DNA of 64,000 bases from Fusobacteria bacterium ZRK30 (GTDB lineage: Bacteria; Fusobacteriota; Fusobacteriia; Fusobacteriales; Fusobacteriaceae): NCBI GenBank assembly GCA_024628785.1, contig CP102405.1, positions 496,001-560,000 on the forward strand, read 5' to 3'. The notes under the pieces were generated by a model. That model ran no database searches. It was given only the letters and a program-made list of their open reading frames with translations, and was not told the origin of the DNA. Below are positions 1 through 64,000 of this stretch, piece after piece. Within the stretch, counting starts at the first letter, position 1. Each line of letters starts with the position of its first letter. Position numbers and translations under genes: made by a program.

Positions 1-1244
<1,244 letters not shown>

Positions 1245-1528
1245 AAGGAGCACTTTATGAGACCATGCAAATGGTATTACATAAAGAATATTTATACTGC
1301 TCTTTCTCTATTTATTTGGTAATGTTCTCTTTTTTGAGAGAAAATACCAGTTGGACATTGAAAACTATATAGTAATGAAATAATAAATTAACAATTTTAT
1401 TAGATCTTCAGTTACACGAGAGTGTAACAATAATTAACGAAGAGTTAGAAATAACTGAACGATAATTAGATTTCAAAAATTCTAAAAACAAATTAAGCAA
1501 AAAATATTAAAATTCTATTTTAATAATA
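1245..1528 (+). other. 16S-23S internal transcribed spacer without tRNA
   Basis: This 284-base spacer holds no tRNA cloverleaf, whereas many bacteria carry tRNA-Ile or tRNA-Ala here. It contains a hairpin at about 1318-1349 and a perfect 7-bp stem with a GAGA loop at 1411-1428. Positions 1355-1377 are almost fully complementary to 4501-4523 beyond the 23S gene, with one G-G mismatch and one G-T wobble in 23 pairs. This is the expected long-range stem that RNase III cuts to release pre-23S rRNA; the enzyme assignment is inference. Confidence 0.85.
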
Positions 1529-4467
<2,939 letters not shown>

Positions 4468-4500
4468 AAGTAAATGATTTTTAGAAAGTTAATTTATGAA

Positions 4501-4523
4501 ACATTATTATATAGTTTTGAATG
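4501..4523 (+). other. 3' arm of the pre-23S processing stem
   Basis: These 23 bases are complementary to 1355-1377 upstream of 23S with one mismatch and one wobble. The two arms would close a stalk around the 23S precursor. The pairing is seen directly; the RNase III role is known for this arrangement in other bacteria. Confidence 0.75.
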
Positions 4524-4550
4524 TTTAACAATATTCAATAAGAAAGTAAG

Positions 4551-4666
4551 CTTGGTAAGAAAAGCTACGGGGGTACACCTGGTCACATTCCGAACCCAGA
4601 AGTTAAGTCCGTAAACGCCGAAAGTACTTAGGGGGCAGCCCCTTGGGAGGATAGGAACTTGCCAAG
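4551..4666 (+). rRNA. rrf: 5S ribosomal RNA
   Basis: About 116 bases closed by a terminal stem (CTTGG at 4551 with CCAAG at 4662). The conserved loop containing CCGAACCCAGAAGTTAAG lies near 4589-4606. It follows 23S directly and is followed by tRNA-Lys. Confidence 0.95.
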
Positions 4667-4691
4667 TCTTTTTTATTTTTTGTAAAAATAT

Positions 4692-4767
4692 GCGCCACTA
4701 GCTCAGCTGGTAGAGCACTCGACTTTTAATCGAGTTGTCACAGGTTCAAACCCTGTGTGGCGCACCA
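4692..4767 (+). tRNA. tRNA-Lys(TTT)
   Basis: Full cloverleaf with acceptor GCGCCAC/GTGGCGC, anticodon TTT and encoded CCA. It is identical over 76 bases to the lysine tRNA in the large array at 20066-20141. It lies 25 bases behind 5S and is probably cotranscribed with the rRNA. Confidence 0.97.
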
Positions 4768-4787
4768 TAACCAATATAAATACCGGA

Positions 4788-4817
4788 GTCATCAATTAAT
4801 TTTGATGGCTTTTTTTG
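4788..4817 (+). terminator. Terminator of the rRNA-tRNA operon
   Basis: An 8-bp stem (GTCATCAA with TTGATGGC, one G-T pair) and a short loop are followed by seven T residues, just after tRNA-Lys. Confidence 0.85.
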
Positions 4818-4908
4818 TTATTTTATTTTTTATAAAACTTGAAAAAAGTAGATACAAAAACATGAAATTACTATATAATATATTTAATAAAAAAAGGGGG
4901 AGATAATT

Positions 4909-6129
4909 ATGAGAAAGAAATTAGAAGAATACGCAGAATTAGCAATAAAAACAGGAGTAAATGTACAGAAAGATCAAATAGTAAGTATAAATGCGCCAAT
5001 GCATTCGTTAGAATTTGTAAGGGAATTAAGTAAAATAGCTTATGAAAGAGGAGCAAGAGAAGTAGTATACAACTGGTCTGATGATCAATTAACTCTAATG
5101 AAATTTCAAAAAGCAAATGATAAAGCTTTTGAAGAGTTTCCTAAATGGAGTGCAGATCGGTTAAATGATTTAGCTGATAAAGGAGCTTGTTTTTTGAATG
5201 TAATCTCTCCAGACCCGGAATTATTAAAAGATGTAGATGCTAAAAGGGTAGCAAACTGGTCAAAAGTGAGATCACAAGCTATAAAAGGGTACTATGAAAA
5301 AGTATTATCTGATAAAAACGCTTGGAGTATAGTTGCAGTACCTTGTGAAGCTTGGGCAACGAAGGTATTTCCTGGAGTTTCTACAGAAGAAGCTATGGAT
5401 AAATTAATGGAAATGATACTAGATATGTGTAGAGTAGACGGAGATGCTATCTCTAACTGGGATCAACATAATAAGAACTTAACAGAAAAAGTAAATATTT
5501 TAAATGAAAAGAAATTTACAGCATTTCACTATAAATCAGAAGGAACTGACTTAATGGTGGGGATGTCAAAGAAGCAATTATGGAAAGCAGGAGCATCAAC
5601 AACGACAGGCGGAGTAGTATTTAACCCTAACTTACCAACAGAAGAAGTATTCTCATTACCAAATAAAAATAAAGTAGATGGAACTTTAGCAAGTAAGCTG
5701 CCATTAAACTATAATGGAAATATAATCGATAACTTTACGTTAACTTTTGAAAAAGGAAAAGTAGTGGATTTTACAGCTGAAAAAGGATATGAAGTATTAG
5801 AAGGTTTATTAAATACAGATGAGGGAGCTAGATACTTAGGTGAAATTGCTTTAGTACAAGTAGATTCTCCTATTTCTAATACAAATACTTTATTCTATAA
5901 CACTTTATTTGATGAAAATGCATCTTGTCACTTTGCATTTGGGTCAGCTTATAAGAGCTGTATAGAAGGTGCAGAAAATATGACTAAAGAAGAATTAGAA
6001 ATTGAAGGAGTAAACGACAGTTTGGTACATGTAGACTTCATGGTAGGATCAAAGGACCTATCTATCGATGGAATTGAAGAGAATGGAATTATAACACCTA
6101 TATTTAGAGATGGGAATTGGGCAATATAG
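4909..6129 (+). CDS. M29-family aminopeptidase (PepS/AmpT type)
   Basis: A 406-residue cytosolic metallo-aminopeptidase that would release N-terminal residues from peptides. The length matches the M29 family. Likely metal ligands are E245 or E246 in LPTEEVF, E312 in GEIALV, H341 in CHFAFG, and H374 and D376 in VHVDF; their spacing agrees with the two-metal site known for the family. The ATG follows AGGGGGA by a normal distance. The gene stands right after the rRNA terminator and is followed closely by the Nudix gene, so the two may share a transcript. Substrate preference cannot be read from sequence. Confidence 0.93.
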   Translation: MRKKLEEYAELAIKTGVNVQKDQIVSINAPMHSLEFVRELSKIAYERGAREVVYNWSDDQLTLMKFQKANDKAFEEFPKWSADRLNDLADKGACFLNVISPDPELLKDVDAKRVANWSKVRSQAIKGYYEKVLSDKNAWSIVAVPCEAWATKVFPGVSTEEAMDKLMEMILDMCRVDGDAISNWDQHNKNLTEKVNILNEKKFTAFHYKSEGTDLMVGMSKKQLWKAGASTTTGGVVFNPNLPTEEVFSLPNKNKVDGTLASKLPLNYNGNIIDNFTLTFEKGKVVDFTAEKGYEVLEGLLNTDEGARYLGEIALVQVDSPISNTNTLFYNTLFDENASCHFAFGSAYKSCIEGAENMTKEELEIEGVNDSLVHVDFMVGSKDLSIDGIEENGIITPIFRDGNWAI

Positions 6130-6158
6130 AGGTCAAAAAAATACAAGGAGAAATTTTT

Positions 6159-6668
6159 ATGAAATTATCAGACTTAAAGTTTTTAAAAATAGAGCTAAAA
6201 GATCATCCTACCAGGGAATTGAAGATGGAATATATAAATAAGCCTAATGCCATAGGTGTATTAGTATTAGATGAAAAAGAAGAAAAAACTCTCCTAGTAG
6301 ACCAATACAGACCTGGGACAAATTCTCACCTATTGGAAATACCGGCAGGGATAATAGAAAAAGGAGAAACTGCTAAATCAACCTTGGAAAGAGAGCTCAG
6401 GGAAGAAACAGGATATACAATGGATGATGTAGAAATAATATATGAATCTAAGGAAGCTTTGGCCTCATCACCGGGGTACACTACTGAAAAATTGTATATT
6501 TATATAGTTAAATTAAAAAATAACGAAATAAAACCGTTGGAATTAGAATTGGATGAAACTGAAGATCTCATAACTAAGTGGATAAACTTAGAAGAGATGG
6601 AAGAGATAACTACAGATATGAAGAGTTTATTGACTTACTATATGTATATGAACAGAAATAAAAAGTAA
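6159..6668 (+). CDS. Nudix hydrolase, ADP-ribose pyrophosphatase-like
   Basis: A 169-residue protein with a perfect Nudix box near residues 67-89 (G, five residues, E, seven residues, REL REETGY). It probably hydrolyses ADP-ribose or a similar nucleoside-diphosphate derivative, a housecleaning role. The SSPGYT segment after the box resembles the ADP-ribose pyrophosphatase subfamily. I chose the ATG at 6159 because AAGGAG lies 8 bases before it; an in-frame ATG at 6117 overlaps the preceding gene and lacks a good binding site. A strong terminator follows. Confidence 0.9.
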   Translation: MKLSDLKFLKIELKDHPTRELKMEYINKPNAIGVLVLDEKEEKTLLVDQYRPGTNSHLLEIPAGIIEKGETAKSTLERELREETGYTMDDVEIIYESKEALASSPGYTTEKLYIYIVKLKNNEIKPLELELDETEDLITKWINLEEMEEITTDMKSLLTYYMYMNRNKK

Positions 6669-6680
6669 TATAATAGATAA

Positions 6681-6708
6681 AAATGGAGGATTTTCCTCCA
6701 TTTTTTTT
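6681..6708 (+). terminator. Rho-independent terminator
   Basis: Stem AAATGGAGGA with TCCTCCATTT and eight following T residues, directly behind the Nudix gene. Confidence 0.9.
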
Positions 6709-6799
6709 ATAAAATTAATAAGTGCTCTCTCTTGAAGGAATGAAGGAGAGTTTTTAGAATAAATAAAGATAAATCAAATTTTTTTTAAGGATGGTTGTT

Positions 6800-7138
6800 A
6801 TGGTAATTGAAAGTTATTTGTTTGGAAGAATGAAAGTGGATGGTAATATTTTTGATTCAGATCTTATAATATTTCCAGAGAAGGTAAAATCGAGCTGGTG
6901 GAGGGATCAGGGGCACTATCTGCAACTTAGAGATTTAGGTGAAATCTTAGATTACCAGCCAGAGGTTTTGGTTATTGGAACAGGCTATTCAGGTCGTATG
7001 GATGTAGCAGATGAAGTAAAAAAAGAGTTGGAAGCAGCCGGAATAAAGTATTATATTGAAAAAAGCAGTAAGGCTGTAGAGATATTTAATAAGATTGATT
7101 CAAAAAAAAAGGTGGGTGCTTTTCATTTGACCTGTTAA
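6800..7138 (+). CDS. Mth938-like domain protein
   Basis: A 112-residue protein that fits the Mth938-like (DUF498) family by its order of motifs: an N-terminal strand with I-E-S-Y, a WWRDQGHYLQ segment, then EVLVIGTGYSGRM and a C-terminal KVGAFHLTC. The family includes the mitochondrial assembly factor NDUFAF3, but its bacterial role is unknown. I prefer the ATG at 6800 because AAGGA ends 8 bases upstream; the ATG at 6791 would overlap that site. It is closely followed by the Mut7-C gene and may belong to the same operon as the hydrogenase genes. Confidence 0.8.
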   Translation: MVIESYLFGRMKVDGNIFDSDLIIFPEKVKSSWWRDQGHYLQLRDLGEILDYQPEVLVIGTGYSGRMDVADEVKKELEAAGIKYYIEKSSKAVEIFNKIDSKKKVGAFHLTC

Positions 7139-7148
7139 AGGAGGAGGT

Positions 7149-7955
7149 ATGGGCAGAATAAATATTAAATTTTATAGTTCTTTAAATAAGCTGTTAAAAA
7201 AAGGACGAAGGGATAAAGAATTATCTTTGGAGTTAAAGCTGAGGCAGAGTGTAAAAGATCTCATCGAGGCACAGGGAATACCGCATACTGAGGTTGGGAT
7301 GATACTAATAGATAGTAAGAGGGAGGAATCTTCGTATATATTAAAAGATGGTCAGAAGATTGAAGTATATCCTGCATTCAATGATATAGAAGAAGCAAAG
7401 TTTCAAAATTTGATAAATTATCCTAAAAAATTTATTCTGGATGTACATCTTGGAAGGCTGGCTAAATATTTGAGAATTTTTGGTATAGATACCCTGTATG
7501 AGAATTATTATTCCGATGAAGAAATTGTGAAAACAGCCTTGAAAGAGGGAAGGGTGATTCTCACAAGGGATAGAGGTATATTAAAAAGAAGAGTAGTGAA
7601 ATATGGTTATTTAATTAAATCAAATGAATCGAAGGAGCAGTTAAGGGAAATATTTTTAAATTTTGATATTTTGCCAAAGATTAAACCTTTTTTGAGGTGT
7701 ATCAGTTGTAACGGTATATTGGAAAAGGCAGACAAGGAAGAGATAATAGAAGAGCTTGAGCCTCTTACAAGAAAATATTACAATGAATTTTTCAGGTGTA
7801 CTATATGTAAAAAAATTTATTGGAAGGGTGGGCACAGGGAAAGGATGGAGGAGTTTGCAAATGATTTTTTAAAACAATTTCTTTATTCTTTAAGAGATTA
7901 TAAAAAAAATGAGTTGTTGGATAAATATAATAAGGGGGATCTATGGAAAAATTAA
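7149..7955 (+). CDS. Mut7-C RNase domain protein with N-terminal ubiquitin-like domain
   Basis: A 268-residue protein. Residues 1-80 resemble the ubiquitin-like (ThiS/MoaD fold) domain often found before Mut7-C. Residues 95-250 match the Mut7-C RNase family, with FILDVHLGRLAKYLR and the acidic TRDRGIL segment typical of this PIN-like fold. Two CxxC pairs (RCISC and RCTIC regions) form a probable zinc ribbon near the C-terminus. It has a strong AAGGAGGAGG binding site and overlaps the following NuoE-NuoF gene by 13 bases, so translation is probably coupled. A substrate is not predictable. Confidence 0.85.
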   Translation: MGRINIKFYSSLNKLLKKGRRDKELSLELKLRQSVKDLIEAQGIPHTEVGMILIDSKREESSYILKDGQKIEVYPAFNDIEEAKFQNLINYPKKFILDVHLGRLAKYLRIFGIDTLYENYYSDEEIVKTALKEGRVILTRDRGILKRRVVKYGYLIKSNESKEQLREIFLNFDILPKIKPFLRCISCNGILEKADKEEIIEELEPLTRKYYNEFFRCTICKKIYWKGGHRERMEEFANDFLKQFLYSLRDYKKNELLDKYNKGDLWKN

Positions 7956-9649
7956 AAAAAGAAGCGATGAAAAGATCATTGAAAAAATTGATACACAAAT
8001 ATTCTTTGGAAAAATCATCAATACTTCCAATACTAAATGAATTACAGGATGAATATGGAGAGGTAGGAGAAGGTATTATGGAGGAGTTGGCTCACAGTTT
8101 AGGAATCCATCCTACAGAAGTAGAGGGAGTTTATTCTTTTTATAGTTTTTTAAATAAAAAAAATGGTAAGCACACAATTCGGTTATGCCAAACAATTTCA
8201 TGTGATTTAAAGGGAAAAAAAAGACTGGAAAAACAACTTATAAATGAACTGGGGATAGGTTTTGGAGAGACTACTCAGGATGGTTTATTTTCTCTGGAAT
8301 ATTGCAATTGTTTAGGAATGTGTGATAGGGGACCGGTTTTGATGGTGGATAAAAAATTGATCTCAAAAGTAAAACCCTCAGATATCCCTTCAATAATAAA
8401 TGCATGTAAAAATAATAATTTAGATGAAAAATTTGAAGATACGATAATTTCAAATGTTCAGATAGAGGGACCTCTGCTTAAAGGGAAATTTAAAGATGGT
8501 GAAGTGCTTGAAAAAGTGGTGAAAAAATCATCTGATGACTTATTAGGAGAGATAGAGGCAGCTAACCTAAGGGGAAGAGGTGGAGCAGGATTTCCTACCT
8601 TTTTTAAATGGAAGTTAGCTTATAAACAGGAGAAAAAACCTAAATATATAGTTTGTAATGCAGATGAAGGGGAGCCGGGAACGTTTAAAGACAGGTATAT
8701 CCTGCACAAACATTGCGGTAAGGTAATAGAGGGGATGACTATAGGTGCTCATATAATAAAAGCCGAAAGGGGATTTATATATCTCAGGGGAGAATATTTT
8801 TATCTGAAAGAGATAATAGAAAAAACTATAGAAGACAGGAGAAAAAATAGATTATTGGGAAAGGGTATATTGGGGATAGAAGGATTTGATTTTGATATTG
8901 AGATAAGGATGGGAGCAGGTGCCTACATATGTGGTGAGGAAACCGCTTTAATTGAATCATTGGAAGGGATGAGAGGGGAGCCTAGAAATAGACCGCCCTA
9001 TCCGGTAGATACAGGCTTTTATGATAAACCTACCATAGTGAATAATGTGGAAACTTTTTTAGATATAAATTTAATCTTTAAAAATGGTGTAGAATTTTTT
9101 AAGAAATATGGGACTTCTAAATCTACAGGAACTAAATTTTTTAGTGTTTCTGGGGATTGTGAAGATGAAGGAATATATGAACTTCCCTTTGGGATAACTA
9201 TAGAAAAATTAATAGAAAGGGTAGGGGCTAAAAATATAAAGGCGGTACAAGTAGGAGGAGCGGCAGGGCAATGTGTTAAGGTAGGAGATTTTGAAAATAG
9301 GATAGCTTTTGAAGCGGTACCTACAGGAGGTTCAATTATCTTATTTAACGAAGACAGGGATATGCTGGAAGTTGCCCAAAATTTTATGGATTTTTTTGTA
9401 GATGAAAGTTGTGGACAATGCACCCCCTGCCGGGAGGGAAATAGAAAATTATCTAATGGATTGAAGCTTTTAAAGGAAGGAAAGTGTTCTATTGCATATT
9501 TGGAGGAGTTGATGGATCTGGCTGAAACTATAAAAATTTCTTCCAAGTGCGGATTGGGGCAGTCCAGTCCCAATGCATTTATATCTATCATAGAAAATTT
9601 TAAAGATGAGATCTTAGGAAGGTTACCAAAGGAGGAAAACGATGAGTGA
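7943..9649 (+). CDS. NuoE-NuoF fusion, diaphorase subunit of NADH-linked [FeFe] hydrogenase
   Basis: A 568-residue fusion. Residues 1-160 are a NuoE (24 kDa) thioredoxin-like [2Fe-2S] domain with CQTISC and the later CNCLGMC cysteines. Residues 165-560 are NuoF (51 kDa): the glycine-rich NADH site GRGGAGFPT, the FMN region YIVCNADEGEPGTFKDR and the [4Fe-4S] motif CGQCTPCREG with a later Cys in SKCGLGQ. It would pass electrons between NADH and the hydrogenase. In many bifurcating hydrogenases these are separate HydC and HydB proteins, and HydB carries an extra C-terminal ferredoxin domain; here that extension is absent. It overlaps hydA by 8 bases. Confidence 0.92.
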   Translation: MEKLKKEAMKRSLKKLIHKYSLEKSSILPILNELQDEYGEVGEGIMEELAHSLGIHPTEVEGVYSFYSFLNKKNGKHTIRLCQTISCDLKGKKRLEKQLINELGIGFGETTQDGLFSLEYCNCLGMCDRGPVLMVDKKLISKVKPSDIPSIINACKNNNLDEKFEDTIISNVQIEGPLLKGKFKDGEVLEKVVKKSSDDLLGEIEAANLRGRGGAGFPTFFKWKLAYKQEKKPKYIVCNADEGEPGTFKDRYILHKHCGKVIEGMTIGAHIIKAERGFIYLRGEYFYLKEIIEKTIEDRRKNRLLGKGILGIEGFDFDIEIRMGAGAYICGEETALIESLEGMRGEPRNRPPYPVDTGFYDKPTIVNNVETFLDINLIFKNGVEFFKKYGTSKSTGTKFFSVSGDCEDEGIYELPFGITIEKLIERVGAKNIKAVQVGGAAGQCVKVGDFENRIAFEAVPTGGSIILFNEDRDMLEVAQNFMDFFVDESCGQCTPCREGNRKLSNGLKLLKEGKCSIAYLEELMDLAETIKISSKCGLGQSSPNAFISIIENFKDEILGRLPKEENDE

Positions 9650-11546
9650 ATGTAGGGCAAGCAAGGCAGAAAAAATAAGGCTGGCCTGTGAAAATAAGGA
9701 TAAGGCCTGTGAGACAAAACTAATAGATATAGTTATAGATGGAAGGGAACGGACAGTAAAAAAGGGAACAACTATCTTGGGGGTAGCTAGATCTTTGGGG
9801 ATAAAGATACCTACTCTATGTTATCATGAGGACCTCTGTATTGCGGGGATCTGTCGGATTTGTCTGGTAGAAGTGGTAGGGATGGAAACTCTGCAGGCAT
9901 CTTGCTCTTACTCTATAGAAAGGGAGATAGAGGTGAAAACACACAGTCATAAGATCAGAAAAGCCAGAAGGCATATACTGGATCTTATGCTGGCTAATCA
10001 TGTGGGGGAATGTTATTCCTGTATAAGAAACGGAAATTGCGAGCTGCAGGACTTGGCAGAAGATTACGGGATCACTAAATATCCCTTTGGACACCCGAAT
10101 AAGACGGTAAAACCAGTGGACTGCAGTAGTATGTCTATAGTGAGAGATATGGATAAATGTATCCTTTGCAGAAGATGTGTGAGGAGTTGTGTGGATCTAC
10201 AGGAGGTAGGAGTTTTTGGAGTGAAGGGACGAGGAGACCGGTGTTATATCTCAACCTTTGGAGATAGAAATATGGAGGATGTTATCTGTATTAACTGTGG
10301 GCAATGTGTGAATAGATGTCCTACCGGTGCCTTACACGAAAAAGATCAAACTGAGGAAGTGTGGAAGGCATTGGAAGATAAAAATAAACATGTGGTTATT
10401 CAGACAGCTCCGGCACCTAGAGCAGGAATAGGGGAGTTATTTGGATTAGCCCCTGGTAAAAGTCTGACTTTAGAGATAAATACAGGATTAAAATACTGCG
10501 GATTTGACAGGGTATTCGATACTTGCTTCAGTGCTGATTTGACCATTATAGAGGAGGGATTAGAACTTCTTTTGAGACTGAAAAAAAATTTAATGGAGGG
10601 TGGGAATGAAGCTTTACCCCAGTTTACATCGTGTTCTCCAGGGTGGGTAAAATATTTGGAGCATTTCAATCCCAAATATATAGAGAATCTATCCACTGCC
10701 AAGAGTCCCCAGCAGATGTTTGGAAGTATTATAAAAACTTATTATTGTGAAAAAAACAATATCGATCCAAAAGATGTAGTGACAGTAGCTCTAATGCCGT
10801 GTACAGCTAAAAAGTTTGAAGCAAGCAGAGAAGAGATGTGTGATTCGGGTTACAGGGACATAGATTATGGTTTGACAACCAGGGAACTAGGGAAGATGTT
10901 TAAGGAAGTAGGATTAGATCTGCCTAACTTAGAAAAATCTGAATTTGATGATCCCTTTGGTGGTATCAGTGGTTCTGGAGTTATTTTTGGAGCTACAGGT
11001 GGAGTTATGGAGTCAGCTATACGGACAATCTATGAATTAGTTACAGGAAAAGAGATAGAGTCGGTATTTGCAGCAGGAGAGATAAAGGTAGTAAGAGGGT
11101 TTGAAAAAGTAAAATATGCTGAATTGACTATTGATAAGGTAGGGGAAGTTCCGGGACTTTTAAAACCATATTTTGATAGTTTTGATTTTTTAAAGGGTGT
11201 TACATTGAAGATAGCTGTATGCCATGGGACTGCCAATGCTAAGATGGTCATAGAAAATATTGAATCTGGCGGAGAGTTCAGCGGGTGTCACTTTATAGAA
11301 TTTATGGCCTGTCCTGGAGGATGTTTAGGAGGAGGAGGTCAGCCGATTCCTACAAATGAGGAGGTAAGAAAGGCTAGGGCTCAGGCAATTTATGGAGAAG
11401 ATAAAAAATCTACCATAAAAAAATCCTATAAAAACCCGGCAGTTATAGAGTTATATGAAAATTTTCTAAAAGATGGTCCTGGAGGGCATAGTGCTCATAA
11501 ACTTCTACACACTGAATATATTGCAAGGGGAAAGAAGTTAACTTAA
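9642..11546 (+). CDS. hydA: [FeFe] hydrogenase catalytic subunit HydA
   Basis: A 634-residue cytosolic hydrogenase with a modular N-terminus. A plant-type [2Fe-2S] domain spans about residues 25-105. A His-Cys [4Fe-4S] motif follows (HVGECYSCIRNGNC), then two CxxCxxCxxxC clusters (CILCRRCVRSC and CINCGQCVNRCP). The H-cluster domain has the three signatures TSCSPGW, MPCTAKKFE and FMACPGGCLGGGGQP; TSCSPGW is a common variant of TSCCPGW. With the fused NuoEF partner it should couple NADH, and probably ferredoxin, to hydrogen formation; bifurcation is inference. AAAGGAGG precedes the ATG. No maturase genes (hydE, hydF, hydG) lie in this window. Confidence 0.96.
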   Translation: MSECRASKAEKIRLACENKDKACETKLIDIVIDGRERTVKKGTTILGVARSLGIKIPTLCYHEDLCIAGICRICLVEVVGMETLQASCSYSIEREIEVKTHSHKIRKARRHILDLMLANHVGECYSCIRNGNCELQDLAEDYGITKYPFGHPNKTVKPVDCSSMSIVRDMDKCILCRRCVRSCVDLQEVGVFGVKGRGDRCYISTFGDRNMEDVICINCGQCVNRCPTGALHEKDQTEEVWKALEDKNKHVVIQTAPAPRAGIGELFGLAPGKSLTLEINTGLKYCGFDRVFDTCFSADLTIIEEGLELLLRLKKNLMEGGNEALPQFTSCSPGWVKYLEHFNPKYIENLSTAKSPQQMFGSIIKTYYCEKNNIDPKDVVTVALMPCTAKKFEASREEMCDSGYRDIDYGLTTRELGKMFKEVGLDLPNLEKSEFDDPFGGISGSGVIFGATGGVMESAIRTIYELVTGKEIESVFAAGEIKVVRGFEKVKYAELTIDKVGEVPGLLKPYFDSFDFLKGVTLKIAVCHGTANAKMVIENIESGGEFSGCHFIEFMACPGGCLGGGGQPIPTNEEVRKARAQAIYGEDKKSTIKKSYKNPAVIELYENFLKDGPGGHSAHKLLHTEYIARGKKLT

Positions 11547-11550
11547 AAAA

Positions 11551-11587
11551 GATAGCAGTCAATGTTTTTAATTGACTGCTATCTTTT
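11551..11587. terminator. Bidirectional terminator between hydA and the hydrogenase regulator
   Basis: A 13-bp perfect stem (GATAGCAGTCAAT and its complement) is flanked by an A-run on the left and a T-run on the right. It can therefore end both the hydA operon and the convergent gene. Confidence 0.92.
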
Positions 11588-11601
11588 ATTTATTTTAATT
11601 T

Positions 11602-11850
11602 TTATATGAACATTTTTTTAGCAGTTGTTCCGTGAATAGAGTTTAATTTTTCTAAAAATTTATCGATAATATTGTTTTCGGCAACTAACTCTAATAAAAT
11701 TAAACCATCCTGTGAGCAGACTTGTTCATTGAGATTATGAAGCCCTAATCTTACCTTGATATAACATCCATACTCGGTAAGGGTGTTTTGTACCTGAAGA
11801 GCAGTTTCATTTCGATTTTCTAACTTGATACCTACAATTTTAAATTCCAT
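11602..11850 (-). CDS. TM1266-family iron-only hydrogenase system regulator
   Basis: An 82-residue ACT-like protein. The start EFKIVGIKLENRN, the middle YIKVRLGLHN and a conserved C-S-Q-D-G-L-I segment match the small family annotated as iron-only hydrogenase system putative regulators. It sits convergent to hydA, which supports the assignment. No DNA-binding domain is visible, so it may sense a ligand and act on another protein. GAGGGGGA precedes the ATG. Confidence 0.82.
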   Translation of the reverse strand: MEFKIVGIKLENRNETALQVQNTLTEYGCYIKVRLGLHNLNEQVCSQDGLILLELVAENNIIDKFLEKLNSIHGTTAKKMFI

Positions 11851-11949
11851 AACTTCCCCCTCTAAAAAAAATTATTGACTGAGTTTTTGTATTATAAAAA
11901 CTTAGTTATTAGTATGAGTATAGGTTAAATATATAGAAAAAACAAGAGA

Positions 11950-13269
11950 TCAATCTAAATCTTCTTCTGAATATAAATTTTTATAGAGTTCTTGACGTTT
12001 TAAGAAATATTTATCCTTAAATTTATTTCTTCTATCTGTAAAAGTACGGATGATAGGTAGTAAAACACCTGCTACTATACCAGCAGAAAAACCATTGTTA
12101 TATAGATTTAATCCACCATGGACAACACCTATATTTCTAACTACTGACATATGCAGCCATCCTGCAGCTATACCCCAAAGAGGGCCATAGACCCCTGAAA
12201 TTGGAGCCATGGCAGTACCAAACAGGGCTGAAAGAACTAAAACAAATTTATCCACTTCAGTGGTTACACCAGCTAACCAAACTCCGAAAAGGATAGGTGT
12301 GATATTTAAGGGATGTTTTCCAAAAGCTGAAAAACCAACGATCGTTAAGATTCCTGCTAAGAGTGGTCCACTCAGAGTTTCTCCTACAAGGAGGATAAAG
12401 GCAATAGAGATAAACCCGTTGATCCCCATATTGATAAATGAAAGTCCATATCCGTATTTTTCTGTGAAATCAGATTTTAAACCATCACATTTTAATAGTT
12501 CTTTGTAGCCTTTGAAACTATTTTTATTGATATAGAATCCTACTAAGATCATAAGTAAAAATACCATGGAACAAGTGATTAAAAGCACCAGGTGATATTT
12601 AATTGAAATTAATTTTTGGGGCTCTATATCAAAATCATAAGCCTTAAGGATAGAGGTGATAACAGCTCCTAAAAGTCCACCGGTAAACCCTAAATTATAA
12701 AGGTTGAATCCCTCATGAAATGAGATCATTTTTTTGGCTAGGGGAGTGGCGATAAACCCTATAACTATACCTAAGATCATAGCTAAGAGATAGGCTTCTT
12801 CAAATGTACCTGAACTAAATGCCATGGCACTGATAAATGGCGCCAATGCACTGGTAAACATAATTGTAGGTAAAACTGTTTTGAAGTCTAAGTGCTCAAA
12901 TTTTGCATACATGATTCCACCTAGATAGATTGGCAGGACATTAAATATATTTTTTCCAAAGAATGAGAATCCAAAGACAGTAAAAAAAGCAGCCAGAACT
13001 AAACCGCTGATCTTTAGTCTGAAACTTTTAACCAGGATAAAATTGAAAATAAATAAACTGAATGCATTTAAAAATGTAGCTCCTAATCCTCCGATAACCA
13101 AGAAATCTGTTATCAGGGTAGAGGGAGATGTAACTATATTCTTTAATCCGATAATGATATTTGTTTTATCAATAAAAACAAAATAAGTAAAAACCGTAAG
13201 AATGGCAAGAGCCAATGCAAAGGTTAATTTTTTAGCTTTCTGCAGCCTTCCACAGCTAAATTCATCCAT
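11950..13269 (-). CDS. DUF1576 integral membrane protein
   Basis: A 439-residue polytopic membrane protein with roughly ten to twelve hydrophobic segments, matching DUF1576. It shows an internal duplication: GFSFFGKNIFNVLPIYLGG in the first half answers GFSAFGKHPLNITPILFGV in the second, and FHEGFNLYNLGFTGGLLGAV answers VHGGLNLYNNGFSAG. Such two-fold repeats are typical of transporters with inverted or parallel halves, but no substrate is known. I chose the inner ATG at 13269 because GGAGG lies 7 bases before it; an upstream in-frame start adds eight residues without a good site. An inverted repeat CCAAT...ATTGG at 13299-13315 may be an operator. Confidence 0.85.
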   Translation of the reverse strand: MDEFSCGRLQKAKKLTFALALAILTVFTYFVFIDKTNIIIGLKNIVTSPSTLITDFLVIGGLGATFLNAFSLFIFNFILVKSFRLKISGLVLAAFFTVFGFSFFGKNIFNVLPIYLGGIMYAKFEHLDFKTVLPTIMFTSALAPFISAMAFSSGTFEEAYLLAMILGIVIGFIATPLAKKMISFHEGFNLYNLGFTGGLLGAVITSILKAYDFDIEPQKLISIKYHLVLLITCSMVFLLMILVGFYINKNSFKGYKELLKCDGLKSDFTEKYGYGLSFINMGINGFISIAFILLVGETLSGPLLAGILTIVGFSAFGKHPLNITPILFGVWLAGVTTEVDKFVLVLSALFGTAMAPISGVYGPLWGIAAGWLHMSVVRNIGVVHGGLNLYNNGFSAGIVAGVLLPIIRTFTDRRNKFKDKYFLKRQELYKNLYSEEDLD

Positions 13270-13418
13270 AAAAATCCTCCTAATAAAATACAATAAACCC
13301 CAATCTTTACAATTGGTATAGACTTATATTATACTTTATTTATAGGTAAAAAAATAGTGAAAAAAACTTAAGTAATAAATGTTTTTGTAAAAATAGAGCT
13401 AAAAATAGAGGTGGATAG

Positions 13419-13727
13419 ATGTATTATGTATATATGCTGGGATGTGGAGATGGAAGTGTCTATACGGGCATAACCAATGATGTAGAGAAAAGGATGGAGG
13501 CTCACAAGAATGGAGAAGGAGCTAAATATACCAGGGGAAGGGGACCATTTGAACTCTTCTCTCTGTGGGAGACAAAAACAAAATCCCAGGCCTGCAGGGT
13601 AGAATATTTTATAAAAAAGCACACGAAAAAGAAAAAGATATTATTCTATACAGACAGGGAGTATTTGGCTAAATTGGTATATGAGGAGAAGGGGATAGAG
13701 ATAAAAAAGTTATCAGGATGGGAATAA
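13419..13727 (+). CDS. GIY-YIG nuclease domain protein (YhbQ/UPF0213-like)
   Basis: A 102-residue single-domain protein. The GIY-YIG signature appears as YYVYML then VYTGITND, followed by the conserved Arg in KRMEAH and the E of CRVEYFIK. The size fits stand-alone YhbQ/UPF0213 proteins, whose role in DNA repair is not well settled. AGAGGTGG precedes the ATG. It is transcribed away from its neighbour and ends at a strong hairpin. Confidence 0.9.
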   Translation: MYYVYMLGCGDGSVYTGITNDVEKRMEAHKNGEGAKYTRGRGPFELFSLWETKTKSQACRVEYFIKKHTKKKKILFYTDREYLAKLVYEEKGIEIKKLSGWE

Positions 13728-13770
13728 AAATAAAAGAACTCGTAGTTATTGTGAGTGATAACAGGGAATT

Positions 13771-13818
13771 AAAAAAAGATATTTCTGCATTGGAAACAAT
13801 GAAGAAATATCTTTTTTT
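13771..13818. terminator. Bidirectional terminator
   Basis: A long stem at 13777-13812 (AGATATTTCT with AGAAATATCT, then CATTG/CAATG around a GAAA loop) is flanked by seven A residues and seven T residues. It lies between convergent genes. The next 100 bases, up to 13918, show no gene. Confidence 0.88.
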
Positions 13819-13918
13819 ATACGATAGGAAACTACACCAGAGATTGGCTTTACCGATATTCTTAGTAATTATAAAAAACTAAATTATACTTGTTTGGATG
13901 CAGCGTCACGTAGCTTTT

Positions 13919-14650
13919 TTAATATTTTAACGTTTTTCCTAAAAATTCTTTTAATTCCGGTGTCTGGGGATTACTAAACATAGAATCAGCTTCCCCGGCT
14001 TCTACAACCTTACCTCCATCGATAAAGAGGATATAATCTGCTACATTTTTGGCAAAGCCCATCTCGTGGGTAACCAGTATTAGATCTTTTTTCTCTTTTT
14101 TTAACTCTAAGATGCTGTCTAAGACCTCAGAGGTCAGAGCTGGGTCTAGTGCTGAAGTAGGCTCATCCAGGAGTAAAAATTGAGAATCTAGAGCAACAGC
14201 CCGGGCTATTGCTACCCTTTGTTGCTGTCCCCCTGATAGCTGTGATGGATACTTATGACCGTGCTCTCCCAATTGAAATCTGTCCAATAGAGTTCTGGCT
14301 CTTAGATTTGCTTCATTTTTTTTGATCTTATGGACTTTTTCCAAAGGCAGTGTGATGTTATTTATCGCTGACAGGTGGGGAAAAAGATTAAATGCCTGAA
14401 ACACCATTCCTATGGTTTTTCTATAGTTGTGGAGCTCAGCCTCTTTAAATAAGAGATTTTTGTTATTTATGGTGATCTCCCCTTCTTCTGGGATTTCTAA
14501 CCCTGCTAATATTCGCAGGAGGGTAGATTTCCCTCCCCCGGAAGGGCCGATAATAACCAGGGAATGAACTCCCTTTATATCCAGCTCTAAATTATTTAGA
14601 ACAACCTGGTCACCGTATTTTTTATTTAAATTTGATATATTAATCTCCAT
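13919..14650 (-). CDS. Polar amino-acid ABC transporter ATP-binding protein (GlnQ type)
   Basis: A 243-residue ATPase that energises import at the inner membrane. It has Walker A GPSGGGKST near residue 35, the Q-loop in VFQAFNLFPH, the signature LSGGQQQR near 138, Walker B LLLDEPTSALDP and the switch histidine in LVTHEMG. It overlaps the permease gene by 11 bases and has GAGG before the ATG. Gene order is binding protein, permease, ATPase. Confidence 0.95.
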   Translation of the reverse strand: MEINISNLNKKYGDQVVLNNLELDIKGVHSLVIIGPSGGGKSTLLRILAGLEIPEEGEITINNKNLLFKEAELHNYRKTIGMVFQAFNLFPHLSAINNITLPLEKVHKIKKNEANLRARTLLDRFQLGEHGHKYPSQLSGGQQQRVAIARAVALDSQFLLLDEPTSALDPALTSEVLDSILELKKEKKDLILVTHEMGFAKNVADYILFIDGGKVVEAGEADSMFSNPQTPELKEFLGKTLKY

Positions 14651-15431
14651 ATGAAAACCTCTTTTCTAATTTTTTTGACAGGTGGGAGATAGGATATGTC
14701 AATAAGATATATCCTAGAGCTAATACTGCATAATTTTCAATGGGAGTAAATGTAATGGAATCCACTTCTTGGACATTTTTTGTAAATTCATTTACTGCAA
14801 TTATAGATAGAAGTGATGAATCCTTAATAAGGGACGCAAACTGTCCTGCAAGGGGAGGCATAACCCTCTTTATAACCTGTGGCAGGATGATATATCTATA
14901 TTTTTGAAAATTGGTAAACCCCAAAGCTTTGGCGGATTCAATCTGTGTTTTGTCGATACTGTCTATTCCGCCTCTGATAATTTCTGCAACATATGCACCG
15001 GAAAAGGTAGCCATAATGAGGACCCCCATAATATAACGGTTGTTTATGTTCAAGGCCGTTCCAACGACATAGAAAAACAGATAAACTTGGACAATAAGAG
15101 GGGTTCCTCTGATTATCTCGATGAAGATCTTAGTAAAATAATGAAGGGGCAAAAATCTGCTTTTTTGACCCATAGCTAAAAGGCTGCCGATGATTAGACT
15201 GCAAATTAAAGAAAAAATAGATATCATAATGGTTATGAAAAAACCAAAAATAAATTTATATTTAAATTCTAAAAAAACTGAAAGTCCCTGAGATTCATAG
15301 TTTAATCTGCTGAAAGCATAGTTCCAAAATATAATTCCTATGAGTAAGATGAATGTAGTATTAACTATTTTTGCTGACAAAGTTATATCGAATTTATCAT
15401 CTTTGGCATAGAATAAATCTTTAATTTTCAT
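14640..15431 (-). CDS. Polar amino-acid ABC transporter permease (GlnP/HisM type)
   Basis: A 263-residue inner-membrane permease with about five hydrophobic segments. The family contact loop EAA-type motif is seen as ESAKALGFTNFQKYRYIILPQ near residues 185-205, and the conserved RGTPLIVQVYLFFY lies before it. The N-terminal 30 residues form an additional hydrophilic stretch. It starts 3 bases after the binding-protein stop with only a weak ribosome site, so coupled translation is likely. Confidence 0.94.
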   Translation of the reverse strand: MKIKDLFYAKDDKFDITLSAKIVNTTFILLIGIIFWNYAFSRLNYESQGLSVFLEFKYKFIFGFFITIMISIFSLICSLIIGSLLAMGQKSRFLPLHYFTKIFIEIIRGTPLIVQVYLFFYVVGTALNINNRYIMGVLIMATFSGAYVAEIIRGGIDSIDKTQIESAKALGFTNFQKYRYIILPQVIKRVMPPLAGQFASLIKDSSLLSIIAVNEFTKNVQEVDSITFTPIENYAVLALGYILLTYPISHLSKKLEKRFSYGD

Positions 15432-15434
15432 ATG

Positions 15435-16208
15435 TTATAGGAAAAAAGGTATATCTCTTTTTTCAAATTCCTCTTTAGGTTCAGCAAGATATTTGTCAGC
15501 TAATCTATCTAAACTTCCATCTTTTTTATAACTCTTTATAAATTTATTTATTTTTTCTCCTAATTCGTTGTTATTTTTACTGTATGCAATAGCCCAATAT
15601 TGAGGAGTTTCTTCAAAGGGTTTTAAGATAGGTTCAGTAGTGCTTTTATTTTTTTTCCAATTTTTTAAAATTGTCAGTGGATCATATATAAAAGCATCCA
15701 CCTTTCCCTGGGTAACTTCTAAGATGCAGGCAGTTTCCTTTTCAAAGACTAAGATATCGGCTTTAGGAAAGGTCTTCATTGCTACTACATGACCTGTAGT
15801 TCCTTTCTTTACTGCTACTTTCTTGCCTTTTTTATTCAGATCCATAGGATCCTTTATCCCGCTGTTTTGGTTGGCTAAAATTGCAAGATTTGATTTTGCA
15901 TAGGGAATGGAAAAATTGATGGATCTCTTTCTCCTATCTGTGATACTCATAGATGATAAGATGATATCAATTTTTTCAGTTCTAAGTGCAGGGATAAGAC
16001 CTCCATATGCCATATTCTCGATGACAACTTCTCTGCCTAGATATTCTCCTAAATCTGTGGCCATGTCTACACTAAAACCACTTGGATTTCCATATTTATC
16101 GGTAGTTTCAAATGGAGGATAAGCCAGTTCCATTCCTACCACTAAAGGCTTCTGTCCAAAAGTAATAACGCTAAAGATAATTAAAAATAAAAATATAATT
16201 TTTTTCAT
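15435..16208 (-). CDS. Polar amino-acid ABC transporter substrate-binding protein
   Basis: A 257-residue periplasmic binding protein of SBP family 3. An N-terminal signal peptide of about 18 residues (MKKIIFLFLIIFSVITFG) has no lipobox Cys, so the protein should be free in the periplasm. The mature start has the family segment VGMELAYPPFETTDKYG, followed by GFSVDMATDLG and the DIILSSMSITDRR region that contacts the ligand's amino acid group. A strong AAGGAGGG site precedes the ATG. The exact amino acid is not predictable. Confidence 0.94.
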   Translation of the reverse strand: MKKIIFLFLIIFSVITFGQKPLVVGMELAYPPFETTDKYGNPSGFSVDMATDLGEYLGREVVIENMAYGGLIPALRTEKIDIILSSMSITDRRKRSINFSIPYAKSNLAILANQNSGIKDPMDLNKKGKKVAVKKGTTGHVVAMKTFPKADILVFEKETACILEVTQGKVDAFIYDPLTILKNWKKNKSTTEPILKPFEETPQYWAIAYSKNNNELGEKINKFIKSYKKDGSLDRLADKYLAEPKEEFEKRDIPFFL

Positions 16209-16362
16209 AAATCCCTCCTTGAATTTCTGAGTTGAAATATAAACAATATCTTAATACTATTGTATACCATAAACTTATTAAATAAAAAATTAAATTTCCT
16301 CTTGAATATAAGGTATTTAATTTTATTTATTTATATTTTTGAAATCATCTGTATTTTAAGTA

Positions 16363-16384
16363 TAAAAAAAGAGGCAAAGCCTCC
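16363..16384 (-). terminator. Terminator of the 50-residue gene
   Basis: Read on the minus strand, GAGGC-TTT-GCCTC is followed by seven T residues, 12 bases after the stop of the small gene. Confidence 0.85.
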
Positions 16385-16395
16385 TTTGTAATAAC

Positions 16396-16548
16396 TTATT
16401 TATAGACACTTAAGATTGTTGACTTGTTGTCATATGAATAATAGTTAGCATATTCCTCGATATTACCCTTTACTCCTACGTGGCAAGTTACTGTCTTTAT
16501 TTCAACTTTGTTCTTTTTTTTCTCTTCTAAAACGACTCTATATCTCAT
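16396..16548 (-). CDS. Small conserved-looking hypothetical protein, 50 residues
   Basis: I do not recognise this gene. The minus-strand frame runs ATG to TAA with 50 codons, beginning MRYRVVLEEKKKNKVEIKT and ending STILSVYK. It is supported by a strong GAGGAGG site 7 bases before the ATG and by its own terminator. The peptide is basic at the front, with one Cys and one His in VTCHVG, and has no membrane segment or signal peptide. The alternating pattern suggests a small beta-rich fold. It stands alone between the amino-acid importer and a divergent helicase gene. Confidence 0.75.
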   Translation of the reverse strand: MRYRVVLEEKKKNKVEIKTVTCHVGVKGNIEEYANYYSYDNKSTILSVYK

Positions 16549-16753
16549 GTTATAATCCTCCTCAACCACTCTATGTGATTTTTTTCTCTTATTGTTGAAG
16601 ATAGTATATAATTTTAACGATTAAAATTCAAGCGTAAAATTTAAGTTTTTGATGGTTAAAAGTGATTCGTTTTTCAAGGGTGGAAATTAAAATTAGGAGT
16701 TGGAATAAAAAAAATATATAATTTAAAAAAAGAGAAAAGGATGGGAGGAGTTT

Positions 16754-18886
16754 ATGGAGGAGATTAGATATAGACGGGAACAGCAATTGATTATGAATTA
16801 TACATCTGGAAAGATGGCTATCCCGGCAGTTCCTGGAGGAGGTAAGACATTTATCCTCAGCAGATTAGCTGCTAAATTAGTTAAAAAATTAGGAGATGAA
16901 GAGGAAATTTTGATCTTAACCTATATGAACTCTTCTGTAAATAACTTTAAACATAGAATAATGGAACTCCTTCAAAAAAGAGGCGAATATGAGCTCTATA
17001 GAAAATTTCAAATAAAAACCATCCATAAGGTGGGCTCGGATCTTTTAAGGGAACATGGGGACAGTGTGGGGATAACAGAGGGGTTCCAGACTATGACAGA
17101 TGCCAATAGATATTATTTGATGAGCTTGGTTGTGATGGAGTACAGAAGGGAAAAATCAAAAGATTTAGATTCATTTTTAGATCTTAAATATAATGGAAAC
17201 GGGATACAGGTCAGATGGGATAAGGAACTGGTCAATTTAACCCTAAAGATGATCAGTGTGATGAAAAATAAGGGAATGACAGCTAAAAGATTGTATAGTT
17301 ACAGTAAAAAATACAGAAAAGACAGTTTATTGAGGGTCGTAGGAGAGTTGTTTTATAGATATGATATGAAGTGTAGAAAAGATGGGATCTTGGATTATGA
17401 TGATATATTATTCTATGCCTATAAATTGTTGAAACAAACCCCTGCCTTAGTAGAGGAACTGAAATTAAGATATAGATATATTTTTGAAGATGAAGCCCAG
17501 GACAGTAACCTCCTTCAAAATAAGATAATAAATTTGATATCCAATGGGAATTTAGTTAAAGTAGGAGATCCTAATCAGAGTATATTGGGAACGTTTACTT
17601 CCAGTTCCCCTGAAATTTTTAAAAAGTTTATAAGATCTAACCCAAAGGTGGAGATGTTTACTGCTGGTAGAAGTACCAGGAGTATAATAGAGATAGCTAA
17701 CCATCTGGTACAAATAGTGACTCTAAAGCATCCACTTGAAAAGGTGAGGTCAGCATTGCAGCCACAGATTATAAAGCCTGTATTGGAGAGTGAGACACCT
17801 TCTAATCCAAAGATAGATGGATATGGAGTTAAAACCATAAAAGTTTTGGGATGGGAAGAGGAAAGGGAGAGGCTGATAAGGGGGATAGAGGGATTTATAA
17901 AAAAATATCCCGAGAAAAGTATAGGGATCTTGTTGCCTACTAATTACAGGATAGATGAAGTGGCCAGGATATTTAGGAGAAAAAAGATAGATTTTCAGAT
18001 TCTCAGTGATATTCCAGAGAGTCTGCTGGAACTTATGAATTTTTTAGGAGATTTTTTAGAATATCTGGCTAGGCCGTTTGAAAATAAAAGGCTGATTAAA
18101 CTCCTGGAAGATAATTTTTTTGCAGATGATGAAAGGGATGTCAGGGAAAAAATATCCCAATTTATAAGGTCAAATCTTTTGGAGGATATTCTTTATGGTG
18201 AAGAGTATCCCAAATTAGATAAACTTTCATTGAAAAAATATAAAGCTGTTTTGAAAAAAATCCGGGCTGTATTGGATCTAAATCAGAGTTCCCTGGAAAA
18301 GGTGATTGTTTTTATAGGTGAGATATTTGAAATTCATGGGGAAAAACGACTGTTGATAGAAAAAATATCCTATGACCTGAAAAAAATATTGAAATATAAT
18401 CCTAAATGGAGCTTACTGGACCTGGCTTCTAATTTAAAAAAAGCAAAGAATAGTGAATTTAGTTATATGGCTAAGGCTGTGGAAGAGGAAGGTGTTTTAG
18501 AAAATAAGGAAAAATTCAAGATAACCTTATCTAGCTATCATAGAAGTAAGGGAATGGAATGGGATTTTGTTTATTTGGTAGGAGTGGATAACAGGACTTT
18601 TCCTGTCCATCTCAATGAAACTAATTATGGCCAGTGTTACTATTTAAAGAAGGAGTATGAGTATCCTCAAATTTTTGTAGAAAAAGAGTTCGAGAGGGAA
18701 TTTGTAGATAGAGAGACAGAGGTAGGGATAGTAAAGAATAAGTTGGAGAAACTGGCAGAAAATACGAGACTGCTCTATGTAGGGATAACCAGAGCCAAAG
18801 AATATCTCATGATTAGCGGAAATGCAGAAAATGGAGTGTATTATTTAGGGGAGATAGAGAAGTTTATAAACAGCAGAGTCAATTAA
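16754..18886 (+). CDS. UvrD/AddA-like SF1 DNA helicase
   Basis: A 710-residue SF1A helicase. Walker A is AVPGGGKT at residues 25-32, preceded by the Q-motif RREQQLI. Walker B is FEDEAQD near residue 245, motif III is VGDPNQSI, motif V is SSYHRSKGMEWDFVYLVG and motif VI is LLYVGITRAKEYL. It lacks the C-terminal nuclease domain of full AddA and is shorter than typical UvrD or AddA proteins. The downstream gene encodes a separate RecB-type nuclease, so the two may form an AddAB-like or repair complex. GGGAGG precedes the ATG. Confidence 0.9.
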   Translation: MEEIRYRREQQLIMNYTSGKMAIPAVPGGGKTFILSRLAAKLVKKLGDEEEILILTYMNSSVNNFKHRIMELLQKRGEYELYRKFQIKTIHKVGSDLLREHGDSVGITEGFQTMTDANRYYLMSLVVMEYRREKSKDLDSFLDLKYNGNGIQVRWDKELVNLTLKMISVMKNKGMTAKRLYSYSKKYRKDSLLRVVGELFYRYDMKCRKDGILDYDDILFYAYKLLKQTPALVEELKLRYRYIFEDEAQDSNLLQNKIINLISNGNLVKVGDPNQSILGTFTSSSPEIFKKFIRSNPKVEMFTAGRSTRSIIEIANHLVQIVTLKHPLEKVRSALQPQIIKPVLESETPSNPKIDGYGVKTIKVLGWEEERERLIRGIEGFIKKYPEKSIGILLPTNYRIDEVARIFRRKKIDFQILSDIPESLLELMNFLGDFLEYLARPFENKRLIKLLEDNFFADDERDVREKISQFIRSNLLEDILYGEEYPKLDKLSLKKYKAVLKKIRAVLDLNQSSLEKVIVFIGEIFEIHGEKRLLIEKISYDLKKILKYNPKWSLLDLASNLKKAKNSEFSYMAKAVEEEGVLENKEKFKITLSSYHRSKGMEWDFVYLVGVDNRTFPVHLNETNYGQCYYLKKEYEYPQIFVEKEFEREFVDRETEVGIVKNKLEKLAENTRLLYVGITRAKEYLMISGNAENGVYYLGEIEKFINSRVN

Positions 18887-18889
18887 TAT

Positions 18890-18923
18890 AAAGTGGGGTT
18901 AATTCATGAATCAACCCTACTTT
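18890..18923 (+). promoter_or_regulatory. Intercistronic stem-loop between helicase and nuclease genes
   Basis: A near-palindrome of 34 bases: AAAGT/ACTTT, GGGTT/AACCC and ATT/AAT arms separated by single mismatches around CATG. Only a weak T-run follows, so it may tune expression of the nuclease gene rather than stop transcription completely. Confidence 0.55.
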
Positions 18924-18956
18924 AGGAATTTTTTAAACAAAAGGAGTTGAAAATAT

Positions 18957-19655
18957 ATGGATAAATCTTTTTATTATAGTCAAAATTCGTTGGGAATATA
19001 TGAACGATGTCCAAAGATGTTTGAGTATATCTATATAGATGGTATATCAGGAAAGGGGATAGATCCTGAATTAAAAAAGAATATAGAGAGGGGTACTAAT
19101 TTTCATATCTTAGCTGAAAGGTATTTTAATGGGATGAAAGATTACTTCTATATAGAAGATGATCAGCTTTTGGAATGGATGGATGTATTGGAAGAAAGAT
19201 ATCCTGAAGAGATAGATTACAGGACTGAATTTGAGATAAGGCAGGATAGAGATGAAATCAGGCTTATGGCTAAATATGACCTTCTTGTTATAGAAGAGGA
19301 TAAAATAAAGATAGTGGATTTTAAAACAAATAAAAAGCCATATAACATAGGGGTTATGGAGGAGGATATTCAGACAAAAGTTTATATGTTTCTTTTAGGT
19401 GAAAATTTAAAAAAAGTTTTTCCAAAGATGAAAATAGAGGATATCAGTATGGAATATTTTCAATTAAATTACCCTGAAAATAAAATTTTTATAGGATATA
19501 ATGAAAAAAAACACGAAACAAATAAAAAAAAATTAAAAAAATTAATAGGTGAAATAAAAAAAAATAAAAAAATTTTTTTTATCAAAAACAACGAAACCTG
19601 TGAAAAATGTGGGTTTGAGAGTTTTTGCAAAAAAAACTTAAAAAAAACTTCATAA
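18957..19655 (+). CDS. PD-(D/E)XK nuclease with predicted iron-sulfur cluster (RecB/AddB/Cas4-like)
   Basis: A 232-residue nuclease. The PD-(D/E)XK core shows H in TNFHILAER, D in AKYDLLVIEE, then D and K in KIVDFKTNK, followed by the Q and Y of IQTKVYMFL. Cysteines C18 (YERCPKMF) and C215, C218 and C224 (CEKCGFESFC) give the split C...CxxCx5C pattern that binds [4Fe-4S] in AddB and Cas4 nucleases. No cas gene or repeat array is near; the neighbour is an SF1 helicase, so joint DNA end-processing is more likely. AAAGGAG precedes the ATG. The tail is very lysine-rich and AT-rich. Confidence 0.87.
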   Translation: MDKSFYYSQNSLGIYERCPKMFEYIYIDGISGKGIDPELKKNIERGTNFHILAERYFNGMKDYFYIEDDQLLEWMDVLEERYPEEIDYRTEFEIRQDRDEIRLMAKYDLLVIEEDKIKIVDFKTNKKPYNIGVMEEDIQTKVYMFLLGENLKKVFPKMKIEDISMEYFQLNYPENKIFIGYNEKKHETNKKKLKKLIGEIKKNKKIFFIKNNETCEKCGFESFCKKNLKKTS

Positions 19656-19671
19656 AAAACAAAAAAAAGTG

Positions 19672-19700
19672 TTGACGAAAAGTTGTAAACACGGTATACT
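19672..19700 (+). promoter_or_regulatory. Promoter of the 17-tRNA array
   Basis: The -35 box TTGACG and the -10 box TATACT are separated by exactly 17 bases. They lie 75 bases before the first tRNA. A GC-rich discriminator-like stretch (GTCCGCGAGG) follows, as is common for stable RNA operons. Confidence 0.85.
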
Positions 19701-19775
19701 TCTTCTTGTCCGCGAGGGAAAGCGAAAAACGCAACGAACTCACAGACGAAAAGAATAAACGTTTTAAATGATTAT

Positions 19776-19863
19776 GCCTGGGTGGCGGAATCGGTAGACG
19801 CACGGGACTTAAAATCCCGTGTCCTCTGTGGACGTGCGGGTTCAAGTCCCGCCCTAGGCACCA
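19776..19863 (+). tRNA. tRNA-Leu(TAA), copy 1
   Basis: Class II cloverleaf of 88 bases with a long variable arm, anticodon TAA and encoded CCA. Identical to copy 2 at 20443-20530. Confidence 0.97.
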
Positions 19864-19883
19864 TTTAAAACACAAATCCATGT

Positions 19884-19960
<77 letters not shown>

Positions 19961-19986
19961 AAACAATTGAATAACCATATATGTAT

Positions 19987-20062
<76 letters not shown>

Positions 20063-20065
20063 TAA

Positions 20066-20141
20066 GCGCCACTAGCTCAGCTGGTAGAGCACTCGACTTT
20101 TAATCGAGTTGTCACAGGTTCAAACCCTGTGTGGCGCACCA
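20066..20141 (+). tRNA. tRNA-Lys(TTT)
   Basis: Identical over 76 bases to the lysine tRNA behind the rRNA operon at 4692-4767. Anticodon TTT, encoded CCA. Confidence 0.97.
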
Positions 20142-20146
20142 TATAT

Positions 20147-20223
<77 letters not shown>

Positions 20224-20228
20224 TATAT

Positions 20229-20305
20229 GGATCTATAGCTCAGTTGGTTAGAGCACTCGGCTCATAACCGAGTGGTCGCTGGTTCAACTCCAGCTAGATC
20301 CACCA
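20229..20305 (+). tRNA. tRNA with CAT anticodon, probably tRNA-Ile2
   Basis: A 77-base cloverleaf with acceptor GGATCTA/TAGATCC and loop CTCATAA. It resembles the Ile2 tRNA of Bacillus, whose C34 is changed to lysidine by TilS so that it reads AUA. The other elongator CAT tRNA at 20809 has the loop typical of tRNA-Met, which supports this split. Confidence 0.85.
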
Positions 20306-20320
20306 TTTATTTCAAAGTGT

Positions 20321-20395
20321 GGTCCGTTCGTCTATCGGTTAGGATTCTTGGTTTTCACTCAAGCGGGAGGGGTTCAACTCCCCTACGGACTACCA
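20321..20395 (+). tRNA. tRNA-Glu(TTC), copy 1
   Basis: A 75-base cloverleaf, anticodon TTC, encoded CCA. It differs from copy 2 only by a compensatory change in the second acceptor pair (G-C here, C-G there). Confidence 0.95.
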
Positions 20396-20431
20396 AATGA
20401 AATAAACAAACAAACAAACAAATAATTGTTC

Positions 20432-20539
20432 TAAATGATTATGCCTGGGTGGCGGAATCGGTAGACGCACGGGACTTAAAATCCCGTGTCCTCTGTGGAC
20501 GTGCGGGTTCAAGTCCCGCCCTAGGCACCATTTAAAACA
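20432..20539 (+). repeat. 108-base direct repeat carrying the second tRNA-Leu
   Basis: Positions 19765-19872 and 20432-20539 are identical over about 108 bases, including 11 flanking bases before and 9 after the tRNA-Leu gene. Identity outside the tRNA indicates a recent duplication inside the array. Confidence 0.85.
20443..20530 (+). tRNA. tRNA-Leu(TAA), copy 2
   Basis: Identical to copy 1; 88 bases, anticodon TAA, encoded CCA. Confidence 0.97.
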
Positions 20540-20557
20540 TTTATACACACATTGTGT

Positions 20558-20642
20558 GGTTGGATTCCCGAGTGGTCAAAGGGAGCAGACTGTAAATCTG
20601 CCGGCTCAGCCTTCGAAGGTTCAAATCCTTCTCCAACCACCA
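20558..20642 (+). tRNA. tRNA-Tyr(GTA)
   Basis: An 85-base class II tRNA with a long variable arm, acceptor GGTTGGA/TCCAACC, anticodon GTA and encoded CCA. Confidence 0.96.
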
Positions 20643-20645
20643 TCT

Positions 20646-20722
<77 letters not shown>

Positions 20723-20726
20723 TTTT

Positions 20727-20802
20727 GGGGATATAGCTCAGTTGGGAGAGCGCCGCACTTGCACTGCGGAGGTCAGCGGTTCGACCCCGCTTATCTCCAC
20801 CA
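20727..20802 (+). tRNA. tRNA-Ala(TGC)
   Basis: A 76-base cloverleaf with acceptor GGGGATA, anticodon TGC and encoded CCA. Confidence 0.95.
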
Positions 20803-20808
20803 AAATAT

Positions 20809-20885
20809 GCCTTGATAGCTCAGTTGGCTAGAGCACTCGGTTCATACCCGAGCGGTCGATGGTTCGAATCCATTTCAAGGCACCA
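20809..20885 (+). tRNA. Elongator tRNA-Met(CAT)
   Basis: A 77-base cloverleaf with acceptor GCCTTGA/TCAAGGC and anticodon loop TTCATAC, the form seen in Bacillus elongator tRNA-Met. Confidence 0.9.
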
Positions 20886-20894
20886 TTACAATTT

Positions 20895-20969
20895 GCTCCG
20901 TTCGTCTATCGGTTAGGATTCTTGGTTTTCACTCAAGCGGGAGGGGTTCAACTCCCCTACGGAGTACCA
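20895..20969 (+). tRNA. tRNA-Glu(TTC), copy 2
   Basis: A 75-base cloverleaf with acceptor GCTCCGT/ACGGAGT and anticodon TTC; the body is identical to copy 1. Confidence 0.95.
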
Positions 20970-20980
20970 AATTGTAATAA

Positions 20981-21056
20981 GCTCGCATAGCTCAGTTGGG
21001 AGAGCACCTGCCTTACAAGCAGGGGGTCACTGGTTCAAGTCCAGTTGTGAGCACCA
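20981..21056 (+). tRNA. tRNA-Val(TAC)
   Basis: A 76-base cloverleaf with acceptor GCTCGCA, anticodon TAC and encoded CCA. Confidence 0.95.
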
Positions 21057-21076
21057 TTTAAAACTTTATAATTTAT

Positions 21077-21153
<77 letters not shown>

Positions 21154-21174
21154 TTAAATTATAAACATATGTAT

Positions 21175-21250
<76 letters not shown>

Positions 21251-21268
21251 TATATATAGTAAACATGT

Positions 21269-21343
21269 TGGGCTGTCGCCAAGCGGTAAGGCAACGCACT
21301 TTGACTGCGTCATGCGCAGGTTCGAATCCTGCCAGCCCAGCCA
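21269..21343 (+). tRNA. tRNA-Gln(TTG)
   Basis: A 75-base cloverleaf with acceptor TGGGCTG/CAGCCCA, anticodon TTG and encoded CCA. Last gene of the array. Confidence 0.95.
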
Positions 21344-21355
21344 ACTATAAATTTT

Positions 21356-21378
21356 AACACCCTTCGGGGTGTTTTTTT
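21356..21378 (+). terminator. Terminator of the tRNA array
   Basis: Stem AACACCC/GGGTGTT closed by a TTCG tetraloop and followed by a T-run. Confidence 0.93.
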
Positions 21379-21447
21379 GTATATATAAATTTAAATATAT
21401 ATATGGTATAATCTAGAGAATGATGAAAAAAAATGGAGTGAATAAAT

Positions 21448-22203
21448 ATGAAATTATCGGTAGGTATAATAACATATAATGAAGAGCGAATTTTAGGAAA
21501 AACTCTAGAAGCTATTAGGGAATTAGCTGATGAGATAATAATTGTAGACAGTAACAGTTCGGACACCACTGTAGAGATTGCTAAGTCTAAAGGAGCTACG
21601 GTTTACACTGAAAATTGGAAGGGATTTGGTCCTCAAAAAAACTCTGTTATAGACAAATGTAAGGGGGAATGGATCCTACTAATTGATGCAGATGAAGTAA
21701 TAAGTAAAGAATTAAAAGAAATTATCAAAAATATAATAGAGGGAAAAAATAAATATGAAGTCTATGATATAAACAGGTGTTCAGTATGTTTTGGAAAAGA
21801 ATTGAAATATGGCGGGTGGTCCAATCAATATGCTACCAGATTGTGGAAGAAGGGCAGTGTAAGGGTAAGTGATAACTTGGTTCATGAGGAATTTGAAACA
21901 AGGTCGACTAAAGGTAAAATAAAAGAGAAGATATACCATCATACATACCTGACTTTGAGTGATTATATAACCAGATTTGACAGATATACTACATTGGGAG
22001 CAGAAGAGTATGTCAAAAGAGGTAAAAAATCCAGTTTTTTTAATATAGTAATAAATCCATTTTTTAAATTTATAAGGATGTATATATTTAGATTGGGATT
22101 TTTAGATGGTATAGAGGGCTTGATAATAGCGTTATTTAGTGGAATGTATACTATGACTAAATATTTTAAGCTGAGAGAGATGGAAAAAACAAGTATAAAA
22201 TAA
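21448..22203 (+). CDS. GT2 glycosyltransferase of the WaaE/KdtX (LPS core) type
   Basis: A 251-residue membrane-associated family 2 glycosyltransferase. The N-terminus has the nucleotide-sugar site VGIITYNEE, then IIIVDSNSSD, and the metal-binding DxD region LLIDADEVIS near residues 75-84. The following segment with YGGWSNQYATRLWKKG and a VHEEF motif is characteristic of WaaE/KdtX-like core glucosyltransferases. The C-terminal 60 residues are hydrophobic and basic, suited to the membrane. It opens the glycan locus, just after the tRNA array terminator, with GGAG before the ATG. Confidence 0.88.
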   Translation: MKLSVGIITYNEERILGKTLEAIRELADEIIIVDSNSSDTTVEIAKSKGATVYTENWKGFGPQKNSVIDKCKGEWILLIDADEVISKELKEIIKNIIEGKNKYEVYDINRCSVCFGKELKYGGWSNQYATRLWKKGSVRVSDNLVHEEFETRSTKGKIKEKIYHHTYLTLSDYITRFDRYTTLGAEEYVKRGKKSSFFNIVINPFFKFIRMYIFRLGFLDGIEGLIIALFSGMYTMTKYFKLREMEKTSIK

Positions 22204-22238
22204 GAATAAAATTAATTATAGTTTTGAGGAGCTAAGTT

Positions 22239-23261
22239 ATGAAAGATATAAAAAGGATCATAATATCTAGAACGGATAAGATAGGGGATTTGGTGTTGTC
22301 AATCCCCAGTTTTTTTATGGTTAAAAAAATGTATCCAGATGCTGAGATAATAGTTTTGGTAAGAAAATATAACTATGAGATTGTGAAAAATCTACCCTAT
22401 ATCGATAGAGTAGTTAAAATAGATGATTACAGAAGGGTAGAATTGATAGAAAAAATAAAATATTTTAAAACAGATGTATTTATAGCTCTATATAACGATG
22501 AATTTGTTATGCAGCTAGCCAAGGCCAGTGGCGCTAAGGTTAAAATAGGTCCATTATCAAAAATAAAGTCATTTTTTGTATACAACAAAGGTGTTCTGCA
22601 AAAAAGATCTAAGTCAATTAAAAATGAAGCTGAGTACAACCTTGATTTGGTAAAAAAATTAGATTGTAAAAAATTTGATGACCTGTTTGAGCTAAATACA
22701 GAGATCTATTATGAGGAAAAACACAGAAAAGCAGTGGAAATATTCTTAGCAGAAAAGGAAATGAAATCTCCGATATTGGTAATAAATCCATTTATGGGAG
22801 GAAGTGCTAAAAATATTAGCGATGAAGAGTATATAGAATTAATAAAGGCTGTATTAGATAGGATTGCAGATCTAAATGTGGTATTGACGTGTCATATATC
22901 GGAAGAGGACAGAGGACAGAGGATCTTAGATGGTATAGAAAGCGAGAGGGTGCATCTGTATGCCAACGGAGGAGACCTCTTAAATCTGGCAGCTATGATA
23001 GATAAAGCAGATGTGTATTTCGGGGGATCAACAGGGCCGACTCATATAGCAGGATCGTTGAAAAAGAGCATTGTAGCTATCTATCCCAATAAAAAAACTC
23101 AATCACCTCTTAGATGGGGAGTGTTTGGGCATAGGGATGTAACCTATATAGTTCCTGACAGGGATAAAAAGGAAGATTATAAACATAAATTTTTTGACAG
23201 CTATACAGATGAGACAAAGGAAGAGATAGTAGAAGCTATAGTTTCTAAGGTGAAAGACTAA
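22239..23261 (+). CDS. GT9 family glycosyltransferase (heptosyltransferase-like), copy 1
   Basis: A 340-residue GT-B enzyme of the ADP-heptose:LPS heptosyltransferase family. The N-terminus ISRTDKIGDLVLSIP is the usual GT9 opening. The C-terminal nucleotide-sugar site reads YFGGSTGPTHIAG near residue 262. Three other GT9 genes occur in this locus (23280, 31191, 32357), which suggests successive additions of heptose-like sugars; individual acceptors are unknown. TGAGGAG precedes the ATG. Confidence 0.88.
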   Translation: MKDIKRIIISRTDKIGDLVLSIPSFFMVKKMYPDAEIIVLVRKYNYEIVKNLPYIDRVVKIDDYRRVELIEKIKYFKTDVFIALYNDEFVMQLAKASGAKVKIGPLSKIKSFFVYNKGVLQKRSKSIKNEAEYNLDLVKKLDCKKFDDLFELNTEIYYEEKHRKAVEIFLAEKEMKSPILVINPFMGGSAKNISDEEYIELIKAVLDRIADLNVVLTCHISEEDRGQRILDGIESERVHLYANGGDLLNLAAMIDKADVYFGGSTGPTHIAGSLKKSIVAIYPNKKTQSPLRWGVFGHRDVTYIVPDRDKKEDYKHKFFDSYTDETKEEIVEAIVSKVKD

Positions 23262-23279
23262 AAAAGGAATGGTGAAATC

Positions 23280-24404
23280 ATGGGAATTAGGGAATTAAAT
23301 AGAAAGTTACAGGATTTTTTTAGACCTAAGAGATTGGCTTTAGGAAGATTTTTGTGGGATCGGAAAAAGCAAGAAAAGACTAATAAAGAAAAGATAAAAA
23401 ATGACAATAATCTTATAAAAAATCTGGATATAAAATCTATTTTATTTATAAGAAATGATGGAAAGATCGGGGATATGATAATAAATACCCTGATGTTTCG
23501 AGAGATAAAGAAGGTATACCCCCAGATAAAGATCGGTGTAGTTACCAGAGGAGCTAACAGGCAGGTTATAGCCAATAATCCTCACGTGGACAAGATCTAT
23601 GATTACAGTAAATCTGACAGGGAATTAAAAAACTTAGCCAATGAGATATCTACTGAAAAGTATGATCTTTTAATTGATTTTTCTGAGATGCTGAGGGTGA
23701 AGCAGATGAAGTTTATCAATCTGTGCAGGGCTAGGGTCAATATGGGGCTGAATAAAGCTGACTGGAGTTTGTTTGACGTGTCTGTAGAGTATAGAGTGAC
23801 AGATAAACATATAACTGATAGATATAAAGAATATCTAAAAATATTAGGAATAAAAAATCCGGATCTATCCTATGATATTCACCTTTCAGAGGAAAACTTA
23901 AAATTTGGAATGGAATTTAGAGAGAGAATAAAAGAAAAAAAATTGATCTGTATAAATCCCTATGGTGCAAGTAAATACAGGACTTTAAATAAAAATAAAA
24001 TTAAGGAAATAGTAGGAGTAATATTAAAAGAAGAAGACACAGCAGTAACTTTTGTATATTCGCCAAATAAATTGGAAGAACTGAAAAAAATAGTAGAAGA
24101 TATGGATACAAAGAGGGTTTGTCTAAATGAAAACATAGGTTCTATTTTGGATACAGCATCAATTATCAAGGTATCTGATTTTATAATTACACCAGATACT
24201 TCCATAGTTCATCTAGGAGTTGCTTTAGATAAAAAGATGGTAGCCATTTATAGATCGGATGAAGGATCTGGAGAGTTAAATAGTCTTGTGTGGGGAGCAA
24301 ATTCGGCTAAGGTAAAGCAGGTTTATGCTAAACCAGGTTTAGGAGAAAACGAAGAAGCGAATGTAAATGAATTTGAGATTGAGGAGATAGAATTGAAAAT
24401 TTAG
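23280..24404 (+). CDS. GT9 family glycosyltransferase (heptosyltransferase-like), copy 2
   Basis: A 374-residue protein. About 55 lysine-rich residues precede the GT9 start ILFIRNDGKIGDMIINT, so it is longer than its relatives here. The C-terminal site FIITPDTSIVHLGVAL corresponds to the D-T/S-xxxH motif of the family. It follows copy 1 by 18 bases and has AAAGGA before the ATG, so it is in the same transcript. Acceptor and donor are inferred from family only. Confidence 0.84.
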   Translation: MGIRELNRKLQDFFRPKRLALGRFLWDRKKQEKTNKEKIKNDNNLIKNLDIKSILFIRNDGKIGDMIINTLMFREIKKVYPQIKIGVVTRGANRQVIANNPHVDKIYDYSKSDRELKNLANEISTEKYDLLIDFSEMLRVKQMKFINLCRARVNMGLNKADWSLFDVSVEYRVTDKHITDRYKEYLKILGIKNPDLSYDIHLSEENLKFGMEFRERIKEKKLICINPYGASKYRTLNKNKIKEIVGVILKEEDTAVTFVYSPNKLEELKKIVEDMDTKRVCLNENIGSILDTASIIKVSDFIITPDTSIVHLGVALDKKMVAIYRSDEGSGELNSLVWGANSAKVKQVYAKPGLGENEEANVNEFEIEEIELKI

Positions 24405-24420
24405 TTAAACTGGGGGAATC

Positions 24421-25620
24421 ATGGATATAAAAAACAAACTAAAGAATAAACTAAAAATTATACCTATAACAATCTATGTTGAATTCCTAAAAATGATATA
24501 TATATTATTTTTAAAAAAACGAAAAAATATATGGTTAATATGTGAGACAGAAAAACAAGCTCGAGATAATGGATATCATTTTTTTAAATATATAAGAAAA
24601 AATTATCCCCAAAAAAAAGTTTATTATTTAATCAAGGAATCATCACCAGATTATTTTAAAGTGTCAAAATTAGGTAATGTAGTAAAATATATGAGTATAA
24701 AACATATACTTTATATGTTTCAAGCAAAAATGATTTTATCTACTCATGGTTTATGGATGGTTCCTAGGGAATTAGGAATTTTAAAAAAACATACAAAAAA
24801 AATGATTCGTGCTAAAAAAATAATGTTACAGCATGGAATAATTGCAATTAAAAATGTTGAAAAAGAATATAACAAATTAAAATTTGAATTGAAAGATGGA
24901 TTTGTTGTTAGCTCTAGGTTTGAAAAGGGAATAGTTGTCAATGATCTTAAATATAGAGCTGAAGAGGTTTTTTTGACAGGATTACCAAGAATGGATAACT
25001 TACTTAAAAACAGAAAATTTGAGAATAAGAGTATATTATTTATGCCAACTTTTAGAAAAAAAATAGACAGTAACGAAAACAAATTTAAAAATTCTGACTT
25101 TTTTTATCAGATAGGGAATCTATTAAAAAATAAAAAATTAAACGAACTATTAAGTTTACACGGTGTAAAATTAAATTTATATTTACATCAGAATTTTCAA
25201 CAATATAGTAATTTGTTTAAAAAATTTGAAAATGAGAATATAAGAATATTAGAACAAGAAAAACAAGATTTTCAGAAGTTATTAAAAGAAAATAAATTAA
25301 TGATAACAGATTATTCAAGTGTAGCTTTTGATTTTGCTTATTTAAATAAACCTGTAATTTTTTACCAATTTGATTATGAAAATTTTTTAAAAGTAAGAGA
25401 AAAAGCAGGATATATTGATGTGAAAAAAGATTTATTTGGATTTAGAACTGAAAACGAAGAAAAAGTAGTAGAAAAAATAATAGAATATCTGGAAAAAGAT
25501 TTTAAATTAGAGAAAAATTATAGTGAAAAAGTAGATAATTTTTTTAAATTTAGAGATCAAAATAATTGTGATAGGTTATATAAAAAATTAATTATGTTGT
25601 TAAAAGCGGGGGAAAAATGA
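24421..25620 (+). CDS. CDP-glycerol glycerophosphotransferase family protein (TagB/TagF-like)
   Basis: A 399-residue protein. Its C-terminal half matches the Glyphos_transf family: MLQHGI near residue 140, then TGLPRMDNL, FMPTFR and ITDYSSVAFDFAYLNKPVIF near 298-317. Family members transfer glycerol-phosphate or ribitol-phosphate from the CDP form, mostly for teichoic acids, but also for capsule and LPS decoration. In this Gram-negative setting it probably adds polyol-phosphate to a surface glycan. Codon use is markedly richer in A and T than in the flanking GT9 genes. It overlaps the next gene by 4 bases (ATGA). Confidence 0.86.
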   Translation: MDIKNKLKNKLKIIPITIYVEFLKMIYILFLKKRKNIWLICETEKQARDNGYHFFKYIRKNYPQKKVYYLIKESSPDYFKVSKLGNVVKYMSIKHILYMFQAKMILSTHGLWMVPRELGILKKHTKKMIRAKKIMLQHGIIAIKNVEKEYNKLKFELKDGFVVSSRFEKGIVVNDLKYRAEEVFLTGLPRMDNLLKNRKFENKSILFMPTFRKKIDSNENKFKNSDFFYQIGNLLKNKKLNELLSLHGVKLNLYLHQNFQQYSNLFKKFENENIRILEQEKQDFQKLLKENKLMITDYSSVAFDFAYLNKPVIFYQFDYENFLKVREKAGYIDVKKDLFGFRTENEEKVVEKIIEYLEKDFKLEKNYSEKVDNFFKFRDQNNCDRLYKKLIMLLKAGEK

Positions 25621-26750
25621 TAAGTGAAAGTTTTTTAAAAAAATATACTTTAATATTGATTTATATTTTGGCACCATTCTTAATGAGTGAAGCTAAAATT
25701 TTAAATGTAATATATTATTTGTTATTAATATTATTTATCTTTAAAGTAAAAAAAACTGGGTATAAAAAAACTGGTTATGAAATAGGTTTGGTTTTATTTT
25801 TTATAGGGATAATAGCAGGTGCTTTTTTTTCAAAAGATGCTTTAGGGGTTATTAAATTATTCGAGAGAGCTTTAAGAGCATGGCTATTGGTAGTTATTTT
25901 AGGTCAATACAGTTTTAATAAACAAGAAAAAAACATTTTTTTGATATTAGTATCGACGGGATTATTAAGGTTGTTGGGTTTAGGGATAGCTGAAAAATTT
26001 GGATGGCTAAAAGGGAATTATGGTATTAGAATTTCTGCTGGTTACAAGCTTTGGGTATATACCATGTGGATTTGTATATATATAGCAGGAGCACTGACGT
26101 TGCTGTTTTTCAAAAGAAAAAAAATTGAATATATATATTTATTAGGAACATTAGGAGTATCAATATATGTAATTATTCTAACACAGAGCAGATCTAGCTG
26201 GTTATCGATATTAGGTGTATTAATTATTTTAATTGCAATAAAAAAATCAAAGTTTGGAATTTTAATGTTATTTTTATCAGGAATACTAGTACTAGGAACT
26301 TTAAATTTAAAGACAAATCTCATGTATAAAAACAGGGTAAAAAGTATCATTAGTTTAAAAAATTCAAGTAATTCTACCAGAATCGATATGTATAAATATG
26401 GTATTGAAACTTGGAAAAAAAATAAGTTTGGAATAGGATTAAAACAGTATAAATATACAAATAAACGTGGTAACACATTTTATCATGCACACAATGATTA
26501 TGTTGAAATATTGAGTGAAAACGGAACTATAGGTATACTAGGATTTTTGATATTAATGGGGTTAATATTAAAAAATAATTTTAAAGTTAAAGATGAGTAT
26601 AATTTGATTGTTTTTACAAGTTTTATTTCTATGGTCATTTATGGCTTTTTTGAATCGCCAATACATTATCCACAGGTACAGCAATTACTGTACGCAGGAT
26701 TAGGAATTTTAGGGTACAAAGAGTGGGAAAAAAACATAGATGAGTCATAG
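25617..26750 (+). CDS. O-antigen polymerase/ligase family membrane protein (Wzy/WaaL)
   Basis: A 377-residue inner-membrane protein with about ten hydrophobic segments and a large external loop. The loop includes QSRSSW and the ligase/polymerase signature HAHNDYVEILSENGTIGILG near residues 288-308. It should either polymerise repeat units or ligate glycan to lipid A-core in the periplasm; sequence alone does not separate Wzy from WaaL. Its ATG overlaps the preceding stop. It is the only member of this class in the locus. Confidence 0.86.
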   Translation: MISESFLKKYTLILIYILAPFLMSEAKILNVIYYLLLILFIFKVKKTGYKKTGYEIGLVLFFIGIIAGAFFSKDALGVIKLFERALRAWLLVVILGQYSFNKQEKNIFLILVSTGLLRLLGLGIAEKFGWLKGNYGIRISAGYKLWVYTMWICIYIAGALTLLFFKRKKIEYIYLLGTLGVSIYVIILTQSRSSWLSILGVLIILIAIKKSKFGILMLFLSGILVLGTLNLKTNLMYKNRVKSIISLKNSSNSTRIDMYKYGIETWKKNKFGIGLKQYKYTNKRGNTFYHAHNDYVEILSENGTIGILGFLILMGLILKNNFKVKDEYNLIVFTSFISMVIYGFFESPIHYPQVQQLLYAGLGILGYKEWEKNIDES

Positions 26751-26787
26751 ATATGCTGAAAAAAACATTATTAGAGAAGGAGATTTT

Positions 26788-27651
26788 ATGAAAAAAGAAA
26801 TAAGTTTAATAGTTACTGTATATAATAGGCTCGAATATGCTAGAAATTTAATTATTTGTCTTTTAAAGCAAAACATAGAGGTAAAGGAACTTGTTTTTGC
26901 AGATGATGGATCAAATGAAAAACTCATGGAATATATAGAAGATTTAATTCCGCAATGTAAGTTTAAAGTAAAGCATGTCTACCAAGAGGATAGGGGGTTT
27001 AGACTAGCTAAAAGTAGAAATAATGGTGTTAGAGTTTCAGAATCAGATTGGGTAGTATTTTTAGACCAGGATATTATTTTCGGAAAAAATTTTATAAAAG
27101 AAATATCAGATAATCTTGAGGAAAATAAATTTTTAATGGCCAAAGCGTATATGACAAACAAAGAAGAAAGAATTAATATACAAAAAAAAATAGATGAAAA
27201 TGATAAATATTCTTCTATTATAAATGAATTGGAAGACCTAGAAAAATTGAATAACATAGAAAAAGTTTTTAAAAAAGATAGATTTAGAAGCTTTCTCCAT
27301 AAAATAAAGTTAAAAACAAGAGGTGCAAAAATAGTGGGGTTATTTTCTGTAGTTTCTAAAAAAGATTTTATAAAAGTTAATGGATTTGATGAGAAATATC
27401 AAGGATGGGGAAAAGAGGATGATGACTTTGGAAATAGATTATTCAAAGCAGGGATAGAGTCCAAGCCTATAAAATTCAGCGAAGACATGATTCATATGTA
27501 TCATCCATTTGATCCTACTAAAAAAGTAAGTGCTAACGATGAATATTATATAAAAAGAAAAAAAGAAATATCTAAAAAGAATTACAGATGTGAATACGGA
27601 GTAGAAACGCCTCTAGGTGAGGATAAAATTACGTGTAAGAGTTTAAATTAG
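26788..27651 (+). CDS. GT2 glycosyltransferase with C-terminal galactosyltransferase-like domain
   Basis: A 287-residue GT-A enzyme. The catalytic domain shows LIVTVYNRLEYARN, FADDGSNE and the DxD-like VFLDQDIIFG. The C-terminal domain carries GWGKEDDDFGNRLF near residue 210, typical of the Glyco_transf_7C or chondroitin-polymerase-like group. I chose the ATG at 26788 because AAGGAG lies 7 bases before it; an in-frame ATG at 26740 overlaps the preceding gene. The sugar is not predictable. Confidence 0.87.
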   Translation: MKKEISLIVTVYNRLEYARNLIICLLKQNIEVKELVFADDGSNEKLMEYIEDLIPQCKFKVKHVYQEDRGFRLAKSRNNGVRVSESDWVVFLDQDIIFGKNFIKEISDNLEENKFLMAKAYMTNKEERINIQKKIDENDKYSSIINELEDLEKLNNIEKVFKKDRFRSFLHKIKLKTRGAKIVGLFSVVSKKDFIKVNGFDEKYQGWGKEDDDFGNRLFKAGIESKPIKFSEDMIHMYHPFDPTKKVSANDEYYIKRKKEISKKNYRCEYGVETPLGEDKITCKSLN

Positions 27652-27743
27652 AAAATAGAGGTGGATTTCCCCCAAAATGAGAAAAGTTAAAGACCTTTAT
27701 TATAAAAAAAGAAATTTAATATAGTTGTAGGAGAGTGCGTTTT

Positions 27744-29666
27744 ATGGAAAAGCCTTTAGTAAGTATTATTATACCTGTGTATAATGTAGAAAAATATATA
27801 GGTAAATGCTTGGATTCGATAGTTAATTCTATGTATAGTAATTTAGAAATTATTGTTATAAATGACTGTTCGCCAGATAATAGTGAAGAGATAATAAAAA
27901 AATATATGGTGGAAGATAAAAGGATAGTTTATTTAAAAAATGAAAAAAACTTAAGGGTTTCTGAAACTAGAAATAAAGGTTTAGACAACGCCAATGGTAA
28001 ATATGTCGCTTTTATAGATGCAGATGACTATATCTCTTCAAATTGGATTAAGGATCTAGTCAGAAGCATTGAAGAAAAAGAAGCTGATGTTATTATTGGT
28101 TCGGCAAAACAGTTTGAAGGAGAGCAGGTAAAAGATTATATAATAAGAGATCTAGATAGGGAAAAGTGGATTGATTTTAAAAATGTTAGAATGAATAAAA
28201 ACGGTGTCATATGGAATAAGTTATACAAAAGAGAACTTATTGAACAAAATAAATTTAGGTTTAATAAAGATATTAAAATAGGAGAAGACTTAATTTTTGT
28301 ATACAAAGTTTTTTCAAAATCAAAAAGAATATTCTACAATAATTTAGGACACTATTTTTATAGAACTGAAAATGAAAAGTCCTTAATGAGTTCAGCTACC
28401 TCATTAGATAAAGTTAAAGATATAGAAAAAGTATATAAAGAGCTTCTTCTTTATTCTAAGACAACTGGGGATATTAATAAAGAGGTTTTAAAAAAACAAG
28501 CACGTGATATAATTTTTCATTATTATTGGTCCTATAAAAAATATCAAATAGATAAAAGTATTATAAAGAAAGAGTTTCCAGGTTTATTTTTTATAATGTA
28601 CTTAAAATATCTGAAGAAAGAGTTGAAAAGGCCTAAAATTACTGTGATGGGATATTATGGAATGGAAAACTTTGGAGATGATATTTTTGTAGAAGTTATT
28701 TCTAAAGAATTTAGAGAATATGGAATAAACTTACTCTTATCATCAAGAGATAAAAAGAGGAGCTATGAACATCTTGAAAATGTAAATATAAAAACATATC
28801 AAACAGGAGAAAAACTCTTAAAAATATTATATTTTATTAAAATAATTTTGTTTAGTAGAGGAGTTTTTTGGTGTGGTGGAACTATAATAGATAATAGTAA
28901 AACTCCTAAATATAGGGAATTTAAAATTGCTAAATTATTTAGAAAAAAAACTGGCTTTATTGGGGTTGGAGTAGATTCATTCGATAACACGGATAAACAA
29001 AAAAAGTATATGAAAAATTTTGATCTAATTACTCTCAGAGATGAAAAAAGTTTTGACACTTTGAATAGATACGGAATTAAAAATATATATCTTACAGAAG
29101 ATTTAAGTTATATCTTAGATTTTTCGAAATATGTTTCTGATGTGAAAAAAAATCAAATAGTGGTTCTTTTAAGAGATTTTTTTGAAGATTCTTACCTTGA
29201 ATCAAAAACATATGAAAAGTATAAAGAAAATATAGTAAGAACATTAAAAATGTTGTCCAAGAATTATGAAGTTATTTTAGTGAATACTCAAAATTCTAAA
29301 GACATTAAGCTTAATAAATATATTTTAGATGAAGTTGAAGGTGTGGTTCTTTCAAAGGCTGAAAATTTAAAAGAAAAACTAGCTATTATTGGTGAAAGTA
29401 ACATTGTTTTGACTTCTAGACTTCATGGGTATCTTATCGGAAAAATTTTAAAAAAGAAAGTTTTCGGAATTTCTTATAGTCCTAAACTTTCTAGGTGTTT
29501 TGATATGTTCGAAGATAAATATTCTATAAAAGTGGATAAAATAAAAAATCTTTCAGTTAAATTTAAAGAGTTTTTATCTGCCGAAAATATAGAAAAAACT
29601 GATGAGAGAGATAAAAAAATAGAGAAAGCTAAAGAAAACATTAGCTTAATGAAAAAAATAGTATAA
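27744..29666 (+). CDS. Fusion of GT2 glycosyltransferase and polysaccharide pyruvyltransferase domain
   Basis: A 640-residue two-domain protein. Residues 1-300 form a GT2 enzyme: SIIIPVYNVEKYI, VINDCSPDN and AFIDADDYIS. Residues 303-600 match the polysaccharide pyruvyl transferase (CsaB) family: TVMGYYGMENFGDDIF, then WCGGTIIDN, LRDEKS and the C-terminal SRLHGYLIGKIL with GISYSPK. The protein could add a sugar and modify it with pyruvate, as a ketal, in one polypeptide. I start at ATG 27744, which has AGGAG 10 bases before it, instead of an in-frame GTG at 27735 that lies on the ribosome site. Confidence 0.87.
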   Translation: MEKPLVSIIIPVYNVEKYIGKCLDSIVNSMYSNLEIIVINDCSPDNSEEIIKKYMVEDKRIVYLKNEKNLRVSETRNKGLDNANGKYVAFIDADDYISSNWIKDLVRSIEEKEADVIIGSAKQFEGEQVKDYIIRDLDREKWIDFKNVRMNKNGVIWNKLYKRELIEQNKFRFNKDIKIGEDLIFVYKVFSKSKRIFYNNLGHYFYRTENEKSLMSSATSLDKVKDIEKVYKELLLYSKTTGDINKEVLKKQARDIIFHYYWSYKKYQIDKSIIKKEFPGLFFIMYLKYLKKELKRPKITVMGYYGMENFGDDIFVEVISKEFREYGINLLLSSRDKKRSYEHLENVNIKTYQTGEKLLKILYFIKIILFSRGVFWCGGTIIDNSKTPKYREFKIAKLFRKKTGFIGVGVDSFDNTDKQKKYMKNFDLITLRDEKSFDTLNRYGIKNIYLTEDLSYILDFSKYVSDVKKNQIVVLLRDFFEDSYLESKTYEKYKENIVRTLKMLSKNYEVILVNTQNSKDIKLNKYILDEVEGVVLSKAENLKEKLAIIGESNIVLTSRLHGYLIGKILKKKVFGISYSPKLSRCFDMFEDKYSIKVDKIKNLSVKFKEFLSAENIEKTDERDKKIEKAKENISLMKKIV

Positions 29667-29794
29667 GGTAAATAAGTAAAAAAAGATTTTCCCATAGCTA
29701 TGAAATTAAGAAAGTCATATAAAATATTGAAACTTTAATACATGAATGAAATAGTAAGAGGGATTAATTAAAAATAGATGAGGTGGAGAAAAAA

Positions 29795-30457
29795 ATGTTA
29801 GACGGAGATTATTTTAGAGGTTATTTTGACTCTGGAGAACTAAAAAAGAAAAAGTGTTTAAGAGATTATCACGGTAGAAGAAATGTTTATATCGAAGAAA
29901 TAGATGGAGAAATATATTATATAAAAAAATATCGACCACATAAACAAAGAAAAAGAGGAATAGCGTTTGGAGTAACCAGAGATAGAGCAGAACACTATAA
30001 ATATATATCGGAAAAATTAAAAAAAATAGGTATTCTTCATGCACAACCTCTTGTAGTTTTAGTAAATAGGATCTCTTTTTTCGAAAGGGAATCATTGTAT
30101 GTAACCAAAGATTTAGGAACTCCGTTTAACGAAAGTCAAAGAACTAAGAAACATTTAAAAATTTTTTTCGAATACTTTTTGTTACTTTTAGAAAATGAAA
30201 TTTATCCAACAGATTATAATCTAGGAGGAGCGTTGATAGGTAAAGATAACGAACTCTACTTAATAGATTTTGATGCTTATAGGTTAAAATGGATTGTAAC
30301 TAAAAAATTTAAAAAGTATGTTCTAGAAAAATATAAGAAAAATTTTTATGAGGACTACGAAGAAGAAAATAGTAAAAAAATATTAAATGACTTTAGAAAA
30401 TATAGTGATCTTATTAAAGAAAATATAGAAAAAGTAAAAGCGATATTAAAATTATAG
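29795..30457 (+). CDS. LPS core kinase-like protein (WaaY/InaA fold), copy 1
   Basis: A 220-residue protein with a small protein-kinase-like fold. The catalytic loop is PTDYNLGGALIG and the metal-binding segment is LYLIDFDAYRL, near residues 136-160. The N-terminal lysine of YYIKKYRPH fits the ATP-binding lysine. Such enzymes phosphorylate heptose or Kdo of the core on the cytosolic side. Asp replaces the HGD form with TD, as in a subgroup of KdkA/WaaY-like kinases. ATG 29795 is chosen because GAGGTGG lies 8 bases before it. Confidence 0.78.
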   Translation: MLDGDYFRGYFDSGELKKKKCLRDYHGRRNVYIEEIDGEIYYIKKYRPHKQRKRGIAFGVTRDRAEHYKYISEKLKKIGILHAQPLVVLVNRISFFERESLYVTKDLGTPFNESQRTKKHLKIFFEYFLLLLENEIYPTDYNLGGALIGKDNELYLIDFDAYRLKWIVTKKFKKYVLEKYKKNFYEDYEEENSKKILNDFRKYSDLIKENIEKVKAILKL

Positions 30458-30465
30458 GTGGTAAT

Positions 30466-31194
30466 ATGGAGATTCTAAAAGAAAAATATAAAAATTGGGA
30501 CATTTACTATTTAGAAGATAATAAAAAACTCTTAGATTTAGGGAAGGGTTTAGCTGACGGAAGAAAAATAGAGGTTGAAAAAGTATATAAAGAAAGTCAA
30601 AGGAATTATGTAGCTAAGATTAAATTTGATGATAAATATTATGTATTAAAATCGCCTAGAAATGAGTATAGAATTCCACAAAGAAGGTTTTTTACTAGAT
30701 TTAAAGATGGCGAAGTGTTAACTACATTAAAAAATATAACTAATTTAAGAAAAAAAGGATTAGATATTTTTGCTAACCCTCTATTAGCTATGACCAAGAG
30801 AAAAAAAGGTGTAATAATAGAATCTTATATAATATTAGAGTATATAGACGGAGAAAACGCAGGCGAAAAAAAGGATGAAGCTGTAGAGTTGGTAAAAAAA
30901 ATGCATAGTTTTAAAGTTTATCATGGAGATTTCAATCCCGGTAATTTTGTATTTGATGGAGATAAACTAAAAGTAATTGATACTCAAGCAAAACAATATC
31001 GTTTTGGAGAATACAGAGCTCATTATGATATGTTGACAATGAAAATGGATTCATATCGTGAAATGGAATATCCGTATAAAAAAGATTTCTGGTTTTATTT
31101 AGCTTTATTATTAAAAAAATATAAGAGAAATACTATTGTTGAAAAAATAAAAAAATGGAAGAAAAAGAAGAGAGATCAAGGGTGGAAGATATGA
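30466..31194 (+). CDS. LPS core kinase (WaaY/RfaY family), copy 2
   Basis: A 242-residue kinase-like protein. The catalytic loop YHGDFNPGNFVFDGDKL and the following VIDTQAK match the WaaY/RfaY heptose kinase family. The ATP-binding lysine is probably in YYVLKSPRNEY. It likely phosphorylates a core heptose. The C-terminus is lysine-rich. It follows copy 1 by 8 bases and overlaps the next GT9 gene by 4 bases, so all three are cotranscribed. Confidence 0.84.
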   Translation: MEILKEKYKNWDIYYLEDNKKLLDLGKGLADGRKIEVEKVYKESQRNYVAKIKFDDKYYVLKSPRNEYRIPQRRFFTRFKDGEVLTTLKNITNLRKKGLDIFANPLLAMTKRKKGVIIESYIILEYIDGENAGEKKDEAVELVKKMHSFKVYHGDFNPGNFVFDGDKLKVIDTQAKQYRFGEYRAHYDMLTMKMDSYREMEYPYKKDFWFYLALLLKKYKRNTIVEKIKKWKKKKRDQGWKI

Positions 31195-32243
31195 AAAAAA
31201 TATTAATAGTAAGGTTTAAACAAATAGGGGATTCACTTTTAGCTACTCCCATATGTGAGTCGTTAAGAAAAACATATCCAAATGCCAGGATAGATTATGT
31301 AGTCTATGATCATATAGGACCTTTATTTGAGGGGCACCCTGCAATAGACAATGTAATATCCATAACTAAGGAAGAAAGAAAAAATCCTTTGAAATATATA
31401 GCTAAGGTATGGAAGGTAACCAGGCTAAAGTATGATGTTATAATAGATATTATGTCTACTCCTAAATCTGAATTATTTACACTATTGGGAAGATCAGCAG
31501 AATATCGTATAGGAAGGTGGAAACCCAAAAGAGGATATACTTATACTCATTCAGTGAAAGAGCCTAAGGTATCTCGTGATAAGGTAGATAAATTTTTACA
31601 TATGCTAAAGCCATTGGAAGATGCTGGAATAGATATAAAATATGATACAACTTACAGGGTAGTATTGGCAGATAATGAAAAAAATATGATGAAGGACAGG
31701 ATGATAGATGCCGGGGTAAATTTTAATAAGCCTATTTTTGCATTTGCTATAAACAGCAGAAGACCTGAAAAAATATGGAACCCTGAAAACATGAAAAAAT
31801 TGATTACAATTATTTTGGAGAAATACGATGCCCAGGGAATATTTTATTATTCGCCGGCAGAGAGAGAATTTGCAAAAAATATGCACAGAGAATTAGAGGA
31901 CAGAGAAGATATCTTTTCTAATATAGAGACTAAGTCTATAAGAGAGTTAGCTATGCTGCTTTCTAATTGCGATATGTTTTTAGGAAATGAAGGTGGTCCC
32001 AGGCATATAGCTCAAGGGCTTGATATACCTAGTTTTGCTATATTTTCACCCAGGGCAGAGAAGAAAGAGTGGCTGTCTAATGCCAATGATAGGCATCGTG
32101 GTATAGAACCAAATGATATTCTTATGGAACTGAATATAGAGGAGCTAGAAACTTCCAAAGAGGAATATGAGTTAATAACACCTGAAAGAGTTTTACCTAT
32201 AATAGATGATATGATAGGCAACTATATAAATAAAAAATATTAA
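31191..32243 (+). CDS. GT9 family glycosyltransferase (heptosyltransferase-like), copy 3
   Basis: A 350-residue GT-B enzyme. It opens with KILIVRFKQIGDSLLATPI and has the C-terminal nucleotide-sugar site LGNEGGPRHIAQGLD near residue 265. ATG 31191 is chosen because it has GGTGG before it and forms an ATGA overlap with the kinase gene; a longer in-frame start at 31155 lies inside that gene. Codon use is less AT-biased than in the central part of the locus. A terminator follows. Confidence 0.87.
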   Translation: MKKILIVRFKQIGDSLLATPICESLRKTYPNARIDYVVYDHIGPLFEGHPAIDNVISITKEERKNPLKYIAKVWKVTRLKYDVIIDIMSTPKSELFTLLGRSAEYRIGRWKPKRGYTYTHSVKEPKVSRDKVDKFLHMLKPLEDAGIDIKYDTTYRVVLADNEKNMMKDRMIDAGVNFNKPIFAFAINSRRPEKIWNPENMKKLITIILEKYDAQGIFYYSPAEREFAKNMHRELEDREDIFSNIETKSIRELAMLLSNCDMFLGNEGGPRHIAQGLDIPSFAIFSPRAEKKEWLSNANDRHRGIEPNDILMELNIEELETSKEEYELITPERVLPIIDDMIGNYINKKY

Positions 32244-32250
32244 TAGGTGT

Positions 32251-32278
32251 AAAGGAGAAAGAATTTCTTTCTCCTTTT
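32251..32278 (+). terminator. Rho-independent terminator inside the glycan locus
   Basis: Stem AAAGGAGAAAG/CTTTCTCCTTT with a short loop and T-run, just after GT9 copy 3. Confidence 0.87.
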
Positions 32279-32356
32279 ATATATTTTATTAAATATGTTA
32301 TAATAATGAGCAATTATGTATATGAACAAAAATAAAATGATAGAGGAGGCTTTAAT

Positions 32357-33388
32357 TTGAAAAAAATATTAATAATACATACGGCATTTATTGGAGATAT
32401 AATTTTATCAACTCCTCTAATAAGAAAATTAAAGGCTAAGTATATAGATGAAGGGTGCAGTATAACCTATGTAACTACTCCAGCAGGAGCCAGTGTGTTG
32501 AAAAATAATCCGGATTTGGATGAGATCATAGCCTATGATAAAAGAGGGGCTCATAGAGGATTTAAGGGGCTTTATCTGCTAGGGAAAAGACTTAATTATA
32601 AGGGGTTTGATGAGGTGATAATTCCTCACAGATATTTGAGAAGTTCTATCCTAGCCAGATTGACTGGTGCTCCTACAAGAATTGGGTATGATAACGCCAG
32701 TGGAGGCTTTTTATTGACTAAAAAAATTCCTTACGATAAATCTAAGCATGAGGTAGAAAAATTATTGTCATTTGTAGAATTAGATAATTTCACCGATGAT
32801 AAACTATCTCTTTATCCTAGTGAGGTAGAGGGACAAAAGATAGATGAGATCTGGAAAAAGAATAATTTAGACACGAAAAAAATAATTTTAGTTGCTCCTG
32901 GAAGTAAATGGTTCACCAAGAGGTGGCCGCTGGAATACTTCAACGAACTTCTAAAAAAGTTGGCAAGAAAAAGTGAATATAGAGTTGTCCTTATTGGGGG
33001 GCATGAAGAATCTATGCTTAATATGTATACGGACAAAAATATAATAAATTTGATGGGCAAAACGAGTCTTTTGGATGTAGCGGAACTTTGCAGGAGAAGT
33101 AATGTAATAGTTACCAATGACAGTTCACCTATCCACATAGCTTCAGCTTTTGAAAAGTTACATATAATAGCTCTTTTTGGAGCAACAACCAAGGAATTAG
33201 GGTTCTTTCCATGGTCGAAGAATTCAGAGGTACTGGAAAATAAAGAGTTAGACTGTAGACCTTGTGGGTTACATGGAGGCGATAGATGTCCTAAAGGACA
33301 CTTTAAGTGTATGCTAGAGATTAAGCCGGAAAGAGTATATGAAAGAGTAGTTAAAAGTCTTAAAGAGAAAGAGGAAAATTTAAATTAA
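32357..33388 (+). CDS. Heptosyltransferase II-like GT9 enzyme (WaaF type), copy 4
   Basis: A 343-residue GT9 protein, closest of the four to WaaF. It begins KKILIIHTAFIGDIILSTP. The mid-region VAPGSKWFTKRWPLEYFNELL and the C-terminal VTNDSSPIHIASAF and FGATT are typical of heptosyltransferase II. The start codon is TTG at 32357, six bases after GAGGAGG, with no ATG nearby in frame. A Cys-rich tail (DCRPC...RCPKGHFKCM) is also usual in WaaF. It begins a new transcript after a terminator. Confidence 0.9.
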   Translation: MKKILIIHTAFIGDIILSTPLIRKLKAKYIDEGCSITYVTTPAGASVLKNNPDLDEIIAYDKRGAHRGFKGLYLLGKRLNYKGFDEVIIPHRYLRSSILARLTGAPTRIGYDNASGGFLLTKKIPYDKSKHEVEKLLSFVELDNFTDDKLSLYPSEVEGQKIDEIWKKNNLDTKKIILVAPGSKWFTKRWPLEYFNELLKKLARKSEYRVVLIGGHEESMLNMYTDKNIINLMGKTSLLDVAELCRRSNVIVTNDSSPIHIASAFEKLHIIALFGATTKELGFFPWSKNSEVLENKELDCRPCGLHGGDRCPKGHFKCMLEIKPERVYERVVKSLKEKEENLN

Positions 33389-33439
33389 TGAATTATTTTT
33401 TCTAATCAAGGTAGCTGCCTAAAAGGCAAGAGGGGTCAG

Positions 33440-34120
33440 ATGAAAATAAAAAAAAGTAATGATATGATTATTTATTATAGAGAGGATAAGTATTTAAAAA
33501 TATTGGATGATTTAGAAAATTTAAAGGTAGAAAAGGTATTTAAAGATGATAATAGGAGTAAAGTTAGTTTATTTACTTTTGAAGGCGAGAAATTAGTCTT
33601 TAAAGTTCCGAGAGAAAAAAACAGCCGTAAATGGCAAAGGTTTCTGTCTATCTTTAGAGGTTCGGAATCTTATCGTGAATTTATACAGGCAGAAAAGATA
33701 TATAAGGCAGGGCTGCTGACATACAGACCAATCTTAGCCTTTGAAAGAAAAAGAGATGGTTTTGTGGTAGACTCTTATTTTGTATGTGAATATCTTTCCG
33801 GGGAAACAGGGTCGATAAAACATTTAGAGGTTATTAAAAATGAGCTGGATAAGATCCATGAATCTGGATATTTACACGGCGATTCCCAGCTGGTTAATTT
33901 TATTATTGATAACAAACATGTCTATATTATAGATTCAAAGTTTTCAAAAAATAAATATGGGAAATTTGGAGCCAGGTATGAATATATCTATTTAGAAGAG
34001 AGCTGCCCCAGAGAGATAGAGTATGAAAAAGATGATATTTATTATAGGGGAGCGAAAGGTTTAAATAATTTACTTCATTGGTGGGGAAGAACAAAGAAAA
34101 AGCTAAAGGGAAAAAAATAA
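33440..34120 (+). CDS. LPS core kinase (WaaY/RfaY family), copy 3
   Basis: A 226-residue kinase-like protein. The catalytic loop is LHGDSQLVNFIIDN and the metal-binding segment YIIDSKF. The ATP-binding lysine is probably in KLVFKVPREKN. This resembles copy 2 in plan and length, so the two are likely paralogues acting on different core positions. A GAGGGG site precedes the ATG, with a small hairpin TGCCT-AAA-AGGCA at 33416-33428 just upstream. Confidence 0.83.
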   Translation: MKIKKSNDMIIYYREDKYLKILDDLENLKVEKVFKDDNRSKVSLFTFEGEKLVFKVPREKNSRKWQRFLSIFRGSESYREFIQAEKIYKAGLLTYRPILAFERKRDGFVVDSYFVCEYLSGETGSIKHLEVIKNELDKIHESGYLHGDSQLVNFIIDNKHVYIIDSKFSKNKYGKFGARYEYIYLEESCPREIEYEKDDIYYRGAKGLNNLLHWWGRTKKKLKGKK

Positions 34121-34154
34121 ATATGGAAAGTTATTAAAGTCAGGAGGGAGAAAA

Positions 34155-34658
34155 ATAAAGATAATAGTAGATCATAAAGACACAAAAGTTTATTATGATA
34201 AAAATAAACAAATATATATAAAAGAGTTTTATCCAAAGTTTAAAGAAAAAATAAAATATTTTTTTAGGTTAAGAAAATATCCAGGAGAAAATTTTTATTT
34301 TGTTACAGAAGTATTAAAAAAAATAGGCATAAAGGTTCCGGAAGTTATGGAATATTCTAAATATAAAGTGGTAACTAGGGATATTGAAGGTGTTGTATTA
34401 AGAGAATATTTAAAAAAAGATGACTCTATATTAAAAGATTTTTTAGATATAATAGTAAAAATATTAAAAAATAAAATATATTACAGTGATTTTAATACTA
34501 AAAATTTTATAGTTAAAGATGGAGAAATTTACGCTATAGATCTCGAAGGCTACAAGACAAAAATGATGGCAGTTAAAACAAAAAAAGAACTGCATGATAG
34601 ATTACAAAAAGCTTTGAAAAATGATGATTGGGTAAGATATATAGAGGAAAGGTTGTAA
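34155..34658 (+). CDS. Short LPS kinase-like protein with an apparent ATA start codon, copy 4
   Basis: The coding frame is open and protein-like from 34155, giving 167 residues: IKIIVDHKDTKVYY at the front and YYSDFNTKNFIVKDG then YAIDLEGYKT near residues 110-135, the kinase catalytic loop and metal site. No ATG, GTG or TTG occurs in frame before ATG 34347. AGGAGGG lies 6 bases before the ATA at 34155, exactly where a start is expected. So either ATA initiates, or a normal ATG was mutated. Starting at 34347 would leave only 103 residues and cut the fold. Confidence 0.68.
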   Translation: MKIIVDHKDTKVYYDKNKQIYIKEFYPKFKEKIKYFFRLRKYPGENFYFVTEVLKKIGIKVPEVMEYSKYKVVTRDIEGVVLREYLKKDDSILKDFLDIIVKILKNKIYYSDFNTKNFIVKDGEIYAIDLEGYKTKMMAVKTKKELHDRLQKALKNDDWVRYIEERL

Positions 34659-34683
34659 AAAATAAAAAAATGGGGGAGTTGGA

Positions 34684-36708
34684 ATGGTAAAAAAAGGAAT
34701 ATTAAAGAGTTTTGTAATACAATATATTTTAATATTGATTACCTTATGTTTTACAAGAGTTTGGTTTTTAAACGTAAATAATGATAGTACTTTGACATGG
34801 GAAGAAATTTTTAAAGGATTTTATATAGGAGTTAAGTTTGATGCATCTATCGGTGGAATGATAATGGCAGTTTTACTTTTATTATTTTTATTATCCAGGG
34901 TAATACCGTTAAAAAAAATATGGTTTAAAATCTCCATGGGAATCTATGGAATTTTAATGTTGATAACAATATTTTTTTCAGCAGGAAATGCTTATTATTA
35001 CAGGGAATTTGAGACTCAGCTAGATGCATCTATCTTTGAATATGCAGGAGATACTGAGATATATGGAAATATGGGAGCCATTTTTAATTTGCCACTTATA
35101 TACAGTTTAATATGTATACTGACAATAATAAACCTATGTCTGTCTTATAAAAATTTAAAAGAAGTCTATTTAACTGACAGGCTGGGAAAGGTAAAGAAGA
35201 ATATATTTATTTTTATAGTTTTAATTTTAGTTGTATTTATTGGAATAAGAGGATTACAGAATAGACCTAGAAATGTAGAACATGGATTCTTTTCTAAGAA
35301 AAATTTAGCAAACCAGATGACACAAAATGGTATGCTGTCTCTGATCCATTCAATAGACAGGCAGAGAGAATTTAAAAATATCGATATGAAAAAATTAGAA
35401 TTTTTTGATAACGATGAGTTGATTAAAAGAAGCAGGGAATTAGTGGGAACTGAAAATAATGAATTTTTAAGTGATCAAAATCCTCTGCTTAGAATTACAG
35501 ATACAAAAAATCCACTGAAAAATAAAAATGTAGTTCTGATCATAGCTGAAAGTTTTTCAGGACAATATATAGGAGCACTTGGGCATAATGATCCTGATTT
35601 GGCACCTTATTTTAGTGAATTATCTAAAAAAGGAGTCTTGTTTACCAGCTTCTATGGAAATGGTACAAGAACAAGAAATGGTGTATTGTCTACCAATGTG
35701 TCTTTCCCGGTACAGGTAGGAAGAGATCTGATGCGTGATCCGGCTGTGCAAAAACCATTTTATGGTCTGCCTAGAATATTAAAAGACAGAGGTTATAACA
35801 CTAATTTTTATCATGGATCCAGATTGAACTTTGATAATATGCAGGGAGTTCTTCTGACTAACGGGATGGATAATTTTACCGGAAAAAAAGATTTTCCCAA
35901 AGAAATAACTTCCAAATATCACTGGGGTGCACCGGATACAGTATTGTTTAACAGGAGTGCTAAAGAGATAAAAAAATTAAAGGAACCATTCTTTGCTGAG
36001 ATACTTACTATATCCAATCATAGTCCATTTGAAATACCAAAGGAATATGACAGGCTGGAGGAGTATAGAGCAAAGTATGGACACAGAGATGAAAACCCAG
36101 ACAATGATACTTCAGAGATGTTAAGGTATAGTGCATTTAGATATGCTGATACAGCACTTAAACAATTCTTTGAAAAAATAAAAGATGAATCTTGGTATAT
36201 GGATACACTTTTTGTGGTTGTATCAGATCATCCGGTGAAAGGGTTGCATAATAATATTCCAATGCTGCTTTATACACCAGACGGGTCATTGAAACCTCAG
36301 AAGGTAGATAGTGTAGGAGCACAGGTAGATATCCTTCCTACTATTATGGGTTATTTAGGCGGATCATATAAGAATGCGTCATGGGGAAAAGATCTGCTCA
36401 ACGCAAAAGACGGTGAGAGGATGGCTTATACAAAATCTCCTAAGGAATTTGAAAAAGCAGTAATTATGTATAAAGATTATTACTATGAAAAAAATGGAAG
36501 AAATTTTACCCTTAGAGATAGGAAAACATTAAAAAATATAGATTCTAAAGGGAAAGAAAAAGATATAGAAAAGATGGAAGACTTCATAAAATTACACCTG
36601 CAGTTATCAGAAACTATGGTTAGAAAGAGAAGTTTTGCAGATGTAGATGATGATATGTCGTTAAAAGATTTAAAAGTTGTTAAGAATAAGTCGGAAAAGA
36701 AAAAATAG
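34684..36708 (+). CDS. LtaS/MdoB-like membrane phosphotransferase (sulfatase fold)
   Basis: A 674-residue protein with five N-terminal membrane segments (to about residue 185) and a large extracytoplasmic sulfatase-fold domain. Metal and catalytic features are the Glu of LIIAESFSGQ, the nucleophile Thr in NGTRTRNG, and D-H in VVVSDHP. Relatives transfer phosphoglycerol (LtaS, MdoB) or phosphoethanolamine to surface glycans. With the TagF-like gene upstream, a glycerol-phosphate or phosphoethanolamine decoration is plausible; the substrate is not settled. The lysine-rich tail is atypical. GGGGGAG precedes the ATG. Confidence 0.87.
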   Translation: MVKKGILKSFVIQYILILITLCFTRVWFLNVNNDSTLTWEEIFKGFYIGVKFDASIGGMIMAVLLLLFLLSRVIPLKKIWFKISMGIYGILMLITIFFSAGNAYYYREFETQLDASIFEYAGDTEIYGNMGAIFNLPLIYSLICILTIINLCLSYKNLKEVYLTDRLGKVKKNIFIFIVLILVVFIGIRGLQNRPRNVEHGFFSKKNLANQMTQNGMLSLIHSIDRQREFKNIDMKKLEFFDNDELIKRSRELVGTENNEFLSDQNPLLRITDTKNPLKNKNVVLIIAESFSGQYIGALGHNDPDLAPYFSELSKKGVLFTSFYGNGTRTRNGVLSTNVSFPVQVGRDLMRDPAVQKPFYGLPRILKDRGYNTNFYHGSRLNFDNMQGVLLTNGMDNFTGKKDFPKEITSKYHWGAPDTVLFNRSAKEIKKLKEPFFAEILTISNHSPFEIPKEYDRLEEYRAKYGHRDENPDNDTSEMLRYSAFRYADTALKQFFEKIKDESWYMDTLFVVVSDHPVKGLHNNIPMLLYTPDGSLKPQKVDSVGAQVDILPTIMGYLGGSYKNASWGKDLLNAKDGERMAYTKSPKEFEKAVIMYKDYYYEKNGRNFTLRDRKTLKNIDSKGKEKDIEKMEDFIKLHLQLSETMVRKRSFADVDDDMSLKDLKVVKNKSEKKK

Positions 36709-36716
36709 CGGATTAT

Positions 36717-36754
36717 AAAAAAAGGAGTTGAGAACTATGTTCTCGACTCCTTTT
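36717..36754. terminator. Bidirectional terminator
   Basis: Stem GGAGTTGAGAAC/GTTCTCGACTCC with A-run on one side and T-run on the other, between the convergent glycan locus and oxidoreductase operon. Confidence 0.9.
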
Positions 36755-36778
36755 AAATTGAATTATATAGAAAAAAGC

Positions 36779-37318
36779 TTATTTTACTGCTTCTGCACCT
36801 TTATTTAAAGCTTCTCTGTTCATAGGAACAAATTTAGCCTTATTTTCTCCGAATACTTTTACGAAAGCTTGTAAAACACTATCTTGCTCTACAGTTTTAG
36901 TAAGTTCTAAGAAAGCTCCTAACATAACCATGTTAGCTGCTTTAACAGTTCCACAAGATTCAGCGATTGCATTTGCATCGATATAAAATGCATCTACATC
37001 AGTTCTAGTTGTTTTTTCTTTGATTAAAGATGAGTTGATAAGTATTTTCCCCCCAGAAACTACATCTACTTCAAATTTATCTAAAGAAGGTTTATTCATA
37101 GCTATTAAACATGTTGCATCTCCTACAACTACAGGTGATCCAATAAGACCATCAGAGACGATAACACCACAGTTAGCAGTTCCTCCTCTCATTTCAGGAC
37201 CATAAGATGGTAACCATGAAACTTGTTTCTCTTCTATCATTCCAGCATATGCTAATAATTGACCTAAAGACATTACACCTTGTCCACCAAATCCAGCAGC
37301 GATTACTTTCTCATTCAT
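36779..37318 (-). CDS. 2-oxoacid:ferredoxin oxidoreductase gamma subunit
   Basis: A 179-residue subunit with the family start AAGFGGQGVMSLGQLLAY and the PSYGPEMRGG segment. It belongs to the four-subunit VorABCD/KorABCD enzyme class that decarboxylates 2-oxoacids with CoA and reduces ferredoxin. It is the last gene of the operon and its ATG overlaps the beta-subunit stop by one base. Branched-chain 2-oxoacids or 2-oxoglutarate are the likely substrates; they cannot be separated from sequence alone. Confidence 0.93.
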   Translation of the reverse strand: MNEKVIAAGFGGQGVMSLGQLLAYAGMIEEKQVSWLPSYGPEMRGGTANCGVIVSDGLIGSPVVVGDATCLIAMNKPSLDKFEVDVVSGGKILINSSLIKEKTTRTDVDAFYIDANAIAESCGTVKAANMVMLGAFLELTKTVEQDSVLQAFVKVFGENKAKFVPMNREALNKGAEAVK

Positions 37319-38067
37319 TATTTATCCCCTCCTTCAGGAGTTCTGATATTACCTAATGGGTAATATGGAATCATGTTTTCTTCTAACCACTTTAATGAGT
37401 CAACAGGAGTCATTCCCCAGTTTGTAGGACAAGTAGATAATACTTCTACGATTCCAAAACCTTCACCATTTATTTGCATTTCAAATGCTTTTTTTATGGC
37501 AGCTTTAGTTTTTCTAACACCAGCAGGGTTATGAACAGTAGCTCTTTCAACGAATTTAGCTCCGTCTAAAGTAGCTAACATCTCAGACATTCTCATAGGC
37601 ATTCCAACTTTTTTAGGATCTCTTCCCAATGGAGCTGTAGTAGCTTTTTGACCTACTAAAGTAGTAGGAGCCATTTGCCCACCAGTCATTCCATAGATAG
37701 CATTGTTGATGAATATAGTTGTGAATTTTTCTCCTCTAGCAGCAGCATGAACGATCTCAGCAGCACCGATAGAAGCTAAATCTCCATCACCTTGATAAGT
37801 AAATACTACTTTATCAGGATGAACTCTTTTGATACCAGTAGCTACAGCAGGAGCTCTTCCATGGGCAGCTTGGTGAACATCACAATTGAAATATTTATAT
37901 GCAAGTACAGAACATCCAACCGGTGCAACACCGATAGTTTCTCCTAATACTCCTAATTCTTCTAAAACTTCTCCAACTAATCTATGAACAATTCCGTGAG
38001 TACATCCAGGACAGTAGTGAGTTTTAGCATCTGTAAGTCCTTTTGTTTCTTTAAAAACAACTGCCAT
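37318..38067 (-). CDS. 2-oxoacid:ferredoxin oxidoreductase beta subunit (TPP-binding)
   Basis: A 249-residue thiamine-diphosphate subunit. The N-terminal YCPGCTHGIVHR and the TPP motif GDGDLASIGAAEIVHAAARG near residues 95-114, ending at FINN, are diagnostic. Its start overlaps the alpha-subunit stop by one base (TAATG), and GGAGG precedes it, so expression is tightly coupled. It forms the catalytic core with the alpha subunit. Confidence 0.95.
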   Translation of the reverse strand: MAVVFKETKGLTDAKTHYCPGCTHGIVHRLVGEVLEELGVLGETIGVAPVGCSVLAYKYFNCDVHQAAHGRAPAVATGIKRVHPDKVVFTYQGDGDLASIGAAEIVHAAARGEKFTTIFINNAIYGMTGGQMAPTTLVGQKATTAPLGRDPKKVGMPMRMSEMLATLDGAKFVERATVHNPAGVRKTKAAIKKAFEMQINGEGFGIVEVLSTCPTNWGMTPVDSLKWLEENMIPYYPLGNIRTPEGGDK

Positions 38068-39128
38068 TATTTAGCACCTCCAACAAGTTTCTTAACTGCT
38101 TCTACAACGCCAGCAGGAGTTGGAATAACTCCACCAGTTCTTCCAAAGAATGCAGTAGGTAATTTACCATTTAAAGCTAATCTAACATCTTCGATCATTT
38201 GTCCTCTACTCATCTCAACTGTTAATACATTAGTTGTAGTAGAATCTATGTGATCAAATGCTTTCTTAGGGAATGGCCATAATGTAATTGGTCTGATTAG
38301 TCCAACTTTAATTCCATCTTTCTCTAAGGCATCGATAGCATTTTTTACAATTCTAGCAGTAGTTCCATAAGCAGCGATTACTATTTCAGCACCTTCTAAC
38401 TTATATTCTTCCCATCTGCATTCATTTTCTTCCATTAAGTTATATTTTTCTTCTAATCTAATGATGTGATCTTCTAAATCTTGAGCGTCTAAGAATAAAG
38501 AGTTAATAACATTAGGTTTTCTCTCTTCTTTAGTTCCATCAGTTGACCATGTTTTGTCCTCTAATTTTCTATGAGGCATCTCTTTAAATTCAACTGGTTC
38601 CATCATTTGACCGATCATTCCATCAGCAACTACCATAACTGGAGTTCTGTATTGGTCAGCTACATCAAAAGCTTCTTGAATTAGGTCAACTGTTTCCTGG
38701 ATAGATGCAGGTGCATATACCGGCATGAAGTAGTCTCCATTACCTCCACCTTTAACTGACATAAAGTAGTCAGATTGAGCAGGTTGAATCCCTCCTAAAC
38801 CAGGACCCCCTCTCATCATATTTACTATAACAGCTGGTAATTCTGCTCCAGCTAAGTAAGAGATTCCCTCTTGCTTAAGTGCCATACCAGGTGAAGAAGA
38901 TGAAGTCATTACTCTTGCTCCAGATCCTGCAGCACCATAAACCATGTTTATAGCAGCTACTTCAGATTCAGCTTGAACGAACTCTCCTCCAACTTCAGGA
39001 AGTTTTTTAGACATATATTCTGGAATTTCATTTTGTGGTGTGATAGGATAACCGAAGAAATATTTACATCCAGCTTTAATAGCTGCTGCACCGACTGCTT
39101 CGTTACCTTTCATAAGTACTTTAGACAT
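38067..39128 (-). CDS. 2-oxoacid:ferredoxin oxidoreductase alpha subunit
   Basis: A 353-residue subunit. The start MKGNEAVGAAAIKAGCKYFFGYPITPQ is reduced here to its key element GYPITPQNEIPEYMS near residue 25, followed by ASSSPGMALKQEGISYL and RGGPGLGG. These are typical of VorB/KorA. The C-terminal domain has IAAYGTTARIVKNAI. AGGGGGA precedes the ATG. Gene order is ferredoxin, alpha, beta, gamma. Confidence 0.95.
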   Translation of the reverse strand: MSKVLMKGNEAVGAAAIKAGCKYFFGYPITPQNEIPEYMSKKLPEVGGEFVQAESEVAAINMVYGAAGSGARVMTSSSSPGMALKQEGISYLAGAELPAVIVNMMRGGPGLGGIQPAQSDYFMSVKGGGNGDYFMPVYAPASIQETVDLIQEAFDVADQYRTPVMVVADGMIGQMMEPVEFKEMPHRKLEDKTWSTDGTKEERKPNVINSLFLDAQDLEDHIIRLEEKYNLMEENECRWEEYKLEGAEIVIAAYGTTARIVKNAIDALEKDGIKVGLIRPITLWPFPKKAFDHIDSTTTNVLTVEMSRGQMIEDVRLALNGKLPTAFFGRTGGVIPTPAGVVEAVKKLVGGAK

Positions 39129-39146
39129 TATTTTAGTCCCCCTTTA

Positions 39147-39368
39147 TTAATTTCTTTCAACTGTGATAACAGAATCTGGACACATAAGACCACATTGAGC
39201 ACAACCGATACATTTATCCTTATTTGCTTCACTTACGTGAGCCGGGTTATACCCCTTTGAGTTTGTAGTGGTTCTATCTAATTCAATTATCTTAACTGGA
39301 CAGACAGACACACATAGTTGACAACCTTTGCAACGATCTGCATTAAAACTAACTATTCCTTTAGCCAT
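39147..39368 (-). CDS. Ferredoxin (delta) subunit of the 2-oxoacid oxidoreductase, 2x[4Fe-4S]
   Basis: A 73-residue protein with two CxxCxxCxxxC clusters, CKGCQLCVSVCP and CIGCAQCGLMCP. It carries electrons out of the complex to the soluble ferredoxin pool. It is the first gene of the four-gene set, with AGGAGG before the ATG. The gap to the upstream ATPase gene is 69 bases and contains only a weak hairpin. Confidence 0.95.
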   Translation of the reverse strand: MAKGIVSFNADRCKGCQLCVSVCPVKIIELDRTTTNSKGYNPAHVSEANKDKCIGCAQCGLMCPDSVITVERN

Positions 39369-39437
39369 TCTAAACCTCCTAATTTGTATTTACACGGGGT
39401 AGGCATAAGACACTACCTTTACGTTTAACTTACTTTT

Positions 39438-40112
39438 TTAACTCATCCAATTTTCTCTCATGATTAGAGAGGTAGTGATACAGATATCTTTTAATTCTTG
39501 AGGGAGCTGTTTTTCTACTTCCTCGATACACGATATATATTTAATTGGAAGATTCAATTTTTTAGAAACTTCCTCAGAAACTTTTTGACCAAATAAAACA
39601 TCTTCCAATGTAGTTTTTCTCATCATATGAGTATTATTTACAAGGCCGGTAACCTTGATTCCAGTAGTTTTTTCTACAGCCTGTAAGTGAGCTATAACAT
39701 CTTCGGCATTCTGTGTTTCAGGTCTATAAGCATTGATGATGAAGAACATATCATAATCATCAGGTCTAATTTCCTTAGAGTGACGTGCCAAAGCTCTAGC
39801 TCCTACATTATCTCCTCCAACATCCAAAATTAAGTTCCATTCATTACCTACGATCAATGTTTCAACTTCTCCACTGACAGCAGGAATATCAAGAGCTGTT
39901 CCCTCGATAGAACTGTATATAACTTTGATTCCCTGTTCTCTTAAAATTTCAGCTTTCTCCCTGCTTCTAAAATAGGGATTAACTACATCCATATCAGCAA
40001 TGGCAACTTTGTCTTGAGACGCCTTAAGAGCCAAAGAATAGTTGATTGCAAATTCGGTTTTTCCACTTCCGTAGTGACCACAAATAATTCTAATTCTATT
40101 ATCTTTTAGCAT
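39438..40112 (-). CDS. P-loop ATPase of the MinD/ParA-like type linked to 2-oxoacid oxidoreductase
   Basis: A 224-residue cytosolic ATPase. Walker A is GHYGSGKTEF near residues 12-21, followed by IADMDVVNPYFRSRE and the Walker B-like NLILDVGGD. Proteins of this plan often precede ferredoxin-dependent 2-oxoacid oxidoreductases in anaerobes, but their role is unknown; cluster or cofactor loading is one guess. It is the first gene of the minus-strand operon, behind a good promoter at 40154-40183. Confidence 0.8.
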   Translation of the reverse strand: MLKDNRIRIICGHYGSGKTEFAINYSLALKASQDKVAIADMDVVNPYFRSREKAEILREQGIKVIYSSIEGTALDIPAVSGEVETLIVGNEWNLILDVGGDNVGARALARHSKEIRPDDYDMFFIINAYRPETQNAEDVIAHLQAVEKTTGIKVTGLVNNTHMMRKTTLEDVLFGQKVSEEVSKKLNLPIKYISCIEEVEKQLPQELKDICITTSLIMRENWMS

Positions 40113-40153
40113 TTTGAACTCCTAAGTTACTATATTTTTAGTACATATAATTG

Positions 40154-40183
40154 ATTATACTTTAAAATTGATGAAAAAGTCAA
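40154..40183 (-). promoter_or_regulatory. Promoter of the ATPase/2-oxoacid oxidoreductase operon
   Basis: On the minus strand, TTGACT and TATAAT are 18 bases apart, about 40 bases before the ATPase ATG. Confidence 0.7.
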
Positions 40184-40348
40184 CAAAAAAAAGCTTTTTT
40201 TTGATCGGATTAGAATTAAAATAGGATATTATGTTTTGATAACATACGGCCATAATAGGAGTAGCCTTGTATTTACAAAGAATTCCTATAAATCTATCTT
40301 TTTTTTATCTTTTGAGAAAAATAAAATTTAAATTTTTTAATTTTTTCG

Positions 40349-40376
40349 TTGACATAAAATTTAAAAATTGTATAAT
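40349..40376 (+). promoter_or_regulatory. Promoter of ridA
   Basis: Perfect TTGACA and TATAAT boxes are separated by 16 bases, 40 bases before the ridA start. Together with the minus-strand promoter it occupies the divergent 303-base gap, which otherwise holds only AT-rich sequence. Confidence 0.85.
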
Positions 40377-40415
40377 TTATATAGTAATATCATAATAAAA
40401 AATGGAGGTAAAATC

Positions 40416-40796
40416 ATGTCAAAAAGATATATTCATACAGACAATGCACCAGCAGCATTAGGACCATATTCACAAGCGGTAGAAGTAAACGGAACATTAT
40501 ATGTTTCAGGACAAATCCCATTCGTACCAGCTACAATGGAATTAGTATCTGAAGATGTACAAGAGCAAGCTAAACAATCATTAGAAAATGTAAAGGCTAT
40601 CCTTACTGAAGCTGGGTACTCTTTAGCTGATGTTGTAAAGGCTGGAGTTTTCATCAAAGATATGAATGACTTTGGAAAGATCAATGAGATCTATGCACAA
40701 TACTTTACAGATACAAAACCTGCTAGAGCTTGTGTAGAAGTAGCTAGATTACCAAAAGATGTTAAAGTTGAGATTGAAGTAATCGCAGTAAAATAA
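40416..40796 (+). CDS. ridA: RidA family enamine/imine deaminase
   Basis: A 126-residue protein of the RidA (YjgF/YER057c) family, which hydrolyses reactive enamines made by PLP enzymes such as threonine dehydratase. The N-terminal [19 protein letters not shown], and the C-terminal [19 protein letters not shown] match the family, including the Arg that binds the substrate carboxylate. ATG 40416 has GGAGG before it; a longer in-frame start at 40368 lies on the -10 box and is rejected. Confidence 0.96.
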
Positions 40797-41164
40797 TTGA
40801 AATAATCTTATAGAATTTAGGAGAATCTTTGGGTTCTTCTATTTTTTTATTACAACTATATTAAAATTAAGGAAAAACTTATGGAAAATAAAGATATTTT
40901 ATTAATAAATAATTTATACTATATATTAAAGGAATAAAAATAAAAATCGTACTAAAATACAGTACTTTTAATGAAAAAAGTTCGTTATTTATTTTTTTAA
41001 GTTATTTATTTTTGGTATCGTTGTGTTTATATTTGCGTTTGTAATTAAAAGTTGCTTAAGAAATGAGAAAATTAGGGTTAAAACTTTTTAAAACTGAAGA
41101 ATTTATAGTATTACATTAGTATATAGAATGTTTATGTTATAAAAATAAAACTAGGGAGGTAAGA
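40797..41164 (+). other. AT-rich leader region before the first peptide-binding gene
   Basis: These 368 bases hold the ridA terminator (40818-40848) and then no ORF of note. The last 65 bases closely resemble those before the second binding-protein gene (43333-43395), including TAGTATTACATTAGTATATA and the ribosome site, so the gene was duplicated with its promoter. Confidence 0.7.
40818..40848 (+). terminator. Terminator of ridA
   Basis: A 10-bp stem (TAGGAGAATC/GGTTCTTCTA with G-T pairs) and seven T residues. Confidence 0.8.
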
Positions 41165-42967
41165 ATGAAAAAAAAATTATTAATACTTGGAGTGTTAGCA
41201 ACCTTGTTATTAACGGGGTGCGGAGGATCGGATAAGGAAACAGCAGGAACTACTGGGGAAAAAGGTAAGGAAACAACCTTTGTAATGGGATCAGCTAACT
41301 TTAATGGTGATTTCTATGAGGGGTGGACAAATTCAGCATATGATGCAAATATCAGAAGATTGGTATGGGGTGGAGGACTTTTATCACCGACAGACAAGGG
41401 TGAACTAACTTTATCTTCCTTTGTGGAGAGTAAGACATTATCAAAATCTGACCCGTCTAAAGAAAATGATGATGTTTGGACATTTAAGATAAAAGATGGA
41501 ATGAAGTTTTCAAATGGAGACCCGTTGACAGCTAAGGATGTAAAGTTTACATATGATTTTTATATGGATAAAAAAGCTTTATCGGATACAGGAGCGACAA
41601 CAAGCCTTCCAGAATATATTGACAGAGTGGAATTAGATGAAGCTAACAACAGTGTGACTTTTTATTTGAAAAAGGTTTTGTATACTATAGATAACACTGT
41701 ATTCGGAGAAACTATGTATATACTGGATTCTACAAATATTCTTGCAGAATCAGAAAAAGCAGGAGTAAATCCTCAGCAATGGGTAAAGGCAAATATGTCT
41801 ACTCCAATAGGGTATGGGCCGTATAAGATCGATGAGTATATAGAGTCACAATATGTAAAACTATCTATCAACGAAAACTATCAGGGTAACTTTGAAGGGG
41901 AAAAGCCTAGTATAGATCATTTAATAGTTCAAAATGTACCGGAAGAAACTAAGATAACTCAGTTAGTCAGTGGAGAGGTCGACGGGCTTGTAAATATTGG
42001 GAAAGAAGAAAATGTAGATGCTGTTTTAGCAGAGACATCAACACTAACAACTAATAACTATTTCCGTCATGGGGGAGGACAGATTACATTCCATAATGAT
42101 TTTGGACCAGTACAATTGCCGGAAGTAAGAAAGGCTTTTGCATATGAATTTGATAGAATTAAATTTAGAAATATTTTCTTAGGGAAATACGGAATCTCAT
42201 CTAATGCACCATACTCTAGAAATATGTGGATGATGTATGAGGACGGTGAAAAGCTAGGAACAGAGGGGAAATTTGAAAAATCATTGACTAGTTATGATAT
42301 CTTAGATGCAGATGGTAACTGGGATGAAGCAGCTAACTTAAAAGAAGCCCATAAATTATTGGATCAGGCTGCAGCTAAAACAGACGGGTTATATGCAAAA
42401 TTAACTAAGGATGCAGATGGAACTTATCTATGGGAAGGAAAGGAACTTACCCTTAATTTGGCTATCACATCAGCATGGACAGATGCAATCAACCTTACTC
42501 TGACTAAGGGAGTTCAAGATAAGTTTGGAATGAAGATCAATGTAGACTCTATGGACTGGTCTATCATGGCTAATAATTTATATGGAAATGCAGCTTTAAG
42601 TGAGAGAAAATACCATATGTTTACAGGTGGAACTTCATATGTATTAAAAGCTAATCCTTATGCTGACTGGTCTAAGACAAAGATCTTACCTTATGGAAAA
42701 GGATCTTCAAGTAATACACCAAGATATGTCGGTGACGAAGAACTACTTATTGCTATAAGAGATGCTAATCCGTCAACTGATGAAGGAACTGCTAACTACA
42801 AGAAAAACTGGAGAAAATGGATTGTAGGAGTCAATAAAGAACTGCCGTCATTACCACTATACTCAAATAACTACTACGATGCTTATACAAATAAGATAGA
42901 AAATTTTGAGACAAATGCACTATGGCAATGGCCTTATGCAATAATAAAAGCAGATTTCAAAAAATAA
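41165..42967 (+). CDS. Peptide ABC transporter substrate-binding lipoprotein, copy 1
   Basis: A 600-residue SBP family 5 (OppA/DppA) protein. The N-terminus is a lipoprotein signal, MKKKLLILGVLATLLLTGC, with the lipobox LLTGC and Cys19 as lipid anchor, followed by a Gly/Ser/Lys-rich linker. Further on are WTFKIKDGMKFSNGDPLTAKD and the conserved GYGPYKIDEY region. It should deliver oligopeptides or dipeptides to the OppBC channel. It is about 75-80 percent identical by eye to copy 2. GGGAGG precedes the ATG. Confidence 0.95.
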   Translation: MKKKLLILGVLATLLLTGCGGSDKETAGTTGEKGKETTFVMGSANFNGDFYEGWTNSAYDANIRRLVWGGGLLSPTDKGELTLSSFVESKTLSKSDPSKENDDVWTFKIKDGMKFSNGDPLTAKDVKFTYDFYMDKKALSDTGATTSLPEYIDRVELDEANNSVTFYLKKVLYTIDNTVFGETMYILDSTNILAESEKAGVNPQQWVKANMSTPIGYGPYKIDEYIESQYVKLSINENYQGNFEGEKPSIDHLIVQNVPEETKITQLVSGEVDGLVNIGKEENVDAVLAETSTLTTNNYFRHGGGQITFHNDFGPVQLPEVRKAFAYEFDRIKFRNIFLGKYGISSNAPYSRNMWMMYEDGEKLGTEGKFEKSLTSYDILDADGNWDEAANLKEAHKLLDQAAAKTDGLYAKLTKDADGTYLWEGKELTLNLAITSAWTDAINLTLTKGVQDKFGMKINVDSMDWSIMANNLYGNAALSERKYHMFTGGTSYVLKANPYADWSKTKILPYGKGSSSNTPRYVGDEELLIAIRDANPSTDEGTANYKKNWRKWIVGVNKELPSLPLYSNNYYDAYTNKIENFETNALWQWPYAIIKADFKK

Positions 42968-43395
42968 TGTTAGGAATTGAAATAATTCAAATTGTTTAAT
43001 AGAATTTGAGAGGGTCTTCGGATCCTCCTATTTTTATATTAGAAACTACTAGTTTTCAAAATATACAAAGAATAAATTAAGGGAAAAATCATAAAAAATT
43101 AAGATGTTTTAATTATATAAATAATTGATAGTGTAATCAATAAATAATATATATATAATACCAAAATATAGAACTATTCATTAGAAAAGTTCATATTTTT
43201 TTAAGGAATTTCTAATTTTAAATTGATTATTTTTTGGTATTATGATACTTTTAATTTATGCTTTAAATTAATAAAGAATTATATTTTAATTAAATTATTC
43301 GAAAATCAAAATTAAAGTTTTTAAAATCAAGAAAATTATAGTATTACATTAGTATATATAATGATTATGTTCTAAAAAAAACTAGGGAGGAAAGA
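42968..43395 (+). other. Region between the tandem binding-protein genes
   Basis: 428 bases with no credible gene. They contain a terminator at 43009-43036 with a TTCG tetraloop, then AT-rich sequence, and a 65-base segment before copy 2 that mirrors the one before copy 1. A -10-like TATAAT lies at 43357-43362. Confidence 0.7.
43009..43036 (+). terminator. Terminator after binding-protein copy 1
   Basis: Stem AGGGTC/GATCCT closed by TTCG and followed by TATTTTTA. It may be leaky, allowing some read-through to copy 2. Confidence 0.78.
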
Positions 43396-45186
43396 ATGAA
43401 GAAAAAATTATTGATACTTGGAGTATTGGCAACTTTATTATTTACAGGTTGCGGTGGATCGGACAAAGAAACAGCAGGGACAACAGAGGGGAAAAGTAAA
43501 CCTACAACCTTTGTAATGGGATCATCTAATTTTAATGGAGATTTTTACGATGGATGGACAAACTCATCGTATGATGCAAATGTCAGAAGATTAGTATGGG
43601 GGGGAGGACTTTTATCACCGACAGATAAGGGTGAATTAGTTTTAGCTTCCTTTGTAGAGAGCAGAACTTTAACAAAATCAGATCCTTCAATGAAGAGTGA
43701 AGATATATGGACATTTAAGATAAAGGATGGGATGAAGTTTTCAAATGGAGATCCGTTGACAGCTAAGGATGTAAAATTTACATATGATTTTTACATGGAT
43801 AAAGAAGCTTTGGGGAATACAGGTGGAACAAGCAGTTTAGATCAATATATTGGGAAAATTGATCTTGATGAAGAGAATAATACAATTACATTCCATTTAA
43901 AACAACTTATATATACTGTAGATGCTTCAGCATTTTCAACATTTATTTTAGATTCTACATATATAAGTGTAGGGGCAGAAAAAGACGGAATAACTCCTCA
44001 GCAATGGGTAAAGGCAAATATGTCTGCTCCAATAGGTTACGGACCATATAAGATAGATGAATATGTAGAGTCACAATATGTAAAATTGTCTATCAATGAA
44101 AATTACCAGGGTAACTTTGAGGGAGAAAAACCGAATATAGATAGATTAATTGTTCAAAATGTACCTGAGGAAACTAAGGTAACTCAATTAGTAACAGGGG
44201 AAATTGATGGTATAACAGGATTAATTAAAGAAGAAAATATAGATGCAGCAAAAGGTGATCAAGCTATTGCTACAAATGATTATTTCAGACATGGTGGAGG
44301 GCAAATCACATTCCATTCTGATTTTGGACCTGTACAACTACCAGAAGTAAGAAAGGCTTTTGCCTATGAATTTGACAGAATTAAATTCAGAGAGATCTTC
44401 TTAGGAAAATACGGAATAGCTTCAAATGCACCATATTCTAGAAATATGTGGATGATGTATGAAGATGGTGAGCAGTTAGGAACAGAGGGAAAATTTGAAA
44501 AATCATTGACAAGTTATGATATTTTAGATGCTGATGGTAACTGGGATGAAGGAGCTAACTTAAAAGAAGCGCATAAATTACTGGATGAGGCTGCGGCTAA
44601 AACAGATGGATTATATGCAAAATTAACTAAGGATGCAGATGGAACTTATCTATGGGAAGGGAAGGAGCTTACTCTTAATCTGGCTATTACAGCAGCTTGG
44701 ACAGATGCAGTCAACCTTACTCTGACTAAGGGAGTTCAAGAGGAATTTGGGATTAAGATCAATGTAGATTCTATGGACTGGTCTATCATGGCTAACAACC
44801 TATATGGAAATGCAGCTTTAAGCGAAAGGAAATATCATATGTTTACAGGAGGAACTTCATATTCGATAAAATATGATCCATATGCTAACTGGTCTAGTAC
44901 GAAGATCCTGCCTTATGGAAAAGGATCATCAACTAACAGTGCAAGATATATTGGAGACGAAAAATTACTTGATGAGATCAGATTCTCAAACCCATCAACA
45001 GAGGAAGGAACAGCTAGTTATAAAGCTAACTGGAGAAAGTGGATTGTAGAAGTTAATGAAGATCTGCCTTTATTACCGTTATACTCAAATAACTACTATG
45101 ATGCTTATACAAATAGAGTGGAAAATTTTGAAACAAATGCTTTATGGCAATGGCCTTATGCAATTGTAAAAGCCAGATTTAAATAA
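43396..45186 (+). CDS. Peptide ABC transporter substrate-binding lipoprotein, copy 2
   Basis: A 596-residue paralogue of copy 1, with the same lipobox (LFTGC) and layout. Differences concentrate between residues about 150 and 290 and in the segment before the ligand domain, for example IGKIDLDEENNTITFHLKQ, whereas long stretches such as FDRIKF and TSYDILDADGNWDE are unchanged. This suggests altered peptide specificity. It directly precedes the permease genes, separated by a strong hairpin. Confidence 0.95.
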   Translation: MKKKLLILGVLATLLFTGCGGSDKETAGTTEGKSKPTTFVMGSSNFNGDFYDGWTNSSYDANVRRLVWGGGLLSPTDKGELVLASFVESRTLTKSDPSMKSEDIWTFKIKDGMKFSNGDPLTAKDVKFTYDFYMDKEALGNTGGTSSLDQYIGKIDLDEENNTITFHLKQLIYTVDASAFSTFILDSTYISVGAEKDGITPQQWVKANMSAPIGYGPYKIDEYVESQYVKLSINENYQGNFEGEKPNIDRLIVQNVPEETKVTQLVTGEIDGITGLIKEENIDAAKGDQAIATNDYFRHGGGQITFHSDFGPVQLPEVRKAFAYEFDRIKFREIFLGKYGIASNAPYSRNMWMMYEDGEQLGTEGKFEKSLTSYDILDADGNWDEGANLKEAHKLLDEAAAKTDGLYAKLTKDADGTYLWEGKELTLNLAITAAWTDAVNLTLTKGVQEEFGIKINVDSMDWSIMANNLYGNAALSERKYHMFTGGTSYSIKYDPYANWSSTKILPYGKGSSTNSARYIGDEKLLDEIRFSNPSTEEGTASYKANWRKWIVEVNEDLPLLPLYSNNYYDAYTNRVENFETNALWQWPYAIVKARFK

Positions 45187-45199
45187 ACAAATAAATATT

Positions 45200-45227
45200 A
45201 AATAAGCAGAGGGGGCTCTGCTTATTT
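45200..45227 (+). promoter_or_regulatory. Intercistronic hairpin between binding protein and permease genes
   Basis: An 11-bp perfect stem (AAATAAGCAGA/TCTGCTTATTT) with a GGGGGC loop and no proper T-run. Such structures typically protect binding-protein mRNA and lower permease expression; this role is inferred. Confidence 0.75.
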
Positions 45228-45240
45228 ATTGGAGGTAAAT

Positions 45241-46272
45241 ATGGAAAAGGAAAAACAGCAAGGAAAAATAAGAACTCTATTTGATAACGTATTTCCCTAT
45301 TTAAAATATATAGGAAATAGATTGTTTCACCTCTTACCAGTTGTGATTATAATCTCAATAGTTATATTTACATTGATACAATTGATGCCGGGAGATCCTA
45401 TCTTAGCGATGATAAATCCAGAGACAACTGCTAATATGACAGAGGAACAAAGGGTAGCATATATAGAGACCATGAGAAAAGTATTGGGATATGATAAACC
45501 TGTTATAGTAAGATATTTTTTATGGTGGAAAGATGTATTGACTGCTAATTTTGGTTACTCAGTAGCACTTAATAAGCCTATCAATGAATTTATTGGAAGT
45601 TATATTATGAATTCATTCAAAGTTAATATTGTAGGATTTGTTTTAGCTTTCTTGATTGCTATACCTATCGGAATTAAATCAGCAGTAAAGAAAAATACAA
45701 GATACGATAAGGTGGTAACTGTAATGTCTATGGTTGGAATTTCCCTTCCTTCATTCTTTATGGCACTGTTATTAGTATTATTATTTTCTGCAGTACTAAG
45801 AATCTTACCGTTTTCAGGGATGGTAGATCCTAGAGGTGTAAGACCTGAGTATGTATATTATATCCTGCCAGTTTCAGTAATTGTATTATCATCTCTTGCA
45901 GGGTTGATCAGATATATTAGAAACGCCATGATAGAAGTTTTAAAAGCTGACTATATCAGAACTTCCAGAGCAAAGGGATTAGCGGAGAAAGTAGTTATCT
46001 ACAGACATGCCTTTAAAAATGCATTGATTCCTGTAATTACAATCATTGGATTCTGGATTCCTGCATTATTTGGCGGATCTATCATCGTAGAGAAAATATT
46101 TGCATGGCCTGGAATGGGACTTTTGATGAACCAGGCATATCAATTTAAAGACAGGGGAGTTTTATCTACTGTATTGTTATTCTTTGCAGTATTGACATTG
46201 TTTGCTAATTTATTTATCGATGTAGGTTATGCATTGGTAGATCCTAGAATAAAAGCAAGGAGGATAAAATAA
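45241..46272 (+). CDS. oppB: Peptide ABC transporter permease (OppB/DppB)
   Basis: A 343-residue inner-membrane permease with six hydrophobic segments. The first is preceded by a cytosolic tail of about 30 residues. LMPGDP and the coupling motif TSRAKGLAEKVVIYRHAFKNALIP near residues 240-265 are classic; the EAA loop contacts the ATPases. ATG 45241 has TGGAGG before it; an in-frame TTG at 45229 adds four residues but overlaps the ribosome site. Opp and Dpp cannot be told apart reliably. Confidence 0.94.
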   Translation: MEKEKQQGKIRTLFDNVFPYLKYIGNRLFHLLPVVIIISIVIFTLIQLMPGDPILAMINPETTANMTEEQRVAYIETMRKVLGYDKPVIVRYFLWWKDVLTANFGYSVALNKPINEFIGSYIMNSFKVNIVGFVLAFLIAIPIGIKSAVKKNTRYDKVVTVMSMVGISLPSFFMALLLVLLFSAVLRILPFSGMVDPRGVRPEYVYYILPVSVIVLSSLAGLIRYIRNAMIEVLKADYIRTSRAKGLAEKVVIYRHAFKNALIPVITIIGFWIPALFGGSIIVEKIFAWPGMGLLMNQAYQFKDRGVLSTVLLFFAVLTLFANLFIDVGYALVDPRIKARRIK

Positions 46273-47276
46273 TGAGTAATAATGATAAATTAAATAAACA
46301 GCATGAAAAAATTATTTCTCCTACAAGGCAGATAATTGAAAAATTTAAACATAATAAATTAGCAATGGCCGGACTTATTTCATTTATATTTTTAATAATA
46401 GTTATAGTAGGAGCTAAATTGTATATACATATTACTAACTATGACTTGGCAAATGTAGATATATCCCAGAAATATATGAAACCAAGTATGGATCATCTAT
46501 TTGGAACAGATGCCCAGGGAAGAGACTTATTTCTAAGGGTATTAGCTGGTGGATGGATCTCTATACAGGTAGGTCTGTTATCTACTTTCTTATCTGTAAT
46601 TTTAGGAGTTTCAATTGGAGCCATAGCAGGATTCTTTGGCGGAAAAGTAGACACGTTAATAATGAGGGGAACAGAGATTGTTTCAGCATTTCCATTTTTA
46701 GCAATTGCAATGACTATATCTGCTATATTCATGGATTTAGATCCCCAGCTTAGATTATACCTGATAATCTTTATCTTAGGATTCTTAAGGTGGACCGGGT
46801 TAGCAAGGATGGTAAGGGGACAGATCCTATCTCTTAGAGAACAAGAGTTTATAGTAGCAACAAAAGCTTTAGGTATCAGCAGTTTTAACCAAATAACAAA
46901 GCATTTAGTTCCAAATGTATTAACATATGTAATCGTTAGTGGAACTCTTACATTTGCAGGAGCAATCCTTATGGAATCTTCACTATCATATTTAGGATTA
47001 TCAGTAACAGAGCCTATTCCTACGTGGGGAAGACTTATCAGTCTGTCTGCTAAGAATGCTATTATAATGACAAATTACTGGTGGACTTGGATCTTCCCGG
47101 GATTGGCATTATTTATCTTAATAATGAGTATCAATGTAATCGGAGAAGGGCTGAGAGATTCTGTAGATCCAAAATCTCAATATGTTACTAAGGAACAGAG
47201 AATAAGAATTAGAGAAAAGAGAAAAAGAGAGAAAGAAAGACAAAGAAGAAGAAAATTAGCAAAGGCGGCGGTGTAG
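46272..47276 (+). CDS. oppC: Peptide ABC transporter permease (OppC/DppC)
   Basis: A 334-residue permease. HLFGTDAQGRDLF near residue 75 is the family signature, and the EAA-type loop ATKALGISSFNQITKHLVPN follows near 195-215. The C-terminus RIREKRKREKERQRRRK is unusually basic, probably cytosolic. It overlaps oppB by one base (TAATG). Confidence 0.94.
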   Translation: MSNNDKLNKQHEKIISPTRQIIEKFKHNKLAMAGLISFIFLIIVIVGAKLYIHITNYDLANVDISQKYMKPSMDHLFGTDAQGRDLFLRVLAGGWISIQVGLLSTFLSVILGVSIGAIAGFFGGKVDTLIMRGTEIVSAFPFLAIAMTISAIFMDLDPQLRLYLIIFILGFLRWTGLARMVRGQILSLREQEFIVATKALGISSFNQITKHLVPNVLTYVIVSGTLTFAGAILMESSLSYLGLSVTEPIPTWGRLISLSAKNAIIMTNYWWTWIFPGLALFILIMSINVIGEGLRDSVDPKSQYVTKEQRIRIREKRKREKERQRRRKLAKAAV

Positions 47277-48278
47277 ATGAAAACAAATGAAAACTTACTT
47301 GAAATAAGAAATCTGCATACTTATTTCTTTACTAATAAAGGTACGATAAAAGCTGTAAATGGTGTAGATATGGAGATCCAAAGAGGTAGAACTCTTGGGG
47401 TTGTAGGAGAATCAGGATCAGGAAAATCTATAACTTCATTCAGTATATTAAAACTTATAGATGATCCCGGTGATATTGTAGACGGAAGTATAATGTTTGA
47501 TGGTGAAGAACTGTTGGACTATACAGAAGATGAAATGAGACAAATAAGAGGTAATGAGATATCTATGATATTCCAGGAGCCTATGACAAGTTTAAATCCT
47601 GTATTGAAGATAGGGGAACAATTAGGAGAGCCACTAATTCTTCATCAGGGTATGGATAAAAACCAGGCTTGGGAAAGATCTATAGACCTTCTAAGAGAGG
47701 TTAAGATACCTGAACCAGAAGGAGTAATCCATAACTATCCTCATCAATTATCAGGGGGAATGAGACAAAGGGTAATGATAGCTATGGCACTAGCCTGCGA
47801 ACCTAAATTACTTATCGCTGACGAGCCGACAACTGCCTTGGATGTAACTATACAGGCGCAGATATTTAACCTTATGAATGACCTAAAGAGAAAACATAAT
47901 ACAGCTATATTATTTATAACCCATGACCTGGGAGCTATAGCAGAATTAGCTGATGACGTAGTAGTAATGTATACAGGAGAAGCAGTAGAAAAAGCTCCAG
48001 TAGAGATATTATTCTCAAAAGTTTCAAAGTTTTCTCATCCATACAAAGAAGGATTATTGAACTCTATTCCAAAACTAAATGAAGAGGTGGAATATTTAGA
48101 TCAAATAGATGGAAGTGTACCTCATCCATTGAACCTTCCAATCGGCTGTAGATTTGCACCTCGTTGCAAGTTTGCTACCCAAAAATGTATCGATGAAAAA
48201 CCAAATCTTGTAGAGGTAGAACCTAATCATCTGATCAGATGTTTCTATCCAAATAAGGAGCAGAGAGATGGAAAATAG
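47277..48278 (+). CDS. oppD: Peptide ABC transporter ATP-binding protein (OppD/DppD)
   Basis: A 333-residue ATPase. It has Walker A GESGSGKS near residue 43, signature LSGGMRQR near 160, Walker B LLIADEPTTALD and the switch histidine in FITHDLG. The C-terminal oligopeptide domain has the Cys pattern CRFAPRCKFATQKC that may hold an iron-sulfur cluster. It starts directly after the oppC stop. Confidence 0.96.
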   Translation: MKTNENLLEIRNLHTYFFTNKGTIKAVNGVDMEIQRGRTLGVVGESGSGKSITSFSILKLIDDPGDIVDGSIMFDGEELLDYTEDEMRQIRGNEISMIFQEPMTSLNPVLKIGEQLGEPLILHQGMDKNQAWERSIDLLREVKIPEPEGVIHNYPHQLSGGMRQRVMIAMALACEPKLLIADEPTTALDVTIQAQIFNLMNDLKRKHNTAILFITHDLGAIAELADDVVVMYTGEAVEKAPVEILFSKVSKFSHPYKEGLLNSIPKLNEEVEYLDQIDGSVPHPLNLPIGCRFAPRCKFATQKCIDEKPNLVEVEPNHLIRCFYPNKEQRDGK

Positions 48279-49263
48279 AAAAATAATATTAGAAACTAAA
48301 GGGCTTAAGCAACATTTTCCTACCGGGAAAAGAAAAAATGGTGAAAGATTATTTGTCAAGGCAAATGATGGGATAGATATGGTGTTATACGAAGGGGAAA
48401 CTATAGGAATAGTAGGAGAGTCAGGGTGTGGTAAATCTACATTCGGAAGAAGTCTGCTTAAATTATATAACCCTACAGCAGGAAAAATAGTCTATGACGG
48501 TAAAGATATAACGGATCTATCTGTAAAGCAGATGGTACCTTTAAGACGTGAGATGCAGATAATATTCCAAGATCCATATTCATCATTAAATCCTAGGATG
48601 ACAGTAGGAAATATAATTGGAGAAGCTTTGGTAGAGCACAAGATATACAAAGCTGGATCTAAGGAACTTGAAACATATGTAAAAAAAATAATGAAAACTT
48701 GCGGGTTGGATGACTACATGATCTATAGATTCCCTCATGAGTTTAGTGGAGGACAAAGACAAAGAATCGGGATAGCCAGATCTTTGGCTTTAAAACCTAA
48801 GTTTATAGTCTGTGATGAGGCTGTATCTGCCCTAGATGTATCTATTCAGTCACAGGTAATAAATTTATTGAATGATTTAAAAAAGGAATTTGGAATGTCA
48901 TATCTATTTATATCTCATGACCTTTCAGTGGTAAAACATATCTCTGATAGGATTGGGGTAATGTATTTAGGGAACATGGTAGAATTAGCCCCTAAAAAAA
49001 ATCTATATGCAACTCCTCAGCATCCATACACAAAAGCACTATTATCTTCTATCCCGGAAACGGATCTGGATATCATAAAGAATAGAAAGAGGATTGTATT
49101 AGAGGGAGATATTCCTTCAAATGTAACTCCTCCATCTGGATGTAAATTCCATACTAGATGTCCTATCGCTAAGGATGTCTGCAAAGCAGAGGAACCTAAG
49201 TGGGAAGAGGTATCAGAGGGTCACTTTGTAGCCTGTCACTATAAGGGTGCGGAACTTGTTTAA
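48268..49263 (+). CDS. oppF: Peptide ABC transporter ATP-binding protein (OppF/DppF)
   Basis: A 331-residue ATPase partner of OppD. It has Walker A GESGCGKS, signature FSGGQRQR, Walker B FIVCDEAVSALD, and the C-terminal CKFHTRCPIAKDVC motif. It overlaps oppD by 11 bases with GGAG before the ATG. Confidence 0.96.
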   Translation: MENRKIILETKGLKQHFPTGKRKNGERLFVKANDGIDMVLYEGETIGIVGESGCGKSTFGRSLLKLYNPTAGKIVYDGKDITDLSVKQMVPLRREMQIIFQDPYSSLNPRMTVGNIIGEALVEHKIYKAGSKELETYVKKIMKTCGLDDYMIYRFPHEFSGGQRQRIGIARSLALKPKFIVCDEAVSALDVSIQSQVINLLNDLKKEFGMSYLFISHDLSVVKHISDRIGVMYLGNMVELAPKKNLYATPQHPYTKALLSSIPETDLDIIKNRKRIVLEGDIPSNVTPPSGCKFHTRCPIAKDVCKAEEPKWEEVSEGHFVACHYKGAELV

Positions 49264-49282
49264 AGATAAAGAAAAAGGGACT

Positions 49283-49477
49283 ATGGAAGATTTTGTTTCT
49301 AAAAAAGAAAAGCTTAAACGAGAAAATGACGAATTGAAAAAATTGATAGATGAAACAGAATTTGAAAAGAACGATGCTAAAGCACTTATAATTGCAGCAC
49401 TAACAACTATTGTGCCGGTAGTTTTGGTGGCTTGTTTATTATTTTATCTCCTTATAAAATTTGTTTTTAAATTTTAA
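49283..49477 (+). CDS. Small membrane protein with coiled-coil head, 64 residues
   Basis: I do not recognise this protein. Residues 1-35 are highly charged (EDFVSKKEKLKRENDELKK) and probably form a short coiled coil. A single hydrophobic segment of about 24 residues ends the chain. ATG 49283 lies 20 bases after the oppF stop, with AAGGGA before it; a longer GTG start at 49247 overlaps oppF and is less likely. Its place directly behind oppF and before the opp terminator suggests a role in the importer or membrane quality control; this is speculative. Confidence 0.7.
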   Translation: MEDFVSKKEKLKRENDELKKLIDETEFEKNDAKALIIAALTTIVPVVLVACLLFYLLIKFVFKF

Positions 49478-49492
49478 GGGGTAGATATAAAA

Positions 49493-49533
49493 AAAGGAGT
49501 TTATTCATCTTAGGGTGGATAAGCTCCTTTTCT
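49493..49533 (+). terminator. Terminator of the opp operon
   Basis: Stem AAAGGAG/CTCCTTT with inner pairs and a following TTTTCTT, just after the small membrane protein gene. Confidence 0.78.
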
Positions 49534-49546
49534 TAGGGGAGGAATT

Positions 49547-51313
49547 ATGAATAATTGGAATTTAGATAGATTATATCCGTCATTTGATTCAAATGAGTTT
49601 AATGAGGATTTAAGAAGGTTAGACGAAAATATAGCGGAGTTAAACAGTTATAAAGATAGATTAGATGACAAGGTGGAAACTGTAGAAGGGTATATAAAAA
49701 CTCTGACAAAATCAGCAACTCTATACAGAACTTTAGGAGCGTTTTCATCTCTGACAAAATCTACAAATACATCTGATTTAAATGCAATAAAATATATAAA
49801 TTTATTATCAAATAAATATTCAGAAACAACAGAGGTAGAGACCAGAGCCAAAAAATGGATAGCAAATTTAGATATCGATGAGATGATAAATAAAAGTGAA
49901 TTTTTAAAGGAACATGAATTTTATTTGAGACAAATAAAGGAAAATGATAGGTATATTCTGGATGAAAAAACAGAGTTTTTACTCTCTAAATTGGGACAGA
50001 CAGGGGCAACAGCTTGGAGTAACCTCCACGGAGCTCTTACTTCTACATTGGATGTAGAGATAAACTTAGACGGTGAGGATAAAATAATAACTTTATCAGA
50101 AGTAAGAAACTTAGCCCAGGACAAGGATGCAGATATCAGAAAAACAGCTTTTGAAGCAGAATTAAAAGCGTATAAAAAAATAGAAAAATCAATAGCTTCT
50201 TCCCTTAACTCTATAAAGGGAGAGGTTAATACTATAAACGATCTCAGAGGTTATGAGATGCCTATCTCAAAGACACTGACAGACTCCAGGATGACAAAGG
50301 AAACATTGGATGCATTATTAGATGCGATCAAAGAATATCTTCCATATTTTAGAAAGTATCTAAAGAGAAAAGGTAAGATGTTGGGCTATGAAAATGGGTT
50401 GCCTTTTTATGGTTTATTTGCTCCAATTGGCAGTGCAGATAAAGTGTTTACTATTGAGGAAGCACAGAACTATGTGTTGAAAAACTTCGGATCGTTTTCT
50501 CCTAAGTTAAGAGGAGTAGCAGAGAGAGCATTCAATGAGAACTGGATCGATTATACTCCTAAAAAAGGAAAGGTCGGAGGAGCATTTTGTGCCAATATAC
50601 CCCCTATTAAACAAAGCAGAATATTACATAATTTTACAGGAACTTTCTCCGGAGTACTTACCCTAGCCCATGAATTAGGACATGCATATCATGGTGACTG
50701 CATATTCGGTCAAAGCATCTTAAATACCAGCTATACCATGCCTGTAGCAGAGACAGCATCTATTATGTGTGAAACTATAGTTATGAAAAATGCATTATTA
50801 GACGCAGATAATGAGGAGAAAATCTTCCTTTTAGAGAGTTCATTACAGGATGTAACTCAGGTAACAGTAGATATATTGAGCAGATATATATTTGAAGAAA
50901 CGGTATTCAATGAAAGAAAGGATAATATCTTAAGTTCGGATCAGTTAAAAGAGATCATGTTAGATGCCCAGAAGAAATCATATGGTGACGGATTAGACGA
51001 AGATACTCTGCATCCATATATGTGGGTAAATAAAGGTCATTATTATAGACCCGGGTTGAGTTTTTATAACTTCCCTTATGCATTTGGAGCTTTATTTGGA
51101 AGAGGGTTATACTCTCAATATCTAAAAGATAAAGAGGCTTTTTTACCAAAATATGATAATCTGCTTAAACTGACAGGGCAAAAAAATGTAGAAGATGTAG
51201 CTAAACTAGCTGATATAGATGTGACGGATATTGCATTTTGGAGAAGTTCATTGGAGCAGGTAAAAGAAGATATAGAGTTATTTTTAGAACTGACAGAGAA
51301 TTATAAAAAATAA
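49547..51313 (+). CDS. pepF: Oligoendopeptidase F (M3 family)
   Basis: A 588-residue cytosolic zinc endopeptidase that cuts imported peptides. The zinc site HELGHAYHG lies near residue 377, and the third ligand glutamate is in the later AETASIMCETI segment. The N-terminal helical domain is typical of PepF. Placement after the peptide importer fits its role. GGGGAGG precedes the ATG. Confidence 0.96.
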   Translation: MNNWNLDRLYPSFDSNEFNEDLRRLDENIAELNSYKDRLDDKVETVEGYIKTLTKSATLYRTLGAFSSLTKSTNTSDLNAIKYINLLSNKYSETTEVETRAKKWIANLDIDEMINKSEFLKEHEFYLRQIKENDRYILDEKTEFLLSKLGQTGATAWSNLHGALTSTLDVEINLDGEDKIITLSEVRNLAQDKDADIRKTAFEAELKAYKKIEKSIASSLNSIKGEVNTINDLRGYEMPISKTLTDSRMTKETLDALLDAIKEYLPYFRKYLKRKGKMLGYENGLPFYGLFAPIGSADKVFTIEEAQNYVLKNFGSFSPKLRGVAERAFNENWIDYTPKKGKVGGAFCANIPPIKQSRILHNFTGTFSGVLTLAHELGHAYHGDCIFGQSILNTSYTMPVAETASIMCETIVMKNALLDADNEEKIFLLESSLQDVTQVTVDILSRYIFEETVFNERKDNILSSDQLKEIMLDAQKKSYGDGLDEDTLHPYMWVNKGHYYRPGLSFYNFPYAFGALFGRGLYSQYLKDKEAFLPKYDNLLKLTGQKNVEDVAKLADIDVTDIAFWRSSLEQVKEDIELFLELTENYKK

Positions 51314-51334
51314 AATAAAATTTAAACTTTATTG

Positions 51335-51362
51335 TTGAAAAAGCGTAAAAATGTGGTACTAT
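51335..51362 (+). promoter_or_regulatory. Probable promoter of the M18 aminopeptidase gene
   Basis: TTGAAA and TACTAT boxes lie 16 bases apart. The transcript would have a leader of about 100 bases containing a hairpin AAACTCC/GGAGTTT at 51430-51451, immediately before the ribosome site GGGGAGG. Confidence 0.6.
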
Positions 51363-51468
51363 TCAAGTAGGTTTTAACTGTATTTTAGTATTAAATTAAG
51401 AAATATAGTTGAAAGTACTGTATTATGATAAACTCCTTTATTGAGGAGTTTAAAAAGGGGAGGAAATA

Positions 51469-52860
51469 ATGTTTTACAAAAAAGAAAATGGATGGAAAGA
51501 TATTGAGGAATCTGTTAAAAAAAATGTAATGGATTTTTCAGAAGGATACAAAGAATTTTTAGATACAGCTAAAACAGAGAGAGAAGTAATTACTTATTCT
51601 CAAAAAATGGCTGAGGCTAATGGTTTCGTAGATGCAGAATCTGTGGAAACGTTAAAAGCCGGGGACAAGGTTTTCTATAATAACAGAGGGAAAAACCTTA
51701 TCTTAGCAGTTATTGGAAAGGAAGATATTTTAAAGGGAGCTAACTTTGTAGTATCTCATGTAGATTCTCCTAGGTTGGACTTAAAGCAAAATCCATTATA
51801 TGAAGATGGTGATTTTGCACTTTTACAAACTCACTACTATGGTGGAATAAAGAAATATCAATGGGCATCTAGAGCGTTATCACTACATGGTGTAGTAGCT
51901 TTAAAAGGTGGTAAGTTAATAAATATAGTTATCGGTGAAGATCCTACAGATCCTGTATTTGTAATTCCTGATATCCTACCTCATTTAGATAGACATGTAC
52001 AAAGAGACAGAAAAGCCAATGAAGTATTAAAAGGTGAAGAGATGAACATCTTAGTAGGATCTATTCCTACAACTATGAAAGATGGTGAGATGAAGGAACA
52101 CTTTAAATACACTATCTTAAAGAAATTAAACGATGATTATGGAATAGTAGAAGAGGACTTTATCTCGGCTGAATTACAATTAGTTCCAGCAGAAAAAGCG
52201 AGAGATATCGGTCTTGACAGAGGTATTGTAGGGGCATATGGTCACGACGATAGAATCTGTGGATACACTTCTATGATCTCTATGTTTGACCTGAAGGAAA
52301 CTCCTAGAAGAACTTCTATCTGTTACTTAGCAGATAAAGAAGAGGTTGGATCTATGGGATCTACAGGATTACAATCTAGATATTTAGATTATTTCATGGG
52401 TGATATCATCTATAAGATCTTAGGAGATAAATTTAACGATCAGATCTTAAGAAAAGTGTTATGGAACTCACATGCACTATCATCTGACGTAAACGCTGGT
52501 CTTAATCCATTGTTTAAATCTGTTCATGATGAGCAAAATGCAAGTAAATTAGGATATGGAATAGTTCTTACTAAATATACCGGGTCTGGTGGAAAAGGCG
52601 GGTCATCTGATGCAGATGCAGAATTTGTAGCAGAACTTAGATCTATATTTGATGATGCAAATATTAAATGGCAGACTGGAATGCTTGGAAAGGTAGACGA
52701 AGGTGGAGGCGGAACTGTAGCTATGTTCTTAGCTCACTATGGTATTAGAACTATTGATGCAGGAGCTGCATTATTATCTATGCATTCCCCTATTGAGTTA
52801 GCTTCAAAATATGATGTATATGAAATTTACAGAGCTTATAAAGTATTCTATAACTTTTAA
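51469..52860 (+). CDS. M18-family aminopeptidase
   Basis: A 463-residue metallo-aminopeptidase of the M18 (aspartyl aminopeptidase) family. Key segments are VSHVDSPRLDLK with the first metal ligand, AYGHDDRICGYT, the acidic LADKEEVGSMGSTG with the catalytic Glu and metal Glu, and a late HSPIELASKYDVYE with the final histidine. It would trim acidic N-terminal residues in the cytosol. Together with PepF and the M29 enzyme it completes peptide degradation. Confidence 0.94.
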   Translation: MFYKKENGWKDIEESVKKNVMDFSEGYKEFLDTAKTEREVITYSQKMAEANGFVDAESVETLKAGDKVFYNNRGKNLILAVIGKEDILKGANFVVSHVDSPRLDLKQNPLYEDGDFALLQTHYYGGIKKYQWASRALSLHGVVALKGGKLINIVIGEDPTDPVFVIPDILPHLDRHVQRDRKANEVLKGEEMNILVGSIPTTMKDGEMKEHFKYTILKKLNDDYGIVEEDFISAELQLVPAEKARDIGLDRGIVGAYGHDDRICGYTSMISMFDLKETPRRTSICYLADKEEVGSMGSTGLQSRYLDYFMGDIIYKILGDKFNDQILRKVLWNSHALSSDVNAGLNPLFKSVHDEQNASKLGYGIVLTKYTGSGGKGGSSDADAEFVAELRSIFDDANIKWQTGMLGKVDEGGGGTVAMFLAHYGIRTIDAGAALLSMHSPIELASKYDVYEIYRAYKVFYNF

Positions 52861-52879
52861 ATATAAAGTTAAAATAAGA

Positions 52880-52909
52880 AAAACTGCAGGGAATTCCTCT
52901 GCAGTTTTT
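52880..52909 (+). terminator. Terminator of the M18 gene
   Basis: Stem AAACTGCAG/CTGCAGTTT around GGAATTCCT, followed by T residues. Confidence 0.9.
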
Positions 52910-52925
52910 GTATTTAGAGATAATG

Positions 52926-52954
52926 TTGATAGAAGAAAAAATTAATACTATACT
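52926..52954 (+). promoter_or_regulatory. Promoter of the predicted selenoprotein gene
   Basis: TTGATA and TATACT are exactly 17 bases apart, about 35 bases before the ATG. Confidence 0.72.
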
Positions 52955-52989
52955 TTAATTGTATAATAAATATTTAGGTGGAGGTAAAA

Positions 52990-53742
52990 ATGAAGGATAT
53001 TTTTTCAATATACGATAAGATCAAGATACAAAGAGATATCGAAAAAAAATATTTTAAAGTTGCTCTCAACCCTGTGGGGCAATTTAGGTATACCACAGGA
53101 CGAAAAGCTTTGGAGTATTTAAAATATGATAGGAAGATAATAGAGCAGCTTCCTGAAATAGTAGCTGCTAGCTACTGTGGAACGGGAAATCCTTTTTTAT
53201 TAGGAAATATAAAAGATGGGGAAGAGATTTTAGACTTTGGTTGCGGAGCAGGGATCGATCTTATTTTTGCCTCTAAATTAGTGGGGGATCAGGGTAGGGT
53301 AGTTGGTTTGGATATGGTTTCTGAGATGTTGGAAAAAGCAAAAAAAAATATAGGCATGATGGACCTAAAAAATACAAGTCTGGTATTGTCTGAGGGTGAA
53401 AAATTGATATTTGAAGATGCTGCCTTTGATACAATAATATCTAACAGTGTTTTTAACTTAGTTCCAAATAAAGAATTTCTATTTAAAGAACTGCATAGGG
53501 TGCTAAAACCAAATGGGAAATTGATGGTAGTAGATCAACTATTTATAGGAGAAGAGATTAAAGAGCATAGGAAAAGGGTCGATAGCTGGTTTCAATGAGA
53601 GGGGGGAGCTATATCAGAAAAGGTTTTTCTGAAAATGCTGGAAGATGCTGGTTTTGTGGAAGTAGAAGTTGTAAAGGAGAAAGGCTATAATAGCTCTTCT
53701 AAAACCAGGGGAACATTGGTTCGTGGAAAGAAGGGAAGTTAA
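52990..53742 (+). CDS. ArsM-like SAM methyltransferase, predicted selenoprotein with in-frame UGA
   Basis: The frame from ATG 52990 reaches TGA at 53596, then continues open in the same frame to TAA at 53740, giving 250 residues with position 203 encoded by UGA. SAM motif I is LDFGCGAG at 81-88. C63 lies in the family segment YCGTGNP. After UGA comes EGGAISEKVFLKMLEDAGF, the normal tail of arsenite methyltransferases, where a conserved Cys precedes xxGA. The UGA therefore replaces that Cys. A SECIS-like hairpin stands 16 bases downstream. This fits a selenocysteine enzyme, probably acting on arsenite or a related thiophilic substrate. A simple nonsense mutation is the alternative. AGGTGGAGG precedes the ATG. 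Confidence 0.8.
53615..53631 (+). promoter_or_regulatory. Predicted bacterial SECIS element
   Basis: CAGAAAA and TTTTCTG form a perfect 7-bp stem with a GGT apical loop. The loop begins 23 bases after the UGA at 53596-53598. A guanine-led apical loop about 16-37 bases after UGA is the known bacterial pattern recognised by SelB. Confidence 0.72.
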
Positions 53743-53770
53743 TTAGAGGTGAAAAATGTCTAAATAAAAT

Positions 53771-53796
53771 TAGAATCTTCGGGTTCTATTTTTTTA
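53771..53796 (+). terminator. Terminator of the methyltransferase gene
   Basis: Stem TAGAA/TTCTA around TCTTCGGG and seven T residues, 29 bases after the downstream TAA. Its place after the second stop supports 53742 as the true end. Confidence 0.83.
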
Positions 53797-53927
53797 TATA
53801 TAATAAAAAGTAGTATTTAAATATCAAAAAAGTTGACTTTATCAAAATTAAGATCTATTATTGTGGGGCAAAAGAATTAAATTTTACTTAAATTAAAGTA
53901 AAAATATTAAATGTGGGGGAATTAAAA

Positions 53928-55880
53928 ATGGTTAAGAGGTTTATAATTTTATTGACAATATGGTTTTCATCGATAAGTTTTTCTGCTTATATCCCAAAAG
54001 ATGAAGCTATTAAAACTTTATCACCTATAGCAGCGGAGGATTATGCTGAATATAACGAGGTTTATATAATCAACTCGTTGACAGAGAGGGATAAATTAGG
54101 AGAAGGGACAATAACGACCGAAATGTATAGAAAAGTCTTGAATACCACCTCTAAAAAAGATAACTCTCTTTACTTTAATTATGATGCTAATTACAGTAGT
54201 TTAGATATAGCTGTAATAGAACTGATTAAAGCAGATGGAAAAATATTTGAACTGGATCCTAAAAAAATATTGGAAGAAAAAATAAGTGGAGCTTCTCAAG
54301 AGGCTAATATATATACAACTCAGGATAAAACTTTATCCGGGACAATACCAAATCTGGAGATAGGAGATATAATCTATACCAAAGCTGTTAAAACTATAAA
54401 AAAAGAAAGGATAGAGGGACATTTTTCAGGGGTGGTTACTCTGGAAAGTTCTAACAAATTTATAAATAACTATGAAAAACTAACTTTCCCTAAGGATAAA
54501 AGATTATATGTCCACGAGTTGAATAAGATGGGATTTAAATATGACCAAATAAGAACTGTAACAGAGGATAAACAGATATATGAATGGAATATAAGGGATA
54601 ATCAATTGGTTACTTCAGAGCCTAATATGGAGGATGCTATATTTTCTTTAAACCATATAGAGTATACAACTATACCAAACTGGGAGTATATATCTAAATG
54701 GTATTATGATCTAGTGACGCCTCACCTTACCATGAATGACGATATCAGAAATAAGGTTAAAGTTTTGACCAAAGATGCCAAAACAAGAGATGAAAAAATA
54801 GAGAATATCTTCTACTGGGTAGCTAGAAACATAAGATACCTAGGTGTAGATGGTGAAAAGAACAGACCTGGTCTAGAACCCCATGATATCTCTTATACAT
54901 TTAAAACCCGAGGGGGAATATGCAGGGATAAAGCAGCCCTTTTAAGTGCTATGCTAAATGAAGCAGGGGTTGAGTCAGACGTGTTCCTTATAAGTTCTGG
55001 ATATAGACTTAGTCAAGAAGTGCCAGTTACCTGGTTTAATCATGCTATAACGATGGTCTATGATGAAAAAGGTGAGCCGCTGCATATCCTGGATCCAACA
55101 GATGAGACCACTAAGGATTTTTTACCTAAATATGAAGAGGATAACTCCTACCTAATAGCTCGGAAAGATGGGGATACACTGAGAAGCACTCCCATGTCGC
55201 CGGCTATAGAAAATAACTCCAGTGCAGCTATAGATCTAAAGCTAGACAGTGACTATAATGCTGTGGGAACCATTGAATTTATATTTTCAGGTGTAGCTGA
55301 TGGTAAATTTAGATCAACATCTATGAGGATGAATAAGTATGATTTAGATAATTTGATAACTGGGCTTATAAACAGGGTCAATCCCAGTATAATAACGACA
55401 AATATTAAAACTTCAGATCCTAAAAATATGGATTCTAAATATACTATAAAAGCTGATATTGAGATCCCTAAATATGGAAAGAAGATCAATGACTATATAT
55501 TTATTCCCTTTAGCGGGGCTGATCCCAGTATTCACTTTATGTATGAGGAGTCAATTTCATACCCATTTTCATTATCTGAGAGAAAATATGATTTTAGACT
55601 AAGTTCACCTACAAGTTTCACTGTAAATTATCGTGTGGAATTTCCTGAAAGTATCTCAAATATCTCTGTGCCAAAACCGAAAACCATAAACTATGCTGGA
55701 TTCCAAACGGTATTTACTTCTAAAGTAAGAGAAAATATGTTAGATACTACTTATTATTTGGAAAATTCAAAGATTCATTTCCCTAAAGAAAAATATCAGG
55801 ACATAAAAAAAGAGATAGGGGAATTATCAAATAATAACAATTTATTCTTGATAAAAGAGGTGAAAACAGATGAGAAATAA
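53928..55880 (+). CDS. Secreted DUF3857/transglutaminase-like protein
   Basis: A 650-residue exported protein. A signal peptide of about 20 residues (MVKRFIILLTIWFSSISFSA) leads to a DUF3857 domain, then a transglutaminase-like core near residues 270-400 with triad C332 (GGICRDKAALL), H372 (WFNHAI) and D389 (LDPTDE). A DUF2569-free beta-rich C-terminal region follows. It may cleave or crosslink peptide bonds in the periplasm; no substrate is known. ATG 53928 follows GGGGGAA; an in-frame GTG at 53913 lies within that site. It overlaps the next paralogous gene by 11 bases. Confidence 0.86.
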   Translation: MVKRFIILLTIWFSSISFSAYIPKDEAIKTLSPIAAEDYAEYNEVYIINSLTERDKLGEGTITTEMYRKVLNTTSKKDNSLYFNYDANYSSLDIAVIELIKADGKIFELDPKKILEEKISGASQEANIYTTQDKTLSGTIPNLEIGDIIYTKAVKTIKKERIEGHFSGVVTLESSNKFINNYEKLTFPKDKRLYVHELNKMGFKYDQIRTVTEDKQIYEWNIRDNQLVTSEPNMEDAIFSLNHIEYTTIPNWEYISKWYYDLVTPHLTMNDDIRNKVKVLTKDAKTRDEKIENIFYWVARNIRYLGVDGEKNRPGLEPHDISYTFKTRGGICRDKAALLSAMLNEAGVESDVFLISSGYRLSQEVPVTWFNHAITMVYDEKGEPLHILDPTDETTKDFLPKYEEDNSYLIARKDGDTLRSTPMSPAIENNSSAAIDLKLDSDYNAVGTIEFIFSGVADGKFRSTSMRMNKYDLDNLITGLINRVNPSIITTNIKTSDPKNMDSKYTIKADIEIPKYGKKINDYIFIPFSGADPSIHFMYEESISYPFSLSERKYDFRLSSPTSFTVNYRVEFPESISNISVPKPKTINYAGFQTVFTSKVRENMLDTTYYLENSKIHFPKEKYQDIKKEIGELSNNNNLFLIKEVKTDEK

Positions 55881-57807
55881 AATGAAATTATTTTTGTATC
55901 TAACTTTGACTGCCTTTATTTTTATAGGGTGTACCAAGTCTAAGTTAGAAAAAAGTGAAAATTCAGATAAGATAGGATATAAATTTAGTGAAGTTATAAA
56001 GATTATTAAAGATAACAATAAACTTCCAGAGGAATATGCTGAATTAGGGGCAGTTTACCTGATCAACAATAAAAAATTAACTGTTCATAAAGATGGAAGC
56101 AGCGAGATCCATAAGTTTAAGGTCACTAAGGTAATTAACTATGAAGGAAAGAAAAAATTGTCAGATATAATTATAAATTACGATCCAACCAATGAAAAAT
56201 TGATCTTGGGAGAAATGTATACTGTTACAAAAGATTACAAAAAAATCTCAATCCCTAAAAATCAGAGTATTGAGCAGGATGATGAACTGGCAATATATTC
56301 GCCTTTATATGTTCACAATAAAAATAGGATAGTTAATTTTCCCAAAGTAGAACCGGGAACGTATATTATAACTGATTATACTATTAAAACTAAGTGGACT
56401 TATCCCTTAGGTAGAAACGAACCTTTTGATACTGAGATCCCGTCTTTAAATAAAACCAGAATAATAGACTATCCAAAGTCTATGAGATTAAATTATGAGG
56501 TTATAGGAGATAATATAGTTGAGGATAAAAAAGTTTTAGATGATAGGAATATCCTTGCCTTTAGTTCAAAGAATACAAGGGTTTTAAAGAGAGAGGAGAA
56601 AATGCCTATAAACCTTTTGCTGGATATAGATAAAGTTGTATATTCTTTTTATAAGGATTGGGCTGGCCTTGCTAAAGAAAAAATACAATCTATGGATAAT
56701 ATAAAAATCACCCCTGAGGTCAGAAAGCTTTCGGACGAAATAGTAGGAGATACTGGAAAAAAATCAGAAAAAATAGCTGAGATATATTCATATGTGGTAA
56801 ATAATTTTACTTTAAAGGATATATATTTGGATCAATCGAATTTTAAACCACTAAACTTAGATCGGATTATCTATCAGAAATACGGATCTAAAATAGATTT
56901 GAATGCTTTATTTGTAGGTCTTGTCAGAGCACAAAATATCAATGATGTCTATCCTGTAATCATATTGGATTCATATGCGAAAAGCTCTTCTTACCAGATA
57001 AAATATCCTATGAATTATTCTATATATGACGTAGGAACATACGTCGATGGAAGAATAGTTCTGTTAAATAGCAGATATAATTACTTGGATGCAATGGATG
57101 AAAAGATAAACTATATCTCTAAAAAAAATAACTACCTGCCTCAGGTCTATGAACCAAAAATAGATTATAAGGAGAATACAAGTTATCTTTATAAGTTAGA
57201 AGGTGACGATGCAAAGGTAGATGTAAACCTTGAATTTAAGGGGGGGATGGATAGTTTCATAAGGTATTATGGAGGAATACTCCCTGCTCAGAGGAAAAAT
57301 CTTATGGATCAAGATTTTGGCAGCTCATCTACTACGATTGTAGGGGATGCTAAGTTCAGTGATTTTATGGACTATAAAAAACCCATGAATATGTCATATA
57401 ATTTAAAAGCTGATAACTTTGTGATAGACCAGGATAAGTATTTATATTTTTCAATCTCTCCTGTGAATATTAACTTGAGTATATCTTTGGATAAGAGAGA
57501 ACATGATTATCAGATATACAATGAGATATCTATGAAGGAAACTTTTAGAATAGACCTCAGTCAGAATAAAGATATTCTAAAAACTTCAAAATTTATCAAT
57601 GGGCTGAATATTGTAAAGGAATTTAAGGTAGGAGACAGAAGTGCAAAATATAAATTTATCTCAAAACAGGAGAAAAATATTATAGATATAACCAGAGAGA
57701 TCTATATCCCTGTTGGAATAGTAAAAAAAGGGGATTATAAGGAGTTTAAAGACTTTGTATTGGATATAAAAAATCCTATGAGAGATAAAGTTTTTATAGA
57801 AAAATAG
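55870..57807 (+). CDS. DUF3857 lipoprotein, transglutaminase paralogue without catalytic triad
   Basis: A 645-residue lipoprotein: signal peptide with lipobox FIGC and C21 as anchor. The domain plan parallels its upstream neighbour, with DUF3857 then a transglutaminase-like core. Where the active-site Cys should be, the chain reads YGSKIDLNALF; the His position reads IYDVGTYVDG; and the Asp position reads NSRYNYLDAMDE. All three catalytic residues appear lost. It probably acts as a partner or ligand-binding pseudoenzyme of the active protein. AAGAGG precedes the ATG. Confidence 0.84.
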   Translation: MRNKMKLFLYLTLTAFIFIGCTKSKLEKSENSDKIGYKFSEVIKIIKDNNKLPEEYAELGAVYLINNKKLTVHKDGSSEIHKFKVTKVINYEGKKKLSDIIINYDPTNEKLILGEMYTVTKDYKKISIPKNQSIEQDDELAIYSPLYVHNKNRIVNFPKVEPGTYIITDYTIKTKWTYPLGRNEPFDTEIPSLNKTRIIDYPKSMRLNYEVIGDNIVEDKKVLDDRNILAFSSKNTRVLKREEKMPINLLLDIDKVVYSFYKDWAGLAKEKIQSMDNIKITPEVRKLSDEIVGDTGKKSEKIAEIYSYVVNNFTLKDIYLDQSNFKPLNLDRIIYQKYGSKIDLNALFVGLVRAQNINDVYPVIILDSYAKSSSYQIKYPMNYSIYDVGTYVDGRIVLLNSRYNYLDAMDEKINYISKKNNYLPQVYEPKIDYKENTSYLYKLEGDDAKVDVNLEFKGGMDSFIRYYGGILPAQRKNLMDQDFGSSSTTIVGDAKFSDFMDYKKPMNMSYNLKADNFVIDQDKYLYFSISPVNINLSISLDKREHDYQIYNEISMKETFRIDLSQNKDILKTSKFINGLNIVKEFKVGDRSAKYKFISKQEKNIIDITREIYIPVGIVKKGDYKEFKDFVLDIKNPMRDKVFIEK

Positions 57808-57820
57808 TGGAATAAAAAAA

Positions 57821-57846
57821 ATAGGACTTTCGAGTTCTATTTTTTT
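57821..57846 (+). terminator. Terminator of the DUF3857 pair
   Basis: Stem ATAGGAC/GTTCTAT with a TTTCGA loop and six T residues. Confidence 0.85.
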
Positions 57847-57937
57847 CATTTCTGAGACCCTCTAATCTGTCAAATAAGGACGGTTAAAAAACTTTTTAAT
57901 GATGGGATTAAGATAGATTGTTGAGAACCCGTTTTAA

Positions 57938-57966
57938 TTGATAATAAAGGGGAAATGTGATAAAAT
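57938..57966 (+). promoter_or_regulatory. Probable promoter of the S4-recF-gyrBA operon
   Basis: TTGATA and TAAAAT are 17 bases apart, 128 bases before the S4 gene. The 286-base gap has no other gene, and I saw no DnaA-box cluster. Confidence 0.55.
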
Positions 57967-58093
57967 ATAATGTGTAATTATATTGAATAGATGATCTAAA
58001 TTTTATTAAAATTAATCATTACTTTGAAAAAAATTTAAAGGGATAGAGATTAAGTTGGTTTAGAAAATATTCAATTAACTTGGAGGTAAAGAA

Positions 58094-58303
58094 ATGGAAA
58101 AAATACAAATTACAACGGAATTTATTAAATTGGATCAATTGTTGAAATGGGCCAATGTAGTAGGCAGCGGATCAGATGCAAAACATGTAATTACTGAAGA
58201 GATGGTCAAAGTAAATGGCGAGATAGAAACTAGAAGAGGGAAGAAGATCCGTGTGGGAGATATCGTAGAATTTGACGGTAAAAAGATAGAAGTAATAGCG
58301 TAA
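58094..58303 (+). CDS. yaaA: S4-domain RNA-binding protein (YaaA type)
   Basis: A 69-residue protein built from a single S4 domain: FIKLDQLLKWANVVGSGSDAK, then VKVNGEIETRRGKKIRVGD. It corresponds to YaaA, usually located between dnaN and recF. It is expected to bind structured RNA, perhaps on ribosomal subunits. GGAGGT precedes the ATG, and recF follows 11 bases later. Confidence 0.9.
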   Translation: MEKIQITTEFIKLDQLLKWANVVGSGSDAKHVITEEMVKVNGEIETRRGKKIRVGDIVEFDGKKIEVIA

Positions 58304-58314
58304 GAGGTGCTAAG

Positions 58315-59397
58315 ATGCAAATCCTGGATATGAATATGATCAATTTTAGAAACTTAGATGATGAACACTTAGAATTTGATCGTAGATTTAACTTGTTTTT
58401 AGGGAAAAATGGTCAGGGAAAAACCAGTATACTGGAGGCTGTTTATTTTACAGTTACAGGAAAGAGTTTTCGAACCAATAAAAATAAGGAAATGATTAAG
58501 TACGGTCGCCATAAGATGGGAGCTTTTGTTAACTATGAGGATAGGATAGCACTGAAATCCATATCGGTAAAAGTAGATGAAAAAAAGAAGATATATTCCT
58601 ATAATAGGAAATCGATTAAGTATGATGAATTTTTGGGTAAATTAAATATTATATCTTTTATACCAGAAGATATAGAGCTTATTATTGGGTCACCCAGTGT
58701 GAGGAGATCGTTCTTTGACTATGAGATAGCTCAGGCAGATCCAGAGTACTACCTTTATTTAAAGTCGGTATCCAAGCTGTTGAAATTCAGAAATAAATAT
58801 CTAAAGGATAGAAATACCAAAGATCCAATGTTTGAGATATATAACTTGGAGTTTATAAAATATGCATCATTAGTAGTAAAGAAAAGGATTGATTATGTAA
58901 AAAATGTTTCAAGGTTGTTGTCTTTAAACTATCGAAAGTTATTTGACGGGGAAAAGGAGTTGACCTTGGGGTATAAATCCTTTTTAGGAGAGCTGAGATC
59001 TCCTACTTTGGAGGAAATAGAGGGCAAAATCAGGAAAAGTTATGAAGAGGTAAGGGGTCGTGAATTACGATATGGATATTCTCTTATTGGTCCCCAAAGA
59101 GATGATTTTATCTTTCTGTTGGACAATAAGGAAGCCAAATCCTATTCATCCCAAGGGGAGAAAAAATCCATAGTATTTGCCTTAAAAATATCTGAAATAG
59201 ATATGATAATAAAGGAAAAAAAAGAAACACCTGTCTTTATAATAGATGATATATCATCTTATTTTGACTCCATAAGGAAGGAAAATATATTGAAATATTT
59301 TCAAAAGAGGGAGATACAATTATTTATTAGTTCTACCTCGGATCTAGAGATAGAAGCGAAAAGATTTCATGTACACAGAGGTGAGATAGATGGTTAA
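58315..59397 (+). CDS. recF: DNA replication and repair protein RecF
   Basis: A 360-residue ABC-type ATPase that loads RecA at gaps. It has Walker A GKNGQGKTS near residue 30, the signature SSQGEKKS near 277 and Walker B VFIIDDISSYFD near 305. Length is normal. Its end overlaps the DciA-like gene by 8 bases. Confidence 0.96.
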   Translation: MQILDMNMINFRNLDDEHLEFDRRFNLFLGKNGQGKTSILEAVYFTVTGKSFRTNKNKEMIKYGRHKMGAFVNYEDRIALKSISVKVDEKKKIYSYNRKSIKYDEFLGKLNIISFIPEDIELIIGSPSVRRSFFDYEIAQADPEYYLYLKSVSKLLKFRNKYLKDRNTKDPMFEIYNLEFIKYASLVVKKRIDYVKNVSRLLSLNYRKLFDGEKELTLGYKSFLGELRSPTLEEIEGKIRKSYEEVRGRELRYGYSLIGPQRDDFIFLLDNKEAKSYSSQGEKKSIVFALKISEIDMIIKEKKETPVFIIDDISSYFDSIRKENILKYFQKREIQLFISSTSDLEIEAKRFHVHRGEIDG

Positions 59398-60229
59398 AAA
59401 TCTAGTAGATGTAAGTGATCTGATGGAATCAGCCATAACTAAGAGCCGGCTCCTAAAGGAAGGAATTTTAAAATCAGAATGGGATAAGATCGTTGGGGAA
59501 CTCTCTAAAAAAAGTTTTGTTATCTTTTTAAAGCAGGGAAAACTATTTGTAGGAGTAGAGAATTCTATCTGGATCCAGCAGATGAATTTTCAAAAACAAT
59601 CTATCATAAAGAAAACCAATGAATTTTTAGGTGGAGATTATGTAAGTGAGATAATCTTTAAAATTGGAAAAAAAGATACGAAAGATTATTTTCTGGATGA
59701 AAGAGAAAGAGATGATTCTATAGACCTGGACAGTGTGACCTTAACCACTGAAGAATATCTGCAGATGGAAGAGGAACTTAGTGAGATTAAAGATGACCTT
59801 ATAAAAAAACAGACAAAGGTTGTTCTGGAAAAATCATATAAAAGGAAAAAATACTTGAAACTTCATGGATATAAGCAGTGTAAGTGTGGAATTTATTATA
59901 GTTCCCTCCAGCCTATGTGTGCCATATGCATGAATAAAGAGGTCTTGAAATTAGAAGAAACCCTTATGAAGGCCTTTAAAGATAGGAAAATGCTGAAATA
60001 TTCCCAGGCTGTAAAGGTGATAGAAGATCTGACAGAAAAAGAATATGACAGGATAAAATTAAAAAAACTATCCAAGATAAAAAAAAATATAGATATCTAC
60101 TTGAGAGACAGGAAAGACGAGCTGGCTTTTGAGTTGTCTAAACTATATTTTATAATAGATTTAGGTGAACTAGAAGATGAATATATAGAGAGAAGGGCAG
60201 AGGAATTTATACAACTGTTGAAGAAATAA
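59390..60229 (+). CDS. DciA-like (DUF721) protein with C-terminal zinc-ribbon extension
   Basis: A 279-residue protein. Residues 1-95 match DUF721/DciA, with ILKSEWDKIVGELSKKSF and LFVGVENSIWIQQMNF; DciA proteins assist replicative helicase loading. The chain then continues well beyond the usual 100-170 residues. It has a Cys set QCKCGIYYSS...MCAIC near residues 163-180, a probable zinc ribbon, and a long helical tail. Its position between recF and gyrB agrees with DciA. No strong ribosome site is seen, so translation is likely coupled to recF. Confidence 0.83.
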   Translation: MVKNLVDVSDLMESAITKSRLLKEGILKSEWDKIVGELSKKSFVIFLKQGKLFVGVENSIWIQQMNFQKQSIIKKTNEFLGGDYVSEIIFKIGKKDTKDYFLDERERDDSIDLDSVTLTTEEYLQMEEELSEIKDDLIKKQTKVVLEKSYKRKKYLKLHGYKQCKCGIYYSSLQPMCAICMNKEVLKLEETLMKAFKDRKMLKYSQAVKVIEDLTEKEYDRIKLKKLSKIKKNIDIYLRDRKDELAFELSKLYFIIDLGELEDEYIERRAEEFIQLLKK

Positions 60230-60249
60230 GATTTAGGAGGGTAAGTTAG

Positions 60250-62157
60250 ATGAGTAATAATTATAAAGCGGAAGATATAACGGTTTTAGAAGGATTAGAA
60301 GCCGTTAGAAAAAGACCGGGAATGTATATTGGTTCTACATCTGAAAGGGGATTACACCATCTTGTGTGGGAAGTAGTAGATAACTCAGTAGATGAAGCCT
60401 TGGCAGGACATTGTGATAAGATAATTATAAATGTATTGGAAGACAATATAATCGAAGTAATCGATAACGGAAGGGGAATTCCGACAGGAATGCATCCTAA
60501 ACATGGAAAATCAGCATTGGAGATTGTATTGACTGTATTACATGCTGGTGGTAAGTTTGAGAACGATAACTACAAGGTATCTGGTGGACTTCATGGAGTA
60601 GGTATCTCAGTAGTAAATGCTTTGTCTGAATGGATGGAAGTTTATGTAAAGAGAGAGGGACAAATCTTCCACCAAAGGTTGGAAAGAGGAAAACCTATGT
60701 TTGATGTAAAAACAATAGGTAAAACTAAGGAAACTGGTACGAGAATACTTTTTAAAGCTGATGATGAGATATTTGAAACTTTAATCTATAGTTTTGAAAC
60801 TTTAAAGAATAGATTAAAAGAATTAGCTTATTTGAATAAAGGTTTAGAGATAGTTCTTACTGATTCTAGAAAAGAAGATAAAGTAGAGGAAACATTAAAA
60901 TTTGATGGTGGTATAATCGATTTCCTGGCTGAGTTAGAGGACGGAAATGAAAAATTAATCAAAGAACCCATCTATATGAATGGAGAGGCTGAAGGGGTAG
61001 TCGTAGAGATTGCCATGACCTATACAATAAAACAAAGGGAGAGTATATTCTCATTTGTTAACAACATAAATACCCATGAAGGTGGAACTCATGTAAGTGG
61101 ATTTAGAACTGCTCTTACTCGTGTAGTAAATGATGTAGCTAAAACTATGGGACTTATAAAAGAAAGAGACGGGAATTTCCAAGGTAGTGATATCAGAGAG
61201 GGAATGACTGCAATTATATCTGTAAAAGTACCGGATCCCCAATTTGAGGGACAGACTAAGACAAAATTAGGTAGTTCAGAAGTTACCAGTATAGTTTCTG
61301 GAATTGTAGGTAAGTATCTAAAGATGCACTTAGAGGATACTCCGGCAGACGCAAGAAATGTAATCGAAAAGATCTTGATGTCTAAAAAAGCAAGAGAAGC
61401 AGCTAAAAAAGCAAGGGAATTAGTAATGAGAAAATCTGCATTAGAAGTAGGGTCATTACCAGGAAAACTTGCAGACTGTTCATCTAAGAAACCTGAAGAA
61501 TGCGAAGTCTATATAGTAGAGGGAGATTCAGCAGGAGGATCAGCAAAGCAGGGAAGAGACAGACACACTCAGGCTATCCTGCCATTAAGAGGGAAGATAC
61601 TAAATGTAGAGAAAGCTGGATTACATAGAGCGTTAGAAAATACAGAAGTAAGAGCTATGATCACAGCATTTGGTGCTGGAATGAATGATGAGATGACTCT
61701 TGAAAAATTAAGATACCATAAGATCATAATCATGACCGATGCCGATGTAGATGGAGCTCATATCAGAACTTTAATCTTAACGTTCCTATTTAGATATATG
61801 TCAGATCTAATAACTAATGGAAATATATATATCGCTCAACCACCATTATTTAAGATAACAGCTGGTAGATCGGTACAATATGCTTATACAGATAAACAGA
61901 TGAAGGATGCTACAGATCTCCTTAACACAGAGAACAGAAGATTTACCCTTCAAAGATATAAGGGGCTAGGAGAGATGAATCCTGAACAACTATGGGAGAC
62001 AACTATGGATCCGGATACAAGAACATTATTACAGGTAAGTATAGATGATGCTGTAGAAGCAGATAAGTTATTTGATAAATTAATGGGTGACAAGGTAGAA
62101 CCTAGAAAGAAATTTATCGAAGAGGGAGCCGAATTCGTAAAGAACTTGGATATATAG
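60250..62157 (+). CDS. gyrB: DNA gyrase subunit B
   Basis: A 635-residue type II topoisomerase subunit. The ATP site has VDNSVDEALAG and NGRGIPTGMHP, and GGLHGVGISVVNAL follows. The TOPRIM domain shows EGDSAGGSAKQGRDR with its catalytic Glu, and MTDADVDGAHI with the metal-binding aspartates. Length fits short GyrB forms. GGAGGG precedes the ATG. The two paired subunits supercoil DNA. Confidence 0.98.
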   Translation: MSNNYKAEDITVLEGLEAVRKRPGMYIGSTSERGLHHLVWEVVDNSVDEALAGHCDKIIINVLEDNIIEVIDNGRGIPTGMHPKHGKSALEIVLTVLHAGGKFENDNYKVSGGLHGVGISVVNALSEWMEVYVKREGQIFHQRLERGKPMFDVKTIGKTKETGTRILFKADDEIFETLIYSFETLKNRLKELAYLNKGLEIVLTDSRKEDKVEETLKFDGGIIDFLAELEDGNEKLIKEPIYMNGEAEGVVVEIAMTYTIKQRESIFSFVNNINTHEGGTHVSGFRTALTRVVNDVAKTMGLIKERDGNFQGSDIREGMTAIISVKVPDPQFEGQTKTKLGSSEVTSIVSGIVGKYLKMHLEDTPADARNVIEKILMSKKAREAAKKARELVMRKSALEVGSLPGKLADCSSKKPEECEVYIVEGDSAGGSAKQGRDRHTQAILPLRGKILNVEKAGLHRALENTEVRAMITAFGAGMNDEMTLEKLRYHKIIIMTDADVDGAHIRTLILTFLFRYMSDLITNGNIYIAQPPLFKITAGRSVQYAYTDKQMKDATDLLNTENRRFTLQRYKGLGEMNPEQLWETTMDPDTRTLLQVSIDDAVEADKLFDKLMGDKVEPRKKFIEEGAEFVKNLDI

Positions 62158-62256
62158 GGTGCTTGCTGTAAAAATTACAGTAAATAAGAAAAAAAATAGA
62201 AGGTTTAGCTTCTTAAAAATATAAAAGAGTAAGAGATAGAATTCTATTTCTTACAA

Positions 62257-62363
62257 ATTACCTACCCTCTCCCGATTGACCAGTATGAAAAAATTATATT
62301 TAATAAATATGATTTTTACGTTGTCAAGGGAGAGGGTGTCCGAGAGGACAGGTGAGGGTAAAT
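62257..62363 (+). repeat. Long hairpin element between gyrB and gyrA, MITE-like
   Basis: A 17-base arm at 62264-62280 (starting ACCCTCTCCC) pairs with 62323-62337 with a two-base bulge; the intervening AT-rich 42 bases are themselves roughly self-complementary. Further out, ATTACC-TACCCTC and GGTGAGGGTAAAT give imperfect terminal inverted repeats, and TGTCC-GAGA-GGACA at 62337-62350 forms a small hairpin. It encodes no protein. Confidence 0.6.
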
Positions 62364-62381
62364 TAATTCAGGGAGGATTAG

Positions 62382-64000
62382 ATGTCAAATATAATAACTA
62401 GATATATAGAACAAGAGATGAAAGAATCATATTTGGACTACTCTATGAGTGTAATCGTAAGTAGAGCATTACCAGATGTAAAAGATGGACTAAAACCAGT
62501 TCATAGAAGAATTCTTTTTGCCATGAATGAGTTAGGAATGACTAGTGACAAACCACATAAAAAATCGGCTAGAATCGTCGGAGAAGTACTGGGTAAGTAT
62601 CATCCACATGGAGATTCAGCTGTTTATAATACTATGGTTAGAATGGCTCAAGATTTTAACTATAGATATGAATTAATAGACGGACATGGAAACTTTGGAT
62701 CGATAGATGGAGATTCGGCGGCAGCCATGAGATATACAGAAGCAAGAATGGCTAAAATTACTAAAGAATTATTGGTAGATTTAGATAAAAATACTATAGA
62801 TTATAGAAAAAACTTTGATGATTCATTGGATGAACCTATTGTATTACCTGCAAAACTACCTAACCTATTATTAAATGGAGCGACTGGTATTGCAGTCGGA
62901 ATGGCGACAAATATACCTCCTCATAACTTGGGAGAATTAGTAGAAGGAATCTTGGCTGTTATAAATAACAGACTGGAGATAAAAGGTAAAAAAGATGGGA
63001 TAGTAGAAGGGTTTGAAAAAATAAAGGAATTAATTACTAATTCTACAGAGAAGATTGATGCAGAGATTACTTTTGAAAGAATTGAAAAGATGATCTCAAA
63101 AGCTGAAGTATCTGATGAAAATAGATTGTTGAACACTCTTGAAAAAATAAAAGCTGTTGTAGATAAATCAATAGAAGAAAACGATGCATTAAACCTTAAA
63201 CTTCAAAAAGAAAGAGAGGCTAGGGAAGCATCTTCAGAAATTGAAAATTATACAGAAATACCAAAAGAACTTTCATTGACTACTTTTAGAGAGGTAAAAG
63301 AGGTGATTTCAGGGATTTTAGTAGAGGCAACTAGAATAACTTCTAGAGACCTGATTGAATATATAACTGGACCTGACTTCCCAACTGGTGGAATAATTGA
63401 TGGAAAAAAAGGAATCTATGATGCTTATACTACTGGTAGAGGTAGAGTAAGAGTAAGAGGTAAGGTAAAGATTGAAGAGCATAAGAATGGAAAAAGCTCG
63501 ATAATAATCAATGAAGTACCATTCCAAGTAAATAAAGCTAGGATGATAGAAAAGATTGCTAACCTTGTAAAGGAAAAAAAGGTTACAGGAATAACTGATC
63601 TTAGAGATGAATCTGATAGAAATGGTATAAGAGTAGTAATAGAGACTAAAAGGGGAGAAGAACCTGAATTAATCTTAAACAAACTATATAAATATACTGA
63701 GTTACAAAATACATTTGGAATTATTATGTTAGCCTTAGTGGATAATGTACCAAAAGTATTGAATTTAAAAGAGATATTAGACCACTACATCAACCATAGA
63801 TTCGATGTAATAACTAGAAGAACTAGATTTGAATTAGAAAAAGCTGAAAAAAGATCTCATATCTTAGAAGGATTTAGAATAGCTCTAGATAATATCGGAG
63901 AGATAATCAAGATAGTTAGAGGATCAAAAGATGCGAATATGGCTAAAGAAACTTTAAAAATTGATTATTCATTCAGTGAAGCCCAGGCTAGATCGATCTT
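62382..64000 (+). CDS. gyrA: DNA gyrase subunit A, cut by the window end
   Basis: 540 codons are visible of about 900-950. Catalytic Tyr118 lies in [11 protein letters not shown]. The quinolone region reads [16 protein letters not shown] with S79 and N83, where E. coli has Ser83 and Asp87. After [10 protein letters not shown] (ending at L183) and VEGILAVI, about 120 extra residues precede GPDFPTGG (G330). E. coli has 26 residues between these points, here there are 146. The insert is helical and charged ([19 protein letters not shown]) with no stop or shift. GGGAGG precedes the ATG. Confidence 0.97.

Follow-up and report, generated by a model that had tools for sequence, protein, structure and literature searches.

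A probable stand-alone, single-selenocysteine ArsM-like methyltransferase in Fusobacteria bacterium ZRK30

Results and Discussion

The 64,000-nucleotide stretch of the Fusobacteria bacterium ZRK30 genome analysed here (hereafter the window) carries, at 52990..53742, a gene for an ArsM-like SAM-dependent methyltransferase which, judging from comparative sequence evidence, is very probably a stand-alone selenoprotein whose in-frame UGA (53596..53598) is read as selenocysteine (Sec203). Translated with TGA as U, the gene is complete and encodes 250 aa; it has Pfam and NCBIfam matches, the latter extending across the UGA, as well as homologues that bear a TGA. According to our model, the UGA would be decoded by SelA, SelB, SelC and SelD by means of a hairpin at 53614-53632 to give the 250-residue protein, and failure of selenocysteine insertion would leave a 202-residue stub from which the end of the fold is missing. 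Incorporation of selenocysteine in the cell is something that we infer. The original prediction of a selenoprotein thus finds strong support in the selenocysteine machinery, the conserved UGA, the bacterial SECIS (bSECIS) element and the constraint across the UGA.

Gene layout and predicted product

The features of the gene and its flanks described in this section lie on the forward strand, apart from one inverted repeat to which no strand is assigned. The gene starts with an ATG at 52990, five nucleotides downstream of a GGAGG ribosome binding site (52980..52984), and comprises 202 codons, the UGA, and 47 sense codons that lead to a TAA at 53740-53742, which is the 47-residue continuation of the frame that had been predicted. 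The terminator expected after this second stop is present as well: an intrinsic terminator-like hairpin (53771..53795) consists of a 7-bp stem and UUCG loop spanning 53771-53788, followed by seven T. It was not flagged by the terminator scan, since its stem holds only two G-C pairs, fewer than the scan demands. On the other side, a terminator-like inverted repeat, AAAAACTGCAG...CTGCAGTTTTT (52879..52909), is located between a gene for an M18-like aminopeptidase and the ArsM-like gene. Delimited by this repeat, which closes the upstream gene, and by the hairpin at 53771-53795, the ArsM-like gene is probably a single-gene unit that is transcribed alone. A promoter-like site (TTGATA, 17 nt, TATACT; 52926..52954) follows the upstream terminator, precedes the gene and matches the consensus at 10 of 12 positions; such sites are about as numerous in the consensus scan as in shuffled sequence, and this one is therefore weak evidence.

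The predicted protein possesses SAM-binding motif I (ILDFGCGAGID, residues 80-90; 53227..53259), as indicated by its Methyltransf_31/Methyltransf_25 domain and by alignment. The nearest solved structures, both by sequence and by fold, are those of CmArsM, human AS3MT and CrArsM (PDB), and the protein accordingly has a class I SAM methyltransferase fold closest to that of ArsM. The structure model was built from a small alignment and is unreliable at residues 192-201, the active-site loop just before Sec203, where pLDDT is below 50.

Conservation of the UGA codon

Among 98 genomes of the same phylum, the gene recurs in a congener (L018; 81% identity, a single TGA) and in two other Fusobacteriaceae (L019 and L020; 57-59% identity, a single TGA in the match). 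Further matches, each containing exactly one TGA, were found at 23 loci in 19 genomes of the Desulfobacterota (a set of 395 genomes, from the phylum of one Desulfobacterales metagenome-assembled genome, MAG). A search of 399 genomes from the phylum of L031 returned none at E 1e-45; it had no positive control and carries little weight. In the alignment, the residue-203 column is UGA in all 27 members of the resulting clan, across two phyla, and Cys in none, while among more distant homologues the same column holds either Cys or UGA and nothing else. Random residues at this position, which would have spoken against a selenoprotein, are thus not what is seen in the homologues. Likewise, a sequencing error, which the original prediction had named as a possible undoing, is not the explanation for the UGA at 53596, because the codon is kept in other genomes.

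The 47 codons downstream of the UGA appear to be under the same constraint as those upstream. Relative to the congener, dN is 0.104 before the UGA and 0.098 after it, with dS values of 1.04 and 1.30, which are near saturation and hence approximate; dN/dS after the UGA is about 0.1, as low as before it. The congener also shares the gene neighbourhood on both sides, which by eye includes oligopeptide ABC genes, PepF-like and M18-like peptidases, a RecF-like gene and two transglutaminase-like genes.

Taken from the window alone, the open frame and the hairpin leave the selenoprotein call unsettled against chance. Of all TGA triplets in the window, 3.2% precede 47 open codons and 3.5% have, at the bSECIS distance, a hairpin of equal or greater stability; at twelve places, at least 60 open codons are followed by a TGA and then by at least 30 codons before the next stop. 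What raises the call far above chance is the homology through the UGA, the invariance of this codon in 27 members, the compensatory pairing described below and the purifying selection.

A candidate bacterial SECIS element

The bacterial SECIS hairpin identified by folding and covariation (53614..53632) pairs 53614-53621 with 53625-53632 around a GGU loop (53622-53624). It was originally described as having a 7-bp stem; the stem is in fact 8 bp long, but the GGU loop does begin 23 nt after the UGA, as stated. The published bSECIS model (PMC13188914) calls for a loop of 3-9 nt, a stem of 4-16 bp, a G within the first two loop positions, a spacing of 16-37 nt and a minimum free energy of -7.5 kcal/mol or lower. 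The hairpin agrees with all four of the published constraints (loop of 3 nt, stem of 8 bp, GG, spacing of 23 nt, and -9.6 kcal/mol for the 50-nt segment that contains it). The z-score of the fold is only -1.2, which counts against it. A search against Rfam for a SECIS gave no match there, its sole return being a weak chance match elsewhere.

Comparison of the element across relatives also points to a conserved structure. In an alignment of 24 segments, selected as those with a hairpin at the same place, 98.9% of the cells are paired and changes on both sides of the stem occur at 4 of the 8 pairs. None of 500 shuffles reached these values, and structures slid along the same 24 segments were paired at 28-77%. 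These counts depend in part on protein conservation, because the same stretch encodes a constrained protein motif. In three members that are more distant (L081, L083 and L084), the hairpin has a shorter spacing.

Selenocysteine machinery

A search for selA, selB, selC and selD was among the checks put forward with the original prediction, which would have been undermined by a genome without selB and selC, and all four were found. The profile search retrieved selB at 368 bits (cut-off, 242), and a tRNA-Sec (selC) with anticodon UCA is present. A single cluster (L053, minus strand) holds selD (7629-8729), selA (6197-7606), selB (4308-6206) and a yedF-like gene (3662-4255); selD has an in-frame TGA of its own, and SelD is therefore itself probably a selenoprotein. 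Among named genomes reached from homologues, selB is present in both tested genomes with a Sec form (Reyranella and Acidimicrobiia). Of three genomes with a Cys form, those of Marinobacter and a Firmicutes MAG have no selB above the cut-off and that of a Desulfobacterales does, such that the exchange between Sec and Cys tracks the presence of selB in part.

Alternative readings of the UGA

UGA is a stop codon in most genes, and the homologue from Ilyobacter (L020) is damaged at its N-terminus beside an IS element, so that one could regard the codon at 53596 as a real stop, produced by nonsense mutation in a decaying gene, with the downstream frame as a remnant. We consider this very improbable: the UGA occupies the same codon in 27 of 27 clan members from two phyla, dN/dS is as low after it as before, and the stem has undergone compensatory changes. 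A pseudogene was rejected on account of the conserved UGA and the constraint that follows it. Even more remote is the reading of the codon as Trp or another residue through a changed code or a suppressor tRNA. The frame would be open under such a code, but homologues carry Cys or UGA at residue 203 and never a Trp codon, and the genome encodes tRNA-Sec together with selA, selB and selD, with a SECIS in place; a changed code was rejected because Cys and UGA are the exclusive occupants of the position.

Relationship to catalogued selenoprotein families

The idea of a selenoprotein ArsM is not new, arsenite methyltransferase being a selenoprotein family already on record. The 2026 review PMC13188914 lists, under NF008823, an arsenite methyltransferase selenoprotein whose single Sec belongs to a UxxG motif, giving Fomenko et al. 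2007 as its source; the review also lists three fused families that hold two or three Sec. The protein encoded in the window shares with the UxxG selenoprotein the ArsM-like fold, the position of Sec in UxxG and the single Sec. It scores 173 bits against NF008823 (PRK11873, arsM), under the curated cut-off of 263, and it has no equivalents of Cys174 and Cys72 (CmArsM numbering), which may set it apart from the listed example, WP_011987699.1.

Matches that run through the UGA, from residue 1 or 9 to approximately residue 248, were obtained with NF041536 (363 bits), NF041537 (312 bits) and NF047649 (245 bits), all below the respective cut-offs of 575, 510 and 460. Residues 1-248 correspond to the first half of NF041536 (ArsM_DUF2284_UU, attributed in PMC13188914 to Haft and Tolstoy 2025), whereas the C-terminal DUF2284 domain and the second Sec of that family are missing. 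Similarly, the methyltransferase half of NF041537 (ArsM_AhpD_UU) is matched but the AhpD-like domain is lacking, and the methyltransferase part of NF047649 (methyltransferase/UXPK-star double selenoprotein) is matched but the Sec-bearing C-terminal tail is lacking. The protein is, in short, a stand-alone, single-Sec representative, from the Fusobacteriota, of a catalogued kind of selenoprotein that falls below all curated cut-offs.

This placement has consequences for annotation. Fused proteins that hold two or more Sec underlie the three NCBIfam selenoprotein models, and neither of the stand-alone proteins subjected to a full scan (that of the window and L073 from the Desulfobacterota) reaches their cut-offs; stand-alone forms are therefore likely to be missed. 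In standard annotation such genes are cut short at the UGA, and the catalytic residue is lost. An example is the Ilyobacter polytropus homologue WP_013388987.1, annotated solely up to the TGA (L090:2968-3543; NC_014633.1 699957-700532). This homologue adjoins an IS3-type transposase and some 22 N-terminal residues are missing, which suggests that it may be a damaged copy.

Cysteine positions, mechanism and substrate

Pairwise alignment to CmArsM places residue 203 at Cys224, in agreement with the original assignment of the UGA to a conserved arsenic-binding cysteine. The remaining ArsM cysteines are not retained: Ser153 (codon 53446..53448) stands at Cys174, Thr65 at Cys72, and no Cys is found at Cys44. 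At the Cys174 position, 23 of the clan members have Gly and 4 have Ser, and the Cys72 equivalents in the clan are Thr, Val or Ile. U203 and C63 are both invariant in all 27; the latter (codon 53176..53178) belongs to a motif [SA][FY]CGxGNPF, the core of which reads CGxGNPF or CGxGCPF across the clan, and is located two residues before the Cys72 position. The proposed arsenic chemistry is accordingly supported only in part: Sec does fall on the arsenic-binding Cys224 position, but equivalents of Cys174, Cys72 and Cys44 are missing. Compared with CmArsM, human AS3MT and CrArsM, the protein has the same fold and SAM site, with Sec203 at Cys224, but Ser at Cys174, Thr at Cys72, no Cys44 and no C-terminal domain.

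Selenolates bind soft metals more strongly than thiolates do. The selenolate of Sec203 would sit where ArsM enzymes hold the metalloid beside SAM, and might bind a soft, thiophilic substrate (an arsenical, or a selenium, tellurium, mercury or related species) and present it to SAM for methylation, with Cys63 as the probable second ligand of the site in place of the missing Cys174. We give this Cys63/Sec203 soft-metal mechanism roughly an even chance. A metalloid or soft-metal substrate is most likely.

The closest folds are all arsenite methyltransferases, the NCBIfam relatives carry that name and Sec203 aligns with Cys224 of CmArsM, all of which argues for a true arsenite methyltransferase, in which Sec203 and Cys63, together with a small thiol (glutathione, for example), would hold As(III) while it is methylated for detoxification. 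In CmArsM, however, the first methylation step depends on Cys72, Cys174 and Cys224 and the second on Cys174 and Cys224, and the C174A variant methylates neither As(III) nor MMA(III) (PMC3877260); all 27 clan members have Ser or Gly in place of Cys174, and equivalents of Cys72 and Cys44 are missing. A survey of ArsM proteins demanded at least three of the four cysteines at CmArsM positions 44, 72, 174 and 224 (PMC5552862), and the protein of the window has position 224 alone, as Sec, so that arsenite as the substrate goes beyond what the sequence itself can be read to say. Under the survey's definition the protein would not count as an ArsM, though it may nevertheless act in the manner of one. 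Among the neighbouring genes in the window and the congener, judged by eye from their sequences, no ars or other arsenic genes were apparent. We accept an arsenite methyltransferase as a realistic possibility, at somewhat under an even chance. An alternative, which we regard as possible if rather doubtful, is that the enzyme depends on Sec to methylate something else (selenium, tellurium, antimony or mercury species, or a thiol or organic compound) and carries the arsenite name through similarity. This would account for a clan set apart by a strongly supported branch (100/98), in which the Cys174 position is lost and Cys or Sec at 203 is kept, but the best structural matches are still ArsM enzymes. 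Extended to all 27 members, the proposal would be that the Sec clan consists not of arsenite methyltransferases but of a separate selenium-dependent family, with one selenolate, perhaps together with Cys63, acting on a different substrate; we put this forward tentatively, and if it is true, the name 'arsenite methyltransferase' given to the fused relatives is wrong.

The clan-wide replacement of Cys174, with an invariant Cys63 nearby, could mean either that a selenolate frees an ArsM-like enzyme from the need for Cys174 or that the substrate is not arsenite. We did not find this combination of an absent Cys174 and an invariant Cys63 stressed in the literature, of which the Haft family papers are known to us through the review, and we do not claim that it is unpublished.

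Phylogeny and domain architectures of relatives

In the tree, the clan and its Cys-containing relatives from Marinobacter, Salinirubellus and Chelatococcus split from canonical ArsM with a branch support of 100/98. These Cys forms possess a single ArsM-type cysteine, at the residue-203 position. Sec occurs on both sides of the branch, and the distribution of Sec and Cys needs about three changes, the root being arbitrary. The Fusobacteriaceae sequences are nested among those of the Desulfobacterota, which suggests gene transfer.

Relatives differ in their C-terminal architecture (Fusobacteriaceae L019 assigned by scan, the others by eye). L019, the sister from the Fusobacteriaceae, belongs fully to NF041536 (724 bits), and a DUF2284-like C-terminal addition with a further in-frame UGA is present in L019, L067, L068 and L086. 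An AhpD-like C-terminal domain was seen in L069, L070, L071 and L076, and a short tail with U-x-P-K or a similar sequence at its end in L078, L079, L088 and L089. No C-terminal addition is present in the gene of the window or in L018, L073, L074, L077, L081, L083 and L084. A second Sec domain encoded elsewhere in the ZRK30 genome was considered and rejected, as this genome has no DUF2284 match; the stand-alone form may, for the same reason, be a secondary reduction.

In the C-terminal regions of L067, L068 and L086, repeated PGGxU-P segments hold several additional UGAs in frame, and the products might contain three to four Sec residues or even more. A second lineage of ArsM-like selenoproteins comprises three sequences from another family of the same order (L022, L023 and L024), which have Cys at the Cys72 and Cys174 positions and a UGA at the Cys224 position; in L023 and L024 the fit to the SECIS pattern is only weak.

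Other features of the window

The window opens with an rRNA operon (1-4767; 16S cut at the window start, 23S and 5S) followed by tRNA-Lys, and 17 tRNA genes are clustered at 19776-21343. Downstream of the ArsM-like gene, at 53913-57807, lies a pair of large adjoining genes whose products are transglutaminase-like (DUF3857-type by eye) and either secreted or lipoproteins; both genes are kept in the congener.
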